A stretch of DNA of 64,000 nt. Origin: Rhodobacter maris (GTDB taxonomy: Bacteria > Pseudomonadota > Alphaproteobacteria > Rhodobacterales > Rhodobacteraceae). Position 1 is the stretch's first letter, and the number at the start of each line of letters is the position of its first letter. The translations under genes and the position numbers were made by a program. A model generated the notes under the pieces. The model was not told the origin of the DNA. It saw only the letters and a list, made by a program, of their open reading frames with translations, and did no database searches. Positions 1 through 64,000 of the stretch are shown here, piece after piece. Where the stretch lies: NCBI RefSeq assembly GCF_900217815.1, contig NZ_OBMT01000008.1:1-64000 (forward strand). The letters run 5' to 3'.

Positions 1-237
1 GAAGCTAGAGCGCCGATATGTCTCGGTCCGCAGTCGCTTTCGCGCCCAAACCGCCCACATATCTCTTCAGATATCCATCAATGTCAAAGAGCAGGAGGCA
101 AAAACAAACCAGAAGCGCCATTCTTACTATGGCGTTTCAGGCCGTTTAACCTCAGTCATTCTTCCCGCTTTGCTGCGCCGCCTTTCGTTGGCGCCGGTCC
201 GCGTCCCGCTGCGGTGTGTGCCGCTTCGGTGAGGGGT
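1..237 (-). other. Leader of a ribosomal RNA operon (16S gene lies left of the window)
   Basis: Read on the minus strand, positions 93-82 give TGCTCTTTGACA, a match to the rrn boxA antitermination element. It is followed at 69-50 by a GAAGAGATATGTGGGCGG-like stretch, which I recognise from rhodobacterial rRNA leaders. A promoter lies just upstream at 238-266. No open reading frame is credible here. The inference is that an rrn operon starts here and runs left out of the window. The mature 16S sequence itself is not present. Confidence 0.7.
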
Positions 238-266
238 GTTCTACGCATCTCGATCGGGGGCCGCAA
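238..266 (-). promoter_or_regulatory. Predicted rrn promoter
   Basis: On the minus strand, TTGCGG (266-261) and TAGAAC (243-238) are separated by exactly 17 bp. They are followed by a CCCCTCACCGA start region of the kind seen at rhodobacterial rRNA promoters. The sequence upstream at about 270-300 contains A/T tracts (TTTTTGCG, CATTTTTC on the plus strand) that could act as an UP element. Transcription would run left into the boxA leader. Confidence 0.6.
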
Positions 267-308
267 GAGGGATTTTTGCGAAATCGTCATTTTTCTTCGT
301 TAGGCTTC

Positions 309-325
309 GTTTTCCTGAGGAAAAC
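309..325. repeat. 17-nt perfect palindrome upstream of the rrn promoter
   Basis: GTTTTCCT, a central G, then AGGAAAAC: eight-base arms that match perfectly. It sits about 43 bp upstream of the predicted -35 box, between the pssA terminator and the A/T-rich upstream element. It is too short-looped to be a good RNA hairpin, so it reads more like a protein-binding site. The binding protein is unknown. Confidence 0.5.
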
Positions 326-500
326 TTGGGCAATCTGAAAACGCGCCAGGTCCAGAACACGACCGGGGGCTGTGTTCGATCGCCCTTTCGGGGAAGATTT
401 CGCGCCGAATCTCGATGCGTTGCGGCGATTCTGCCGAGTCGCGCCGGCGAACAGCCCCGTGATTCCGTCTTTCCCCCGGCACCGACAGACGCGGCGCATG

Positions 501-530
501 AAAAAACCGGGATGGATCGCTCCACCCCGG
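501..530 (-). terminator. Rho-independent terminator of the psd-pssA operon
   Basis: On the minus strand a 10-bp stem (CCGGGGTGGA / TCCATCCCGG, one G-T pair) closes a GCGA tetraloop and is followed directly by six T residues (506-501). It lies 25 nt beyond the pssA stop codon and insulates the rrn promoter from pssA read-through. Confidence 0.85.
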
Positions 531-554
531 CCCCAATTCCGCTCTCTTGCAGGC

Positions 555-1292
555 TCAACGCAGGATTCGCCCGCGCATCCGCCAGACCCCCGGCAGCAGA
601 ACGGCGATATAGATCAGATCGACGACGATCAGGAACAGCCAGAGCTTCGTGAGCAGAAGACCGACGCCGATCACCGTCCCCATCAGCGTGGCCACCACGC
701 CCAACCCCTTGAGCTTGAGAGACTTCGGCGAGAAAGTGCGCAGCCGCGAGATCATCAAAAGCCCCACGACCCCGAGCCAGATCGCCGCCAGCATCGGCAC
801 CGCGCGCGCATCCACCCAGCCCTCGAAACTCAGGAACACCGGCAAAAGCGCCAGAAGCGCCCCTGCCGGGGCCGGAACGCCGGTAAAATGGGTCGTGCTC
901 CCGCCATCCTCGCCACGCATCACATTGAAGCGCGCGAGCCTGAGGCAGGCCGCCGCGGCATAGACGAGCACGAAGACCCAGCCGAGCGCGTTCCCCTCTC
1001 CCATCGCGAAGCGGTAAACGAGTACGCCAGGCGCCACCCCGAAACAGAGAAAGTCGGACAGGCTGTCGAGCTCGGCGCCAAATTCGGATGTGGCCTTGAG
1101 CCGACGCGCGATCAGCCCGTCGAGCCCGTCGATCGCGGCGGAGAAGAGCAGCAGCAGCACTGCCGTCTCGAATTTACCCACCATCGCAAAACGGATCGAG
1201 GTAAGCCCGAGGCACATCCCCGCCAGCGTCACCAGATTGGGAAGAAGCATCAGGAACGGCATGCGTTCGCGGTCTTGCGGCTCAAGGCTCAT
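555..1292 (-). CDS. pssA: CDP-diacylglycerol--serine O-phosphatidyltransferase
   Basis: This 245-residue integral membrane enzyme transfers a phosphatidyl group from CDP-diacylglycerol to serine, giving phosphatidylserine. The CDP-alcohol phosphotransferase signature DG-x2-AR-x8-G-x3-D-x3-D is intact near residues 57-80 (DGLIARRLKATSEFGAELDS, then LSD). The rest consists of several hydrophobic segments, as usual for the family, and the length is typical of alphaproteobacterial PssA. It lies 36 nt downstream of psd on the same strand, so phosphatidylethanolamine synthesis from CDP-diacylglycerol is encoded in one operon. A strong terminator follows. Confidence 0.95.
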   Translation of the reverse strand: MSLEPQDRERMPFLMLLPNLVTLAGMCLGLTSIRFAMVGKFETAVLLLLFSAAIDGLDGLIARRLKATSEFGAELDSLSDFLCFGVAPGVLVYRFAMGEGNALGWVFVLVYAAAACLRLARFNVMRGEDGGSTTHFTGVPAPAGALLALLPVFLSFEGWVDARAVPMLAAIWLGVVGLLMISRLRTFSPKSLKLKGLGVVATLMGTVIGVGLLLTKLWLFLIVVDLIYIAVLLPGVWRMRGRILR

Positions 1293-1328
1293 CGGTCGTC
1301 CCGGATCACTGGGGTATTCATGGAATAT

Positions 1329-2027
1329 TCAGTCCCTGCGGCCAAGCCGCGGACCCTCGCGGCTCAGGAGATCGGCGATCACCGTCTCGCCTGCAATCAT
1401 TGTCTGCCCGATGCAGACCATCGGGTCCACCCCTTCCGGCAGATAGATGTCGAGCCGCGAGCCGAACCGAATGAGCCCGAAGCGCTCGCCGGTTTTCAGC
1501 ACCGCCCCCTCTTGTACGAAACTGACGATCCGCCGCGCGACCAGCCCGGCGATCTGCACGACGCCATAGCGCAGCCCGTCGGCGGTTTCGACCGCGATGC
1601 CATTGCGCTCGTTATCGGTCGAGGCCTTGTCGAGCGAGGCATTCAGGAACAGCCCCTCGTGATAGGCGATCCTGGTGATCCGCCCCGCCATCGGCAAACG
1701 GTTCACATGGCAGTTGAACACCGACATGAAAACCGAGACCCGCATCAGCGGTTGATCGCCGAGGCCGAGCTCGGCGGGCGGCACTACGGGCTCGAGAAGC
1801 GACACCACCCCGTCGGCAGGCGACACCATGAGACCTTCGCGCGTGGGCGTCACGCGGGGCGGATCGCGAAAGAAATAATAGACCCAGATCGTCAGCCCGG
1901 TGCCGATCCAGCCGAGCGGCGCCCAGATCAGGAACAGCACCAGCGTCAGCGCAGCCCCGATTCCGACGAATTTCGCCCCCTCGGGATGCATCGGCTTGAT
2001 GAAAGTGGAAAGCATGGAAACGGACAT
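1329..2027 (-). CDS. psd: Phosphatidylserine decarboxylase (short, alphaproteobacterial type)
   Basis: This 232-residue enzyme converts phosphatidylserine to phosphatidylethanolamine at the inner membrane. Family members are proenzymes that self-cleave before a serine to make a pyruvoyl cofactor. The expected Gly-Ser is present at residues 189-190 ([13 protein letters not shown]) near the C-terminus, and an N-terminal hydrophobic region (about 20-45) anchors it. The start was placed at the ATG giving [12 protein letters not shown]; the frame continues 52 codons upstream, but that extension is arginine-rich and unlike the family. It is the first gene of the psd-pssA operon and is divergent from bfd. 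Confidence 0.93.
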
Positions 2028-2140
2028 TGCGAGCCTTTCTCTTTGGTCTTTCCGTCGGCGCCTTCCTAACGCAACTTGCGGCCGAAGGAAACGGGGGCGC
2101 GGCCGCCGGACCGGGGTTGCGACAGAGCGCCCCGGATCCT

Positions 2141-2186
2141 TGAGCAAAAGACTCGGATTGACTTTTTCGACTCTTTTGCTCATGTT
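2141..2186 (+). promoter_or_regulatory. Predicted bfd-bfr promoter inside a long inverted repeat
   Basis: TGAGCAAAAGA (2141-2151) and TCTTTTGCTCA (2172-2182) form a perfect 11-bp inverted repeat, with three further pairs after one mismatch. Within it lies TTGACT (2158-2163), and 17 bp further on CATGTT (2181-2186), a plausible -35/-10 pair for bfd. A dimeric repressor bound here would cover the promoter. Iron-responsive control is the natural guess for these genes, but I cannot assign Irr, RirA, IscR or another regulator from the sequence. Confidence 0.55.
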
Positions 2187-2206
2187 TTTCGGACAAGGAG
2201 CCCGCG

Positions 2207-2452
2207 ATGATCATCTGTCACTGTCAGCATATCACCGACCGCGATATCCATGCCGCCATCGACTGGATGCGGGCATCTGACCGTTTTTCCCTCATCACGC
2301 CGGGCAAGATCTATCGCGCACTCGGCAAACGCGCCGATTGCGGCACCTGCATGCCGCTTTTCCTTGCCACGATGCAGAGAAATGCCAATCTTGCGGTTCC
2401 AGCAGAGGCAGCAGAGGTTCCGGCCGAGCTGCGCAACCTGCGGATCCGATGA
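2207..2452 (+). CDS. bfd: Bacterioferritin-associated ferredoxin
   Basis: This 81-residue [2Fe-2S] protein has the Bfd cysteine pattern C-x-C near the N-terminus (CHC, residues 4-6) and C-x2-C at 46-49 (CGTC). Bfd is known to dock on bacterioferritin and deliver electrons that release stored iron. A ribosome site (AAGGAG) sits 7 nt before the ATG. Bacterioferritin follows 18 nt later in the same orientation, so iron storage and release are co-transcribed. The C-terminal ~25 residues, rich in Ala and Glu, are outside the core domain. Confidence 0.92.
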
Positions 2453-2470
2453 CACAGGAGAGGATACGGC

Positions 2471-2956
2471 ATGAAAGGCGACGCGAAGGTCATTGATTAC
2501 CTGAATGCAGCTCTGCGCTCCGAGCTGACGGCGATTTCGCAATACTGGGTGCATTTCCGGCTGCAGGAAGACTGGGGCCTGATGAAGATGGCCAAAAAAA
2601 GCCGCGAGGAATCGATCGAGGAAATGGGGCATGCCGACAAGCTGATCGCGCGGATCCTGTTCCTTGAGGGGCATCCGAATCTGCAAAAGCTTGACCCGCT
2701 CCGGATCGGCGAGGGCCCGCGCGAAACGCTCGAATGCGATCTGGCGGCGGAGCATGATGCGATCACCCTCTATCGCGAGGCGCGAGAATATTGCGCGGAA
2801 GTGGGCGACGTGGTGTCGAAGAACATTTTCGACGCCTTGATCACCGACGAAGAAGGGCATGTGGATTTTCTGGAAACCCAGATCGGTCTTTACGACCGGC
2901 TCGGCGCATCTGGCTATGCGCTTTTGAATGCCGCGCCGATGGACGAGGCGGAGTGA
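2471..2956 (+). CDS. bfr: Bacterioferritin
   Basis: This 161-residue four-helix-bundle iron-storage protein should form 24-mers that oxidise and store ferric iron. All ferroxidase ligands are visible at the canonical positions: Glu18, Glu51, His54, Glu94, Glu127 and His130. Met52, the residue that ligates the intersubunit haem in bacterioferritins, is also present, so this is a haem-binding Bfr rather than a plain ferritin. The start is preceded by an AGGAG-type site (acaggagaggat). It is the second gene of the bfd-bfr operon. Confidence 0.96.
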
Positions 2957-3021
2957 TCTCTTCCTTCCAGCTCTGCGCGAAGGCTGTGGAAGACCCTTCC
3001 GTTTCGGCAGAGCCAAAACGG

Positions 3022-3048
3022 CCTGGTGGGGGCAACTCCCCCGCCAGG
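3022..3048. terminator. Hairpin between convergent bfr and the DUF2892 gene
   Basis: CCTGG-T-GGGGG, loop CAACT, CCCCC-G-CCAGG forms a near-perfect GC-rich stem of 11 positions lying between two convergent genes. Neither side has a strong T-run, so termination is inferred from position and stem strength only. Confidence 0.5.
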
Positions 3049-3064
3049 ATCTCTTCGGAACTCG

Positions 3065-3274
3065 TTACTTTGCCTCGAAGGCACAACCGGTCTTGAAGCC
3101 GATCTTGCCCAGCACCATCGCCGCCGGGCAGAAACCGGTGAAGGCCGACTGGATCAGGTTCACCCCGATGAATACGGTAAACCACAGGAAATAGATGGAA
3201 ACGGTCCAAGTCAGGATCACGCTGACAAGCACCATGATACCGGCGAATACGAGAACGGCGCGGTCGAGAGTCAT
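3065..3274 (-). CDS. Small two-helix membrane protein, DUF2892 (YgaP transmembrane-like)
   Basis: A 69-residue protein with two hydrophobic segments (about 5-28 and 30-45) followed by the conserved tail NLIQSAFTGFCPAAMVLGKIG, the hallmark of the DUF2892 family. In YgaP the same module anchors a rhodanese domain, but here it stands alone. The molecular role of stand-alone members is not known. It is divergent from copA with a 141-bp shared upstream region, which could hint at metal- or sulfur-linked control, but no further evidence supports that. Confidence 0.85.
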   Translation of the reverse strand: MTLDRAVLVFAGIMVLVSVILTWTVSIYFLWFTVFIGVNLIQSAFTGFCPAAMVLGKIGFKTGCAFEAK

Positions 3275-3368
3275 GAGAAGGCTCCGGTTGTTGCAAAGAG
3301 AACGTTAACACGCCTTTCCAGCTACCACTCGCCCGCATCGAATTCAAGATCAGGAATATTTCGCAACC

Positions 3369-3404
3369 TTGACCTTCGTCCGTCCCGGCGCAAGTGAAGG
3401 TCAA
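3369..3404 (+). promoter_or_regulatory. Inverted repeat overlapping the copA ribosome binding site
   Basis: TTGACCTTC (3369-3377) and GAAGGTCAA (3396-3404) are perfect 9-base arms around an 18-nt spacer. The right arm runs into the copA Shine-Dalgarno AAAGGAG (3403-3409). The ACCTTC/GAAGGT core resembles copper-responsive MerR-family (CueR/HmrR) half-sites, but the spacing (29 nt outer core to outer core) is longer than the roughly 21 nt of classic CueR operators. An RNA stem masking the ribosome site is an alternative reading. Confidence 0.5.
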
Positions 3405-3415
3405 AGGAGTGTCCC

Positions 3416-5848
3416 ATGGCCAGCACGAAATTCATTGTCGAGGGAATGCATTGCGGCGCCTGCACCGGCCGGGTGGAACGGGCGCTCGCGGCCGAACCGG
3501 GCGTGACCGGGGCCAGCGCCAATCTGGTCGCGCGCGCGGTGCGGGTCGAGTTCGCCGCCCCCGCGAGCGCGGCAACACTCGCCGCGGCCCTCGAACGGGC
3601 GGGATACCCGGCCGCGGAAGCCGAGACACGGCTGACGATCGAGGGGATGAGCTGTGCAAGTTGCTCGGGCCGGGTGGAACGCGCCCTCGCCGCCACATCC
3701 GGCGTGCTCTCGGCTGCTGTCAACCTCGCCACCCACACCGCCACGGTGCGTTATGCGCAGGGGGCGATCGCTCCTTCCGAGCTTGCCCAGGTGGTGACCG
3801 AGGCGGGCTACCCGGCGCGCGTCGCAAGCGCCGGGACCGCGCCCGAACCGATGGCACAGCGTCAGGCCAACGAGGTGCGGGTGCTGGGCACCCATTTCCT
3901 GCTCGCGGCGCTGCTCACTGCGCCGGTCTTCTTCCTCGCGATGGGACCGCATCTTTACCCGCCGCTCCATCATGCGCTGGCGCGGATCCTGGGCGAAGGC
4001 GGCATGCAGGAAATCCAGTTCCTGTTTACCACGCTCGTGCTGGTCTTTCCGGGGCGGATGTTCTTCCGCCTCGGCCTGCCCGCCCTCCTCCGCCTCGCCC
4101 CGGAGATGAATTCGCTCGTCGCGCTTGGCGCTGGCGCAGCTTATCTCTATTCGGCAATGGTCGTGCTCACGCCCGCCTTGCTGCCACCGGGCAGTTTCGA
4201 CGTCTATTTCGAGGCAGCCGCGGTGATCGTGACGCTGATCCTGCTCGGGCGCTGGCTCGAAGCCCGCGCCAAGGGGCAGGCAGGCGCGGCGATCTCCCGC
4301 CTGATCGGGCTGCGCCCCGCCACCGCGCGGGTGCTGCGGGACGGCACGGTCATCGAGCTGCCCATCGAGGAACTCGCCTCCGGCGATCTGGTCGAACTGG
4401 CGCCCGGCGCGCGCATCGCGGTGGATGGCGTCGTCACCGAAGGTTCCGGTTTCGTCGATGAGAGCATGCTTACCGGCGAGCCCGTCCCGGTAGAAAAAGT
4501 GCCGGGCAGCGCCGTCACCGGCGGCACAGTGAACGGCACCTCGGCCCTTCTCTTCCGTGTCACCGCCACCGGCACCGATACCGTGCTGGCCCGCATCATC
4601 GCGCTGGTGGAGGAGGCGCAGGGCCAGAAACTCCCGGTGCAGGCGCTCGTTGACAAGGTCACCCGCGTCTTCGTGCCCGCGGTGATGGCCCTTTCCACTG
4701 TCACCTTCCTGATCTGGTTCAGCCTCGGACAGGGCCTTTCCGCTGCGCTCGTCGCCGCAATTTCGGTGATGATCATTGCCTGCCCCTGCGCGATGGGGTT
4801 GGCCACGCCGGTCTCGATTCTCGTCGGCACCGGGCGCGGTGCGGAACTGGGCCTTCTCTTCCGCCGCGGTGACGCGCTGCAACGGCTCGCCGAGATCCAG
4901 ACCGTCGCCTTCGACAAGACCGGCACGCTCACCGAGGGCCGCCCGGCGCTGACCGGGCTTTTCCGCGCGGCGCAGATGCCCGAAAACGAGATCTTGCGTC
5001 TTGCCGCGGGCGCCGAGTCGCGCTCCGAACATCCGCTCGCCCATGCGATCCTCGCCGCCGCCAAAGCGCGCGGGCTTCCGCCTGCCCGTGCCCGCAAGGT
5101 CACCGCCACCCCCGGACGGGGCCTTTCGGCCGAGGTCGAGGGGCGGCAGATCCTGCTGGGCAACTTGGCCGCGCTCCGCGAGGCGGGCATCGATACCACT
5201 CCCCTGAACGACGCGGCCGGAGCCTTTGCGCAAGAAGGCAAAACGCCGGTGCTTCTGGCGCTCGACGGAACCCCGGTCGCCGTGCTCGCCCTGTCTGACC
5301 CGCCCAAACCCCATGCCGCCGAAGCCGTCGCCGCGCTCGGGCGCGCGGGCGTCGCGGTCACGATGATCTCTGGGGATGCGCAGGCCACGGCCGAGGCTGT
5401 CGCGCGCGGGCTCGGCATCACGGAGGTCACGGCCGGGGTGCTCCCCGCAGGCAAGGTGGAGGCGATCACAGCCCTCAAGGCCCGCGGCGCGGTGGCTTTC
5501 GTGGGCGATGGCATCAATGATGCCCCCGCCCTCGCGGCCGCCGATGTCGGCCTTGCGCTCGGCTCGGGCACCGATGTGGCCATCGAGGCGGCCGAAGTGG
5601 TAATCACCGGCGCCGATCCGCGCGGCGCAGCACGGGCGGTGACGCTTTCGCGCGCGGTGATGCGCAATATCCGCCAAAACCTGTTCTGGGCCTTCGCTTA
5701 TAACACCGCATTGATTCCTGTAGCGATGGGCGCCCTTGTTCCCTTCGGTGGCCCCGGCCTCTCGCCGATGCTTGCGGCGGGCGCGATGTCGCTTTCTTCG
5801 GTTTTCGTGGTCACCAACGCGCTCCGGCTGCGCCGCGCCGCCGGCTGA
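3416..5848 (+). CDS. copA: Copper(I)-exporting P1B-type ATPase
   Basis: This 810-residue inner-membrane pump exports Cu(I) at the cost of ATP. Two N-terminal heavy-metal-associated domains carry GMHCGAC (Cys13/Cys16) and GMSCASC (Cys80/Cys83). The membrane metal site is CPC at 456-458. The phosphorylated Asp is D500 in DKTGT, the SEHPL nucleotide-site motif is at about 537, and GDGIND is at 697-702. Late membrane helices contain the AYN and MSLSS residues specific to Cu(I) pumps. It is a single gene with its own upstream inverted repeat. The second Cu-ATPase of this window, ccoI, has the assembly role; this one is the detoxification type. Confidence 0.95.
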   Translation: MASTKFIVEGMHCGACTGRVERALAAEPGVTGASANLVARAVRVEFAAPASAATLAAALERAGYPAAEAETRLTIEGMSCASCSGRVERALAATSGVLSAAVNLATHTATVRYAQGAIAPSELAQVVTEAGYPARVASAGTAPEPMAQRQANEVRVLGTHFLLAALLTAPVFFLAMGPHLYPPLHHALARILGEGGMQEIQFLFTTLVLVFPGRMFFRLGLPALLRLAPEMNSLVALGAGAAYLYSAMVVLTPALLPPGSFDVYFEAAAVIVTLILLGRWLEARAKGQAGAAISRLIGLRPATARVLRDGTVIELPIEELASGDLVELAPGARIAVDGVVTEGSGFVDESMLTGEPVPVEKVPGSAVTGGTVNGTSALLFRVTATGTDTVLARIIALVEEAQGQKLPVQALVDKVTRVFVPAVMALSTVTFLIWFSLGQGLSAALVAAISVMIIACPCAMGLATPVSILVGTGRGAELGLLFRRGDALQRLAEIQTVAFDKTGTLTEGRPALTGLFRAAQMPENEILRLAAGAESRSEHPLAHAILAAAKARGLPPARARKVTATPGRGLSAEVEGRQILLGNLAALREAGIDTTPLNDAAGAFAQEGKTPVLLALDGTPVAVLALSDPPKPHAAEAVAALGRAGVAVTMISGDAQATAEAVARGLGITEVTAGVLPAGKVEAITALKARGAVAFVGDGINDAPALAAADVGLALGSGTDVAIEAAEVVITGADPRGAARAVTLSRAVMRNIRQNLFWAFAYNTALIPVAMGALVPFGGPGLSPMLAAGAMSLSSVFVVTNALRLRRAAG

Positions 5849-5915
5849 GCCCGGCCCCTGCCCTCGGGTCATCGGCAAGGCTCCGCCCATCGCGCTCGCG
5901 TGAGGGAAAATCTTT

Positions 5916-5944
5916 TTGCCCGGGCCTTCACGGCTCTGTATCAG
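5916..5944 (+). promoter_or_regulatory. Predicted promoter of the lytic transglycosylase gene
   Basis: TTGCCC (5916-5921) and TATCAG (5939-5944) are spaced 17 bp apart, about 46 nt before the chosen start codon. The call rests on a by-eye match only. Confidence 0.4.
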
Positions 5945-5990
5945 GGGTGAAACGAGCCCGTGAAGTCCAGAACCGATGCCCGGAGGCACA

Positions 5991-6461
5991 ATGCTTTCTC
6001 GCCGTTCCCTTCTGCTCGGCGCCGCCGCGCTGACCGGCCTTTCGGCCTGTGGCAATGCCAGAATGTCCTCGAAGAGCCCGCCCGACGGGATTGATCTGCA
6101 CGCCGGGGAAACGCCCGAACTGCGCCACAAGATCAACACCTGGGCTGATCATTACGAAGTGCCGCGCAGCCTCGTGCATCGCGTCGTGCAGCGCGAGAGC
6201 GGCTACAACCCCGGCGCGCGCAACGGCCCCTATTACGGGCTGATGCAGATCCTGCCGCAAACGGCGCGTGGCATGGGTTTCTCGGGAGCCCCCGAGAAGC
6301 TGCTCGAGGCGGATATGAACCTGCGCTATGGCGTCAAATATCTGCGCGGCGCCTGGCTTTGTGCCGATGGCAATGAAGCCGCCGCAGTCATGTGGTATGC
6401 GCGCGGCTATTATTACGAGGCCAAACGGCGCGGCATCCTCGACCAGGTCAGGAGCGTCTGA
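5991..6461 (+). CDS. Lipoprotein lytic transglycosylase (SLT domain)
   Basis: A 156-residue murein hydrolase that would cleave the glycan strands of peptidoglycan from the periplasm. The N-terminus (SRRSLLLGAAALTGLSAC) is a signal peptide with a lipobox ending at Cys20, and its twin arginines suggest possible Tat export. The SLT domain shows the catalytic Glu69 in QRESGYNP and the conserved GLMQILPQTARGMG block. The start was placed at the ATG preceded by GGAGGCACA; an in-frame ATG 15 nt upstream has no ribosome site. A terminator follows. Confidence 0.9.
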   Translation: MLSRRSLLLGAAALTGLSACGNARMSSKSPPDGIDLHAGETPELRHKINTWADHYEVPRSLVHRVVQRESGYNPGARNGPYYGLMQILPQTARGMGFSGAPEKLLEADMNLRYGVKYLRGAWLCADGNEAAAVMWYARGYYYEAKRRGILDQVRSV

Positions 6462-6484
6462 CCCGATCCCTCATGCGCCACCTG

Positions 6485-6513
6485 CCCCGCCCTTTTCCGG
6501 CGGGGTCTTTATT
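6485..6513 (+). terminator. Terminator after the lytic transglycosylase gene
   Basis: CCCCGCC, a 7-nt loop, then GGCGGGG and TCTTTATT, 23 nt beyond the stop codon and overlapping the end of the convergent permease gene. Confidence 0.65.
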
Positions 6514-9016
6514 CGGCAGAGCGCAGCACCCGGGCCGGGCGCGCCGCGAGCGGGCCAAGCGCGAAAAGCGTGCCCGCAATCAGTACCGCCGCCATACCGC
6601 CCGCAATCACCAGCCCGGCCGCGAGCAGATCGAAGCGGAAGCTGCTCTCCATCACCAGCGTAAGCACCGCCCATCCGGCGAGCGCCCCGACGCCGACAGC
6701 GATCCCTCCTGCCGCGGCCCCGAGAATCGCGGCGCGCAGGGCGAAAGAGCGCAGAATGAGCCCGCGCGTGCCGCCGAGCACTTTCAGAAGGGCGGCTTCG
6801 CGCGCCCGCGCCTCTTCTCCCGCCGCAGCCGCTCCCAAAAGCACGGCAAAGCCGGTCAACAACGTTACCGAGGCCGCGACAGAAACCGCCGTGGCAATCG
6901 CACCGAGCGCCTCGCTCACCCGCGCCAGCGCCTCGCGCACCGGCACCGCGGTCACGGTCGGAAATTCCCGCGCCATCAGCCGCAACAGCTCCGCCTCGGC
7001 TGCAGGCGGCGCATAGACGGTGGCCAGGTCGGTATGGGGCGCGCCCGCGAGTGCGGCCGGGTCGAAGGTGAGCACGAAGCCGATCCCCATGGTCGAGAAA
7101 TCGACATTGCGGAAGGAGGAGATGCTGGCAATGATGTCGCGCCCGAGGATGTTGACGGTGAGCCTGTCGCCGAGCTTGAGCCCCAGCTCCTCCCCTTCCT
7201 TGGCCGACACGGAAACCAGGGGCGGGCCGGCATAATCCTGCGGCCACCATTGCCCGGCAGTCAGCGGCTCGCGCGGGGTCTCGGCGAAGGTCACGCCCCG
7301 GTCGCCCCGCAAAACCCAGTGCTCGCCAGCCACTTTGCGCGCTTCGGTCCCGTTGATTTCGGTGACGATGCCGCGCAGCATCGGCACGGTGTCGACGCGG
7401 CTCACGCCTTCCTGCCCCATCAGCCGCGCCACGAGCGCAGCGCGTTCGGGCGGCGGGATGTCGAGGAGGAAAAAGGCGGGGGCCTCGCGTGGAAGTTCCT
7501 CGGCGATGGCGCCCCTGAGCCCGCTTTGCACCTGCGCCACGGCGGAGAGCACCGAAAGGCCAAGACCGAGCGCAAGGATCACCGCCGTCGCTTCCGAACG
7601 GCGCGCCCCGATGGCGGCGAGTGCGGCATGAAGTGCAGGGCGGCGGCACGTGCGGGGGGCAAGGTGACGGGCAAGCTTGCGGATGCCCATGGCGGCAAGC
7701 GCAAGCAGGGCGAGCGCCACGGCCACGCCTCCGAGTGTTGAAAGCGTCAGCATCACGAGGCCCGAGAACAGCACCGCCGCCAGCACCAGCGCCGCGGTCA
7801 GCACGGCGATCAGAACGAGCGTGCCTCTGGGCGGCAGGCCGCGACGGTTGGCTTCACTTTCACGGTAAAGCGTTGCGGCGCGCAATTCACTCAGCTTTGC
7901 CAAAGGCCAGAGCGCGAAGATCGCCGCCGTCAACGCACCATAAAGGGCCGCTTCGATCAGCGGGCGGGCCGTCAGCGTGACCTCGACCGGCACCGGCATC
8001 ACCGCAGCGATCGGCCCCGCGAAGGCCAATACAGCCCCCGCGCCGAAGACAAGCCCGGCACTGACGCCCAGAAGCGTGAGCGCGGCGAGCTGGATCAGGA
8101 AGGCCGCGCGGATCGTGGCGCCCGAGGCGCCAAGCGCGCGCAGCGTGGCGATGGTGGCGGATTTGCGCGTGATCCAGGCCTGCACCGTGGCAAAGATGCC
8201 AACCCCGCCGACCGCAAGCCCCGCAAGACCGACAAGCACGAGGAAAGAGCCGAGCCGATCGGTGAACCGCTCGACCGAGGGGGCGGCGCGGGTTTCATCG
8301 GCCCATTTCATGCCCGCGCCCTTGAACCGCGCGCGCGCCGCAGATTGGAGCGCCGCGACGCTGGTCCCCTCCGGCAGCAGAACCCGATATTTCGTTTCAT
8401 AAAGTGTGCCCGGCGCCAGAAGCGGCGTGCCCTCAAGCGCGGCAAGCGCCACCACCGAGCGCGCGCCAAAGGACATGCCCGCGCTCGCCGCATCGGGTTC
8501 GCGCATCAACCGCGCCATCAATACGAAGGTTTCACCACCGAGCTTGAACCGGTCCCCCACCTTCAGTCCGAGCCGGTCGGCAAGCACCGGGTCTAGAAAG
8601 GCACCGGGCGTTCCATCCACGCCGGCGAGTGCTTCGACCCCGACGGGCGGGTCCAGCATGGCCGCACCCAGAAGCGGCCACCCCCCGTCGACGGCCTTGA
8701 GCTGGGTCAGCGCGGTCTCACCACCGTCTTCGGTTGTGGCCATCGAGCGCAGATCGACGATTTCGGAGACTCGCGCCGCATGATCAGAGATCCAGCGGCG
8801 CTCCTCCGCGCTGGCACGGCGATAGCTAAAGCCGAATTCCGCCTGACCGCCGAGCATCACCGCGCCTTCGGAGGCGAGCCCGGCCTTGATCGCCTCACGC
8901 ACTTCGCCCACCGCAGCAATCGCGGCAACACCCAGCATCAGGCACAGCAGGAAGATGCGAAAGCCGTTCAGGCCGCCCCGCAATTCGGCGCGCGCGATGC
9001 GCAGCGCAAGCCTCAT
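6509..9016 (-). CDS. FtsX-like ABC transporter permease (YbbP family)
   Basis: This 835-residue membrane protein has the MacB/FtsX layout: an N-terminal helix, a large extracytoplasmic region, three helices, then a second half ending in three more helices and the motif ALRAAILGAAAGGIAVG. The YbbA/YbbP family is usually encoded beside a TesA-like esterase, exactly as here. It is described as possibly moving a lipid-related or hydrophobic substrate, but its true substrate is not established. The start was set at ATG 9016, which overlaps the stop of the upstream ATPase gene (ATGA); the frame extends 18 codons further upstream inside that gene. Confidence 0.85.
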   Translation of the reverse strand: MRLALRIARAELRGGLNGFRIFLLCLMLGVAAIAAVGEVREAIKAGLASEGAVMLGGQAEFGFSYRRASAEERRWISDHAARVSEIVDLRSMATTEDGGETALTQLKAVDGGWPLLGAAMLDPPVGVEALAGVDGTPGAFLDPVLADRLGLKVGDRFKLGGETFVLMARLMREPDAASAGMSFGARSVVALAALEGTPLLAPGTLYETKYRVLLPEGTSVAALQSAARARFKGAGMKWADETRAAPSVERFTDRLGSFLVLVGLAGLAVGGVGIFATVQAWITRKSATIATLRALGASGATIRAAFLIQLAALTLLGVSAGLVFGAGAVLAFAGPIAAVMPVPVEVTLTARPLIEAALYGALTAAIFALWPLAKLSELRAATLYRESEANRRGLPPRGTLVLIAVLTAALVLAAVLFSGLVMLTLSTLGGVAVALALLALAAMGIRKLARHLAPRTCRRPALHAALAAIGARRSEATAVILALGLGLSVLSAVAQVQSGLRGAIAEELPREAPAFFLLDIPPPERAALVARLMGQEGVSRVDTVPMLRGIVTEINGTEARKVAGEHWVLRGDRGVTFAETPREPLTAGQWWPQDYAGPPLVSVSAKEGEELGLKLGDRLTVNILGRDIIASISSFRNVDFSTMGIGFVLTFDPAALAGAPHTDLATVYAPPAAEAELLRLMAREFPTVTAVPVREALARVSEALGAIATAVSVAASVTLLTGFAVLLGAAAAGEEARAREAALLKVLGGTRGLILRSFALRAAILGAAAGGIAVGVGALAGWAVLTLVMESSFRFDLLAAGLVIAGGMAAVLIAGTLFALGPLAARPARVLRSAE

Positions 9017-9696
9017 GCCGGTGCCCCTTCGGCCAGAACGCCATCCGCCAGATGCACGAGCCGCCCGCACCGCGCCGCCAGATCGGGCGCATGGGTGACA
9101 AGCACCAGCGTCGCCCCGGTCTGCGCCTGAAGGTCAAAGAGCAGATCGATGATCGCGGCGCCGTTCTTGGCATCAAGGTTGCCGGTCGGCTCATCGGCGA
9201 GCAAAATCGCCGGGCGCGGCGCCACGGCGCGCGCCAGCGCCACGCGCTGCTGCTCGCCGCCCGACATCTCGGCCGGGTAATGGCCGTGGCGATGGCCGAG
9301 CCCGACCCGGTCCAGCTCCGCCTTCGCCCGTGCCTGCGCATCCGCCGCCCCCGCAATTTCGAGCGGCAAAGCGACGTTTTCGAGCGCCGTCATCGTCGGA
9401 ACAAGGTGGAAAGACTGGAACACGATGCCCATATTCCCTCTACGGAAGCGCGCCAGATCATCCTCGCCCAGCGCGGTGAGATCCCGGCCCAGCGCCGTGA
9501 CCTGCCCCCCAGTGGCGCGCTCAAGCCCGCCCATCAGCATCAGGAGCGACGACTTGCCCGAGCCCGAAGGCCCCACCAGCCCCACGCTTTCCCCCTTTGT
9601 GATGTCGAGCGTGATGCCGCGCAGGATCTCGACCGGGCCCGCGTTTCCCGCAAGCGTCAACCGTGCATCCTTGAGGGAGAGAACCGTGTCGGTCAT
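9013..9696 (-). CDS. ABC transporter ATP-binding protein (YbbA/LolD-like)
   Basis: A 227-residue ATPase with Walker A GPSGSGKS, a Q-loop (VFQSFHLV), the ABC signature MSGGEQQR, Walker [14 protein letters not shown] and the switch His in LVTHAPDL. The sequence class is the LolD/MacB/FtsE group that pairs with FtsX-like permeases, and the next gene is such a permease with a 4-nt overlap. The start was placed at the ATG giving [10 protein letters not shown]. An upstream extension of 50 codons would overlap the divergent esterase and lacks family similarity. Confidence 0.92.
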
Positions 9697-10396
9697 GCAA
9701 ACCTGCCTGTCAGTCGTTTCAAAGGGATATGGGGTCTTGCGCGCCCCGGGCAAGGTATTGGTCGCGGGGTTTGCAACGTTTTCGCTCACGCTTTCGGGGG
9801 CAATGGCGGAACCGCTCACCCTGTTGGCGGTGGGCGACAGCCTCACGCAGGGCTACGGGCTCCCCCCGGAAGACGGGCTGGTCCCGCAGCTCGAGAGCTG
9901 GCTGAACGCCCATGGTGCCGAAGTGACGGTGATCAATGCGGGCGTCTCCGGCGATACGACTTCGGGCGGGCGGGCGCGCCTTTCCTGGTCGCTCACGCCC
10001 GAGGTGGACGCGGTGATGATCGAGCTTGGCGGCAATGACATGCTGCGCGGCCAGCCGCCCGAACAGGCACGCGCAAACCTCGATGCGATGCTCGCCGAAG
10101 TGACGGCAAAGGGGCTGCCCGTGGCGCTCGTGGGACTCGCTGTGCCGGGGAATTACGGCGCGGACTATCAGATGAAATTCAACGCGATCTGGCCGGAACT
10201 CGGCGCGACATACGAGGCCGTGGTGGTGGAGAACCTGCTCGCCCCCATCGCGGCAAAGACGCCCGAGGAACGGGCAAGCGCGGGGCTGATGCAGGCCGAT
10301 GGCATTCACCCTTCCGCGGCGGGGGTGAAACTCGTGGTCGAGGCGCTCGGCCCGAAAGTGCTGGAAGTGCTCGCGCAGGCGAACCCCGCGCGCTGA
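9695..10396 (+). CDS. tesA: Periplasmic SGNH esterase / lysophospholipase L1-like
   Basis: A 233-residue secreted hydrolase of the TesA/arylesterase type. The four SGNH blocks are all visible: GDSLTQGYG (nucleophile Ser), [18 protein letters not shown] and DGIHPS (catalytic His). A signal sequence precedes the domain (cleavage likely after SGAMA). The start is uncertain. The ATG at 9695 shares its bases with the ATG of the divergent ATPase gene; an in-frame TTG at about 9735 after an AAGGGATATGGGG stretch would give a tighter signal peptide. It pairs functionally with the YbbA/YbbP-like transporter. Confidence 0.85.
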
Positions 10397-11614
10397 TCAG
10401 CGGCGCCGGTCGAGCGCGACAAGGAGCCCCGCGCCCAGAAGGCTGAGCCCGGCGCCGAGGAAAGCCGCGAGCCCATAGCCCGCAAGCGCCGCGCCGATGG
10501 CGAAGACCGCTGCGGAGACACCGTCGCCCGCGAGCTTTTGCAGCGCCATGAGCGAGGCCCCCGCGCCGGGGCGCTCTGCCATCAACTCCTGCAAATAGGC
10601 CATCGGCTGGGTCAGCACGATCGCACCACCGATCGCGCCCGAGAGCGTAAGCGCCCAGACCGCGGGGCTTTCGGCGAGGATCGGGATGCCGGCAAGGTGG
10701 ATGGCGTAAAGCACCGCGCCGATGAAGATCAGCCAGGTCTGGCGGATGCGGCTAATCACGAAGGGTAGCGCCAGCATGAAGGGCACCTCAAGCCCCGCCA
10801 TGATGCCCGCATAAAGCGCCGTGTCGGAGGGGCCACGGAACGGGATCTGCGCGAACACAAGGCCGACGACGACCATATAAAGCATCACTGCGCCGTTGAT
10901 CGTGCCGAGTGCGAGCACTCGCACCAGCACTGCGGGATGGGAGATCTCGCGCAAAGCGGCGCGGAAGCTCAGCCCCGAGGGCGCATCGGCCCAGGCCGTC
11001 GCCCCGTCGCGCGGCCAGAAAAGCCAGGTCAACGCCAGCATCAGCCCGGCGAAGACAAGACAGGCCGGATAGACCACGGTGAGCGGCGTGCCGGTACGAA
11101 ACACCACCGACCAGATCGGCAACACCACGACCCAGGGCAGCGCGAACAGCGCGCGCAGGGTGGAAAGCACCGCCGGGCGTTCCTCGGGCGGGCAGGTCGA
11201 GGCGGCAAGGCGCGCGAGCGCGAAGACCTGACCGAAGATCGCCCCCGAGATCGGCAGCAAGAGCGCATGCGCCAGCACGAAGACCGGCGTGGTCGGAAAC
11301 AGCGTCACGAGCGCTGTGCCGAAGGTGAGCGCGCCAATCGCGGTCAGCGCGATCTGGCGACGGTTGGCGCGCTGATCGGCGCGGATGCCGAAAATCACCG
11401 AGGCCGAAACGGCGACACAGGCTGCCGCGACGAGAAGCCCGGAAAACGCGCGATCAGAGAGCCCGAAGCGGGTCACCGCGAGCGAGGAGACATAGGGCGC
11501 GAGCGTCGCCGCATGGGCACCGAAGAGCACAAGAAGCACCGCGGCAAGGCGCAGCGCAGGGAGCCGCATCAGCGGGCGGAAGGGCGTGGAGAGCGTCATG
11601 ATGCCGCGATCCAT
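10397..11614 (-). CDS. Major facilitator superfamily permease
   Basis: A roughly 405-residue membrane protein with about twelve hydrophobic segments and the MFS loop motif GIRADQRANRR between helices 2 and 3. The overall pattern resembles sugar-efflux (SetA-like) MFS proteins, but the substrate cannot be read from the sequence. No clear ribosome site marks the start; ATG 11614 was chosen, and TTG 11638 or ATG 11599 are possible. The stop codon directly abuts the stop of the convergent esterase gene. It is downstream of the FAD-linked oxidase on the same strand. Confidence 0.75.
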   Translation of the reverse strand: MDRGIMTLSTPFRPLMRLPALRLAAVLLVLFGAHAATLAPYVSSLAVTRFGLSDRAFSGLLVAAACVAVSASVIFGIRADQRANRRQIALTAIGALTFGTALVTLFPTTPVFVLAHALLLPISGAIFGQVFALARLAASTCPPEERPAVLSTLRALFALPWVVVLPIWSVVFRTGTPLTVVYPACLVFAGLMLALTWLFWPRDGATAWADAPSGLSFRAALREISHPAVLVRVLALGTINGAVMLYMVVVGLVFAQIPFRGPSDTALYAGIMAGLEVPFMLALPFVISRIRQTWLIFIGAVLYAIHLAGIPILAESPAVWALTLSGAIGGAIVLTQPMAYLQELMAERPGAGASLMALQKLAGDGVSAAVFAIGAALAGYGLAAFLGAGLSLLGAGLLVALDRRR

Positions 11615-11642
11615 GCGCCGCAGCCGCGCGAAGTTCAAGAGC

Positions 11643-13034
11643 TTACGGCAGCACCTTGCCGGGGTTCAGGATCCCCTTCGGATCGAGCGCCGTCTTGATC
11701 GCCGCCATCATCTCGAGCGCCACCGGATCCTTGTGCGCGGCCATCGTTGCGCGTTTCGAGATCCCCACCCCGTGCTCGGCCGAGAAACTGCCGCCAAGTG
11801 CGACGGCTTCTTCGGTCACCGCCGCCCGGATCGCCGCGCCAAGCGCCGGATCGGAGCGCGAAGGATAGGCGGTGTAATGCAGATTGCCATCTCCCAGATG
11901 GCCGATCACCAGTTCTTCGGCCTCCGGATCGAGTGCCGCAAGACGCGGTGTCATCCGCACGAGAAACGTCTCCAGCCGGTCGAGCGGCAAGGCAATGTCG
12001 CAATCGACGATATCGGGCGTGGTGAAGGTGATTTCGGCGGCTGATTCGCGCATCTCCCAGAGCTTGCTGCGCTGCGCAGTGGATTGCGCGATCACCGCAT
12101 CCTGAATCCGCCCCGCGGCTAGCGCCGCCCCCAAAAGCGCTTCGAGCCGGGACACGGGATCGATCGCCGCGCCGGTATCGGTGGGCGTGGTGCTGGCGAT
12201 TTCGACGAGCAGGTTCACCGGCGCGGGCGGGAACGGGCAGGCCAGCCCCGGGCGGGCGGAGGCGAGCCGGTCCATATAGCGTTCGGGCATGAACTCGAAC
12301 GCCTCGACCGCACCGCCGGTGGCCGCCTGAATCGCATTGAGGAGAGCAAGCGCATCGGCCAGAGTCTCAAGCCCGACAAGCGCGGTGGCATAGGCCGTGG
12401 GCGCCGGGGTGAGCCTGAGCACCGCGGCGGTGATGATGCCGAGCGTCCCCTCGGCGCCGATGACCAGATCGCGCAGATCATAGCCGGTGTTGTCCTTGTG
12501 CAGACCGGTCAGTCCGTGCCAGATCCGCCCGTCGGCCAGCACCACTTCCAGCCCGAGGCAGAGTGCGCGCGCCGATCCGTAACGCACCACATTCGACCCC
12601 CCCGCATTGGTGGACAAAAAACCCCCCACCATCGCGGACCCCTTAGAGCCGAAGGTAAGCGGGAAGGCGAGCCCGTGCCCCCCGGCAAGATCGTGGAGCG
12701 TTTCGAGCACCACGCCCGCCTCGGCCACAACGGTTCGCGCCTGCACGTTGATCTCGCGCACCTTGTTGAGCCGCGCGAGCGAAAGCATCAGCGCCCCTTC
12801 GGCATAGGTTCCGCCATTCAGCCCGGTATTGCCTGCCACCGGCACCACTTTCGTGCCGGTCAGATGGGCGAGACGCAGCACGGCGGCCACTTCTGCGGTG
12901 TGTGCGGGGCGCACCACGGCGAGCGGGGTCCAGCGGTAATGACCGGTCCATTCGCGGCCGAAACGCGCAGCGTCGGCGCCGGTGAGCACGTGGTCAGGGC
13001 CGAGAATTTCGGCAAGCTTGGCGATCAGGTCCAT
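11643..13034 (-). CDS. FAD-linked D-2-hydroxyacid dehydrogenase (GlcD/D2HGDH family)
   Basis: A 463-residue flavoprotein. The N-terminal PCMH-type FAD domain shows VPVAGNTGLNGG and the GSKGSAMVGGFLSTNAGGSN stretch. The C-terminal FAD-oxidase domain shows HLGDGNLHY and SAEHGVGISKR, the residues that bind metal and substrate in D-lactate, glycolate and D-2-hydroxyglutarate dehydrogenases. Which D-hydroxyacid it oxidises cannot be told from sequence alone. The start at ATG 13034 is the one that begins the conserved domain. It lies 79 nt downstream of hemC, separated by a hairpin. Confidence 0.85.
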   Translation of the reverse strand: MDLIAKLAEILGPDHVLTGADAARFGREWTGHYRWTPLAVVRPAHTAEVAAVLRLAHLTGTKVVPVAGNTGLNGGTYAEGALMLSLARLNKVREINVQARTVVAEAGVVLETLHDLAGGHGLAFPLTFGSKGSAMVGGFLSTNAGGSNVVRYGSARALCLGLEVVLADGRIWHGLTGLHKDNTGYDLRDLVIGAEGTLGIITAAVLRLTPAPTAYATALVGLETLADALALLNAIQAATGGAVEAFEFMPERYMDRLASARPGLACPFPPAPVNLLVEIASTTPTDTGAAIDPVSRLEALLGAALAAGRIQDAVIAQSTAQRSKLWEMRESAAEITFTTPDIVDCDIALPLDRLETFLVRMTPRLAALDPEAEELVIGHLGDGNLHYTAYPSRSDPALGAAIRAAVTEEAVALGGSFSAEHGVGISKRATMAAHKDPVALEMMAAIKTALDPKGILNPGKVLP

Positions 13035-13056
13035 CGCAGTTCCGCACGATATGGAA

Positions 13057-13090
13057 GGGCCGGAAAGAAGTCTGCGCTTCTTCCCGGCCC
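13057..13090 (-). terminator. Hairpin between hemC and the downstream oxidase gene
   Basis: GGGCCGG and AAGAAG pair with CTTCTT and CCGGCCC around a 6-nt loop with one mismatch. It is positioned 24 nt after the hemC stop on the minus strand. There is no clear T-run, so it may attenuate or stabilise rather than fully terminate. Confidence 0.5.
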
Positions 13091-13113
13091 GGTGTCTAGA
13101 AGGGCTCAGCGGT

Positions 13114-14070
13114 TCAGCACCGCCAACTGAAGAAATCAGCGGGCGCTGCTGCCAGCATACGCTTGGCGAGTTCCTCGCCCAGCCGTTCACCATCGGTGGC
13201 AGGGCCGCGAATCGCATCGGCGATCGCTTCCGAACCATCGGGGCGCAGGATCTCGCCGCGCAGCCAGATCTCGTCGCCATCGATGATCGACAGACCCGCA
13301 ATCGGGGTCTCGCACGAGCCATCGAGCGTGCGCAGGAAGGCGCGTTCGCAGGCGAGCCGCAGCCCCGAGGGGCCATCCATCAAGGGCAAGAGCAGTTCGG
13401 CGCAACGTTCGTCAGCGATCCGGCGCTCGATGCCGATGCAACCCTGCGCCACGGCGGGCAGCATGTCTTCGGGCTCGATCGAGGATTTCGCCACATCCGA
13501 CATGCCCAGACGGTTCAGGCCGGCGCGCGCAAGGAAGGTGGCATCGGCCACGCCGTCTTGCAGTTTTTTCATCCGGGTCTGCACGTTGCCGCGGAACTCG
13601 ACCATCTTCAGATCGGGGCGGCGATAGGCGAGCTGCGCGCGACGACGAAGCGAAGAGGTGCCGACCACAGCGCCCTCGGGCAGGGCATCCAGCGAGTCGT
13701 ATTTCAGCGAAACGAAGGCGTCGCGGGTGTCTTCGCGCGGCAGGTAGCAGTTGAGGATCAGTCCCTCAGGCTGCACCGTCGGCATGTCCTTCATGGAATG
13801 CACGGCAATATCGATGCCGCCGGAGATCATCGCCTCTTCGATCTCTTTGGTGAAGAGGCCTTTGCCCCCCACCTCTTTCAGAGGCTTGTCGGCGGCGATC
13901 AGGGCCGCGTTGTCGCCCGAGGTCTTGATCACGACGATCTCGAAGGCGTCTTCGGGCAGATCATGCGCGGCCATGAGCCGCGAACGGGTCTCAAAGGCTT
14001 GCGCGAGCGCCAGAGGGCTGCCGCGGGTGCCGATCTTCAGCGGGGCTTTGGGCGAGGGCATCTGTTCCAT
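13114..14070 (-). CDS. hemC: Porphobilinogen deaminase (hydroxymethylbilane synthase)
   Basis: A 318-residue cytoplasmic enzyme joining four porphobilinogens into hydroxymethylbilane in the tetrapyrrole pathway. Recognised by the N-terminal KIGTRGSPLALAQA, by TSSLRRRAQL, and by the dipyrromethane-cofactor cysteine in LDGSCETPIAG. It is divergent from hemE, which acts two steps later, with a 108-bp shared promoter region. This arrangement is known in Rhodobacter species. Confidence 0.96.
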   Translation of the reverse strand: MEQMPSPKAPLKIGTRGSPLALAQAFETRSRLMAAHDLPEDAFEIVVIKTSGDNAALIAADKPLKEVGGKGLFTKEIEEAMISGGIDIAVHSMKDMPTVQPEGLILNCYLPREDTRDAFVSLKYDSLDALPEGAVVGTSSLRRRAQLAYRRPDLKMVEFRGNVQTRMKKLQDGVADATFLARAGLNRLGMSDVAKSSIEPEDMLPAVAQGCIGIERRIADERCAELLLPLMDGPSGLRLACERAFLRTLDGSCETPIAGLSIIDGDEIWLRGEILRPDGSEAIADAIRGPATDGERLGEELAKRMLAAAPADFFSWRC

Positions 14071-14115
14071 ACGCTTGGCATATCCGCGTCAGATTGCCCG
14101 CGCAAGCTTTACAAG

Positions 14116-14133
14116 TGTCAACAAGACTTGACA
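14116..14133. promoter_or_regulatory. Palindromic element in the hemC-hemE divergent promoter
   Basis: TGTCAACAAGACTTGACA has perfect 6-base arms. Read rightwards it supplies TTGACA (14128-14133) as a -35 box for hemE; read leftwards it supplies TTGACA (14121-14116) as a -35 box for hemC. The matching -10 boxes are weak (ATGAAA at 14151 for hemE; GGCAAT for hemC), so an activator or alternative sigma factor may be involved. Confidence 0.45.
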
Positions 14134-14178
14134 TTCAGCCGCAGGGGACGATGAAAGAGAGCAAGTAAGGAGGCCTCC

Positions 14179-15210
14179 ATGACCGACAAGACGATGCTGC
14201 GCGCCCTCAAGGGTGAAGTTCTTCCCACGCCCCCGGTTTGGCTGATGCGGCAGGCGGGCCGCTATCTGCCCGAATACCGGGCCACGCGCGCGCAGGCGGG
14301 CGACTTCCTTTCGCTGTGCTACACGCCCGATCTGGCGGCGGAAGTGACGCTGCAACCGATCCGCCGCTATGGCTTTGACGCGGCGATCCTGTTTGCCGAT
14401 ATCCTGCTTTTGCCGCAAGCGCTCGGGCTCGACCTCTGGTTCGAAACCGGCGAAGGGCCGCGCATGTCCACCGTCACCTCGATGGAGGGCGTGAAGGCGC
14501 TCAAGGGCAAGGATGACATCCACGACAAGCTCGCCCCGGTCTATGAGACCTGCAAGATCCTCTCGCGCGAGCTGCCGAAGGAAACCACCTTCATCGGCTT
14601 TGCCGGCATGCCCTGGACCGTGGCGACCTACATGATCGCGGGCCGTGGCTCGAAAGATCAGGCCGCTGCGCACAAGTTCAAAGACACCGACCGCGCCGCC
14701 TTCTCGGCGCTGATCGATGCGGTCACCGATGCGACGATCGAATATCTCTCCAAACAGGTCGAAGCGGGCTGCGAAGTCGTCAAGCTCTTCGACAGCTGGG
14801 CGGGCTCGCTCAAAGGGCAGGATTTCGAAGATTTCGCGGTCGCACCGGCCAAGCGCATCACCGCCGAGCTGAAAGCCCGCTTCCCCGGCCTGCCGGTCAT
14901 CGCCTTCCCGCGCGAGGCGGGCGAGGGCTACATCGGCTTTGCGAAAAAGACCGGCGCCGATTGCGTGGCGATCGACAATTCGGTCTCGCCCGAATGGGCC
15001 GCCGCGAATGTGCAAAAAGACGGCTGCGTGCAGGGCAACCTCGACCCGTCCTATATGGTGACGGGCGGGCAGGCGCTGGTCGAGGCGACGCAGAAGGTGG
15101 TGGCGGCGTTCAAGAACGGGCCGCATATCTTCAACCTCGGCCATGGCATCACCCCCGAGGCCGACCCGGAAAACGTCACGCTGCTGATGGAAACCATCCG
15201 CAAGGGGTAA
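14179..15210 (+). CDS. hemE: Uroporphyrinogen decarboxylase
   Basis: A 343-residue cytoplasmic enzyme removing four carboxyl groups from uroporphyrinogen III to give coproporphyrinogen III. Both family signatures are present: [16 protein letters not shown] near the N-terminus and [14 protein letters not shown] in the middle. A strong ribosome site (AAGGAGG) precedes the ATG. It is a single gene with its own terminator, divergent from hemC. Confidence 0.97.
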
Positions 15211-15232
15211 GCTGCGGTTGGGAGACCAAAGC

Positions 15233-15258
15233 AAAAGGGGGCCGCAAGGCCCCCTTTT
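15233..15258. terminator. Bidirectional terminator between hemE and the helicase gene
   Basis: A perfect 11-bp stem, AAAAGGGGGCC / GGCCCCCTTTT, closes a GCAA tetraloop. A-rich and T-rich flanks on both sides let it terminate both hemE (rightward) and the convergent helicase gene (leftward). Confidence 0.92.
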
Positions 15259-15271
15259 CTTATGTCGGTTT

Positions 15272-17242
15272 TCAGGCCTTGCGCGGCTTTTTCGGTCCGG
15301 GCTTGCCGGGTTTCGGCCCGGGCCCCGGCTTCGCGCCATATTTCGCCTTCGGCTTGCCGTCCTTTGCCGCGGCACCATGGCCCCCTTCGCGCGCCCAGGG
15401 CGCGGCCTTGCGGCCCTTGGGCGCCGCGCCATCGGGTTTGCGGGCCGGGCGCTCGGCGGGCTCGAAGCGCGCCTCACCCTCGGCACGCTCCTCGCGCGGC
15501 GGGCCCTTGCGATGCGGCTTCGGGGCCGGTTTGTCCCCATAGCTGCGCGCGGCATAAGGCTTTTTCTCGTAGGGCTTGCGCTCGGCGCGCTCGCCCCCCT
15601 TGTTGCCCCAGCGCGCGGGCTTCGGCGCCGGACGGTCGAGCCCCTCGGGCATGCCCGGCAGCGTCTCGACGGTGCATTTGCCCTCCATCACCCGGTCGGG
15701 CCCGAGCCCCGCCTCGAACCGCGCCGCCATGCTTTCATGGATCTGCACGAAGGTCGCGTCCTGCATCACCCGGATCATGCCGATGTCGCGGCGCGTCAGG
15801 TCCCCCGCACGGCACAGCATCGGCAAGAGCCATTTCGGATCGACCCATTGGTCATGCCCCATCGAGAGCCGATACCAGCGCGCAGCGCCAAATTCTTCGC
15901 GCGCCCGCGGCTTCGGCCCCTCGCCCACCGTCATCGGCACGATATCTTCGGGCGGGGTGCGCGCGGCGCGGAACTGGCGCAGCACCGCTGCCGCCAGTTG
16001 CTTGGCCGGAAACGCCGCCAGCAACCGCTCGACAGCGTCGAATTCCTCGGCCGTCACCGGCTCGGTGAGGCCGGGCTCGGTCAGCATCCGCTCTTCGTCG
16101 CGCGCGAGAATCGCCTCGGGCGTGGGCGCGGTATCCCAGGTGACCGCCACTCCCGCCTCACGGATCAGCCGTTCGGCCTTGGCGCGAATGTTCACCGGCA
16201 CGACAATCGCCGAAAGCCCCTTGCGCCCGGCCCGACCGGTCCGGCCCGACCGGTGCAAAAGCCCCTCGCGGTTCATCGGCAGATCGGCATGGATCACCAG
16301 TTCAAGCCCCGGCAGGTCGATGCCGCGCGCCGCCACATCGGTGGCAATGCACACCCGCGCCCGCCCGTCGCGCATCATCTGCAGCGCACGCGAGCGTTCG
16401 TCCTGTGTGAGTTCCCCCGACAGCGCGACGACCGAGAAGCCGCGGTTCAGCAGCCGCCCGGTGAGATGGGCAACAGCCGCGCGGGTCGAGCAGAACACGA
16501 TCGCGCGTTCGGCCTCATGAAAGCGCAAGAGGTTGACGATCGCATTCTCGCGGTCGCCCCTGTCCACCAGAAAGGCGCGGTAGTCGATATCGGCATGGCT
16601 TTCGCGCGCGGTGATGGTGGAGATCCGCTCCGCCTCGCGCTGGAACGTGCCCGCCAGCCGCTCGATCTCGCGCGGCACGGTGGCCGAGAACATCAGCGTG
16701 CGACGGCTCTCGGGCGCCGATTCCAGAATGAATTCGAGGTCTTCGCGGAAGCCGAGGTCGAGCATCTCGTCGGCCTCGTCGAGCACCACCGCTGAAAGCG
16801 CGGCCAGATCAAGCGCGCCGCGCCGGATATGGTCGCAAATCCGCCCCGGCGTGCCGACAACGATATGCGCGCCGCGCTCGAGCGCGCGGCGCTCGGCGCG
16901 CGCATCCATGCCGCCCACGGCGCCCGCGATCACCGCCCCCGCGCCGGCATAAAGCCAGCCCAGCTCGCGGCTCACCTGCATCGCCAGCTCGCGCGTCGGC
17001 GCCACCACAAGCGCGCGCGGCAGATCGGGGTAAGGCGAAATCCCGGACTCGCCGATCAACTCGCCCGCCATCGCCAGGCCGAAGGCCACGGTCTTGCCTG
17101 ACCCCGTCTGCGCAGAAACGAGCAGGTCGCGCCCCGCGATCTCGGGTTTTGTCACCGCCTCCTGCACCGGCGTGAGGGCTTCATAGCCTCGCGCGACCAG
17201 CGCCTGTGCGAGCGCTGCGGGAAGATGGGGAAACTCGGTCAT
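15272..17242 (-). CDS. DEAD-box ATP-dependent RNA helicase with DbpA-type RNA-binding domain
   Basis: A 656-residue helicase. Motifs in order: AQTGSGKT (I), PTRELAM (Ia), GTPGR (Ib), DEADEML (II), SAT (III), ATDVAARGIDLP (V) and HRSGRTGRAG (VI), over about residues 20-370. A DbpA/CsdA-like RNA-binding domain follows (about 460-545). The C-terminal ~100 residues are a low-complexity Lys/Pro/Gly/Arg tail typical of DeaD-type helicases that remodel ribosomal or structured RNA. It is monocistronic and convergent with hemE. The precise RNA target is not deducible. Confidence 0.9.
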   Translation of the reverse strand: MTEFPHLPAALAQALVARGYEALTPVQEAVTKPEIAGRDLLVSAQTGSGKTVAFGLAMAGELIGESGISPYPDLPRALVVAPTRELAMQVSRELGWLYAGAGAVIAGAVGGMDARAERRALERGAHIVVGTPGRICDHIRRGALDLAALSAVVLDEADEMLDLGFREDLEFILESAPESRRTLMFSATVPREIERLAGTFQREAERISTITARESHADIDYRAFLVDRGDRENAIVNLLRFHEAERAIVFCSTRAAVAHLTGRLLNRGFSVVALSGELTQDERSRALQMMRDGRARVCIATDVAARGIDLPGLELVIHADLPMNREGLLHRSGRTGRAGRKGLSAIVVPVNIRAKAERLIREAGVAVTWDTAPTPEAILARDEERMLTEPGLTEPVTAEEFDAVERLLAAFPAKQLAAAVLRQFRAARTPPEDIVPMTVGEGPKPRAREEFGAARWYRLSMGHDQWVDPKWLLPMLCRAGDLTRRDIGMIRVMQDATFVQIHESMAARFEAGLGPDRVMEGKCTVETLPGMPEGLDRPAPKPARWGNKGGERAERKPYEKKPYAARSYGDKPAPKPHRKGPPREERAEGEARFEPAERPARKPDGAAPKGRKAAPWAREGGHGAAAKDGKPKAKYGAKPGPGPKPGKPGPKKPRKA

Positions 17243-17330
17243 GGGGGCGCTTTCATATGGCGGAAAGCGCGGCTTCTACGCCCCTTCCGCCCAAAAAGAA
17301 AGCCCAGACTGCACCGCGGCGCAAAATACT

Positions 17331-17396
17331 GGCCCTTCGACTTTGCCCCAATATCCCGGGGGAGTCACGGCACGCAACAGGGGGCCGCGCCCCCTC
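17331..17396 (-). repeat. Dispersed intergenic repeat, copy 1
   Basis: On the minus strand this reads GGGGGCGCGGCCCCCT, then CCCGGGATATT, then GGCAAAGTCGAAGG. It resembles 58191-58240 (GGGGGGCGCCGCCCCCC, CCCGGGATATT, GGCAAGATGAAAG) in block order and sequence. This looks like a REP-type intergenic element common in rhodobacterial genomes. It lies between the helicase gene and the small lipoprotein gene. Confidence 0.5.
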
Positions 17397-17452
17397 CCCC
17401 GCTTGTCAACTGCGCCGCCGCAGTCGAGAATGCGCCAAATCAGGAGGCCCCG

Positions 17453-17851
17453 ATGCGCCAGCTCGCCCTTTTCGCCCTCATTGCCCTTGCTGCCTGCGGC
17501 ACGCCGCAGGAACGCTGCATCCACCGCGAGACCCGCGAGTTGCGCAACCTGCAATCGTTGCTCGGAGAAGTCGAGGGGAACCTGGCACGTGGCTATGCCT
17601 ATGAGGAATACGAGGTGCCGATGACGCGCTGGGAGGTCTGCGGGCAGGATCGCATCACCCGCGCCGACGGCACGGTGATCGAGAAATCGCGCATGTGCCT
17701 TGAGGATTATTCGGTCACCCGCACCCGTCAGGTGGCCATCGACCCCGCCACCGAGGCGCGCAAGCGCGACGGCCTGCGCGCAAAGATCAAGGCGCTCACG
17801 CCCGCGGCCGAAAATGCGGTGGCGGCCTGCAAGGCCACCTATCCCGAATGA
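17453..17851 (+). CDS. Small lipoprotein of unknown function
   Basis: A 132-residue protein beginning MRQLALFALIALAACG, a short signal peptide with a lipobox (Cys15). The mature part has four further cysteines (Cys22, then those in WEVCGQ, RMCLED and AACKAT) that could form two periplasmic disulfides. It ends with a helical Lys/Ala-rich segment. The start was chosen for its strong site, CAGGAGGCCCCG before ATG; the frame extends upstream through the intergenic repeat, which is not coding. I do not recognise the family. Its stop abuts that of the convergent SDR gene. Confidence 0.75.
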   Translation: MRQLALFALIALAACGTPQERCIHRETRELRNLQSLLGEVEGNLARGYAYEEYEVPMTRWEVCGQDRITRADGTVIEKSRMCLEDYSVTRTRQVAIDPATEARKRDGLRAKIKALTPAAENAVAACKATYPE

Positions 17852-18667
17852 TCAATAGGCGGGCACGCAGACCGGATCGAGCAGGCCCCGCCCGCCGTCG
17901 ATAGTGACGATCTGGCCCGTCACGAAGCCCGCGCCCGGCGAGGCGAGATATTGCACCGTGTCGACAAGCTCGGAGGCGGCGGCGATCCGGCCGAGCGGCG
18001 TGCCCTCGGCAATCGCGCCGCGCCAGGGCGTGTTTTCCTTCAGCGCCACTTGCAGAGAGGCGCTCATCAGCGAGGCGAAGGCCACCCCGTTGACCCGGAT
18101 CCGGTGCGGCGCCAGCGCCACGGCCAGCGCCCGTGTCGCCTGGTCCTGCGCGGCGCAGGCGATGGAATAGTTGAGCAGTTGCGGCTGGTTGCGGCAACCG
18201 GCAAGGGTCGAGACGTTGATGATAGAACCAAGCTCCCCCGTTGTCCGCTCTTCCTTCTCTGCCTGGGCGATCATCCGCTTTGCCGTCATCTGCGCGAGCC
18301 TCAGGCTCGATTTCATGTTCTGCGCCAGCATCTCATCGAGCCCGGTATCGGAATAATCGAGCGGATCGGGGGTCGGCGCAAAGACGCGCGCGGCATTGAC
18401 CAGAACATCGATCCGTTCGAAGGCATCGACCGCGGCCGAAAGCAGATTGGCGGCGGTGAGCTTTTCACAGAGATTGCCGGTGAAGAGCCGCACCGGGCCG
18501 TTTTCGTCACGCGCCGCATCGCCCCATTCGGCCTGCAGCCGCGCCTCGTCGATATCGGCGCAAATCACATGCGCGCCGCGGTCGAGGAAATGGCGCGCGA
18601 TGGCGAGGCCGATGCCGTTGGCGGCACCGGTGACAATAGCGGTCTTGCCGGAAATGGCGAGCGTCAT
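17852..18667 (-). CDS. Short-chain dehydrogenase/reductase-like protein with altered active site
   Basis: A 271-residue protein with the Rossmann nucleotide site TGAANGIG (13-20) and an acidic residue after strand 2 (ADID), so an NAD-type fold is clear. It is atypical: the usual YxxxK catalytic motif reads Tyr167-Ser-Ile-Ala-Cys171, with cysteine in place of lysine, and the NNAG motif reads Asn91-Ala-Ala-Arg. Ser153 is present. It may be a non-catalytic or differently acting SDR. It lies downstream of rsmC and clpS on the same strand, with no obvious pathway partner. Confidence 0.85.
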   Translation of the reverse strand: MTLAISGKTAIVTGAANGIGLAIARHFLDRGAHVICADIDEARLQAEWGDAARDENGPVRLFTGNLCEKLTAANLLSAAVDAFERIDVLVNAARVFAPTPDPLDYSDTGLDEMLAQNMKSSLRLAQMTAKRMIAQAEKEERTTGELGSIINVSTLAGCRNQPQLLNYSIACAAQDQATRALAVALAPHRIRVNGVAFASLMSASLQVALKENTPWRGAIAEGTPLGRIAAASELVDTVQYLASPGAGFVTGQIVTIDGGRGLLDPVCVPAY

Positions 18668-18699
18668 GAAGGCTCCTTTGGCTGGTCGGGGCGGCGCTC

Positions 18700-19767
18700 T
18701 CAGCGCCGGGCACGCACGACGCGACGGGGTTTCGCGGGTTCGGCGGCGGGGGCGGCCGGGGTCTTCGCGGCATGGGCAATCGGCCGGGCGGCATGGAAGA
18801 TACGGAAGGCGCCATCGCGCCCGGAGGGGGGCGTGATCTCGGTCACCTCGTGAAAGCGCTCGCGCAGCACCGCCTCATAGGGCAGATGCCGGTTCGCCAC
18901 CATCCAAAGACTGCCCGAGAGCGATAGCATGCCCGCCGCGGCGCGGATGAAGGCGGCGCCGAGTGCCGGATCGGCGGCGCGGGTGGTGTGGAAGGGCGGG
19001 TTCATCACCACGCAAAGCGGCCGCGGATCGGGCGCGAAGGCGCGCGCATCGGCCCAATGGAACACTGCGCGCGGGTCGGTCACGTTCTGGCGCGCGCACT
19101 CGAGCGCGGCGGCCTCGGCCTCCACCAGATCGAGCCGTTCGACGCCGGGCCGCGCGAGGATCTGCGCCGAGAGCCAGCCCCAGCCGGCGCCAAGATCGAC
19201 CACGCGGGCGGGCAGATGCTCGGGCAGGCAGGCGGCCAGAAGCGCCGAGCCGCGATCGACGCCCTCGGCCGAAAACACGCCGGGGCGCGTGGTGAACCCC
19301 GGCGCTGGCGTGATCGGCTGCGCCTCCCATCCCGCCAGCGCGCCGGGCGCGGCGGTAAAGGAAAAGATCTTTCCATGCGCCTTGGCGATCGGGTCGGTGA
19401 CAGCGATCCGGGCGCGCAGATCCTTCAGGATCGAGTCGATCCCGTCGGTCTTCTGGCCATCGACGAAGACCGGCCCGCCGGGCAGAACCGCTTCACAGGC
19501 GGCGGCCAGAAGCGCGCGCGCCTCGGCCTTGGCGCGCGGCACGAAGACCACGGCGGCCGCATAGGCCCCCTGCCCCTCGGCCGACACCTCGAAGCCGCGC
19601 GCGCGCAGCGCATCGTGATCGGGGCGGAAGCCTTGAAGGACATGGAGCCGCGCTTTGGGCAGCGCGGAAAGGTCAGTTTCCGCCGTGGGGCGGAACAGGG
19701 CAATGCGCCCCTCGGGTGGCAGGGCAGCCGGCGCGTCAAGCGCAAGCGACAGGCGGGACTGGCTCAT
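18700..19767 (-). CDS. rsmC: RsmC-like 16S rRNA guanine-N2 methyltransferase
   Basis: A 355-residue class I SAM-dependent methyltransferase. The C-terminal half has the SAM-binding glycine motif VVDLGAGWGWLS and the NPPFH catalytic motif of rRNA guanine-N2 methyltransferases (VVMNPPFHTT, then WMVANRHLPYE). The N-terminal half looks like the degenerate methyltransferase domain that RsmC carries. RsmC in enterobacteria modifies G1207 of 16S rRNA; the same target is inferred here. It is 24 nt downstream of clpS. The C-terminus is short and basic (PRRVVRARR). Confidence 0.82.
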   Translation of the reverse strand: MSQSRLSLALDAPAALPPEGRIALFRPTAETDLSALPKARLHVLQGFRPDHDALRARGFEVSAEGQGAYAAAVVFVPRAKAEARALLAAACEAVLPGGPVFVDGQKTDGIDSILKDLRARIAVTDPIAKAHGKIFSFTAAPGALAGWEAQPITPAPGFTTRPGVFSAEGVDRGSALLAACLPEHLPARVVDLGAGWGWLSAQILARPGVERLDLVEAEAAALECARQNVTDPRAVFHWADARAFAPDPRPLCVVMNPPFHTTRAADPALGAAFIRAAAGMLSLSGSLWMVANRHLPYEAVLRERFHEVTEITPPSGRDGAFRIFHAARPIAHAAKTPAAPAAEPAKPRRVVRARR

Positions 19768-19791
19768 GACGGGCTCAGAGGGCGGGCGCCC

Positions 19792-20133
19792 TCACTCCTT
19801 TTCCATCGTGCATTGCAGCGGATGCTGGTGGCGGCGGGCGAAATCCATCACCTGGCCCACCTTGGTCTCGGCCACCTCGAAGGAATAGACGCCCACAACG
19901 GCAAGCCCCTTCTTGTGCACCGTCAGCATGATCTCGAAGGCCTGGGCATGGGTCATGCCGAAGAACCGCTCGAGAATATGCACGACGAATTCCATCGGTG
20001 TGTAATCGTCGTTCAGAAGCAGCACCTTGTACATCGGCGGGCGCTGCGTGCGGGTCTTGGTCTTGGTGGCAAGCCCGGCATCGCCCTCGGACTCGCCATC
20101 ATCTCCGGCGCTGGCCATAAGGGGGTGAAGCAC
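19792..20133 (-). CDS. clpS: ATP-dependent Clp protease adaptor
   Basis: A 113-residue adaptor that binds N-degron substrates and hands them to ClpAP. The conserved core [23 protein letters not shown] and the C-terminal [16 protein letters not shown] are present. The start was placed at GTG 20133, which follows GGAGGACCCC; the frame continues upstream to an ATG at 20175 without a ribosome site. The N-terminal tail (about 35 residues, Asp/Glu- and Thr/Lys-rich) is the usual flexible extension. It is the first gene of a clpS-rsmC-SDR run. Confidence 0.93.
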
Positions 20134-20288
20134 GGGGTCCTCCGGGGGCAGGGAATCGTTGCGCATGGGGCGCAATATAGGAACATGGTGTCAGAAAAAA
20201 AGCCTTTGCGGAACAGTTGCCAAACGGCAGCCCTCGCGGCAGGCTGCCGCGGCGCCGGTCACAGCCGTGCGCGGGCCAAGGAGGCAGC

Positions 20289-20984
20289 ATGGCACTGACC
20301 ACGATCGGCTTCGATGCCGATGACACGCTGTGGCACAACGAGCGGTTCTTCCGCCTCACCCAGGCGCGGTTCGAGGAGATGCTCGCAGGCCATGCGGAGC
20401 CCGCACATCTGCATGAGAGCTTGCTTGCCGCAGAGAAGCGCAATGTCGGCGCCTATGGCTTTGGCGTGAAGGGGTTCACGCTGTCGATGATCGAGACCGC
20501 GATCGAGGTGAGCGAGGGTCGGGTGCCCGCAACGGTGATCGGCGAAATCCTGGCCGCGGGGCGCGAGATGCTCGCCCATCCGATCGAACTCCTGCCCGCG
20601 GCGCGCCGCGCGGTGGAGGCGCTTTCGGGCCAGTTCCGACTCGTTTTGGTGACGAAGGGCGATCTGCTCGATCAGGAACGCAAGCTTGCGCAATCGGGGC
20701 TCGGGGAGCTTTTCGACGCGGTCGAGATCGTCTCCGACAAACACGCAGAGACTTACGCGCGCGTGTTCTCCCGCCATGGCACCGGGCCGGCCGAGGCGAT
20801 GATGGTGGGCAATTCGCTCAAGTCCGACGTGCTGCCGATGCTCGAGGCGGGCGGATGGGGCGTGCATGTGCCCCATGAGATGACCTGGGCGCTCGAACAC
20901 GCGCCGCGCCCCGAAGGCCATCCACGCTTCGCGGAACTCACGGACCTGGGGGGGCTCGAGGCCCTGATCACAAGAATAGGATGA
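20289..20984 (+). CDS. HAD-superfamily hydrolase
   Basis: A 231-residue phosphatase-like protein. The aspartate nucleophile motif is GFDADDTLW at the N-terminus (D-x-D), motif II is LVTKGD, and motif III is MVGNSLKSDVLP. A helical cap lies between motifs I and II. A ribosome site (AAGGAGGCAGC) fixes the start. The substrate is not predictable; family members include phosphoglycolate-type and nucleotide phosphatases. It is divergent from clpS. Confidence 0.85.
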   Translation: MALTTIGFDADDTLWHNERFFRLTQARFEEMLAGHAEPAHLHESLLAAEKRNVGAYGFGVKGFTLSMIETAIEVSEGRVPATVIGEILAAGREMLAHPIELLPAARRAVEALSGQFRLVLVTKGDLLDQERKLAQSGLGELFDAVEIVSDKHAETYARVFSRHGTGPAEAMMVGNSLKSDVLPMLEAGGWGVHVPHEMTWALEHAPRPEGHPRFAELTDLGGLEALITRIG

Positions 20985-21222
20985 ACGTCCCGAGGCACGC
21001 GTCTGCTCTCTTTGACCACGCGGAAAGGTGCAACCAACACTACAGGATGAGGGGTCATCGCTTACGCCCGCAACATATAGTATCAACCCCTGATCCGTTG
21101 CCTTAAGGCCGCAATTGAACCCTTTGAATCTTGATGGTTTTCAGCGCGTGAAAGCCGTGTTAGGCTTGTTCTAAGCCCCCGGGATAAAAGGGGGTATCCA
21201 GAGGCAGATCAAGGGCAGTGCC
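20985..21222. other. Intergenic region before the carboxypeptidase gene
   Basis: 238 bp between the HAD gene and the GTG-started carboxypeptidase gene. It is less GC-rich than its surroundings, with stretches such as GCAACATATAGTATCAACC and TTGAACCCTTTGAATC that could hold promoter elements. I could not settle on one -35/-10 pair. A short stem, CCCCC/GGGGG around GGGATAAAA, lies at about 21177-21195. No coding potential was seen. Confidence 0.4.
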
Positions 21223-22926
21223 GTGACCAGGCTTTCGTGCTGGGTCCGTTCAGGGCTAGCGGTAATTCTTCTCATTATGGCGCCGGTGGCGCTCTGGGCG
21301 GCGCCTTTTGCCGCCTATGTGATGGACGCGCGCACCGGCGAGGTGCTCTATCAGCAAAACGCCGACACAAGGCTCCATCCCGCCTCGCTCACCAAGATGA
21401 TGACGCTTTACATCACTTTTCAGGAGATCGAGTCCGGTCGGCTCAGCCTCAACACGATGGTGACGGTCTCCGCCAATGCGGCCGGTCAGGCGCCCTCGCG
21501 CCTCGGGCTGAAAACGGGGCAGAAGATCGCCGTGCGTTATTTGATCCGCGGCGCCGCGATCAAATCCGCAAACGACGCCGCCGCGGCGCTTGGCGATTAC
21601 ATCGGCGGCAACGAGGCGAATTTTGCCGCCCGCATGACCGCGACAGCCAAGCAGCTCGGCATGAAGAACACCACGTTCAAGAACGCCAACGGTCTCACCC
21701 GTGCCGGTCACCTTTCGACCGCGCATGACATGGCGATCCTCGGGCGGCATGTTCTCTACGATTTCCCGCAGTACTATAACCTGTTCTCGCGCCGCACCGC
21801 CGATGCGGGGGTGATGCGCGTGGCCAATACCAACCGCCGCTTCCTCGACGCTTACGAGGGTGCCGACGGCATCAAGACGGGCTATACCGTACCCGCGGGC
21901 TTCAACCTCGTCGCCTCAGCCAAGCGCGGCAACAAGCGCATCATCGCGGTGGTCTTCGGCGGCACGTCGACCGCAAGCCGCAATGCGAAAGTGGCCGAAC
22001 TTCTGGATCTCGGCTTCGCCCGCGCCCCCGATCGCGCCCGCACCGAAAAACCCGAACCGCCGATGCTGCTGGCCAGTGCGGCAAACGATATTGCCGGGCC
22101 GCAAGTCGGCGCCACTCCCGACGCTCCCGATGAAGGCGAAGAGGCGCGCATCGCCGGGCTTGCCCGCAGCCCGCGCCCGCTTGCCCGCCCGGCCCCGGTG
22201 GCGCTGGCTGCGGCCCCCGAACCGGTCGCCATGCCGCAGATCGATGCCGATGCCATCGCGGCCGCCGTGGCGCTTGCCGCCGCCGCCCCGGTTGTAACCG
22301 TCCCGGTTTCGGCTGCCCCCGCGGTGACCGTCGCCGCGGCCAACACGGCGAGCGCGCGGCCGGCGGCGAAACCTGCCGCGCCAGCTCCCGAGGTGGAGAT
22401 CGCCAGTGCCGATCCGGACGAGGATCTGGCCGGGCCGGAACCGCCGGTGACCCTGGCGCAGGTGACGAGCCCGCAGCCCGAAACGCTGGCGATGATGGAT
22501 GAGGGCGTGATCGAACAGGGCGATACCGATGCCGGCGCACCGATCTTCATCCAGACCGCGACCCCGCAACCCGAAACACTGGCGATGGACCGCCGTCACC
22601 GCAACGACACGGTGATCCTTGCCGCGCTCGGCCCGCCCGCTCCCGCGCCGCAGGCCCGCCGCGAGGTGGTGGCCCGCGCCTCGAGTGCCGGGGGGCGGCA
22701 ATATGGCGTCAGCCTCGGCAAATACAATTCCCAATACGCCGCCGAACAAGCGCTTCTGAAAACAGCCTTGATGGAAAGCACCGCACTTGGCGAGGGGCTG
22801 CGCAAGGTTGCCGCGCGCCCCACCGGGCATGAGGCGCTGTTTGTGGGCCTGACCCGCGCCGATGCGGACCTTGCCTGCGCCCGTCTTGCGGCCAGATCGG
22901 TCACCTGCTCGGTGATCGGGCCCTGA
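21223..22926 (+). CDS. D-alanyl-D-alanine carboxypeptidase (S11) with SPOR domain
   Basis: A 567-residue penicillin-binding protein. An N-terminal signal peptide (to about Ala27) exports it. The peptidase domain has Ser55-Leu-Thr-Lys58 (SxxK), KSAND (SxN) and GIKTGYT (KTG), so it should trim the terminal D-Ala from peptidoglycan stem peptides. A long Ala/Pro-rich linker (about 290-480) leads to a C-terminal SPOR domain (about 490-567, YGVSLGKYNSQYAAEQAL), which binds denuded septal peptidoglycan and so suggests action at the division site. The linker contains two copies of the phrase TPQPETLAM/SPQPETLAM. Start codon is GTG. Confidence 0.92.
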   Translation: MTRLSCWVRSGLAVILLIMAPVALWAAPFAAYVMDARTGEVLYQQNADTRLHPASLTKMMTLYITFQEIESGRLSLNTMVTVSANAAGQAPSRLGLKTGQKIAVRYLIRGAAIKSANDAAAALGDYIGGNEANFAARMTATAKQLGMKNTTFKNANGLTRAGHLSTAHDMAILGRHVLYDFPQYYNLFSRRTADAGVMRVANTNRRFLDAYEGADGIKTGYTVPAGFNLVASAKRGNKRIIAVVFGGTSTASRNAKVAELLDLGFARAPDRARTEKPEPPMLLASAANDIAGPQVGATPDAPDEGEEARIAGLARSPRPLARPAPVALAAAPEPVAMPQIDADAIAAAVALAAAAPVVTVPVSAAPAVTVAAANTASARPAAKPAAPAPEVEIASADPDEDLAGPEPPVTLAQVTSPQPETLAMMDEGVIEQGDTDAGAPIFIQTATPQPETLAMDRRHRNDTVILAALGPPAPAPQARREVVARASSAGGRQYGVSLGKYNSQYAAEQALLKTALMESTALGEGLRKVAARPTGHEALFVGLTRADADLACARLAARSVTCSVIGP

Positions 22927-22945
22927 CGCCCTGCCCCGCTTCAAT

Positions 22946-22980
22946 ACAAAAGGCCCGGGCAACGCGCCCGGGCCTTTTGT
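22946..22980 (+). terminator. Strong terminator after the carboxypeptidase gene
   Basis: A perfect 15-bp stem, ACAAAAGGCCCGGGC / GCCCGGGCCTTTTGT, with a 5-nt loop. Its own symmetry lets it stop transcripts from both sides, including the convergent cco assembly operon ending at ccoS. Confidence 0.92.
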
Positions 22981-23001
22981 ATCTTTGAGATGTCAGCGCA
23001 T

Positions 23002-23160
23002 TCAGGCCTTGGGGTGATCGTCATACTGGCCCGAGAGGATGCGCTCGGCATCGCCCTTCGGGTCTTCATATTGACGGTTCTTCAGCGCCCAGATGAAGGC
23101 GACAAGGCCGAAGCCCCCCAAAAACAGCGAGATCGGAATGAGATAAGTCAGCACCGACAT
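23002..23160 (-). CDS. ccoS: Cbb3-type cytochrome oxidase assembly protein CcoS
   Basis: A 52-residue single-span membrane protein (MSVLTYLIPISLFLGGFGLV, then AFIWALKNRQYEDPKGDAERIL). The pattern of one helix followed by a short cytoplasmic tail with QYEDPKGDAERIL is diagnostic of CcoS/FixS, which is needed for cofactor insertion into cbb3 oxidase. It starts 11 nt after the ccoI stop and is the last gene of ccoGHIS. It is easily missed because of its length. Confidence 0.93.
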   Translation of the reverse strand: MSVLTYLIPISLFLGGFGLVAFIWALKNRQYEDPKGDAERILSGQYDDHPKA

Positions 23161-23171
23161 GGACGGTCTCC

Positions 23172-25418
23172 TTAGCGCAGCCGCAGCGAATTGAGCGACA
23201 CGGTGATCGACGAGGCCGACATCGCAAGCGCAGCCATGAGCGGCGTGGCAAAGCCTACGAGCGCGAGCGGCACAGCGACGACGTTGTAAAGCGCCGAGAC
23301 CGCGAAATTCTGCTTGATCCGGGCGCGGGCTTGGTGCGCGATGCGCAGCGCGTCGCCGACCGGCGCCAGATCCTGACCCAAAAGCACGATGTCGGAGGCG
23401 GTGCGGGCCGCATCGAGCGCAGAGGCGGGAGAGATCGAGACATGGGCTGCGGCAAGAGCGGCGGTGTCGTTGAGCCCGTCGCCCACCATCAGCACCCGCG
23501 CGCCCTGCCCCATCCGTTCGGCCACGAGCGCCGCCTTTTCGGCGGGCAGCGTGCCAGAGCGCCAGTCGCGAATGCCGAGCCGCTGTGCGAGCGCCGCCAC
23601 CGCCGCCTCGACATCGCCGGAAACGAGAAGCACCTCTTTGCCCTGCGCCTGCAAAAGCGCCACCGCCTCGGCGGCACCGGGGCGCAGATGATCGGTGAAG
23701 CGGAAGGAAACAGAAGCCTCCGTGCCGATGCGCAGATGGGTCGCGGTGGTTTCTGCGGGCATCGCGCCAACCCAGTCCGACCGGCCCAGCCGCAGCAGGC
23801 GCGCCCCAAGCCGCCCCTCGACGCCAAAGCCCGGCACTTCGCGCAGCGCATCAAGCCGCGCGGGCACAATGCCTTGCGCCAAGGCCGCGCCGTGCAGCGC
23901 CTTGGCGAGCGGATGCGCCGAAGCCGCGGCCAACGCCGCGGCAATCGACAATGTCTCGGTGTCGAAATTGGCAAGGTTTTCGGGCACCGGCGCGCCCATC
24001 GTCAGCGTGCCGGTCTTGTCGAAAACGACAGTGTCCACCTCGGCAAGCCGCTCAAGCGCGGTGCCGTCCTTGATCAGCAGCCCCTTGCGGAAAAGCTTGC
24101 CGCTCGCCGCGGTCACCACGGCGGGCACGGCAAGGCCGAGCGCGCAGGGGCAGGTGATGATCAGCACCGAAGCCGCGATGTTGACGGCAAGGCGCAGATC
24201 TCCCCCGCTCGCCCAGAGCCAGAAGCCGAAGGCCGAAAAGGAGAGCAGATGCACGAGCGGCGAATAGAGCCGCGCGGCACGTTCGGCCAAGGTCGTGTAG
24301 CGGGTCTTGGCGCTCTCGGCCATGGCGACAAGGTCGGCCATGCGATGAAGCGAGCTGTCTTTCCCCGCCGCTGTCACGCGCAAGGTGAGCGGGCCGGTGA
24401 GGTTCACCTCGCCCGCCGAGAGCATCGTGCCGGGGCCGACGTAAACGGGGAGCGTCTCGCCGGTCAAAAGCGAACGGTCAGTCTCAGAGCTGCCCTCGAT
24501 CACCTCGCCATCGGCCGGGATACGCCCGCCCGGGCGCAGCCGGATCAGGTCACCGGGGCGCAGATCGGCCACCGGCACCACCTGCTCCACCCCGCCCCGC
24601 CAGAGCGTCGCGCGCGGCACTTCCAGCGCGGCAAGCTCCTCGGCGGCAGAGCGCGCCACGGCGCGGGTGCGGTAATCGAGATAACGCCCGACAAGGAGGA
24701 AGAAGGCGAGCATCACCGCCGCGTCGAAATAGGCGTGATGGCCGTGGTGCATGGTCTCGAAGATCGAGATCCCGGAGGCCAGCACGAGGGCGAGCGAGAT
24801 CGGCACATCCATGTTGAGCCGGCCATGGCGCAGCGCGCCCCAAGCGGAGGCAAAGAACGGCTTGCCGGCAAAAACGACGGTGGGCAGCGCAATCGCCGCC
24901 GAGATCCAGTGGAACATGTCGCGCGTGGCGGCCTCTGCCCCCGACCAAACAGCGATCGACAGAAGCATGATGTTCATCATCGCGAAACCAGCCACGCCGA
25001 TCCGCATCAGAAGGTCACGACCGCGCTTGTCGGTCTCGGTGGCCGAAAGCATGCCGGGGTCAAGCTCATAGGCTTCATAGCCGATGCGGTCGAGCCGGGC
25101 GATCAGGTCTTCCGCCGCCACCCCCGCCTCGGCATCGACCGAAACCCGCTTGAGCGTCAGGTTTACTCGCGCCGAGCGCACGCCGGGGGTGGCCTCCATC
25201 TCGCGCTCGACATCGGTGATGCAAACGGCGCAATGCGCTGTGGGCAACGAGAGCATGATCCGCGCGCCCTTGATATCGCCCGATCTGGCGAGGTCTTCCG
25301 CCGAGGGCGCGGCCAGGCAGGCCGGGCAGGCAGAGGCAGAAACATGGTCCTCGCCCGCCTCCGCGGCGAGATCATATTCGGGCGCTTGGCGCGCGGGCGC
25401 GAGGGGGGCAACAGTCAT
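23172..25418 (-). CDS. ccoI: Copper-transporting ATPase for cbb3 oxidase assembly
   Basis: A 748-residue P1B-type ATPase of the CcoI/FixI class. The N-terminal region carries CPAC, then a metal-binding domain with HCAVC (about residues 62-66). The membrane CPC site is CPCALGLAVP, the phosphorylation site is DKTGTLT, and VGDGLNDTAAL is the hinge motif. In Rhodobacter and rhizobia this pump is needed to supply copper to the CcoN active site rather than for resistance. It is third in ccoGHIS, 6 nt after ccoH. Confidence 0.95.
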   Translation of the reverse strand: MTVAPLAPARQAPEYDLAAEAGEDHVSASACPACLAAPSAEDLARSGDIKGARIMLSLPTAHCAVCITDVEREMEATPGVRSARVNLTLKRVSVDAEAGVAAEDLIARLDRIGYEAYELDPGMLSATETDKRGRDLLMRIGVAGFAMMNIMLLSIAVWSGAEAATRDMFHWISAAIALPTVVFAGKPFFASAWGALRHGRLNMDVPISLALVLASGISIFETMHHGHHAYFDAAVMLAFFLLVGRYLDYRTRAVARSAAEELAALEVPRATLWRGGVEQVVPVADLRPGDLIRLRPGGRIPADGEVIEGSSETDRSLLTGETLPVYVGPGTMLSAGEVNLTGPLTLRVTAAGKDSSLHRMADLVAMAESAKTRYTTLAERAARLYSPLVHLLSFSAFGFWLWASGGDLRLAVNIAASVLIITCPCALGLAVPAVVTAASGKLFRKGLLIKDGTALERLAEVDTVVFDKTGTLTMGAPVPENLANFDTETLSIAAALAAASAHPLAKALHGAALAQGIVPARLDALREVPGFGVEGRLGARLLRLGRSDWVGAMPAETTATHLRIGTEASVSFRFTDHLRPGAAEAVALLQAQGKEVLLVSGDVEAAVAALAQRLGIRDWRSGTLPAEKAALVAERMGQGARVLMVGDGLNDTAALAAAHVSISPASALDAARTASDIVLLGQDLAPVGDALRIAHQARARIKQNFAVSALYNVVAVPLALVGFATPLMAALAMSASSITVSLNSLRLR

Positions 25419-25424
25419 CTGGGC

Positions 25425-25880
25425 TCAGCCCTCGACGAAGAAATCGAGCCTCTGGCGGAAGAGCGTGCCATCGGCGGCTTTTGCGGTGAGATGGATCAGC
25501 CAGGCGCCGGGCGCGAGCGCCATCGGCGCGGCAAAAACGCCATCGGTCAGCATCATCTCGGGTTTCTGGTCGTCGGCCGACATGGTGGTGCGGCCGACGA
25601 GAATATCCAGATCCGCGACCGGGGCGGGCGCGCCCGCCCGGTCGTGAATGGCGATGGTGAGAACGCCGTTTTCATAGCGCGGCGCAACCGTCCAGCCGAG
25701 CCGCTCCTGCGCGTCGCGGTCGATATCGAAGGTCTGCGAGGCGACGTATGAATTGGCCACCTCAAGGCCGGGGAAGGTCTTGATGGCGTTATAGGCCATC
25801 GTCACGTTGACCGCGATGATCAGACCGAAAAAGCCCACGAACATCGCCAGAACCTTGCGCCCGGTCAGAGGTTTTGCCAT
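25425..25880 (-). CDS. ccoH: Cbb3 oxidase assembly protein CcoH (FixH family)
   Basis: A 151-residue protein with one N-terminal membrane helix (LAMFVGFFGLIIAVNVTMAYNAI) and a periplasmic FixH domain including TFPGLEVANSYVASQTFD. CcoH is known to interact with CcoN and stabilise cbb3 assembly. The start is the ATG one base after the ccoG stop (TGAGATG). It is second in ccoGHIS. Confidence 0.94.
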   Translation of the reverse strand: MAKPLTGRKVLAMFVGFFGLIIAVNVTMAYNAIKTFPGLEVANSYVASQTFDIDRDAQERLGWTVAPRYENGVLTIAIHDRAGAPAPVADLDILVGRTTMSADDQKPEMMLTDGVFAAPMALAPGAWLIHLTAKAADGTLFRQRLDFFVEG

Positions 25881-25881
25881 C

Positions 25882-27336
25882 TCACTTGCCCTTGCCGTTG
25901 AACACCGTGTTGGCCGAGTCCTGCACGGGCTCGCCCTCGCCAACCTGCTCGACCCAGATCCGGATGTCGGTGCGGTTGGTTCCGGCCAGTTTCGACCCGG
26001 GACCAGCATCGAGATAAAGACGCTGATTGTAAAGCTGATCGGCGGGAACGGTGACGGTATCGCCCTCCTGCCCCTCAAGTGTCAGCTTCAACGCCTGTGT
26101 CTCCGCGGCATCCTCTGTGGTGGCCGAGATCCGGTATTCGACCGTCTCGCCATGCTTGTTGCGGATCCGCATGGTGTAGATGTTGCGGATCGTGCCGTCG
26201 GGCTGAAGCACATAGAGCGGGTCGCGGTTCGGCGTGACGTTGAAGTCCAGCGGCGAGCGCATCACCAGCGCGACAACAAGCGCAACGCCGATCCCGCCCC
26301 AGAGGGTGAAATAAAGCAGCGTGCGGGGCCGCAGCACATGCTTCCAGATATTCGTCACCTTGTTGCCGGCGCGCTCGTTCGCCTCGTCCTTCAACGCCAT
26401 ATAGCCGACAAGGCCACGCGGCTTGCCGATCTTGTCCATGATCTCGTTGCAGGCGTCGATGCAGAGCCCGCAGGTGATGCATTCCAGCTGCTGGCCGTTG
26501 CGGATGTCGATCCCCATCGGGCAGACGTTGAAACAGGCCATGCAATCGATGCAATCCCCCTGCCCCTCGGCCACCTGCCCCTTGTGCAGCTTGCCGCGCG
26601 GCTCGCCGCGCCATTCGCGGTAGGCAATGGTGATCGTGTCTTCATCCATCATCGCTGCCTGAATCCGCGGCCAGGGGCAGGCATAGATGCACATCTGCTC
26701 GCGCGCGAAGCCGCCGAAGGCGAAAGTGGTGGCGGTGGCCACCGCGATCGTCGTGTAGGCAACGGGCGAAGCCTCGCCGGTGAAGAGGTCATGTACCAGC
26801 GTCGGCGCATCGGTGAAATAGAACACCCAGGCGCCGCCGGTGGCGAGGCCGATCAAGAGCCAGAGACCCCATTTGGTGAGCCGCTTGCGGATCTTTTCGG
26901 CATTCCAGGGCTGGCGGTGCAGCCGGATGCGGTTGTTGCGATCCCCTTCAACCCAACGCTCGACGAGAATGTAAAGATCGGTCCAGACCGTCTGCGGGCA
27001 GGCATAGCCGCACCATACCCGGCCGAGCGCCGAGGTGAAAAGGAAGAGCCCGAGCCCGGCCATGATCAGCAGGCCCGCGACGAAGTAGAACTCATGCGGC
27101 CAGATCTCGAGCCCGAAAAAGAAGAAGCGACGATTCGCAAGATCGAGAAGCACCGCCTGATCGGGCAGCGCCGGGCCGCGGTTGTAGCGGATCAGCGGCA
27201 GCACGTAGTAGATGCCAAGCATCAGCGCCATCAGGATCCATTTCAGGGAACGGAACTTGCCGGAAATTCGTTTCGGAAAAACGGGTTCGCGCGCGGCATA
27301 AAGCGGCGCGTCGTCAGTCGGTTCGGTGGAGCTCAC
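25882..27336 (-). CDS. ccoG: Cbb3 oxidase accessory iron-sulfur protein CcoG (RdxA/FixG family)
   Basis: A 484-residue polytopic membrane protein with two 4Fe-4S cysteine clusters (CIDCMACFNVCPMG and CITCGLCIDACN), and an Ig-like C-terminal domain. CcoG homologues act in Cu(II) reduction during cbb3 maturation. The start was placed at GTG 27336, preceded by GGAGATGAACCC; the frame runs 30 codons further upstream without a ribosome site or conserved sequence. First gene of ccoGHIS, about 290 nt after ccoP. Confidence 0.92.
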   Translation of the reverse strand: MSSTEPTDDAPLYAAREPVFPKRISGKFRSLKWILMALMLGIYYVLPLIRYNRGPALPDQAVLLDLANRRFFFFGLEIWPHEFYFVAGLLIMAGLGLFLFTSALGRVWCGYACPQTVWTDLYILVERWVEGDRNNRIRLHRQPWNAEKIRKRLTKWGLWLLIGLATGGAWVFYFTDAPTLVHDLFTGEASPVAYTTIAVATATTFAFGGFAREQMCIYACPWPRIQAAMMDEDTITIAYREWRGEPRGKLHKGQVAEGQGDCIDCMACFNVCPMGIDIRNGQQLECITCGLCIDACNEIMDKIGKPRGLVGYMALKDEANERAGNKVTNIWKHVLRPRTLLYFTLWGGIGVALVVALVMRSPLDFNVTPNRDPLYVLQPDGTIRNIYTMRIRNKHGETVEYRISATTEDAAETQALKLTLEGQEGDTVTVPADQLYNQRLYLDAGPGSKLAGTNRTDIRIWVEQVGEGEPVQDSANTVFNGKGK

Positions 27337-27538
27337 GGGTTCATCTCCGTTGGCATGTCGCTTGCGTCCGGGCCGCTGCATCGGGTCCGGGAGGATGCCT
27401 CGATGCGCAAATTTCGATATGTGCATGCAAAGACAGGTTTGCGATACACGAATGCGCCGGGGCTGTCATCGTGCCGCGCCTGAGTGCCACATGGGACGGA
27501 ATGTCGCAAGGGCCCAGAGGTGGAGGGCAAGCGTAAAA

Positions 27539-27582
27539 CACCGACGCCCCAAGAAACGCGCGAACAGGACGGGGCGTCGGTG
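27539..27582 (-). terminator. Terminator of the ccoNOQP operon
   Basis: A 12-bp stem, CACCGACGCCCC / GGGGCGTCGGTG, with a 20-nt loop, followed on the minus strand by TTTT. It lies 42 nt after the ccoP stop codon. Confidence 0.7.
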
Positions 27583-27587
27583 CACAT

Positions 27588-27611
27588 CGGGGCAGCCCGG
27601 AAGCTGCCCCG
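27588..27611 (-). terminator. Hairpin directly after ccoP
   Basis: CGGGGCAGC / GCTGCCCCG, a perfect 9-bp stem with a 6-nt loop, 12 nt after the ccoP stop. There is no T-run after it, so it may protect the 3' end or act with the following terminator. Confidence 0.55.
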
Positions 27612-27623
27612 AATATCAAGAGA

Positions 27624-28517
27624 TTACTCGCCGCCGCCGAGGCTGTGGACGTAGGACGCCACGGCGCGGATCTGCACTTCGCTCAAGCGCGCGGTGCCTT
27701 CCGAAGAGCCGTAGCTCCAGGAGGGCATCACACCGGCGCGACCATGTTCGACCGTTTTGGTGATCGTCGCCGCGTCGCCGCCATAAAGCCAGATCGCGTC
27801 GGTGAGGTTCGGCGCGCCGGTCTCATGCATGCCCTTGGCATCTTCGCCATGGCAGGCGGTGCAGTTGTCGGCAAAGACTTCCGCCCCGGCCGAAGCCTTC
27901 TCGGCATCCGCCTCCTGCCCCGAAATCTGCAGCACATATTGCACCACATCGGCGATCTGCTCGGGTTCGAGCAACTCGTCGTCCAGATGCGCGGGCATCT
28001 GGGCAGAGGGGTTGGTGTCCGGGTCGTTCGGATCGCGGATCCCGTGCTGGATGTCGGTATAGATCTGTTCGATCGTGCCGCCATGCAGCCAGTCGCTGTC
28101 GATCAGGCTCGGAAAGCCGGCGTTGCCGCCCGCCCCCGCGCCATGGCATTGCGCACACCAGGTGCGGAACACCGCGCCCCCCGCATTGCGGGTGTAATCG
28201 ACGAGTTCCGGATCTTTCGCGATCTCGGTCAGATCGGTCGCCACCAGCTTCTCTTCCACCGCCTTGTTCATCGCCGCGAACTTGTCGATCTCGGCTTGAA
28301 CATCGGCGCGGGTCGAGGAGCCGAGAATCCCCGGCGTCGCCCCCGAAGCGAAGATCGGCCAGGCCGGCATCGCGATCGAATAGGCCACACCCCAGATGAT
28401 GCAGATGTAGAAGGTCCACAGCCACCAGCGCGGCAGCGGCGTGTTCAGTTCCTCGATGCCATCCCACTGGTGACCCGTGGTCTGCACCTCTTTTTTGGTC
28501 GTCGGTTTTTTGCTCAT
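27624..28517 (-). CDS. ccoP: Cbb3 cytochrome c oxidase, dihaem subunit III
   Basis: A 297-residue membrane-anchored cytochrome that accepts electrons from soluble or membrane cytochrome c. A single N-terminal helix (about 31-55) anchors it. Two covalent haem sites are present: Cys121-Ala-Gln-Cys124-His125 and Cys219-Thr-Ala-Cys222-His223, with likely axial methionines Met174 and Met264. The start is ATG 28517 with AGGAGG seven bases upstream; a GTG two codons earlier is too close to that site. Last gene of ccoNOQP. Confidence 0.96.
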
Positions 28518-28529
28518 CTCCACGCCTCC

Positions 28530-28739
28530 TTACCGCGTGGCGCCGTCGTCCGGGCGCGGGGCTCTGCCCGCGCCGGGATCGGCGGGTTTGTCTTCATGCC
28601 GGAAAGGGATGTTCGCGGTATCGGCGTGAGTGCCCCGCGCGCCGGGGCGGAACGCCCAGACCACGGCTCCGATGAAGACGATCAGCATCGCTGCCGCCGC
28701 CCAGCTGTCGGCGAATTCACGCAAGATATGATAGTCCAT
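28530..28739 (-). CDS. ccoQ: Cbb3 oxidase small subunit CcoQ
   Basis: A 69-residue protein with one membrane helix (WAAAAMLIVFIGAVVWAF) followed by RPG and a hydrophilic tail. CcoQ/FixQ proteins stabilise the cbb3 core and, in R. sphaeroides, have been linked to redox signalling through this oxidase. It sits between ccoO and ccoP, as in all cco operons. The tail is richer in Pro/Asp/Ala than in shorter CcoQ proteins. Confidence 0.93.
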   Translation of the reverse strand: MDYHILREFADSWAAAAMLIVFIGAVVWAFRPGARGTHADTANIPFRHEDKPADPGAGRAPRPDDGATR

Positions 28740-28750
28740 CCCCGCTCTCC

Positions 28751-29479
28751 TCAGCGACTGGCCACGGGCTGGAAGGTCGAGAAGTCGACCATGGTCCCCA
28801 GAACCTGCAGATAGGCGATCAGCGCATCCATTTCGGTGAGGCCGGGCTGGCCGTCGAAATTGCGGATGTTCACTTTCTCGCCGTAATGCTCGACGAGCGA
28901 CTCGCTGTCTTCGTCCGGGTTCGCCTGAGCGACGAAATCGGCTTTCGCGGTCGCGATCATCTCCGAAGTATAGGGCACCCCCACGAGAGCGTCCGTGCTC
29001 AGACGGTCCTCGATGTAGGTGTTATCGAGCGGCACATGCGACAGGTAGCTGTAGCTCGGCATCACCGATTCCGGCACCACCGATTGCGGGTTCGTCAGGT
29101 GTTCGACATGCCACGCATCCGAATAGCGGCCGCCGACGCGGGCGAGGTCGGGCCCCGTCCGCTTCGAGCCCCACTGGAACGGGTGGTCGTACATCGACTC
29201 CGCCGCAAGCGAATAGTGACCGTAGCGTTCCACCTCGTCGCGCATCGGCCGGATCATCTGCGAGTGGCAGACATAGCAGCCCTCGCGGATGTAGATATCG
29301 CGGCCGGTGAGTTCGAGCGGCGTGTAGGGACGCATCCCGTCCACCTTCTCGATCGTGTTTTCGAGGTAGAACAGCGGCGCGATCTCGACGATCCCGCCGA
29401 TGGTGACGACGAGGAAGGAGAAGATCAGCAGCAGCGTCGCGTTCTTTTCCAGAACGTGGTGTTTGTCCAGAATTGCCAT
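28751..29479 (-). CDS. ccoO: Cbb3 cytochrome c oxidase, monohaem subunit II
   Basis: A 242-residue membrane-anchored c-type cytochrome. One N-terminal helix (about 14-35) is followed by the haem site Cys68-Tyr-Val-Cys71-His72 ([14 protein letters not shown]), the highly conserved CcoO signature. It relays electrons from CcoP to CcoN. It starts 12 nt after ccoN. Confidence 0.97.
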
Positions 29480-29491
29480 CTGCGTCTCTCC

Positions 29492-31090
29492 TTATTCCGC
29501 CGGAACCGCAATCGAAGCGGAAGTGGTCTTCGGTTGCTTCGCCACGGTGGCCCAGAGGTTGTAGGCCATGATGATGCCGCCGGTGAGGTAGAGCACCCCG
29601 CCCAGACCACGCACCACGAACATCGGATGCATCGCCGCGACGGTGTCGGCAAAGGCGTTCACGAGGAAGCCCTGGCTGTCCACTTCACGCCACATCAGGC
29701 CCTGCATGATCCCCGACACCCACATCGAGGCGGCGTAGAGCACGATCCCGATGGTGGCGAGCCAGAAGTGCCAGCTCACGAGTTTCAGCGAGTAGAGGCC
29801 AGACCGACCCCAGAGCCGCGGCGTCAGGAAGTAGAGCGTGCCGAAGGTGATCATGCCGTTCCAGCCGAGCGCACCGGAGTGCACGTGGCCAATGGTCCAG
29901 TCGGTGTAGTGCGAGAGCGAGTTCACCGCCTTGATCGACATCATCGGGCCTTCGAAGGTCGACATGCCGTAGAAGCCGATGGACACCACCATCATGCGGA
30001 TCACCGGATCGGTGCGGAGTTTGTCCCAGGCGCCCGAGAGCGTCATCAGACCGTTGATCATGCCCCCCCAGGACGGCATCCACAGGATCACCGACATCAC
30101 CATGCCGAGCGTCGAGGCCCAGTCAGGCAGCGCGGTATAGTGCAGGTGGTGCGGACCGGCCCAGATGTAGAGGAAGATCAGCGCCCAGAAGTGCACGATC
30201 GAGAGCTTGTAGGAATAGACCGGGCGTTCCGCTTGCTTGGGCACGAAATAGTACATCATGCCAAGGAAGCCCGCGGTCAGGAAGAAGCCCACCGCGTTGT
30301 GGCCATACCACCATTGCGTCATCGCATCCTGCACGCCCGACATCACCGCGACCGATTTCGAGCCGAAGATCGACACCGGGATGGCGAGGTTGTTGATCAG
30401 GTGCAGCATCGCGATCGTCACGATGAAGGAGAGGTAGAACCAGTTCGCCACGTAGATGTGGGGTTCTTTGCGCTTGAAGATCGTGCCGAGGAAGGCGAGC
30501 AGGTAGGCCACCCAGACAACGGTGATCCACACGTCGATATGCCAGGTCGGTTCGGCATATTCCTTGCCCTGCGAGCCGCCGAGCAGATAGGAGGAGGCGG
30601 CCATCACGATCATCAGCTGCCAGCCCCAGAACACGAACCAGCCGAGCGCCGAGCCGCCAAAGAGCCGCGCCGCCGAGGTGCGTTGCACCACGTAGAAGGC
30701 CGAAGCGATCAGCGCGTTGCCCCCGAAGGCGAAAATCACCGCCGAGGTGTGCAGCGGCCGCATCCGGCCGAAGTTGAACATCCCGTTACCGAGCTCGATA
30801 TTCAGTTGCGGAAAGGCGAGCTGGAAGGCGATGATCACGGCGACGAGGAAACCGACCACACCCCAGAAGGTCGTGGCGATGACACCCGCGCGGATCACGC
30901 TGTCGAAATACTCGTTTTGCGAGGGTTTCGGATCCCCCATGGTGCGCAGCACCCAGATGAACGCGATCGCGGCCGCGAGCATGGCCTCGATCATGTTCAC
31001 CATATACGGCAGGTCCCGCGCCTGGCTGGCGGCGTATGCCGCCACCGCCGCCGCGAGACCAAGCGCGATCAGCTTGATATAATCCCACAT
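29492..31090 (-). CDS. ccoN: Cbb3 cytochrome c oxidase, catalytic subunit I
   Basis: A 532-residue, roughly twelve-helix haem-copper oxidase core (type C) that reduces oxygen to water with high affinity and pumps protons. Conserved histidine-bearing helices are visible: [43 protein letters not shown] and [12 protein letters not shown]. The start is ATG 31090 ([11 protein letters not shown]); upstream in-frame sequence lies over the promoter. It is first in ccoNOQP and preceded by a perfect FNR-type box. Confidence 0.97.
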
Positions 31091-31192
31091 ATTGTGCGTC
31101 CCTTTGTCTTGTTTTTCCGCCGTCCCACCCGAGTCGGTCAGGGCGGCAGCGTCTCGACTTGTCTGTTGTGTTTTGAGGGTATGACACCCGCC

Positions 31193-31206
31193 TTGATTTC
31201 GATCAA
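31193..31206. promoter_or_regulatory. FnrL-type binding site, box 1 (ccoN side)
   Basis: TTGATTTCGATCAA is an exact match to the FNR consensus TTGAT-N4-ATCAA. It lies about 103 nt upstream of the ccoN start. FnrL is the known oxygen-responsive activator of ccoNOQP in Rhodobacter. Placing the box at -41.5 would put the ccoN transcript start near 31158. Confidence 0.85.
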
Positions 31207-31275
31207 ACTCTTGACAAGAGGGTGCGTTGTTTCGCCGCACGATGACGACACGCCCAGCACAACTATCCGTGAGGA

Positions 31276-31317
31276 TTGATCCGCGTCAATGTGCAAACCC
31301 CTTCGAATCGCTAGGTA
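31276..31317 (+). promoter_or_regulatory. FnrL-type binding site, box 2, with -10 element (usp side)
   Basis: TTGATCCGCGTCAA (31276-31289) matches the FNR consensus at nine of ten positions. TAGGTA at 31312-31317 lies at exactly the distance expected for a -10 box when FNR binds at -41.5 (class II). The transcript would start near 31324, 26 nt before the usp ATG. Confidence 0.7.
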
Positions 31318-31349
31318 TTACGGAGATTCCGAGATTCAGGGGGCATGAG

Positions 31350-32189
31350 ATGGCCTATAAGACGGTTTTGACGATTGTGACGGAAGTCTCACAGACACAG
31401 GGGCAGATAGACTCGGCGGTGGCGGTCGCCCGCGCCGAGGATGCGCACCTCGAGGTGCTCTGTCTGGGCGTCGATCGGACCCAGACTGGGTACTATTATG
31501 CCGGAGCAACGGCTTTTGTGCAGCAAGAAGTTCTCGACCGGGCGCAAGATGAGGCTCGCGAGACGGAAAAGGCCGTGAACGACCGGCTCTCGCGCGAGGA
31601 TATCCGCTGGAGCACCGAAGCGGTGGTGGCGCAGATCGGCGCCATTGCCACAGTGGTGGGGCTGCGCGCGCGCTTTGCCGATATCGTGGTGATGGGCCAT
31701 CCCTATGGCTCCGGGCGTGGCCAGGAGCTCGAAGCGGCGGTCGAGGCAGCCCTTTTCGAGGGGCAGGCGCCGGTCCTGATCGTGCCCGACGGGCAAAAGG
31801 TGAACCTGACGCCGCGCCGCGTCGTGGTGGCCTGGAATCAGTCGGACGAGGCGATGAGCGCGATCCGCGAAGCGCTGCCGCTGTTGCAACGCGCGCAACT
31901 CGTCGACATCACCGTGATCGACCCGCCGGCGCATGGGCCGGAACGCTCCGACCCGGGCGGGCAGCTTTCGCAATGGCTGGCGCGGCACGGGGTGAAGGTG
32001 GAGGTTTCGGTGCTGGCGAAAACGCTGCCGCGGATCTCCGATGTGATCAACCGCCATGTGCGCGACAGCTCGGCGCAGATGGTGGTGATGGGCGCCTATG
32101 GCCATTCGCGCTTCCGCGAAGCGATCCTCGGTGGCGCCACGCGCAACATGCTCGAACAGGCGGAAGTGCCGATCCTGATGGCGCATTAA
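31350..32189 (+). CDS. Tandem universal stress protein
   Basis: A 279-residue cytoplasmic protein made of two Usp domains. The second domain ends with the nucleotide-binding pattern VVMGAYGHSRFREAILGGATRNML, and the first has the related VVMGHPYGSGRG. A Usp gene of this length divergent from ccoN is a familiar arrangement in Rhodobacter. The start was placed at ATG 31350 because the longer frame from 31227 would run through the FNR box and -10 element. Predicted to be induced at low oxygen. Confidence 0.88.
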   Translation: MAYKTVLTIVTEVSQTQGQIDSAVAVARAEDAHLEVLCLGVDRTQTGYYYAGATAFVQQEVLDRAQDEARETEKAVNDRLSREDIRWSTEAVVAQIGAIATVVGLRARFADIVVMGHPYGSGRGQELEAAVEAALFEGQAPVLIVPDGQKVNLTPRRVVVAWNQSDEAMSAIREALPLLQRAQLVDITVIDPPAHGPERSDPGGQLSQWLARHGVKVEVSVLAKTLPRISDVINRHVRDSSAQMVVMGAYGHSRFREAILGGATRNMLEQAEVPILMAH

Positions 32190-32229
32190 GCGCCTGACAC
32201 CTCTCGTCTCGCTTCCGCGAGGAGCCCCG

Positions 32230-32250
32230 GGCGGGGGGATGCCCCCCGCC
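32230..32250. terminator. GC hairpin after usp
   Basis: GGCGGGGGG / CCCCCCGCC, 9-bp arms around a 3-nt loop, 40 nt after the usp stop. No T-run follows, so only a weak terminator call. Confidence 0.4.
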
Positions 32251-32301
32251 GGTCTTGATTGATGAGGATCAGAGCCCCTCGGCGCGCGGGGGAGGGTATT
32301 G

Positions 32302-32322
32302 CGCTTTGGCAGGGCCAAAGCG
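32302..32322. terminator. Hairpin between convergent usp and rnj
   Basis: CGCTTTGGC / GCCAAAGCG, a perfect 9-bp stem with an AGG loop, 6 nt beyond the rnj stop. Followed on the plus strand by TTCCCCTTATT. Probably terminates the nuo-birA-coaX-rnj transcript, the usp transcript, or both. Confidence 0.6.
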
Positions 32323-32328
32323 TTCCCC

Positions 32329-34005
32329 TTATTCCGCCATCAACCGGCTGACGACAACCGTCACTTCGGGCTTTTTGCCGATCTCTTCCATCGCCACCTG
32401 CCGCGCGATCCGCCGCAGGGCCTCGTCAAGCTTGTCGTCGTTGCGGATCACCTTGTCGGGCGCGCTCTCGAGAAAAGCCGACAGCTCGTCCTCGACGATC
32501 CGCATCAGATCACCACCGGATTTGCCACGCTCGGGCAGGCCCATCAGCTCCACCCAGGCATCACCGAGCGGCGCATCGTCCTCGTCGATGATCACCGTGA
32601 TCAGCACATGGCCATTGAGCGCCATCCGGATCCGGTCCCGGACCACCCCGTCCAGCGCGCCGATCAGCACCGTGCCATCCAGATAGACACGCCCGGTTTC
32701 GATATATTCCACAACCTTCGGCGCGACGCCGGTCAGGTCGATCATCGTGCCATTGGTCGCCACCTCGGTGGCAATCCCTTTTGCCGCCGCGATCTTGGCA
32801 TGTTCCCGCAGATGCCGGTGCTCGCCATGCATCGGAATGAGGATCTGCGGCCTGAGCAGGTCATGGACGGCATCGAGATCGGGCCGGTTTGCATGGCCCG
32901 AGACGTGGTAGAGCCCGCCGCGGTCATCGACCACATCAACCCCCATCTCGGAGAGCGCGTTCATGATGCGGATCACCGAGCGCTCGTTGCCCGGGATCGT
33001 CTTCGAGGAAAAGAGGAAGGTATCCCCCTCCTTCATCTCGAAGCCGAGATATTTGCCGCGGCTGAGCTGGGCTGTGGCGGCGCGACGCTCGCCCTGGCTG
33101 CCGGTGACAATCAGCATCAGCTTCTCGCGCCCGACCTCGACCCCGTCCTCGGGGCTCAGCGTCGCTGGGAACCCCTTGAGAACATTCGTCTCCTCGGCCA
33201 CCTGAACCATCTTGCGCATGGCCCGACCCAAAAGGCAGACGGAACGGCCCGCGGCCCGCCCCGCTTCGGCCAAAGTCTTCAGCCGCGCCACGTTCGAGGC
33301 AAAGGTGGTGGCCACCACCATCCCCTTCTGCGCCGCGATCAGATCCTTGAGCGGCGCCACCAGCGTCGATTCCGAGCGCCCCGGCGTATGGGTGAACACG
33401 TTTGTCGAATCGCAGCAGAGCACTTTCACGCCGGTGCCTTCATGCGCGATCTCGTGCCATTCGAGCGGGTCAAAAGGCTCGCCCACCACCGGGTTGCCAT
33501 CGAGCTTGAAATCGCCGGTATGCACCACGCGCCCCGCGGGCGTGTCGATCACAAGCGCAGAGCTTTCCGGGATGGAATGGCTGACGGGCACGAATTGCAC
33601 CCGGAACGGGCCGATCTCCACCGCTTTCGGGCGCGGCTCGACGATGCGGATCATGTCCGAGGGGAGCCCCGCCTCTTCCATCTTCAGCTGCGCCAGATGC
33701 GCGGTGAAGCGGCGGGCGTAAACGGGGGCCTTCAGCTTCGGCCACAGATGCGCCATCGCGCCGATGTGGTCCTCATGCCCGTGGGTGAGGAAGATCCCGT
33801 CGATCCGGTTCACATTGGCCTCAAGCCAGGCGGCATCGGCCATGATCAGATCGACCCCGGGAGAGCCCTCCATATCCGGGAAGGTCACGCCCAGATCGAC
33901 GACGATCAGCCGTTCCTTCCCCTCCGGCCCGTAGCCGTAGACATAGGTGTTCATGCCGATCTCGCCGGCACCCCCCAGAGGAAGATAGATCAGTCTGTCG
34001 CTCAC
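32329..34005 (-). CDS. rnj: Ribonuclease J
   Basis: A 558-residue metallo-beta-lactamase-fold RNase with endo- and 5'-3' exonuclease activity in its family. The zinc motif HGHEDHIG is near residue 75, followed by a beta-CASP region and the histidines in PMHGEHRHL. Length agrees with RNase J. The start overlaps the coaX stop (ATGA). The order nuoN-birA-coaX-rnj is conserved in Rhodobacteraceae, so it is probably the last gene of a long transcript. Confidence 0.94.
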   Translation of the reverse strand: MSDRLIYLPLGGAGEIGMNTYVYGYGPEGKERLIVVDLGVTFPDMEGSPGVDLIMADAAWLEANVNRIDGIFLTHGHEDHIGAMAHLWPKLKAPVYARRFTAHLAQLKMEEAGLPSDMIRIVEPRPKAVEIGPFRVQFVPVSHSIPESSALVIDTPAGRVVHTGDFKLDGNPVVGEPFDPLEWHEIAHEGTGVKVLCCDSTNVFTHTPGRSESTLVAPLKDLIAAQKGMVVATTFASNVARLKTLAEAGRAAGRSVCLLGRAMRKMVQVAEETNVLKGFPATLSPEDGVEVGREKLMLIVTGSQGERRAATAQLSRGKYLGFEMKEGDTFLFSSKTIPGNERSVIRIMNALSEMGVDVVDDRGGLYHVSGHANRPDLDAVHDLLRPQILIPMHGEHRHLREHAKIAAAKGIATEVATNGTMIDLTGVAPKVVEYIETGRVYLDGTVLIGALDGVVRDRIRMALNGHVLITVIIDEDDAPLGDAWVELMGLPERGKSGGDLMRIVEDELSAFLESAPDKVIRNDDKLDEALRRIARQVAMEEIGKKPEVTVVVSRLMAE

Positions 34006-34784
34006 GCCCCAAGCCCCTTGTTATAATCGAAGATGAGCCGCAACCCATGCATGGTCAGGTCATCCTCGACCTTGTCGAACAGATCGAACCCCAGATCGAA
34101 GAGCGGCGCAAGCCCGCCCGTCGCAATCACCTTCATCGGGCGGTCTCGCTCCATCCGGATCTGCCGCACAATGCCTTCGACAAGGCCGATATAGCCCCAA
34201 TACACCCCCGATTGTATGCAGGCCACCGTATTCGTTCCGATCACGCCTTGCGGTTTTGTGACATCGACATGCGGCAACGCCGCCGCCGCCATATGCAGCG
34301 CCTCGAGGCTGAGGTTCACACCCGGCGCGATCACGCCACCAATATAGGCACCGTCGGTGTCGACCACGTCGAAGGTGGTGGCCGTGCCGAAATCGACGAC
34401 GATCAGGTCGCCGCCATGCCGCTCGAACCCCGCGACCGTGTTCACCAGCCGGTCCGGGCCGACGGTCGTGCCCTCGTCGACGCGCGGCGCGACGGGCAGC
34501 CCGCAATCGGGCTTGCCGACAACGAGCGGGCGGCAATCGAAATAGCGGTTGCAGAGCACGCGCAGGTTGAACACGACGCGCGGCGCGGTGGAGGAGATGA
34601 TCGCCTCACGGATCTGCCCGCCCACGCCAAGGCCCTTGAGCGCCATCAGCGTCGAGAGCCAGACGAAATATTCATCGGCGGTGCGGCGGTGATCGGTGGC
34701 GATGCGCCATGTGGCGCGGAAAGTGCTGCCGTCCCAGACCGAAAAGACCGTGTTGGTATTCCCGCAGTCGATGCACAGAAGCAT
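34002..34784 (-). CDS. coaX: Type III pantothenate kinase
   Basis: A 260-residue enzyme for the first step of coenzyme A synthesis. The N-terminal phosphate loop DCGNTNTVFSVWDG, the GPDRLVNTV block and DFGTATTFDVVD are all typical of CoaX (ASKHA fold). It lies 9 nt downstream of birA and overlaps rnj by 4 nt. Confidence 0.95.
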   Translation of the reverse strand: MLLCIDCGNTNTVFSVWDGSTFRATWRIATDHRRTADEYFVWLSTLMALKGLGVGGQIREAIISSTAPRVVFNLRVLCNRYFDCRPLVVGKPDCGLPVAPRVDEGTTVGPDRLVNTVAGFERHGGDLIVVDFGTATTFDVVDTDGAYIGGVIAPGVNLSLEALHMAAAALPHVDVTKPQGVIGTNTVACIQSGVYWGYIGLVEGIVRQIRMERDRPMKVIATGGLAPLFDLGFDLFDKVEDDLTMHGLRLIFDYNKGLGA

Positions 34785-34793
34785 GTCGCCCCC

Positions 34794-35552
34794 TCAAAAG
34801 AAGATATCCGCCGCCGAAATGGCGTGGCGCGTGGCCCCGGTGTTGAGGATCAAGGCGCCGGTCTCGTCGATCGTCTCGAAAATGCCGTCCCGGCTCTCGG
34901 TTCCGGTGCGGGCGGTGATCCTTTGCCCGATCCTTGCGGCGCGGGCAAGCCATGCGGCGCGAATGGGGGCGAAACCGTCGCGCTCAAACACCGCCGCATG
35001 ACGGGCAAAGGCGCAGGCAAGCGGGGGCAAAAAGTCGAGCGGCACGACGTTCAGCCCGGTTTCCCCGGAAAGCGAGACGGCGCACATGGCTTGCGGCTCA
35101 AGCGTCCCGACCGGGGGCGCGGCGGCGAGGTTCACGCCGATGCCGATGGCGAGATGACCAACCGCGCCCCCCGCAGAAACGCTCTCAAGCAAGATCCCCG
35201 CGACCTTGCCGCCGTTCAGGAGCACATCATTGGGCCATTTGATCGAAAGCACCGGGCCGGGTCCGCCGACCCTGCGCAGCGCCTCTTCGAGCGCCAGCGC
35301 CGCCACGAAGGAATAAAGCGCTGCTGTTGGCGGGGCGACGGCGGGGCGAAACACACAGGTGGCGGCAAAATTGCCCTCGGGCGCGATCCAGTCGCGCCCC
35401 CGCCTGCCCCGCCCCGCGGTTTGCCTGTGGGCAAAAACCCAAGCCGGGCCGCTCAGATGCGGCGCGAGCCTTGCGGCTTCGGACATTGTTGAATCGGTTT
35501 GCCCGAGGACGTGGCGTGCCACCCCCTCGGGCCAGTCTGCATCCGCCGACAT
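34794..35552 (-). CDS. birA: Biotin--[acetyl-CoA-carboxylase] ligase, single-function type
   Basis: A 252-residue ligase that attaches biotin to carrier domains such as the one in the liu carboxylase of this window. Visible motifs: TDSTMSEA, the biotinyl-AMP loop GRGRRGRDW and IKWPNDVLLNGGKVAGIL. It has no N-terminal helix-turn-helix, so unlike E. coli BirA it should not regulate transcription. The start at ATG 35552 (MSADADWPEG) lies 4 nt after the nuoN stop. Confidence 0.93.
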   Translation of the reverse strand: MSADADWPEGVARHVLGQTDSTMSEAARLAPHLSGPAWVFAHRQTAGRGRRGRDWIAPEGNFAATCVFRPAVAPPTAALYSFVAALALEEALRRVGGPGPVLSIKWPNDVLLNGGKVAGILLESVSAGGAVGHLAIGIGVNLAAAPPVGTLEPQAMCAVSLSGETGLNVVPLDFLPPLACAFARHAAVFERDGFAPIRAAWLARAARIGQRITARTGTESRDGIFETIDETGALILNTGATRHAISAADIFF

Positions 35553-35556
35553 GGTC

Positions 35557-36996
35557 TCAGTGAACGAGCGCGGCTGCCGCGGCCTGCGCCGCACCATCGA
35601 GCCCGAAGAGGCTGAACGACCCCGCCACCATCACGACCGCAGACCCGACAAGCAAGATCCATTGCACCGCGGGCATGCGGGCATCGAGCGGATCGGTCTC
35701 GGAGCCGAAATACATGAAGTAGACGAGGCGCAGGTAGTAGAAGGCGCCGATCACCGAGGCGATCACCGCCGCCACGGCCACCCAGAGATAGCCGCCATCG
35801 ACCGCGGCCTTGAGCACCGAGAACTTGGCCCAGAAGCCAAGCATCGGCGGCACGCCCGCGAGCGAGAAAAGCAGCACCATCAGCGCGAGCGCTTTCAGCG
35901 GTTCGGCCTTCGAAAGGAGGTTGAGCGCCGAGATCTCGGTCACCGGGGCGCCATCGCGCTCCATCGAGAGGATGAAGGCGAAGGTGCCGACGTTCATCAC
36001 GGTGTAGATCGTCATGTAGATCAGCATCGCCTGCACACCCTCAGCGGTGCCCGCCATCAGGCCCAGGAGCGCAAAGCCCATATGCGAGATCGAGGAATAG
36101 GCCATCAGCCGCTTGATGTTGCGCTGCCCGATCCCGGCAATCGCGCCCAGATACATCGACAGGATCGCAAGCGCGCCCAGCACCTGCCCCCATTCGCCCG
36201 GCACCTGACCAAAGGCGTCATGCACAACGCGCGCAATCAGCCCCATCGCGGCAAGTTTCGGCGCGGTGGCGAAGAAGGCGGTGACCGGCGTGGGCGAGCC
36301 CTCGTAAACGTCGGGCGTCCACATGTGGAAGGGCACGGCCGAGACCTTGAAGGCGAGCCCCGCTATGAGGAACACAAGCCCGAAGAGAAGCCCGATCGGC
36401 AGGTGGCCCTGCTCGACGACGGTGATGATGCCCGCGAAAGAGGTGGTGCCGGCAAAGCCGTAAACAAGCGAGGCGCCGTAGAGGAGAAGCCCCGAGGAGA
36501 GCGAGCCGAGCACGAAGTATTTCAGGCCCGCCTCGGAGGAGCGCGCGGAATCGCGGCGCAGCGCCGCCACCACATAGAGCGCGAGCGATTGCAGCTCGAG
36601 CCCGATGTAGAGCGACATCAGATCGCCCGCCGAGACCATCATCATCATGCCCGTGACGGCCAGCACGATCAGCACCGGGAATTCGAAGCGCAAGAGCCCG
36701 CGCCGGTTCAGGTAATCGGCGCTCATCGCCAGCACCGCCGCCGCCGAGACGAGGATGATCACCTTGGCAAAGCGGGCGAAGCCGTCACTGATGAAGAGCC
36801 CGCCAAAGGCGGTATCAGCACCGCCGCCCGCCACGCCGATGGTGAGGCCGAGTACCAGCATCACGCCCACGGTGACCCAGAGGATCGGCATCGCCACCTT
36901 GTCCTTGCCGGTCCAGACCCCGGCGAGGAGCGCCGCCATCGCATAGAGCGCGAGCAGGAACTCGGGCAGGACGAGGGAGAAATCGTTGGAGGTCAT
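35557..36996 (-). CDS. nuoN: NADH-quinone oxidoreductase subunit N
   Basis: A 479-residue antiporter-like subunit in the membrane arm of complex I, with about fourteen helices. The proton-channel core ([25 protein letters not shown], then [15 protein letters not shown]) is well conserved. It is the last nuo gene of the operon, 12 nt after nuoM. Confidence 0.96.
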
Positions 36997-37008
36997 CTCA
37001 GGTTCTCC

Positions 37009-38541
37009 TCAATTGCCCGCAAGCGCCGCGGCTGCGTTCAGCTCGGCATGGTAGTTTTGCACCAGATTGGCGACGGAAGGCCCGATCAACCCGGTCACAA
37101 GGCTCGGATAGATCCCGAGGATCAGTGTCATCGCGACGAGCGGCGCGAAGATCGCTTTTTCGCGCAGGCTCATGTCGGTGATCGTCTTCAGGCTTTCCTT
37201 GATCAGCTCGCCAAAGACGACGCGGCGGTAGAGCCAGAGCGCATAGGCCGCCGAAAGGATCACGCCCGAGGTGGCGAACAAAGCCACCCAGGTGTTGACC
37301 TGGAAGATACCGATCAGCGTCAGGAATTCCCCGATGAAGCCCGAGGTGCCCGGCAGCCCGACGTTCGCCATGGTGAAGAACATGAAGACGAGCGCATAGG
37401 CCGGCATCCGGTTCACGAGGCCGCCGTAAGCATCGATCTCGCGGGTGTGCATGCGGTCATAGATCACGCCAACGCAGAGAAAGAGCGCGCCGGAGATGAA
37501 GCCGTGGCTCAGCATCTGGAAGATCGCGCCGTCGATACCCTGCTGGTTGCCGGTGAAGATCCCCATCGTCACATATCCCATGTGCGCGACCGAGGAATAG
37601 GCGATCAGCTTTTTCATGTCTGCCTGTGCCAGCGCCACGAGCGAGGTGTAGACGATGGCGATGGCCGAGAGGGTGAAGACAAAGCCCGTCATCACCTCCG
37701 AGCCGACCGGGAACATCGGCAGGCTGAACCGCAGGAAACCGTAACCGCCCATCTTCAGAAGCACGGCCGCCAGCACCACCGAGCCCGCGGTCGGCGCCTG
37801 AACGTGGGCATCGGGCAGCCAGGTGTGCACCGGCCACATCGGCATTTTGACCGCGAAGGAGGCGAAAAAGGCGAGGAACAGGAGCGTTTGAACACCGCCC
37901 GGCAGCAGGTAGCGCAGATAGGGCAGATCGTCATGCGGGAAGTCGAAGGCCATCAGCTGCACGATGTCGGTGGTGCCGGCCATCATGTACATTGCCACCA
38001 TCGCCACCAGCATCAGCACCGAGCCGAGGAAGGTGTAGAGGAAGAACTTGAAGGTGGCGTAGATCCGGTCCTTGCCGCCCCAGATGCCGATGATCAGGAA
38101 CATCGGGATGAGGCCCGCCTCGAAGAAGAGGTAGAAGAGCACGAGATCGAGCGCCACGAAAACGCCGATCATCAGCGTTTCAAGGACAAGGAAGGCGATC
38201 ATGTATTCCTTGACGCGGCTTTCCACATGCCAGGCCGAGGCGATGGTGAGCGGCATCAGGAAGGTCGTGAGCAGCACGAAGAGGATCGAGATCCCGTCCA
38301 CCCCGAGCTTGTAATGCAGCCCCATGATCCAGTCGCGGTCCTCGACGAACTGCATCCCCGTATCGTTGGCATCAAAGCCCGCAAGCAGGAAGAGCGAGAC
38401 GAGGAAGGTCACCGAAGTGGCGGTGAGCGCGAGCCATTTCGCGTTGCGATCCGCCGCCTCGGAGCCCGAGCGGGAGACAACGGCGAGAATGAGCGCCGCG
38501 GCAAGCGGCATGAAGGTGATGATCGAAAGGAGGTTTTCCAT
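37009..38541 (-). CDS. nuoM: NADH-quinone oxidoreductase subunit M
   Basis: A 510-residue antiporter-like proton-translocating subunit. Key stretches: [25 protein letters not shown] (contains the conserved membrane Glu), [27 protein letters not shown], and [15 protein letters not shown]. Its ATG overlaps the nuoL stop by one base, indicating translational coupling. Confidence 0.97.
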
Positions 38542-40727
38542 CAGTTCATCCCCCCGGCGGTCTGCATCACCCAGGCCATGAGCGCGACGATGCCGAGCAC
38601 CATGGCGAGCGCGTAGTGGAACAGGTAGCCCGATTGCACGCGGGCCGCGACACGGGTGAAGAACGGGATCCAGCCGAGCGCCAACCCGTTGATCGCACCA
38701 TCGATCACCGCACCGTCACCGCCTTTCCACAACATCCGGCCAAGCGCCTTGGCAGGGTTCACGAAGATCATGTCGTAAAGCTCGTCGAAGTACCATTTGT
38801 TGAGCACGAACCGATAGAGCACCGGAACGGCATTGGCGGTGCGGGCGGGCAGGCTCGGCGCCGCGATGTAGTAGAGCCAGGCGAGCGCAAAGCCCGCGAC
38901 CATGGCGATGAAGGGCGAAACCTTGACCCAGGCGGGCACGCCATGGGCTTCGTGCATCACATGGTTTGTGGGCGCCATGAAGATCGCGCCTTGAGGCGCC
39001 ACCGCCACGGGATTGGCCGCATCGGCGCTGTGATCCGCCTCGGCGATCTCCGCGGTTTGCGCTTCCGTGGCGTGCCCGGAGGTACCGGCCATAGCCGCTT
39101 CCTGGTTCTCCATCGCCTCGGAAGGTTCAACCGCAGTATGCTCGAGCGCCACCGCAGCATGCTCGCTGCCGTGCTCGGTGGCATGAGCGGCCACCGGCAG
39201 GTTGAAGAAGGCGTTCACCTTCTCGCCGAAGAAGGAGGGGTAGAACACCATCCCCGAGAGCACCGCCCCCACCGCGAGCGCGCCAAGCGGAACGAGCATC
39301 ACGGGCGGGCTTTCATGGGCATGGTCATGGGCATGATGATCGCCGCGCGCCTTGCCGTAGAAGGTCAGGAAAATGAGCCGCCAGGAGTAGAAAGAGGTCA
39401 TCCCCGCCGCGATCACGAGCGCCCAGAAGGCAAAGCCCGAGCCCGAGGCGAAGGCGCTCTCGATGATCGCGTCTTTCGAGAGATACCCCGCAAAGCCGAG
39501 CGGCACATCGAAAAGCGTCACGAAGGGCACACCCACGCCGGTGATGGCCAGAGTGCCGATCATCATGATCGCGAAGGTGAAGGGAATTTTCTTCCGCAGG
39601 CCGCCATAGTTGCGCATGTCCTGCTCATGGTGCATCGCATGGATCACCGAGCCCGCGCCGAGAAACAGCATTGCCTTGAAGAAGGCATGCGTCAGCAGGT
39701 GGAACATCGCCGCGGAGTAAACGCCAACCCCTGCCGCCACGAACATGTAGCCGAGCTGCGAGCAGGTCGAATAGGCGATCACGCGCTTGATGTCGTTTTG
39801 CACAAGCCCCACGGTCGCGGCAAAGAAGGCCGTGGCCGCGCCGACGTACACCACCATCATCTTGGCTTCAGGCGCATATTCGAAAATCGGCGACATCCGG
39901 CAGACGAGGAACACCCCCGCCGTCACCATCGTCGCGGCGTGGATGAGGGCCGAAACCGGGGTCGGGCCTTCCATCGCGTCCGGCAGCCAGGTGTGCAGGA
40001 AGAGCTGCGCCGATTTGCCCATCGCGCCGATGAAGAGCAGGATCGCGATCAGGTTGGCGGCGTTGAAATCAGCCCAGAGGAAGTGGAGTTGCGTCTGCGC
40101 AAGCTCCGGCCCGGCCGCAAAGACCGTGTCCATCGAGATGCTGTCGGTCAGGAAGAAAAGCCCGAAGATGCCGAGCGAGAAACCGAAGTCACCGATCCGG
40201 TTGACGACGAAAGCCTTGATCGCCGCGGCATTGGCCGAGGGTTTCTTGTAGTAAAAGCCGATCAGCAGGTAGGAGGCGAGACCCACGCCCTCCCAGCCAA
40301 AGAACATCTGAACGAGGTTGTCTGCCGTCACCAGCATCAGCATGGCGAAGGTGAAGAAGCTCAGATAGGCGAAGAACCGGGCCTTGTAGCTCTCATGGTG
40401 GCCCCAGTTGTCGTCATGCGCCATGTAGCCCCAAGAGTAGAGGTGCACGAAGGCGGAGACGGTGGTGACCACGATCAGCATGATCGCGGTGAGCCGATCA
40501 AGCCGGATCGCCCAGGCGGTGTCGAGCGTGCCGGACTGGATCCAGTCGAGCAGATGGATATGCTGGGTCTCCGGCCCGAGGGTCAGGAACACATACCAGC
40601 TCATGAGGCAGGAGAGGAACAGCAGGCCCGTGGTGAGCACCATCGCGCCCTTCTCGCCGATGAAGCGCCAGCCGAAGCCGCCGAGGATGGCGCCGAGAAG
40701 GGGGGCCAGAAGAATGATCGTGGTCAT
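38541..40727 (-). CDS. nuoL: NADH-quinone oxidoreductase subunit L
   Basis: A 728-residue distal proton-pumping subunit with the long lateral helix at its C-terminus. Conserved parts include [45 protein letters not shown] and [15 protein letters not shown]. Between about residues 512 and 580 there is a hydrophilic stretch rich in His, Glu and Ala, placed between late helices and not part of the core fold. It makes the protein longer than the ~613 residues of E. coli NuoL. 6 nt after nuoK. Confidence 0.96.
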
Positions 40728-40733
40728 CGGTCC

Positions 40734-42852
<2,119 letters not shown>

Positions 42853-42855
42853 CTG

Positions 42856-43893
42856 TCAGCCCCCAATCACCCAGCGCGCCCAGAAGCCGCCGAAAAGTTC
42901 GAATTTTGCAAGGAACGCCACGACCACGACCCAGCCGAGCGAGAGCGGCAGGAACACTTTCCAGCCGATCCGCATCAGCTGGTCATAGCGGTAGCGCGGC
43001 ACGATGGCCTTCACCATCGCGAAGGCGAAGAACACCAGCACCATCTTGCCGAACATCCACAGAGCGCCATCGGGGATGCCGGGGATGGGCGAGAGCCAGC
43101 CGCCGAAGAAGAGCACGGTGGTGAGCGCACACATCAGCCACATGGCGATATATTCGCCCGCCATGAAGAGCAGATAGGGAGTGGAGCTGTATTCCACCAT
43201 GAAGCCCGCGACGAGTTCGGATTCCGCCTCCGGCAAGTCGAAGGGCGGACGGTTGGTTTCCGCCAGCGCCGAGATGAAGAACATGAACACCATCGGCAGA
43301 TGCGGGATCCAGTACCAGTTCAGAAGGCCGAAGGAACCGCGCTGCGCCTCGACGATGGCGGAGAGGTTCATCGAGCCGGTGGACAGGATCACCCCGATGA
43401 TGATCAGGCCCATCGAGACCTCATAGGAGATCATCTGCGCGGCCGAGCGCAACGAGCCGAGGAACGGGTATTTCGAGTTCGAGGCCCAGCCGCCCATGAT
43501 CACGCCGTAGACCTCAAGCGAGGAAGCGGCGAAGACGAAGAGCACGGCGACGTTGATATCCGCCATCACCCAGCCGTCGTTGAACGGAATGACGACCCAG
43601 GCGAGAAGCGCGAGCACGAGGCTCAGCATCGGCGCAAGAAAATAGACGAACTTGTCCGAGCCCGCCGGAACCACGATCTCCTTGAAGACGTATTTCGCGG
43701 CATCGGCCACCGATTGCAGCAGGCCGAAGGCGCCCACCACGTTCGGGCCGCGGCGCAACTGCACGGCGGCCCAGATCTTGCGGTCCCCCCAGACGAGGAA
43801 CAGAAGCCCGATCATCACGAAAGCGATGATCGCGAGGCCCTGCAAGACCATCAGCAAGGCCGTCCCCAGCGATGTTGCGAAAAACTCAGCCAT
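42856..43893 (-). CDS. nuoH: NADH-quinone oxidoreductase subunit H
   Basis: A 345-residue membrane subunit forming part of the quinone-binding chamber. Conserved features: [21 protein letters not shown] near the N-terminus, and the loop [30 protein letters not shown] with its essential acidic residues. It is 32 nt after the inserted lipoprotein gene. Confidence 0.97.
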
Positions 43894-43925
43894 GTTGTCC
43901 CTCAGCCCGTCTTGCTCTCATCGTT

Positions 43926-44324
43926 TCAAACCGTCGGAATGCCGCGCTCGCGGCAATCGGCGACCGTCACTTCTGCATCGATCGTCCGCAGCCCTTCGGG
44001 CAGTGCGGAAGAAATCAGGTAGATGGCATCGGCCCTCAGGCCGGTGCCCGCGCGCGTCACATTGGTGCGCACATGGCGCGCGAAGCCATAGCCGCGGATC
44101 AGCGCATATTGCGCCGCGGCACAGGTGGCATAGGCGGTGACCTGGGCGCGGTTGCGGCTGCCCCCAATCGCCACGTCGAAGCCCACCAGATCATTGTCGA
44201 GAAGCCGGGTCTCGACCCCCTCGTAACTGATCTCCGCCCCCGCCCCGGCGCCCGCGGGCGCGCAGGCGCCCAGCCCGGCCAGAAGGCCGGGAACGCAGGC
44301 TGCAAGGATCAGGGCACGCGGCAT
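43926..44324 (-). CDS. Putative lipoprotein of unknown function, nuo operon
   Basis: A 132-residue protein with an N-terminal signal (MPRALILAACVPGLLAGLGAC) ending in a lipobox-like LGAC at Cys21. The mature domain has cysteines in ATCAAA and VADCRER. It lies 6 nt after nuoG and 32 nt before nuoH. I do not recognise the family. Being exported, it would face the periplasm, whereas NuoG is cytoplasmic and NuoH is in the membrane. Confidence 0.75.
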   Translation of the reverse strand: MPRALILAACVPGLLAGLGACAPAGAGAGAEISYEGVETRLLDNDLVGFDVAIGGSRNRAQVTAYATCAAAQYALIRGYGFARHVRTNVTRAGTGLRADAIYLISSALPEGLRTIDAEVTVADCRERGIPTV

Positions 44325-44330
44325 TCTCGT

Positions 44331-46331
44331 TTACTCCGCCGCCATCGCAGGCGCGCGGCGCGATTTCACCAGCGCCGAGCAGTCCGCCATCACCACCGAA
44401 GCCCGCGCGATCGGGTTCGTGAAGTAGTAATCGCCAAGCGCCAACCGGAACGTCGCCTTGCCCATCTCGCGCCGCTCGATCGGTTGCCAGGCGTTCTCCA
44501 CCACCTGATCGACCTGGCCCAGATGCGGCACGGCGGCGAGCATCGCCCGGCGCAGCCCGGCGAGGCTGTCCCAGCCCTGCGCGGCACCAAGCTCGGCCGA
44601 AAGCGCGCGCAGGATCGCCCAGTTCTCCTTCGCCTCGCCCGGCGGGAAGGTGGCGCGGAAGGCCAATTGCGGCCGCCCCTCGGTATTGACGAAAAGCCCG
44701 TGTTCCTCGGTGTAGGCGGCGCCTGGCAGGATGATGTCGGCGCGGCTCGCGCCGCGGTCGCCATGGCTGCCCTGATAGATCACGAAAGGGCCGCCCTCAG
44801 CGGCGGGCGTAATCTCCACCTCGTCGGCGCCCATATTGTAGATCACCTCGACGCCGTCTTCGAGCGCGGCGAGCAGGCCGCCGTTCGTCACGGCGCCCAC
44901 ATCCATCGCGCCGACACGCCCGGCGGCGGTATGCAGCATCAGCATCCGCCCCGAAAGCGCCATCGCATGAGCGATCACCGCATCGCCATCGGCCTCGGAG
45001 ACCGCGCCCTGCCCGACGATCACGATCGCCCCTTCGGAGGCTTGCAGATGCGCAAGGCTTTCGCGGTCGGTGCCGACATGCTCATAGTCATAGGTCAGAT
45101 CGACCGCCGGGCCGACCACGCGCACGAGCGCGCCATGCGCCCAGGCCTTGCGGATGCGGGCATTGAGCACCGGCGCCTCGGTGCGCGGATCGGTGCCGAT
45201 CAGGATGATTTCCTCGGCCCGGTCGATCTCCTCGATCGCCACATTGCCAACGTAACCAGAGCGGTTGCCAATCGGGAGCCGCGCGCCATCGGTGCGGCAT
45301 TCGACCTTGCCGCCCTGCCCTTCGATCAGGGTCTTCAGGCTGAAGGCGGCTTCGGTCGAGGCGAGATCGCCGACAAGGCCGAGCAGCTTCTTGCCCTTCA
45401 TCGCGCGGGCCGCGGCGGCGAGCGCCTCGCCCCAGCTTGCCTTGCGCAGCTTGCCATTCTCGCGAATGTAAGGCGTATCAAGGCGTTGGCGGCGCAGGCC
45501 GTCCCAGATGAAGCGGCCCTTGTCGGAGAGCCATTCCTCGTTCACGCCGTCATGGTTGCGCGGCACGATCCGCTTCACTTCGCGGCCTTTGGCGTCGATG
45601 CGGATGTTGGAGCCGAGTGCATCCATCACGTCGATGCTCTCGGTCTTCGTCAGCTCCCACGGGCGCGCGGTGAACGCATAGGGTTTCGAGGTCAGCGCGC
45701 CGACCGGGCAGAGGTCGATGATGTTGCCCTGCAGGTTGCTGTCCAGCGTCATGTTCAGATAGCTGGTGATCTCGCTGTCGGCGCCGCGACCGGTCTGGCC
45801 CATCTGGCTGATCCCCGCCACCTCGGAGGTGAAGCGCACGCAGCGCGTGCAGGAGATGCAGCGCGTCATGCAGGTGGCGACGAGCGGGCCGAGGTTGAGG
45901 TTTTCGGAGGCGCGCTTGGGCTCGCGGTAACGCGAGAAATCGGCGCCATAGGCCACCGCCTGATCTTGCAAGTCACATTCCCCGCCCTGATCGCAGATCG
46001 GGCAGTCGAGCGGGTGGTTGATGAGCAAAAACTCCATCACCCCCTCGCGCGCCTTTTTCACCATCGGCGAATTGGTCTTGATCACGCTCGGCTCGCCATT
46101 GGGGCCGGGGCGCAAGTCCTTGATCTGCATCGCGCAGCTTGCGGTCGGCTTGGGCGGGCCGCCCACCACCTCGACAAGGCACATGCGGCAGTTTCCGGCG
46201 ATCGAGAGCCGTTCGTGGTAGCAAAACCGCGGCACTTCGATCCCGGCCTGCTCGCAGGCCTGAATCAGCGTCAGGCTGGGATCGACCTCGACCTCGATAC
46301 CGTCGATGATGATCTTGCGCTTGTTCGACAT
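44331..46331 (-). CDS. nuoG: NADH-quinone oxidoreductase subunit G
   Basis: A 666-residue iron-sulfur protein of the NADH module. The N-terminal [2Fe-2S] ligands are in [19 protein letters not shown] and SCAMQ. Further cluster motifs are [15 protein letters not shown] and [10 protein letters not shown]. The remaining two thirds is the molybdopterin-oxidoreductase-like fold without cofactor. The start at ATG 46331 gives [16 protein letters not shown]; the in-frame extension upstream is not conserved. Confidence 0.97.
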
Positions 46332-46395
46332 GGTCTCGTCCGTCACTTGGCTCGGGCACGGCAGGGCGCCGCGCGGTGAATTCTGGTTTCGGGGC

Positions 46396-46671
46396 TCATG
46401 CGCAGCCCCCCGGGAAGATCCATTGCCCCTCCCTGAAATTGTCTTCCGGCCCGGAGGCCACGGCGCCGCGGCAGAGCGCCTGCGCCGCGCGTTTCGCTTC
46501 CGCCCCCTCGTCATAGCTGAAGGGGGGGGCATTCCGGCGCACCCGCAGTTCGTTCTGCGGACCAAAGCTGCCCGTATAGCCCGCCACGGCGGCAAGCGGG
46601 CCCACCGCATCGGAACCCACGGGCGGGCTGGCGCAGGCCGCGAGCGGCAGGATCAAGAGGGCAGCGCGCAT
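46396..46671 (-). CDS. Small lipoprotein of unknown function, nuo operon
   Basis: A 91-residue protein starting [17 protein letters not shown], a short signal with lipobox LAAC (Cys13). The mature part contains [36 protein letters not shown], and ends in GGCA. The start codon overlaps the stop of the upstream 154-aa gene by one base (TGATG), so the two are translationally coupled. nuoG follows after 64 nt. Family not recognised. Confidence 0.72.
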
Positions 46672-47135
46672 CAGTTGCCCCTCCGCGTTTCGATCGCCGG
46701 GCAGAATGCCTCGATCCGGTAGAAATGCGGCGCCATCTCGGCCACGTCGCTTGCCTTCAGGCCAAGCCCCTTCGCCGAGGGGCAGACCGCCTCGATCGCC
46801 GAGATCACGCCTTTTTTCAGCTCCAGCGCATCGGTCTCTGTCACCCCTTCGAGCGTCACTTCAAAATAGGCGGTAAACCCGTCCCAGTAGAGGCAGCCCG
46901 CGTTGCCGACCGCACCTTCGGGACATTCCACGCCACCGGTCATGATGTCGTTGAAATAGGCCACGACCGCCCCGGACGCACCTTCCATCATCCGGATATG
47001 GCGCGAAAGCGCGGGGACATACCCCTCATGGACGAGGCTGTTGGCCTGCGGTTCGGCAAAAGCCGGCACAAGCCCGAACGCCAGCGCCGCGGCGCCGCCC
47101 CCGATCTTGCCAATGCTGCCCGAAACCGCTGCCAT
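46671..47135 (-). CDS. Secreted protein of unknown function, nuo operon
   Basis: A 154-residue protein with a signal-like N-terminus (GGGAAALAFGLVPAFA, cleavage likely before EPQAN). The mature part has four cysteines (VECPEG, NAGCLYW, EAVCPS, EAFCPA), which suggests two disulfides in the periplasm. It lies 6 nt after nuoF and is coupled to the next small lipoprotein. I do not recognise the family. Confidence 0.75.
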   Translation of the reverse strand: MAAVSGSIGKIGGGAAALAFGLVPAFAEPQANSLVHEGYVPALSRHIRMMEGASGAVVAYFNDIMTGGVECPEGAVGNAGCLYWDGFTAYFEVTLEGVTETDALELKKGVISAIEAVCPSAKGLGLKASDVAEMAPHFYRIEAFCPAIETRRGN

Positions 47136-47141
47136 CTCAGC

Positions 47142-48437
47142 TCACTCCGCCGCCATCGCGCCCATGCGCCCGCTCTTGCGCGCCTTGATCCGGTCTTCGA
47201 TCTCCTCGCGGTAATGCCGGATCAACCCCTGGATCGGCCAGGCCGCGGCATCGCCCAAGGCGCAGATCGTGTGGCCCTCGACCTGTTTCGTCACGTCAAA
47301 GAGCATGTCGATTTCTTCGATCTCGGCCTCGCCCCGCACGAGACGGTCCATCACCCGCATCATCCACGAGGTGCCCTCGCGGCAGGGTGTGCATTGGCCG
47401 CAGCTCTCGTGCTTGAAGAATTTGGAAAGCCGCCAGATCGCCTTGATCACATCGGTCTGCTGATCCATCACGATCAGGCAGGCGGTGCCGAAGCTCGATT
47501 TCAGCTCCCGCATGCCGTCGTAATCCATGATCGCATCCTCGCACAGATGTGCGGGAAGCACCGGGCAGCTTGCGCCACCGGGGATCACCGCCTTCAGGTT
47601 GGACCAGCCGCCGCGCACGCCGCCGCCATGTTTCTCGATCAGTTCCTTCATCGAGATCGACATGCTCTCCTCGATCACGCAGGGCGTGTTCACATGCCCC
47701 GACATGGCGAAGAGCTTGACGCCGGTGTTGTTCGGCCGTCCGAAGGAGGCATACCAATCCGCGCCGCGGCGCAGGATCGTGGGGACGACGGCAATCGACT
47801 CGACGTTGTTCACCGTGGTCGGGCAGCCATAAAGCCCCGAGCCCGCCGGGAACGGCGGTTTCATCCGCGGCATGCCCTTCTTGCCTTCGAGGCTCTCGAG
47901 CAGCGCCGTTTCCTCGCCACAGATATAGGCGCCCGCGCCGTGATGCAGATAAACGTTGAAATCATAGCCCGACTTGCAGGCGTTCTTGCCGATCAGCCCG
48001 GCGTCGTAGCATTCGTCGATGGCGCGTTGCAGCGCTTCCTTTTCACGCACATATTCGCCGCGAATGTAGATATAGGCCGCGCAGGCGCCCATCGCGAAGC
48101 CCGCGATCAATGCGCCTTCAATCAGCGTATGCGGATCGTGGCGCATCACCTCGCGGTCCTTGCAGGTGCCGGGTTCGGATTCATCGGCGTTGATCACCAG
48201 ATAGGCGGGCCGTCCGTCCGATTGCTTGGGCATGAAGGACCATTTCAGCCCGGTCGGGAAGCCAGCGCCGCCGCGGCCGCGCAGACCCGAGGCCTTGACC
48301 TGCTCGATGATCCAGTCCCGGCCATTGGCAAGGAGGGCCGCGGTCCCATCCCAGTGCCCACGCGCCATCGCGCCCTTCAGCGAGCGGTCGTGCATCCCGT
48401 AGATATTGGTGAAGATCCGGTCCTGATCTTTCAGCAT
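47142..48437 (-). CDS. nuoF: NADH-quinone oxidoreductase subunit F
   Basis: A 431-residue flavoprotein that binds NADH and FMN and one 4Fe-4S cluster. Visible: [18 protein letters not shown] (NADH/FMN loop), [20 protein letters not shown], and the cluster ligands [10 protein letters not shown]. Start at ATG 48437 ([11 protein letters not shown]). It is preceded by a dense set of hairpins. Confidence 0.97.
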
Positions 48438-48456
48438 GTCTGCTCCCTCGGTTGTC

Positions 48457-48591
48457 GCACAGGCCGGGGCCCGGCCTGTGCCGCACCGGCGCACCGATGC
48501 GAATATATCCCCCCGGAGCGGATCAGATCCGACCGGAACCGGGCCACAGCCCGGGTTTTGCGCCCCACCGTGCCGGGACCGGCCCGGTGGG
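48457..48591. repeat. Cluster of three hairpins upstream of nuoF
   Basis: Hairpin 1: GCACAGGCCGGG / CCCGGCCTGTGC (48457-48481). Hairpin 2: CCGGGC / GCCCGG with a 4-nt loop (48539-48554). Hairpin 3: CCCACCG-T-GCCGG / CCGGC-C-CGGTGGG (48564-48591). They fill the 182-nt space between the Ala/Pro-rich gene and nuoF. None has a T-run on the minus strand, so RNA processing or stability control is more likely than termination. Confidence 0.6.
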
Positions 48592-48619
48592 TCTTATTGC
48601 GCGCCAGAGGCTCTGGCGC

Positions 48620-49306
48620 TCAGTGCTTGCGGCCGCGCCGCTTCCCCCCTCCGCCCGGAGCGGGTTTGGGCGCAACCGGTGCCGTGGGGGCCGCGCCGAC
48701 CGTCTCGACCGGCTTCGCTTCCGCAGGTTTGGCGGCAGCGACGGGGGCGGCAGGCGCAGCGGGCTTGGCCGCGGGCGTCACCGGTTTCGGAACCGATGTC
48801 GCCGCGACCGGCGCAGCCGACGCAGGTTTTGCCGCGCTCGGCGCGGGGGCAGGTTCCAGTTTCGGCGCCGGTGCTGGGGCCGGGGCCGGTTTTGCGGCCA
48901 TCGGAGCCGGAGCGGCCATGGCCTTCGGCGCGGGCGCCGGAGCAGGCTTCGCCGCCGGGGTGGGGGCGGGCTGCGGCGTTGGCGCGGGTTTCACCGCGGC
49001 GCTCGGCGCAGCCACCGGCTTCGCGGCGGCCGGAGAAGCCGCTGGTTTCGCGGCGACGGGCGGGGCCGCCGGGGTGGCCGTGCGCAATGCGCGCGCCTCC
49101 TCGGGGCTGAGAACTTTCGGTTCGGGCAAACAGCCCATCACATAGCAGGCGGTGCGTGCCAGGATCAGTGCGGAAACCACACCGGCCACAAGGGCAACAC
49201 CGATTCCGGTCGAGCCGAGCAGCCACAGCGCAAAAAACGCAACGGCTCCGAGGATTGCTCCCAATTTGCGGGCTTTCGTCTGGCATTCAGCGTCGTTCAT
49301 CGACAT
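48620..49306 (-). CDS. Membrane protein with Ala/Pro/Lys-rich tail, nuo operon
   Basis: A 228-residue protein: a short N-terminus, two hydrophobic stretches (about 17-31 and 34-50), then from about residue 78 a low-complexity tail built from AKPAA/APAP/PAPAP phrases ending in a basic KRRGRKH. The start at ATG 49306 follows AAAGGAAAGG. It lies between nuoE and nuoF. No catalytic motif is visible. The tail resembles linker regions that span the periplasm or bind other proteins; its role with complex I is unknown. Confidence 0.75.
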   Translation of the reverse strand: MSMNDAECQTKARKLGAILGAVAFFALWLLGSTGIGVALVAGVVSALILARTACYVMGCLPEPKVLSPEEARALRTATPAAPPVAAKPAASPAAAKPVAAPSAAVKPAPTPQPAPTPAAKPAPAPAPKAMAAPAPMAAKPAPAPAPAPKLEPAPAPSAAKPASAAPVAATSVPKPVTPAAKPAAPAAPVAAAKPAEAKPVETVGAAPTAPVAPKPAPGGGGKRRGRKH

Positions 49307-49415
49307 TTTGCCTTTCCTTTCCCTCATTCCGGACCGGGAGGGCGCTCCTCACGCCGACCCCGGCCCGATGTGTTGATCTGATTGTCTCAGTCTGTCGTCA
49401 GTCCGGTCTTTCCAC

Positions 49416-50900
49416 TCAGTAATCGTTGGTCCTTGCCCGTTCGCGGAAGCGCGCGAGCCCCTCCGCGACGATAATCTTCGCCTGCGCCACCCATTTGTCA
49501 CGGCTGACGCGGCCGCGGAACCCTTTCAGGTTCGTGTCCATCCAGGCCACTTCCTCGGCCCCCCATTGCGCGATCTGGTCAAAATGGAACACGCCCAGAT
49601 CGTGGCAGATCCGCTCAAGAACCGGGCCGATCCCCTCGATCTGCTTCAAATCATCGGCCATGCCGCCCCGCGGCGCATCAAGACCCTGCGGCGGCACCCC
49701 TTCGCCCGCCTCAACCTCGACCATCACCGGGCCTTTGGCTTTGCGCGCGGGCGCGAAAGCCGGTTCGGAAGGCATCTCCGGTTCGGGCGTCTCGGGGGCA
49801 GGCTCAGGCTCCAGCGCTGTGCCGGTCTGCGCGGCCACCATCGCCTTGCTGATCGCTTCAGCCTCGGCCGCTTCGGCGGCGGCTTTCTCGGCAAAGGCTT
49901 TTTCCGCAGCCGCTTTTTCCGCCGCAGCCTGCTCGGCTGCCGCCTTTTCCGCCGCGGCTTTTTCAGCGGCGCGCTGCTCGGCTTGCGCCTTTTCTGCCGC
50001 AGCAAGCTCAGCAGCGGCTTTCTCGGCCGCCGCTTTTTCGGCCGCGGCTTTCTCCGCCGCCGCTTTCTCCGCTGCGGCTTTTTCGGACGCGGCTTTTTCC
50101 GCCGCCGCTTTTTCTGCCGCAGCCTTTTCCGCGGCGCGTTGCGCGGCCGTCATTGGACGGGTGCCCATCATGCCGATCGGGCCGAGCCGCCCGCCGGATT
50201 GCCAGGGCGCGCTGAGCGGCACTTCACTGCCGTCGATGCGCTTGATCCCGTCACCAAAGGCGAGCGCGCGCGCAACCGAGCCGTTCGCCGCTTCCTTCTC
50301 GCCCGCGGTTTCTGCGCAGGAGGTGAGGCCCGCCGCCGGTTCCGACGAGAACCGCCCCGCTTGCGAGCCCGGTCGCGGCGCCTGGCCTGTGGCGAGCGCG
50401 TCGATCAGGGTCTCGAGGTTTTCCTCGGTCAGATCCTCGAAATAATCCTTGCCGATCTGTGCCATCGGCGCATTGGCGCAGGCACCAAGGCATTCGACCT
50501 CTTCCCAGGAGAACTTGCCATCCGCCGAAAGCGCGAAGGGCTCCGCGGCGATCTTGCGTTTGCAAACCGCAATCAGGTCTTCGGCGCCGCAGATCATGCA
50601 CGAGGTGGTGCCGCAGACCTGAATATGCGCGACCGAGCCCACCGGGGCGAGCTGGAACATGAAGTAGAAGGTCGCCACTTCCAGCGCGCGGATATAGGGC
50701 AGGCCCAGCATATCGGCGACATGTTCGATCGCGGGTTTCGTCAGCCAGCCTTCCTGTTCTTGTGCCCGGAACAGGAGCGGAATGATTGCCGAGGCCTGGC
50801 GACCCTCGGGGTATTTCGTCATCTGCGCTTCGGCCCAGGCGCGGTTCGCGGGCGTGAAGGCGAAAGACGCGGGTTGTTCATGATGCAAGCGGCGCAGCAT
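49416..50900 (-). CDS. nuoE: NADH-quinone oxidoreductase subunit E with long repeat and HhH-like extension
   Basis: A 494-residue protein, about three times the size of E. coli NuoE (166). Residues 1-170 are a normal NuoE with the [2Fe-2S] ligands Cys96, Cys101, Cys137 and Cys141. A variable linker follows (171-252). Residues 256-342 are about seventeen near-perfect AAEKA pentapeptides, predicted to form one long charged helix. After a Pro/Glu-rich spacer (360-410), residues 415-485 form a helix-hairpin-helix-like domain ([20 protein letters not shown], then [10 protein letters not shown]). Start overlaps the nuoD stop (TAATG). Confidence 0.95.
49872..50135 (-). repeat. In-frame 15-bp tandem repeat array in nuoE
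   Basis: Encodes residues 256-342 of NuoE, about seventeen copies of Ala-Ala-Glu-Lys-Ala. The DNA units vary at third positions (gcc/gca/gcg, ttt/ctt partners), so the array is not a fresh slippage product and has been held at protein level. It occurs once in the window. Confidence 0.85.
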
Positions 50901-52141
50901 TAGCGGTCGACCTCCCCGAACACGATATCCATCGTGCCGATGATGGCCGAAACGTCGGCCAGTTGGTGCCCTTTCGAAACCGCATCCATCGAATGCAGAT
51001 GCGCATAGCCCGGGGCGCGGATCTTGGCCCGGTAGGGCTTGTTGGTGCCATCGGAGACGAGATAGACGCCGAACTCGCCCTTGGGCGCCTCGACGGCGGC
51101 ATAAACCTCGCCCGCGGGCACCTTGAAGCCCTCGGTATAGAGCTTGAAGTGGTGGATCAGCGCTTCCATCGAGGTCTTCATCTCGCCCCGCTTCGGCGGC
51201 GTCATCTTGCCGCGCGCGAGAATATCCCCCTGCCCTTCGGGCGCGCGGAGCTTTTCCACCGCCTGGAGGATGATCTTGGTCGACTCGCGCATCTCGGCCA
51301 TCCGCACAAGATACCGATCATAGCAGTCGCCGTTCTTGCCCACGGCCACTTTGAAATCAAATTCGTCGTAGCATTCATAGGGTTGCGAGCGCCGCAGATC
51401 CCACGCCAGACCCGAGCCGCGCACCATCACCCCGGAATAGCCCCATTGGGTGATTTCTTTCTCGGTGATGATGCAGATATCGGCATTGCGCTGCTTGAAG
51501 ATCCGGTTTTCGGTCAGCAGCCCCTCGATGTCATCGAGCTTTTGCGGGAATTCATGCGCCCAGGCCTCAATGTCGTCGATCAAGGCGGGGGGCAGATCCT
51601 GATGCACCCCCCCGGGACGGAAATAGTTCGCGTGCAGACGCGCGCCGCAAGCCCGTTCGTAGAAGATCATCAGCTTCTCGCGTTCCTCAAAGCCCCAGAC
51701 CGGCGGGGTGAGCGCGCCCACGTCCATCGCCTGCGTGGTGACGTTGAGAAGGTGGTTCAGAACCCGCCCGATCTCCGAGAAGAGCACCCGAATGAGCGAG
51801 GCGCGGCGCGGCACCGGCGTGCCGGTGAGCCGCTCGATCGCCATGCACCAGGCATGCTCCTGGTTCATCGGCGCCACATAATCGAGCCGGTCGAAATAGG
51901 GCGTGTTCTGCAGATAGGTGCGGCTTTCCATCAGCTTTTCGGTGCCGCGATGCAAAAGGCCGATATGCGGGTCGGCCCGTTCGACGATCTCGCCGTCAAG
52001 CTCCAGCACCATCCGCAACACCCCGTGCGCCGCAGGGTGCTGCGGGCCGAAGTTGATGTTGAAATTGCGGATGCGCTGCTCGCCGGTCAGCACGTCATGC
52101 GAACCGTCGTCGTAGGTATTCTGCCGGATGTCGCCGTCCAT
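50900..52141 (-). CDS. nuoD: NADH-quinone oxidoreductase subunit D
   Basis: A 413-residue subunit at the quinone-binding site, related to hydrogenase large subunits. Recognised by [42 protein letters not shown] and the C-terminal [14 protein letters not shown]. Start placed at ATG 52141; an in-frame GTG three codons earlier, with GGAGAAAG before it, is equally possible. Confidence 0.97.
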
Positions 52142-52183
52142 GCTCCTCACCTTTCTCCGTCACCGCCCGGGCGTTGCCGCGGC

Positions 52184-52783
52184 TCAGCCCTGTTTCTCGT
52201 CACCGGGAAGCACATAATGCGCGCCTTCCCAGGGGCTCAGGAAATCGAATTGCCGGTATTCCTGCGTCAGCTTCACCGGCTCGTAGACCACCCGCTTGAG
52301 CATCTCGTCATAGCGCAGCTCGACATAGCCGGTGGTGGGGAAATCCTTCCGCAGCGGATGGCCGCGGAAGCCGTAATCGGTCAACAGACGGCGCAGATCC
52401 GGGTGGCCCGAGAACAGGATCCCGAACATGTCGAAGATCTCGCGCTCATACCAGTTTGCCACCGAGAAGGCATCGGTGATCGAGGGGCACATCTCATCCT
52501 CGCGCACCGCCGCTTTCACGCGGATGCGCTGGTTGCGCCACATCGACAGGAAATGCCAGACGACCTCGAACCGCGCCGGGCGCTCGGGCCAGTCCACCGC
52601 GGTGATGTCGATCAGCGTTGAGAACCGGCAGGTCGGATCGTCGCGCAGAAATTCGACAAACCGCAGGATCCCCGCCGGGGTCACGGTCACGGTCAGCTCG
52701 CCATGTGCCACCACGCTCGACACGACATCATCGCCGCGCCGATGCTCGATATGCGCCGCGAGTTCTTGCAGCAGTTCGCTCAT
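52184..52783 (-). CDS. nuoC: NADH-quinone oxidoreductase subunit C
   Basis: A 199-residue hydrophilic subunit of the connecting module. The family signature [39 protein letters not shown] is complete. 12 nt after nuoB. It is separate from nuoD, unlike the fused NuoCD of enterobacteria. Confidence 0.97.
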
Positions 52784-52795
52784 TCTCCGTCCTCC

Positions 52796-53320
52796 TCAGC
52801 GCACCAGCGTGCCGGTGCGGCGGATCTTGCGCTGCAACTGCAGGATACCATACATCAACGCCTCTGCCGAGGGCGGGCAGCCGGGCACGTAGATATCGAC
52901 CGGGACGACCCGGTCGCAGCCGCGCACCACCGAATAGCTGTAGTGGTAATAGCCGCCGCCATTGGCGCAGGAGCCCATCGAGATCACGTAACGCGGCTCG
53001 GGCATCTGGTCGTAGACCTTGCGCAGCGCGGGCGCCATCTTGTTGGTGAGCGTGCCCGCGACGATCATCACGTCGGATTGGCGGGGCGAGGCGCGCGGCG
53101 CAAAGCCGTAACGCTCCACATCATAGCGCGGCATCGCGGTATGCATCATCTCGACCGCGCAGCAAGCCAGACCAAAGGTCATCCAGTGCAGCGAGCCGTT
53201 CCTCGCCCAGTTGATGATGTCTTCGGCGGTGGTGAGCAGGAAGCCCTTGTCCTGCAGGTCGCGGTTGAGCGCCGCGGCGGCCACGTCCATATCGGCTGCG
53301 GCCGTGTTCGGCCCGGTCAT
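52796..53320 (-). CDS. nuoB: NADH-quinone oxidoreductase subunit B
   Basis: A 174-residue subunit carrying cluster N2, the last iron-sulfur centre before quinone. Ligands are in [21 protein letters not shown] and [11 protein letters not shown]. The start was placed at ATG 53320, which overlaps the nuoA stop (TGATG) and gives [12 protein letters not shown]; an in-frame ATG at 53329 lies inside nuoA and cannot be excluded. Confidence 0.96.
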
Positions 53321-53700
53321 CACGCCCATTCCAGCGCCCCCTTCTTCCATTCATAGGCGAAGCCTACCGTCAGCACGCCCAGAAACACCATCATCGACCA
53401 GAAGGCGGTCATCGAAATTTCCCCGAAGGAGACCGCCCAGGGGAACAGGAAGGCCACCTCAAGGTCGAAGATGATGAACAGGATCGACACCAGATAGAAC
53501 CGTACGTCGAACTTCATCCGCGCGTCGTCGAAGGCGTTGAAGCCGCATTCATAGGCCGAGACCTTTTCCGGGTCCGGGTTGCGCACCGCGATCACTGCCG
53601 CCGCGAGGATCAGAACGAGCCCGAGCGCGATCGCCATGGCCAACAGAACGAGGATGGGAAGATATTCGCGCAACATGGAAGGCAGGGTCACGTCGTGCAT
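53320..53700 (-). CDS. nuoA: NADH-quinone oxidoreductase subunit A
   Basis: A 126-residue three-helix subunit. The conserved [32 protein letters not shown] loop is present; its cysteine lies at the quinone entry in other complexes I. Start at ATG 53700 after GGGAGCAAATTG. First gene of the nuo operon. Confidence 0.97.
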
Positions 53701-53749
53701 CAATTTGCTCCCTCTGGGCGCGACAAGCGCGCGGGTTCTGGCTCAGCGA

Positions 53750-53778
53750 GGAATAGCCTTCCCCCATATGCCGGTCAA
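53750..53778 (-). promoter_or_regulatory. Predicted nuo operon promoter
   Basis: On the minus strand TTGACC (53778-53773) and TATTCC (53755-53750) are spaced by exactly 17 bp, about 50 nt before the nuoA ATG. The 190 bp between this and liuC is unusually AT-rich near 53935-53962 (TTGAAAATAATATTGC and following), which may be an upstream element or a termination zone for liu. Confidence 0.6.
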
Positions 53779-53968
53779 CCGAGCGAAGCCCGTTTTCGGG
53801 GCGAAAAGCGTAATTTGTATACCGATGCACACTGTTTTTCGCATCGGCTGCGGGCGCGGCATCCTGTTGCCGCAATGCGGCATCATGTCTCGGCTTCCTG
53901 CCGCTGCGGAAACCGCACAGAATCACCCGGTTTTGAAAATAATATTGCTTATAAAGAGCTTCCCCGAG

Positions 53969-54751
53969 TCACAGCGCCCAGGGCGGGGGGGTGCGTTCGA
54001 AGAAAGCAGAGATCCCGTCCCGCGCCTCGTCGCTTTCCCAACGTTTCACCAGCGCCGCAATCGTCGCCTCCTGAAGGCCCGAGTCGGGGTGTGAAGAAAG
54101 CAGGCGCAGCAACGCTTTTGCCTCTGCCACGGCGCCGGGCGCGCAGGCCAGATAGGGGGCGACCTCGGCCTCGATCGCCGCGTCGAGCGCCTCGGGCGGA
54201 ACCACCCGCGCGATGAGATCGAGCGCCACCGCTTCCGCCGCATCGAAGAGCCGCGACGACATGAACACCCGCCGCGCCTTTGCCGCGCCCATCCGCGCGA
54301 CGACGTAAGGAGAAATCGTCGCCGGCGTCAGGCCGAGCTTCGTTTCGGTGAGCCCGAAGCGTGCCGCGGGCACCGCAATGGCGACATCGCAGACCGAAAT
54401 CATGCCCACCCCGCCCCCGAAGGCATTGCCCTGCACCCGCCCGATCACCGGTTTCGGGCAGGCATCTACTGCGGCGAGCATCTCCGCCAGCGCCCGCGCC
54501 GAGGCGCCGCGTTCTTCGGAACTTGCGGTCATATTCGCCTGCATCCAGCGCAGATCGCCCCCCGCGCAGAAGCTTTTCCCCTCCGCGGCCAGCACGACTG
54601 CCCGCACCTTTTGCTCCTGACCGAGATGCCGGATCACCTGGGTGATCTCCGAGATCATCTGCGCATCAAGCGCATTGTGCTTTTCTGAGCGCGCAAGCCA
54701 GAGCGTCACAACGCCCCGCCCGTCGCGGTCCAGCCGGATCGTCTCGGTCAT
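53969..54751 (-). CDS. liuC: Enoyl-CoA hydratase family protein, probable methylglutaconyl-CoA hydratase
   Basis: A 260-residue crotonase-fold enzyme. The oxyanion-hole stretch SFCAGGDLRWMQ and the second loop GRVQGNAFGGGVGMISVCDVAIA are conserved, and GLTETKLGLTPATISPYV follows. The role (hydrating 3-methylglutaconyl-CoA to HMG-CoA) is inferred from its place in the leucine operon. Overlaps liuE by 4 nt (ATGA). Last gene of the operon. Confidence 0.9.
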   Translation of the reverse strand: MTETIRLDRDGRGVVTLWLARSEKHNALDAQMISEITQVIRHLGQEQKVRAVVLAAEGKSFCAGGDLRWMQANMTASSEERGASARALAEMLAAVDACPKPVIGRVQGNAFGGGVGMISVCDVAIAVPAARFGLTETKLGLTPATISPYVVARMGAAKARRVFMSSRLFDAAEAVALDLIARVVPPEALDAAIEAEVAPYLACAPGAVAEAKALLRLLSSHPDSGLQEATIAALVKRWESDEARDGISAFFERTPPPWAL

Positions 54752-55608
54752 TCCGAACCTCCTTTGAGCGCGCGCGCGCAGGTTGCGGCCCGCTCCAGCT
54801 TCGCCGCATTAATCCCGGTTGCATAGCCCAGCTTTTGCAGATGCGCGGCGACTCGCTCGCTTGCCACATTGCCGGCGGCGCCGGGCGCATAGGGGCAGCC
54901 GCCCAACCCGCCCACCGCGGCATCGAAGATCCGCAGGCCAAAAGCGAGGCTTGCCTCGATGTTCTCGAGCGCGCGGCCACCGGTGTCATGAAAATGCCCG
55001 GCCAGCTGCGCGGGCTCCATTTCCTGCACCACGGCCGCGAGCATCGCGATCACGCTTTCCGGCCGGGCACGGCCGACCGTATCGCCCAAGCTGACCTCCC
55101 GGCACCCGATCACCCGCAGATGCGCCACCACGCGCGCCACCTGCGCAGGGGCCGTCGGCCCGTCGAACGGGCAGTCCGTGACCATCGAAACATAGCCGCG
55201 AACGGGAATACCGGCGGCATCCGCAGCCCGCATCACCGGGTCGAACCGCTCAAGACTTTCCGCAATCGAACAATTGAGGTTCGCGCGCGAAAACCCCTCA
55301 GACGCTGAGGCAAAGATCGCCACTTCGTCGACGCCCGCCGCCCGTGCGGCCTCGAAGCCGCGCAGATTGGGGGTGAGCGCGGTATAGCGCACGCCCGGCA
55401 CCCGGCGGATCCCGGCGAGAACCTCCGCGCCATCGGCCATCTGCGGCACCCATTTGGGCGAGACGAAGGACGCCACCTCGATACGGCCGAACCCCGCTTC
55501 GGAAAGCGCGTCGACGAGCGCGATCTTGTCCGCCGTGGGGATCAGGCGCTTTTCGTTCTGCAACCCGTCCCGCGGCGCCATTTCCACGATTTCGACGAAA
55601 TCAGCCAT
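54748..55608 (-). CDS. liuE: Hydroxymethylglutaryl-CoA lyase
   Basis: A 286-residue TIM-barrel lyase splitting HMG-CoA into acetyl-CoA and acetoacetate, the end of leucine breakdown. Motifs: EMAPRDGLQNEK at the N-terminus, SLGDTVGRA, and the catalytic-cysteine loop GGLGGCPYAPGAAGNVASE. Start at ATG 55608, overlapping the end of the GST-like gene by 8 nt. Confidence 0.95.
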   Translation of the reverse strand: MADFVEIVEMAPRDGLQNEKRLIPTADKIALVDALSEAGFGRIEVASFVSPKWVPQMADGAEVLAGIRRVPGVRYTALTPNLRGFEAARAAGVDEVAIFASASEGFSRANLNCSIAESLERFDPVMRAADAAGIPVRGYVSMVTDCPFDGPTAPAQVARVVAHLRVIGCREVSLGDTVGRARPESVIAMLAAVVQEMEPAQLAGHFHDTGGRALENIEASLAFGLRIFDAAVGGLGGCPYAPGAAGNVASERVAAHLQKLGYATGINAAKLERAATCARALKGGSE

Positions 55609-56248
55609 CGGGGAGCTCATAGAAGGCTTGCGCATAGAGGCTCGCGCCGCCCCTTTCGACAGCGCGCGCATGCGCGGGCCGGGCCTGCGCCCGCTCTATC
55701 CAGGCGAGGATCGCCGGAAAATCCGGTCGCGGCACGAAACGGAACATCGCATCCATGTTGAAGCCGAACATGCACTCCGCAGCCGAGAAAGAGGAAAGCA
55801 ACCAGTCCCGCCCCTCGAGATGCGCCTCAAGCGCCTGCATCGTCAGCATCAGCCGCTTCGTGTCGAGCTTCATCAAGGGCACCGAGCGCGCGCTTTCGGG
55901 CCGCAGGAAGATATGCTGGATATTGAGCGATTGCAGGATATTGGCCTGCGTCTCGGCAAAATTCACCCATTCAAGAAAGGCGATCCGCTCTGCGGTTCCG
56001 GGCGCGGGGGCGAGCCGTCCCCGGCTCTCGGCCAGATATTGCACGATCGCACCCGATTCAAAGATCACCTGCCCGTCGATCTCCAGCGCGGGCACCCGCC
56101 CGGCGGGGCTGAGCGCGCGAAACTCCGGGCTGCGCAGCCCGCCATCGGTGAGCGACCAAGTTCGAATGTCCACCGGCTCGCCCAGTTCCTCCAGCAGCCA
56201 GAGCACGCGATGCGACCGCGAGCCCGGGGTGTGATGCAATACCGTCAT
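55601..56248 (-). CDS. Glutathione S-transferase family protein within the liu operon
   Basis: A 215-residue protein with an N-terminal thioredoxin-like domain (HHTPGSRSHRVLWLLEELG, then SPAGRVPALEIDGQVIFESGAIVQYL) and a C-terminal helical domain. The active-site region reads Ser-Arg-Ser-His-Arg, so a serine rather than a cysteine is the likely thiol-activating residue. It overlaps liuD (ATGA) and liuE (8 nt), so it is firmly in the operon, though a GST has no required step in leucine degradation. Confidence 0.88.
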   Translation of the reverse strand: MTVLHHTPGSRSHRVLWLLEELGEPVDIRTWSLTDGGLRSPEFRALSPAGRVPALEIDGQVIFESGAIVQYLAESRGRLAPAPGTAERIAFLEWVNFAETQANILQSLNIQHIFLRPESARSVPLMKLDTKRLMLTMQALEAHLEGRDWLLSSFSAAECMFGFNMDAMFRFVPRPDFPAILAWIERAQARPAHARAVERGGASLYAQAFYELPDG

Positions 56249-58167
56249 GCGGCCTCCTCCTCTGCCAGCCGAATGAGCGCCGCCCCCGCCTCGATCTGAG
56301 CGCCCGCGGCCACAAGCACTTCCGCCACCTCTCCCGCGCGCGCTGCACAAAGGGTATGCTCCATCTTCATCGCCTCAAGCACCGCCAGCCGGTCGCCCGG
56401 TGCAACCACTTGCCCCGGCAGAACGAAAACCGCTTTCACCAGCCCCGGCATCGGCGCGAGCGTCAGATCCGATGCGGGTGCATGCGCGATACGATCAAGC
56501 GGGTCAGGGCGCGCGAAGCGATGGGCGCCTTGCAGGAAAACCGTTATTTCCTCAGGTTTCACATGGAACCGCGCAGAGGTTTTGAGGCCATCGACCCACC
56601 AGCCGTCCGGCGCGAGCCGGCACTCATGCGCGGTGCCTGCAATTTCGACGCAAACGCGGTTCGGCCCAGTGATCTGAAGCTGCGCGGGGCATTCGAAATC
56701 CACCGCGCGGCGCAAGGGCGCCCAGAGCGTGAACCCCGCGCCCGTGCCCTCATGGAGGCCCGCGGCGGCAATCACCGCCAGCACGCGGGCGGCCGCAGGC
56801 ACCGGCGGGGCGACGGCAAGGCCGTCGATCTCGCGCCCGATCAGCCCGGTGTCGACCGCGCCCGCCGCAAAGCCCCCGTGCCGGGCCAGCCGGGCGAGAA
56901 AGGCCAGATTGGTGGTGGTGCCCGCCACCTCAGCCGCCTCGAGCGCGCGTGCGAGGCGATTGAGCGCCGCGGCACGGGTCGGGCCATGGGTGACGATTTT
57001 CGCAATCATCGGGTCATACCAAGGAGAGATCGTGTCGCCCGGCCGCACTCCGGTTTCGACCCGCACACCGGGCGGAAACACCAGATGCGACAGCGTGCCG
57101 ATGGCGGGCAAAAAGCCTGCCGGAACATCCTCGGCGTAAAGTCGCGCCTCGAACGCATGCCCCTTGATGCCGATCTCTTCCTGCGCGAGCGGCAGCGGCT
57201 CACCCGCAGCGACGCGAAGTTGCCATTCGACGAGATCGATGCCGGTGATTGCCTCGGTCACCGGATGTTCAACCTGAAGCCGGGTGTTCATCTCCATGAA
57301 CCAGAACCGGTCGGGGCGCAGCCCGTCAGAGCCATCGACGATGAATTCAATCGTGCCGGCGCCCGCATAACCAATCGCTTCGGCGGCGCGCACGGCGGCC
57401 TGCCCCATTGCCGCGCGCATCTGATCGGTCATGCCCGGCGCCGGAGCCTCCTCGATCACTTTCTGATGGCGACGCTGCAGCGAACAATCGCGCTCAAAGA
57501 GATGCACGGCGCGGGTGCCGTCGCCGAACACCTGCACTTCGATGTGGCGGGGCATTTCAACATATTTTTCAATTAGAACCGCGGGGTTGCTAAAGGCCGT
57601 GCGGGCCTCGGCGCAGGCACTTTCGAGCCCGGTGGCAAAGTCTTGCGCGCGGTCCACGCGCCGCATCCCCTTGCCGCCGCCGCCCGCCACCGCCTTGATC
57701 AGCACCGGGTAGCCCACCGCCTCGGCCGCAGCCGCAAGATGTTCGGGATCCTGATTGTCTCCGTGATAGCCGGGCACGACGGGCACGCCGGCCTTTGCCA
57801 TCAACACCTTGGCGGCATCCTTCAGCCCCATGGCGCGGATCGCCGCCTGTGAGGGGCCGATGAAAGTGAGCCCCGCCGCTTCGACCGCGGCGACGAAGTC
57901 AGGATTTTCGCTCAGAAACCCATAGCCCGGGTGGATCGCCTCGGCGCCGGTCGCGAGCGCCGCTTCGATGATCGCATCGCCGCGAAGGTAACTCTCGGCC
58001 GGGCGCGGGCCGCCGATATGCACCGCCTCGTCGGCCATCGCCACATGGCGCGCACCGGCATCGGCTTCGGAATAGACCGCGACCGTGGCCACGCCGAGTC
58101 GGCGGGCCGTGTCGATCACCCGGCAGGCGATCTCGCCGCGATTGGCGATCAGGATCTTCTGAAACAT
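56245..58167 (-). CDS. liuD: Methylcrotonoyl-CoA carboxylase, biotin-containing alpha subunit
   Basis: A 640-residue protein with a biotin carboxylase domain (LIANRGEIACRVIDTARRLG; GGGGKGMR ATP loop; RDCSLQRRHQKVIEEAPAP) and a C-terminal biotin carrier domain with the biotinylated lysine in VLEAMKMEHT. It carboxylates biotin, which the beta subunit uses on 3-methylcrotonyl-CoA. Propionyl- or geranyl-CoA carboxylase is less likely given the neighbours. Start at ATG 58167. Confidence 0.93.
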   Translation of the reverse strand: MFQKILIANRGEIACRVIDTARRLGVATVAVYSEADAGARHVAMADEAVHIGGPRPAESYLRGDAIIEAALATGAEAIHPGYGFLSENPDFVAAVEAAGLTFIGPSQAAIRAMGLKDAAKVLMAKAGVPVVPGYHGDNQDPEHLAAAAEAVGYPVLIKAVAGGGGKGMRRVDRAQDFATGLESACAEARTAFSNPAVLIEKYVEMPRHIEVQVFGDGTRAVHLFERDCSLQRRHQKVIEEAPAPGMTDQMRAAMGQAAVRAAEAIGYAGAGTIEFIVDGSDGLRPDRFWFMEMNTRLQVEHPVTEAITGIDLVEWQLRVAAGEPLPLAQEEIGIKGHAFEARLYAEDVPAGFLPAIGTLSHLVFPPGVRVETGVRPGDTISPWYDPMIAKIVTHGPTRAAALNRLARALEAAEVAGTTTNLAFLARLARHGGFAAGAVDTGLIGREIDGLAVAPPVPAAARVLAVIAAAGLHEGTGAGFTLWAPLRRAVDFECPAQLQITGPNRVCVEIAGTAHECRLAPDGWWVDGLKTSARFHVKPEEITVFLQGAHRFARPDPLDRIAHAPASDLTLAPMPGLVKAVFVLPGQVVAPGDRLAVLEAMKMEHTLCAARAGEVAEVLVAAGAQIEAGAALIRLAEEEAA

Positions 58168-58190
58168 CGCACTCTCCTGTTGGTGAAGGC

Positions 58191-58260
58191 GGGGGGCGCC
58201 GCCCCCCGTGCCCCCCGGGATATTTGCGGCAAGATGAAAGAGCTGGAGGTTCATCTTGCC
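58191..58260 (-). repeat. Dispersed intergenic repeat, copy 2, with two hairpins inside the liu operon
   Basis: Hairpin 1: GGGGGGC / GCCCCCC with a 3-nt loop (58191-58207). Then CCCCCCGGGATATTTGCGG. Hairpin 2: GGCAAGATGAA (58228-58238) and TTCATCTTGCC (58250-58260), perfect 11-bp arms. The first half resembles the element at 17331-17396. It occupies most of the 122-nt gap between liuB and liuD, whereas every other junction in this operon overlaps. Confidence 0.6.
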
Positions 58261-58289
58261 ACACATATCGCCGCCGGAGGCCTTGAACG

Positions 58290-59894
58290 TCACATGCGGA
58301 AGACCCCGAAGCGGGTCGGCTCGATCGGCGCGTTGAGACTTGCCCTGAGGCTCAGGGCCAGCACGTCGCGGCTCTTGCGCGGGTCGATGATGCCATCATC
58401 CCAAAGCCGGGCGGAGGCGAAAAGCGGGTGGCTTTGCCGCTCGAACATCTCGATCGTCGGGCGTTTGAATTCCGCCTCCTCCGCGGCCGACCATGTGCCG
58501 CCCTTGCGCTCGATCCCCTCGCGTTTGACGGTGGCCAGCACGCCCGCCGCCTGCTCGCCGCCCATCACCGAGATGCGCGCATTGGGCCATGTCCACAGGA
58601 ACCGGGGCGAATAGGCGCGCCCGGCCATGCCGTAATTGCCCGCACCGAAAGAGCCGCCCACCAGCATGGTGATTTTCGGCACATTGGTGGTGGCGACGGC
58701 GGTGACCATTTTCGCCCCATGCCGCGCGATGCCCTCGTTTTCATATTTGCGCCCGACCATGAAGCCGGTGATGTTTTGCAAGAAGACCAACGGGATGGCG
58801 CGCGCCGAGCAAAGCTCGATGAAATGCGCGGCCTTTTGCGCGGCCTCGGAGAAGAGCACCCCGTTGTTCGCCACGATCCCCACCGGGCACCCCATCACAT
58901 GGGCAAAACCGGTGACGATGGTCTCGCCAAACCGCGCCTTGAACTCGTCGAACCGCGAGCCATCGACGGTGCGGGCGATCACCTCGCGGATGTCATAGGG
59001 GGTGCGCAGATCGGCGGGCACCACGCCCAGAATCTCTTCGGGGTCGAAGGCCGGGTCTTCGGGGCTTTGCCATTGCACGGTCGCGGGCTTGGCGCGATTG
59101 AGGTTGCTGACCGCGCGGCGCGCTAAGGCCAAGGCGTGCGCATCGTCCTCGGCCAGATAATCGGCGACGCCCGAAAGCCGGGTGTGGACATCGCCGCCGC
59201 CGAGATCTTCGGCGCTGACCACCTCGCCCGTTGCCGCCTTCACCAGGGGGGGACCGGCGAGGAAGATCGTGCCCTGATCGCGCACGATGATCGTCACATC
59301 CGACATCGCGGGTACATAGGCGCCGCCCGCGGTGCACGACCCCATCACCACCGCGATCTGGGGGATGCCCTTCGCCGACATCCGCGCCTGATTGTAAAAG
59401 ATGCGGCCGAAATGGTCGCGGTCGGGGAAGACCTCGTCCTGATTGGGCAGGTTCGCGCCGCCTGAATCGACCAGGTAGACGCAGGGCAGCGCGCAATGCT
59501 CGGCGATCTCCTGCGCACGCAGGTGCTTTTTCACCGTCATCGGGTAATAGGTGCCGCCCTTCACGGTGGCATCATTGGCCACCACCATCACCTCCTGCCC
59601 CATCACCCGGCCGACCCCGGCGATCACCCCCGCGCAGGGGGCCGCGCCGTGGTAGAGCCCATGCGCGGCGGTGGCGCCGATCTCGAGAAACGGGCAGCCG
59701 GGGTCAAGCAGCGCCGCGACGCGCTCGCGCGGCGCCATCTTGCCGCGCGCGACATGGCGCTTGAGGGCCTCCGCCCCGCCCCCCGCCGCGGCATGGTCAG
59801 CAGCCTCCCGCACCTGATCGAGCAGCGCCAGATGCGCCTCACGGTTCTTTCGGAACGTCTCCGAAGACGGGATCGCGGTGGAGGAAAGCCTCAT
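58290..59894 (-). CDS. liuB: Methylcrotonoyl-CoA carboxylase, carboxyltransferase beta subunit
   Basis: A 534-residue carboxyltransferase. Two crotonase-like halves are visible: [34 protein letters not shown] with [16 protein letters not shown], and [30 protein letters not shown] with [41 protein letters not shown]. These are diagnostic of methylcrotonyl-CoA (or closely related geranyl-CoA) carboxylases. Start overlaps liuA (ATGA). Confidence 0.95.
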
Positions 59895-61051
59895 TGCCCA
59901 CCCACCAGTTCGCGCCCGATCAGCATCCGCCGGATTTCCGAAGTGCCCGCCCCGATTTCCATCAACTTCGCATCGCGAAAGAGCCGCGAGACGACGGAAT
60001 CATTGAGAAATCCAGCGCCGCCAAGGGCTTGCACCGCCTGATGCGCCTGCACCATCGCCTGCTCGGAGGCATAGAGCACCGTCGCGGCGGCATCCTGACG
60101 GGTCACCCGGCCGCGGTCGCAGGCCTTCGCCACCTCATAAGTATAAGCCCGCGCGGTGTTCATCGCGACATACATATCGGCGATTTTCGCCTGCATAAGC
60201 TGGAAATTCCCGATCGGTTGGCCGAATTGCTGGCGTTCCTGAGCATAGGGCACGACTTCATCCAGACAGGCCATCATGATGCCGGTGCCGATCCCCGAGA
60301 GCACCACGCGCTCGTAATCGAGCCCGGACATCAGCACCCGCACGCCCTTGCCCTCAAGGCCCAGAACGTTCTCTGACGGCACCTCGCAATTGTCGAAAAA
60401 GAGCTGCGCGGTGTTTGATCCGCGCATGCCGAGCTTGTCGAAATGCTGGCTGGTGGAAAAGCCCTTGAACCCCTTCTCGACGATGAACGCGGTAATCCCC
60501 TTGGAGCCCACCTCGGGGTCGGTCTTCGCATAAACCACGAGCGTGTCCGCGTCGCAGCCGTTGGTGATCCAGTATTTGTGGCCGTTGAGAAGATAATGGC
60601 CGTCACGCTTCTCGGCGCGCAGCTTCATGCCGACGACATCGGAGCCCGCGCCGCTCTCGCTCATCGCCAGCGCGCCGATCTGCGTGCCCGCAACAAGGCC
60701 GGGCAGGTATTTGCGCTTCTGTTCCTCGGAGCCGTTGAGCTTGAGCTGGTTCACACACAAGTTCGAATGCGCGCCGTAAGAGAGCGAGATCGATGCGGAG
60801 ACGCGGGCGATCTCCTCGGTAGCGACAACATGGGCGAGATAGCCCATCCCCGCACCGCCAAATTCCTCGGGAACGGTGACACCAAGAAGGCCGAGCGCGC
60901 CCATCTCGGGCCAGAGCTCGTTCGGAAAGGCGTTTTCCGCGTCGACACGCGCGGCGATCGGGCCAAGCCGGTCGCGCGCCCACCCCCGCACCATCTCGCG
61001 CAAGGCGGCGATATCCTCGCCCAGATCGAAATCCATCGAGCCTGCGAACAT
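59891..61051 (-). CDS. liuA: Isovaleryl-CoA dehydrogenase
   Basis: A 386-residue acyl-CoA dehydrogenase flavoprotein oxidising isovaleryl-CoA to 3-methylcrotonyl-CoA. Signatures: [40 protein letters not shown], the catalytic-Glu region [14 protein letters not shown], and [33 protein letters not shown]. Start at ATG 61051 after GGGAGGAAAGG. First gene of the operon, behind a TetR-type palindrome. Confidence 0.95.
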
Positions 61052-61069
61052 CCTTTCCTCCCCCATTAT

Positions 61070-61083
61070 TGAACGAACGTTCA
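61070..61083. promoter_or_regulatory. TetR-type operator-like palindrome before liuA
   Basis: TGAACGAACGTTCA: perfect 6-base arms (TGAACG / CGTTCA) around AA, 19-32 nt upstream of the liuA start codon. Symmetric GAACG-N2-CGTTC sites are typical of TetR-family repressors of acyl-CoA catabolism. No TetR gene is in the window, so the regulator is unassigned. Confidence 0.55.
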
Positions 61084-61258
61084 TTTCATTGCGCACAAAA
61101 ATTGACAGGTCAAGCCGGAACGGAAAATGCCGTAGCGTCGCACGCCTTTCGGTCAGGGCCATCACTTTTGCGTCATCGCGCTAGCCTCCCGGCAAAGTGC
61201 CCGGCAGGAGGAATTTGGTAAATAGACTTGGGGAGGCAACTTAAGGGCCGAGGACGCA

Positions 61259-61492
61259 GTGAGCACAATCGCCACAGCCAGTCAGCACGCATGGATGTAC
61301 GCCGTGCTGATCGAGATGAATGATTATTGCCGCAACGAGGGCTTGGAAGACGTGTCCGCTTCGCTTCAGCAAGCGATCGAGCGCATGGAGCCGGTCGTCT
61401 TCCCCCGCATGCCTCTGGGCCGGGTTGCGGCGGATCCCCATCCGCTCTACTCAGCCGAAGTGGTACAATTCCCCTCGCAGCGCGGTTTTTAA
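61259..61492 (+). CDS. Small protein of unknown function
   Basis: A 77-residue soluble protein with a GTG start after GAGGAC. The body (SQHAWMYAVLIEMNDYCRNEGLEDVSASLQQAIERMEPVV) looks like two or three amphipathic helices, followed by a Pro-rich tail. No motif is recognised. It stands alone between the divergent liuA and the convergent response regulator. ATG at 61292 is an alternative start. The amino acid pattern favours a real gene. Confidence 0.6.
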   Translation: MSTIATASQHAWMYAVLIEMNDYCRNEGLEDVSASLQQAIERMEPVVFPRMPLGRVAADPHPLYSAEVVQFPSQRGF

Positions 61493-61716
61493 ACCCGTCC
61501 CGCTCCGAAACCATACCGGATCAGGCGCGATCGCTGTTGCCGATGTCGCGTGCAGGTCGTTTCTCTCTATCGTCGGCTTCAGTCTTCCGTGGGCTTTAGC
61601 CTGCGTGGCAAAAGCCCGCGAGCCTTCGCGCATGGCGCTTGCGCGCCCCCAAATGTCCACATGTCAACACACCAAGACCCGCTTGAGGGTGTGGAAACGC
61701 TGCGCTCGGCACCGGT

Positions 61717-62319
61717 TCAGAACCAGTGGTTTTCGCGCGCGATCATCGCGGCATGGGTTCGGTTGCGCGCTCCGATCTTGCGTGTCAGCGTGCGCACATG
61801 CAGCTTCACCGTGACTTCCTGCAGGTCCATCTCGCGCGCGATTTCCTTGTTGGTCTGACCCGCGCAGATCCCGCGCAGCACCTCGGTTTCGCGTTGCGAA
61901 AGCCCGCCCATCGTCGGCGCATCGACCTGTTTGAGGAAATCGAAGGGCGCAAAGACCGAGCCTGAGGCCATCAGCGTCACTGCACCGATGATCGACCGGG
62001 CGGGCAGCGCTTTCGGCACGAATCCGATCGCCCCTTCGTCGAGCGCCTCGCGCGCCGCGGCCGGGCGCGCCACGCCCGAGATAATCGCAACCGCCTGATC
62101 CGGGTAGCGCCGCTTCATTTCGCTCAGCCCGACCAATCCATCCATACCGGGCATATCGTAATCGAGCAGAACGAGGTCGAACGGACCGAGCTGTTCAACC
62201 TGGCTCAAGGCCTCGGAAAGATCGCCTGCCACCGCGACATCCTCGCAGCCTCCCGCCCGCAGCAGCGCCGCGATGGCGTCGCGCACGAGCGCATGATCGT
62301 CGGCAATCAATAGCTTCAC
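61717..62319 (-). CDS. LuxR-family response regulator
   Basis: A 200-residue two-domain regulator. The receiver domain has the acidic pair Asp7/Asp8, the phosphoacceptor Asp53 (LLDYDMPGMDG) and the conserved Lys in GFVPKALP. The C-terminal LuxR helix-turn-helix is LSQRETEVLRGICAGQTNKEIAREM, then VTVKLHVRTLTRKIG. Start at GTG 62319 after GGAGGAATGT; the frame runs 18 codons further with no ribosome site. It is divergent from the secreted protein and sensor kinase genes, probably its partners. Confidence 0.9.
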   Translation of the reverse strand: MKLLIADDHALVRDAIAALLRAGGCEDVAVAGDLSEALSQVEQLGPFDLVLLDYDMPGMDGLVGLSEMKRRYPDQAVAIISGVARPAAAREALDEGAIGFVPKALPARSIIGAVTLMASGSVFAPFDFLKQVDAPTMGGLSQRETEVLRGICAGQTNKEIAREMDLQEVTVKLHVRTLTRKIGARNRTHAAMIARENHWF

Positions 62320-62572
62320 ACATTCCTCCGAAATTCCATTCGCCCCGCCCCGCTCTGGTTTTCCGCTTACCAAGGGTAATCCGCAAGAAGCCGCGGCAAT
62401 GCAAGGGTGGCCCGGATACGTTTCCGGTTACCTCTTCCAAAGCACCATGCACACCCCAATAAGCAGTGCAACCCGTATCCCTCCGAATAGGATAATATAC
62501 GTCTTCGCAGATGGCTGACCTTGCGCGCTGTGCAAGACTGCGAGCGATAATGCCAGTTCGGGAGGAAAGGCC

Positions 62573-63244
62573 GTGCAACAGCTCAGACTGACGGCCCGCT
62601 TCCTGACTTTGCGCGCCGTTGCCGTGGCGGCGATCGCCTTGCCGGTCACATTGGTCAATGCCGACGCACCGCCCCGCATCACCCCGATGCTTCCTTCCGC
62701 GACGCCTTTCGCGGCGGAAAATGTGTCGATGAGACCCACCAATGTGTTTTCCCCTGATCCGGTGGCACCGCTCGGCGCGCCCAAAGGCAAGATTCTCCTC
62801 ACAGTGACCGGAGCTCTCGGTACCGGAAATGCTCCTGCGCTGGCGGATCCCGTGGATAAATCCGGCGCAACCCAGGTGGTGCAGTTCGACGATGCGATGC
62901 TCGGGGCGTTGCCGCGCGCGGAATTTGCCACTTCGACGATCTGGACCAGCGGCGAATCCCGCTTTTCCGGCGTGCCACTGCGCGAAGTCCTCGCGCGGCT
63001 CGGCGTACACGCGGGCCAGATCCGGGTGATCGCGCTCAACGATTATGCGGTGGAAATCCCGCTGGCCGAACTTGCCGACGAGGCCCCGCTGCTCGCCGAC
63101 CGGCGCAACGGTCAGCCGATGTCGATCCGCGAGAAGGGACCGCTCTGGATCGTCTACCCCTATGACGCCGATCCTTCCTATCGAAACGAGGTAATTTACG
63201 CGCGCTCCGTATGGCAGGTGGACCGGATCGAGGTTCTGCCGTAA
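62573..63244 (+). CDS. Exported molybdopterin-domain-like (SUOX-fold) protein
   Basis: A 223-residue protein with an N-terminal signal or anchor (RFLTLRAVAVAAIALPVTLVNADA). The C-terminal part (FSGVPLREVLARLGVHAGQIRVIALNDYAVEIPLAEL, then RNEVIYARSVWQVDRIEV) resembles the oxidoreductase molybdopterin-binding fold of YedY/sulfite oxidase. It has no cysteine at all, so the usual Mo-ligating Cys is absent and enzyme activity is doubtful. GTG start after GGGAGGAAAGGCC. Followed 32 nt later by a sensor kinase gene, so a periplasmic ligand-sensing role is an attractive inference. Confidence 0.65.
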   Translation: MQQLRLTARFLTLRAVAVAAIALPVTLVNADAPPRITPMLPSATPFAAENVSMRPTNVFSPDPVAPLGAPKGKILLTVTGALGTGNAPALADPVDKSGATQVVQFDDAMLGALPRAEFATSTIWTSGESRFSGVPLREVLARLGVHAGQIRVIALNDYAVEIPLAELADEAPLLADRRNGQPMSIREKGPLWIVYPYDADPSYRNEVIYARSVWQVDRIEVLP

Positions 63245-63276
63245 CATCCGGGGCAACGTTTTTTCAAGTTGCGTAA

Positions 63277-64000
63277 ATGTACAATCGTTCGACTCCGTTT
63301 CGTGCCCCATCCCAGCCGTTGCGCCATCTGCTCTTTGCCGGGCTGGTGGCTCTTCTCCTGACGGCCGGGGTCTCGCTTTACCACTATGGCGCCGCCGTAC
63401 GTGTCGATATCGACAATCTCGCGATCGCCAATTCCGACAGCCTGCAATGGACCCTCGCCCAACTCGAAGTGGAATATTACCAGTTCGAGGAGACGCTTGT
63501 CCGTGGCAGCGCCGACAGCCGCGTCGATCTTGAGGATTTCTCTCGTAAATTCGATATTTTCTACAGCCGCGCCCAGACCATCCGCGATGGGGCCGGGTTC
63601 CGTGTCGTCACCGAGACCGAAGCCGCCTCGGCGGCGCTTTCCCGGCTTGATCGCTATCTGATCGAGACCGCGGCGCAGATCGACGCCGGGCCCGAGACGT
63701 TGAAACAGGCACTGCCGCGGTTGCGCCAGACAACGCGCGAAATGGCGTCTGAAGTGCGCACGATCTCGAGCTATGGCGTGAACGCGCTGGCCGAACGCGC
63801 AAAGGACCAGCGCGAACAGGTGTTCGATTCGCTCATCCGCCTCGCCTCGCTCACCGCCGCGCTCCTCGCCACGGTATCGGCGGGGTTCATCATCACCTGG
63901 TGGCTGTGGCGCTACGGGCGCAACCAGACCCAGTCGCTCGTCTTCGCCAAGGCCCGGCTCGAGGCGGTGATCGGAACTTCGATCGACGCGGTGATCGTGG
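63277..64000 (+). CDS. Membrane sensor histidine kinase (N-terminal part, cut by the window end)
   Basis: 241 codons are visible and the frame is open at the edge. One helix (about 18-38), a periplasmic helical domain of roughly 150 residues (WTLAQLEVEYYQFEETLVRG and following), and a second helix (about 190-212, LASLTAALLATVSAGFIITW). A segment starting ARLEAVIGTSIDAVIV looks like the start of a PAS domain. The kinase core is outside the window, so that part is inferred from this layout and from the adjacent response regulator. Confidence 0.7.
   Translation, partial: MYNRSTPFRAPSQPLRHLLFAGLVALLLTAGVSLYHYGAAVRVDIDNLAIANSDSLQWTLAQLEVEYYQFEETLVRGSADSRVDLEDFSRKFDIFYSRAQTIRDGAGFRVVTETEAASAALSRLDRYLIETAAQIDAGPETLKQALPRLRQTTREMASEVRTISSYGVNALAERAKDQREQVFDSLIRLASLTAALLATVSAGFIITWWLWRYGRNQTQSLVFAKARLEAVIGTSIDAVIV

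Follow-up and report, generated by a model that had tools for sequence, protein, structure and literature searches.

The nuo operon in the window (the whole stretch of 64,000 nucleotides of Rhodobacter maris DNA analysed here) raises the question of what a complex I subunit, NuoE, does with a long C-terminal extension that ends in a compact domain. An earlier note on this DNA had read the gene as NuoE joined to a helical arm and a helix-hairpin-helix (HhH)-like domain, and this anatomy is borne out by the Pfam match of the core (PF01257) and by an AlphaFold2 (AF2) model with a helix at residues 252-358 and a terminal domain at residues 406-486 (Table 1). The note had also allowed for a reading frame broken by sequencing error; the frame is open over exactly the interval that was described.

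Table 1. Extended nuoE, its parts and its neighbours in the window
Feature	Position	Strand	Basis
Extended nuoE, whole ORF	49416..50900	(-)	open frame, 494 aa
NuoE core, residues 1-235	50196..50900	(-)	aligned with 8qby_E; PF01257 at residues 24-169
Predicted continuous helix, residues 252-358	49827..50147	(-)	AF2; contains the AAEKA array, residues 256-345 (also found by TRF)
Pro/Glu-rich spacer, residues 359-405	49686..49826	(-)	AF2, mostly low confidence
Predicted PhaH-type HhH domain, residues 406-486, 'TNDY' version	49443..49685	(-)	sequence, AF2, Foldseek and tree
Protein-O homologue without HhH domain	48620..49327	(-)	hairpin-only model, E 1.3e-6
nuoF (context)	47142..48437	(-)	
nuoD (context)	50900..52150	(-)	

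As judged by Pfam, the gene lies in a nuo operon, where it adjoins nuoD and is followed on the other side by a protein-O homologue and then nuoF. Its core is the 2Fe-2S thioredoxin-like domain of NuoE (E 5e-50), and residues 1-234 align without a long gap with 8qby_E, the best PDB match to the core, which has only 239 residues and ends just beyond the aligned part. The protein scores above the cut-off of the extended-NuoE model NF009040 (567.9 bits vs 514). For the full-length AF2 model the overall pTM is 0.32, and thus no fixed placement of the terminal domain is predicted. We regard the anatomy of this NuoE, together with the homology of its domain discussed below, as practically certain. 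Further along the operon, between nuoF and nuoG, two ORFs of 154 and 91 aa (46671-47135 and 46396-46671, both on the minus strand) have signal-like N-termini by eye; neither Pfam nor NCBIfam matched them up to E 1.

About 17 AAEKA pentapeptides had been counted in the arm, and this agrees with the best pentad phase, in which 17 units match at least four of five positions, 12 of them exactly, all within a single predicted helix of 107 residues. With an alpha-helix rise of 0.15 nm per residue this helix would be ~16 nm long, which makes the earlier figure of about 13 nm a fair estimate; a long Ala/Lys/Glu helix also serves as an arm in TolA domain II, which is periplasmic and unrelated to NuoE. 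In the spacer that follows the helix, pLDDT is <50 at residues 361-363 and 371-398. Among the 17 units third codon positions differ by 61.5%, first positions by 11%, second positions by 7% and residues by 11%. The array is therefore not the product of recent slippage, given that third positions differ so much and residues only by 11%, and its codons suggest that it has been kept at the protein level while synonymous sites were randomised.

The arm was, nevertheless, found in this genome alone: an AAEKA array was detected in 1/119 domain-bearing NuoE loci, and the other tethers are variable A/P/K/E-rich stretches. Measured from residue 241 to the domain, the median tether length is 54, with extremes of 0 and 211 (119 NuoE loci); it is 165 in the window and 106 and 92 in two near relatives with Ala/Pro/Lys/Glu tethers (L022 of genome G162, and L023). 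Since the arm was found here alone, the conserved design is a domain on a variable tether and not a spacer of fixed length; a rigid arm as a conserved feature was rejected. The domain is thus the conserved part and the arm one lineage's own solution. As a separate observation, some tethers carry one short motif, in which LPG is followed by ELA and this by RKG-[STE]-W (on protein O in 22/139 genomes, on NuoE in 6 and on both in 4; e.g. L063 and L102), which is a possible second binding site common to NuoE and protein O.

The terminal domain is predicted to be all-helical, with block pLDDT values of 92-97 over residues 401-490 in the full model, and a pLDDT of 96.3 and pTM of 0.86 when modelled alone. 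In 46 aligned domain sequences G18, G20 and P21 are invariant and form a GxGP hairpin; 35 of the 46 match HHH_5 at E 0.1 or better, the window domain itself weakly (E 0.06, 14.3 bits, under the gathering score of 27). A terminal fold that is not HhH-like, the other possibility that the earlier note had kept in view, is thus not what the model suggests: the predicted structure is HhH-like, all-helical and with the GxGP hairpin that marks the HhH superfamily. The nearest PDB fold is NusA AR2, which takes the best two places in the Foldseek search, by itself (probability 0.98, E 0.12) and in an entry with SuhB (probability 0.96, E 0.23), at 22-23% identity over the aligned stretch; RadA-type HhH domains rank after it, and all these matches have E >0.1, with none at 0.001.

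With respect to sequence, none of the 119 NuoE copies and none of the 93 other nuo-locus copies departs from D11, L13, G31 or Q37, and W65 is kept in all of the former and 99% of the latter. The domain has a median pI of 5.0 on NuoE and of 5.2 on the remaining hosts; the window copy has 6.1. In the HhH region K/R is found at position 17 in 81/119 and at position 22 in 96/119 NuoE copies; the window domain has Glu and Val at these positions, and its Rhodobacter lineage Glu and Val or Ala. Compared with NuoE and protein-O copies, rather than with PhaH, the window domain has thus lost two commonly present basic residues.

The homology of this domain extends to several unrelated hosts. Each of the 46 domains hits NF045508, the model for the Caulobacter phasin PhaH, at E 0.001 or better, the window domain with E 5e-16 over model positions 169-233 of 234, and the same 46 also match the models of L21 (PRK12278), S2 (PRK12311) and extended NuoE at that threshold; in each of the four the window copy matches the C-terminal end. 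The window protein does not reach the whole-protein PhaH cut-off and is no phasin; this cut-off was passed by none of the genomes searched, only by a named Caulobacter control. PhaH shares the C-terminal HhH domain on a PHB-granule protein, and L21 of the PRK12278 type carries the homologous domain after an A/K/E-rich tether on a ribosomal protein. Extended NuoE of the NF009040/PRK12373 type is the same subunit with a C-terminal extension, where the window domain matches positions 315-391 of 400; the window protein differs in its longer tether (165 vs a median of 54), in the AAEKA helix and in having an O-type domain.

Genome counts refer to 139 family genomes and locus counts to 141 loci; genome G160 (two nuoE loci, 81% complete) was dropped from the genome counts, and of 147 family genomes with NuoE 22 were left out of the locus set. 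NuoE carries the domain in 117/139 genomes; when any ORF of the nuo locus is counted, NuoE included, the figure is 125/139. Within the genus, 13/16 genomes have it on NuoE (with G160 dropped and G161 having no NuoE match), the exceptions being G041, G154 and G157, which excludes a sequencing artefact. Of what had been expected in relatives the domain is therefore widespread, as the note's remark that the extension was not unique to the strain had implied, and the AAEKA repeat is not. A profile search at E 0.01 found one domain copy in the window's own genome and none in 11 of the 58 genomes searched, a set that by choice included the genomes whose nuo locus was at that point known to be without a copy, and that hence gives no frequency estimate; the domain is accordingly dispensable and its function non-essential.

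Across the class Alphaproteobacteria the domain was detected in 20/192 sampled genomes, including the window's own and two other family genomes. In 50 further loci (L162-L211, some overlapping with earlier loci, L163 being the window's own) the domain comes after tethers rich in A, K, E and P. By reading, its hosts there are L21, NuoE of other families, protein O and membrane proteins, so that the domain is not specific to NuoE. Ten of these loci were scanned with Pfam, which gave L21 as host in three, NuoE in one, DUF2189 in one and no host family in five; L201, phasin-like by eye, was dropped as a phasin because it had no Pfam match. Some membrane-type proteins (L169; L174/L187) carry two tandem copies. 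Moreover, in the nuoE-nuoF region two domain-bearing ORFs are present besides nuoE at L044, L046, L047, L061, L064, L097, L107, L134, L159 and L160, and at L059, L077, L086, L128, L141, L145 and L150 a membrane-type protein of ~60-90 aa precedes nuoF (by eye).

The gene next to the window's nuoE, which the earlier note does not mention, is a homologue of protein O. Protein-O was described as a new subunit in a cryo-EM study of the Dinoroseobacter shibae RC-LH1, which places its gene between nuoE and nuoF, likens its C-terminal domain to NuoE C-termini and calls the function obscure (PMC12079452), which agrees with the earlier statement that the role of arm and domain is not established. For R. 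capsulatus LH1-RC no protein-O-like subunit is mentioned in the available part of the report (PMC9932092). The C-terminal domain of D. shibae protein O (8yy9_O) is homologous to the window domain (phmmer 7.7e-29), and the window has a homologue of its N-terminal part at the corresponding place, with an N-terminal hydrophobic hairpin with Cys, a Pro/Ala-rich tail and a basic C-terminus (protein-O N-terminal model, E 5e-11; the start codon is uncertain, MSMND being likely). Protein O consists of an N-terminal hairpin and a C-terminal domain; in the window's O, unlike that of D. shibae, the domain is missing, and it is NuoE that bears it. A frameshift or a remnant of a lost domain downstream of this gene was considered and rejected, with no match in three frames.

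An O gene lies in the nuoE-nuoF stretch in 102/139 genomes, 82 of which have the domain on it. The first protein-O model contained linker columns; a hairpin-only model, which matched no NuoE, gave 99 with O and 81 with O and domain. Both NuoE and protein O carry the domain in 74/139 genomes. Using PF00124 (reaction-centre family) as marker, the NuoE domain is present in 77/85 genomes without and 40/54 with it (p 0.016), and the O gene in 57/85 (55/85 with the hairpin-only model) and 45/54, respectively (p 0.048). Protein O is thus somewhat commoner in phototrophs and the NuoE domain less common there, and a phototrophy-specific role was rejected on the numbers for genomes without PF00124. Paracoccus denitrificans DSM 413 has a short NuoE and, in its nuo locus, the domain on protein O alone; this case, together with the O counts, indicates that protein O is mainly a nuo-operon gene and not a photosynthesis gene. 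The P. denitrificans protein O (L284) matched only 8yy9_O and 9wqv_a in the PDB at E 0.1. The available part of a study of P. denitrificans complex I lists 14 core subunits, three supernumerary ones and a PIMT, with protein O not named (PMC11522691), and that of a proteomic study reports further co-purifying proteins (PMC8115037).

How NuoE in this lineage came by its domain is suggested by the relation between NuoE-borne and O-borne copies. In 75 loci with both, likeness is 0.672 among NuoE copies, 0.665 among O copies and 0.661 between NuoE and O copies of different genomes, which means that copies resemble each other equally well within and between hosts; pairs from the same genome are closer (0.706; reached in 0/10,000 permutations). 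Host labels mix on the domain tree (37 changes vs a shuffled mean of 49.9 and minimum of 40). The distance matrices of the two sets correlate only weakly (r 0.20), a point that counts against the explanation proposed below. The pair at L122 shares 99% DNA identity, also at third codon positions, which suggests a very recent conversion or duplication.

The window domain belongs to a version, which we refer to as TNDY, defined by its tail pattern (TNDY or a near variant). This version forms one clade (24/24 plus one other, support 0.96), also when the defining tail is removed (23/24 plus one other, support 0.90); L124 lies inside the clade although it lacks the tail pattern. NuoE-borne and O-borne copies are both found in the clade, and the nearest copy to the window domain outside the genus is borne by protein O (L041). 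In the 14 genomes with TNDY on NuoE an O domain was detected in none, while 74 of the 103 genomes with the other version on NuoE have one (Fisher p 1.7e-7, kinship ignored); by parsimony the state of TNDY on NuoE with no O domain changed 6 times, gains and losses together, and the 14 are thus not independent. Close to the window clade on a NuoE+NuoF tree, L026, L027, L039 and L041 have the other version on NuoE and TNDY on O, and L032, on a contig of the low-quality G160, has TNDY on both. In the window and its near relatives NuoE bears TNDY: O is present without the domain in the window, L023, L030 and L033-L035, and absent in L024, L025, L028 and L038; at L022 O is interrupted by a contig end, and a whole-genome search found the NuoE copy alone.

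On the domain tree the window domain falls in a clade that is otherwise borne by protein O. Given that the TNDY clade occurs on both hosts and that all 14 genomes lack an O domain, the simplest reading is that recombination put O's domain on NuoE, and we consider it likely that the domain moved within the nuo operon of this lineage from protein O, the next gene, to NuoE. The exchange would have taken place between two tandem domain copies in the operon, either by conversion or by deletion of the stretch between them.

What the domain does is best approached through PhaH, the one characterised homologue that we found in print. A review, on which the DNA binding rests, reports that Caulobacter PhaH binds DNA nonspecifically via its HhH domain, with PHB granules distributed along the nucleoid (PMC13052382); a literature search, with most subscription journals outside its reach, found no study of what the NuoE domain does. 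We suggest that the C-terminal 80 residues represent a portable PhaH-type HhH docking domain displayed by complex I on a long cytoplasmic tether. The domain may bind nucleic acid with low affinity and, as described for PhaH, irrespective of sequence, which is the least certain step; complex I would thereby stay close to the nucleoid or to RNA, and the AAEKA helix would merely set the reach. That the domain is a putative docking module of some kind is highly probable. On the strength of the PhaH report a nucleic-acid tether is the likeliest single candidate, and by analogy nucleic acid would be slightly favoured over protein as the ligand. As an assignment, nucleic acid is tentative, and the explanation as a whole, relocation included, is put forward with somewhat less than even confidence.

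The acidic median pI and the loss of two basic residues suggest that binding may be weak here, or that the ligand is a protein. In the latter case one shared factor would hold complex I, protein O and ribosomes through the domain, a reading to which we give a smaller, still substantial chance. D11, L13, Q37 and W65 are conserved alike on NuoE and on other hosts, this lineage lost the two basic residues of the hairpin and kept the rest, and NusA AR2, the best structural match, was retrieved also with its partner protein SuhB; yet the E-values of these matches are weak, and PhaH is reported to bind DNA. Should the domains instead pair with each other, complex I would be clustered, or else joined to protein O and through it to RC-LH1. 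The frequent presence of the domain on both neighbouring proteins, the greater likeness of same-genome copies and the occurrence of protein O in an RC-LH1 (PMC12079452) fit such clustering. The window's own genome has a single copy, so that within the reach of the profile search the domain would have no other host protein to pair with there. The P. denitrificans nuo locus, with the domain on O alone, and the wide distribution of NuoE domain and O in genomes without PF00124 are also arguments against clustering, which we consider improbable.

It is also rather improbable that the domain does little and spreads as a passenger by recombination between low-complexity linkers. Tethers of 0 to 211 residues, its absence from 11 of the 58 chosen genomes and its frequent changes of state on the tree by gain or loss (NuoE 20, O 30) would be expected of a passenger; near-invariant core residues in both hosts, and array residues kept while synonymous sites were randomised, would not. 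Returning to the docking domain that we prefer, a wider version would have one portable HhH tag on long low-complexity tethers hold very different large assemblies against the nucleoid or a common scaffold in Alphaproteobacteria, hopping between NuoE and protein O within the nuo operon as it would have done in the window's lineage. These assemblies would be complex I (via NuoE), photosynthetic or respiratory membranes (via protein O), ribosomes (via L21) and PHB granules (via PhaH); this generalisation we regard as unlikely.

That extended NuoE exists is already known from its annotation, and the likeness of its domain to protein O has been noted in print (PMC12079452). New are the common identity of the domain across hosts, its independence from phototrophy, the within-genome likeness of NuoE and O copies and the probable relocation from protein O to NuoE in this lineage; in the sources available to the literature search no statement of these points was found beyond that likeness and the PhaH report. 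One domain thus joins an obscure NuoE extension, protein O of an RC-LH1, the HhH tails of L21 and a DNA-binding phasin. Because its tether is flexible, the domain could go unseen in maps of purified complex I. Finally, in genetically tractable hosts such as Rhodobacter and Paracoccus the domain offers a way to ask whether a tether links a core respiratory complex to the nucleoid or to a common factor.
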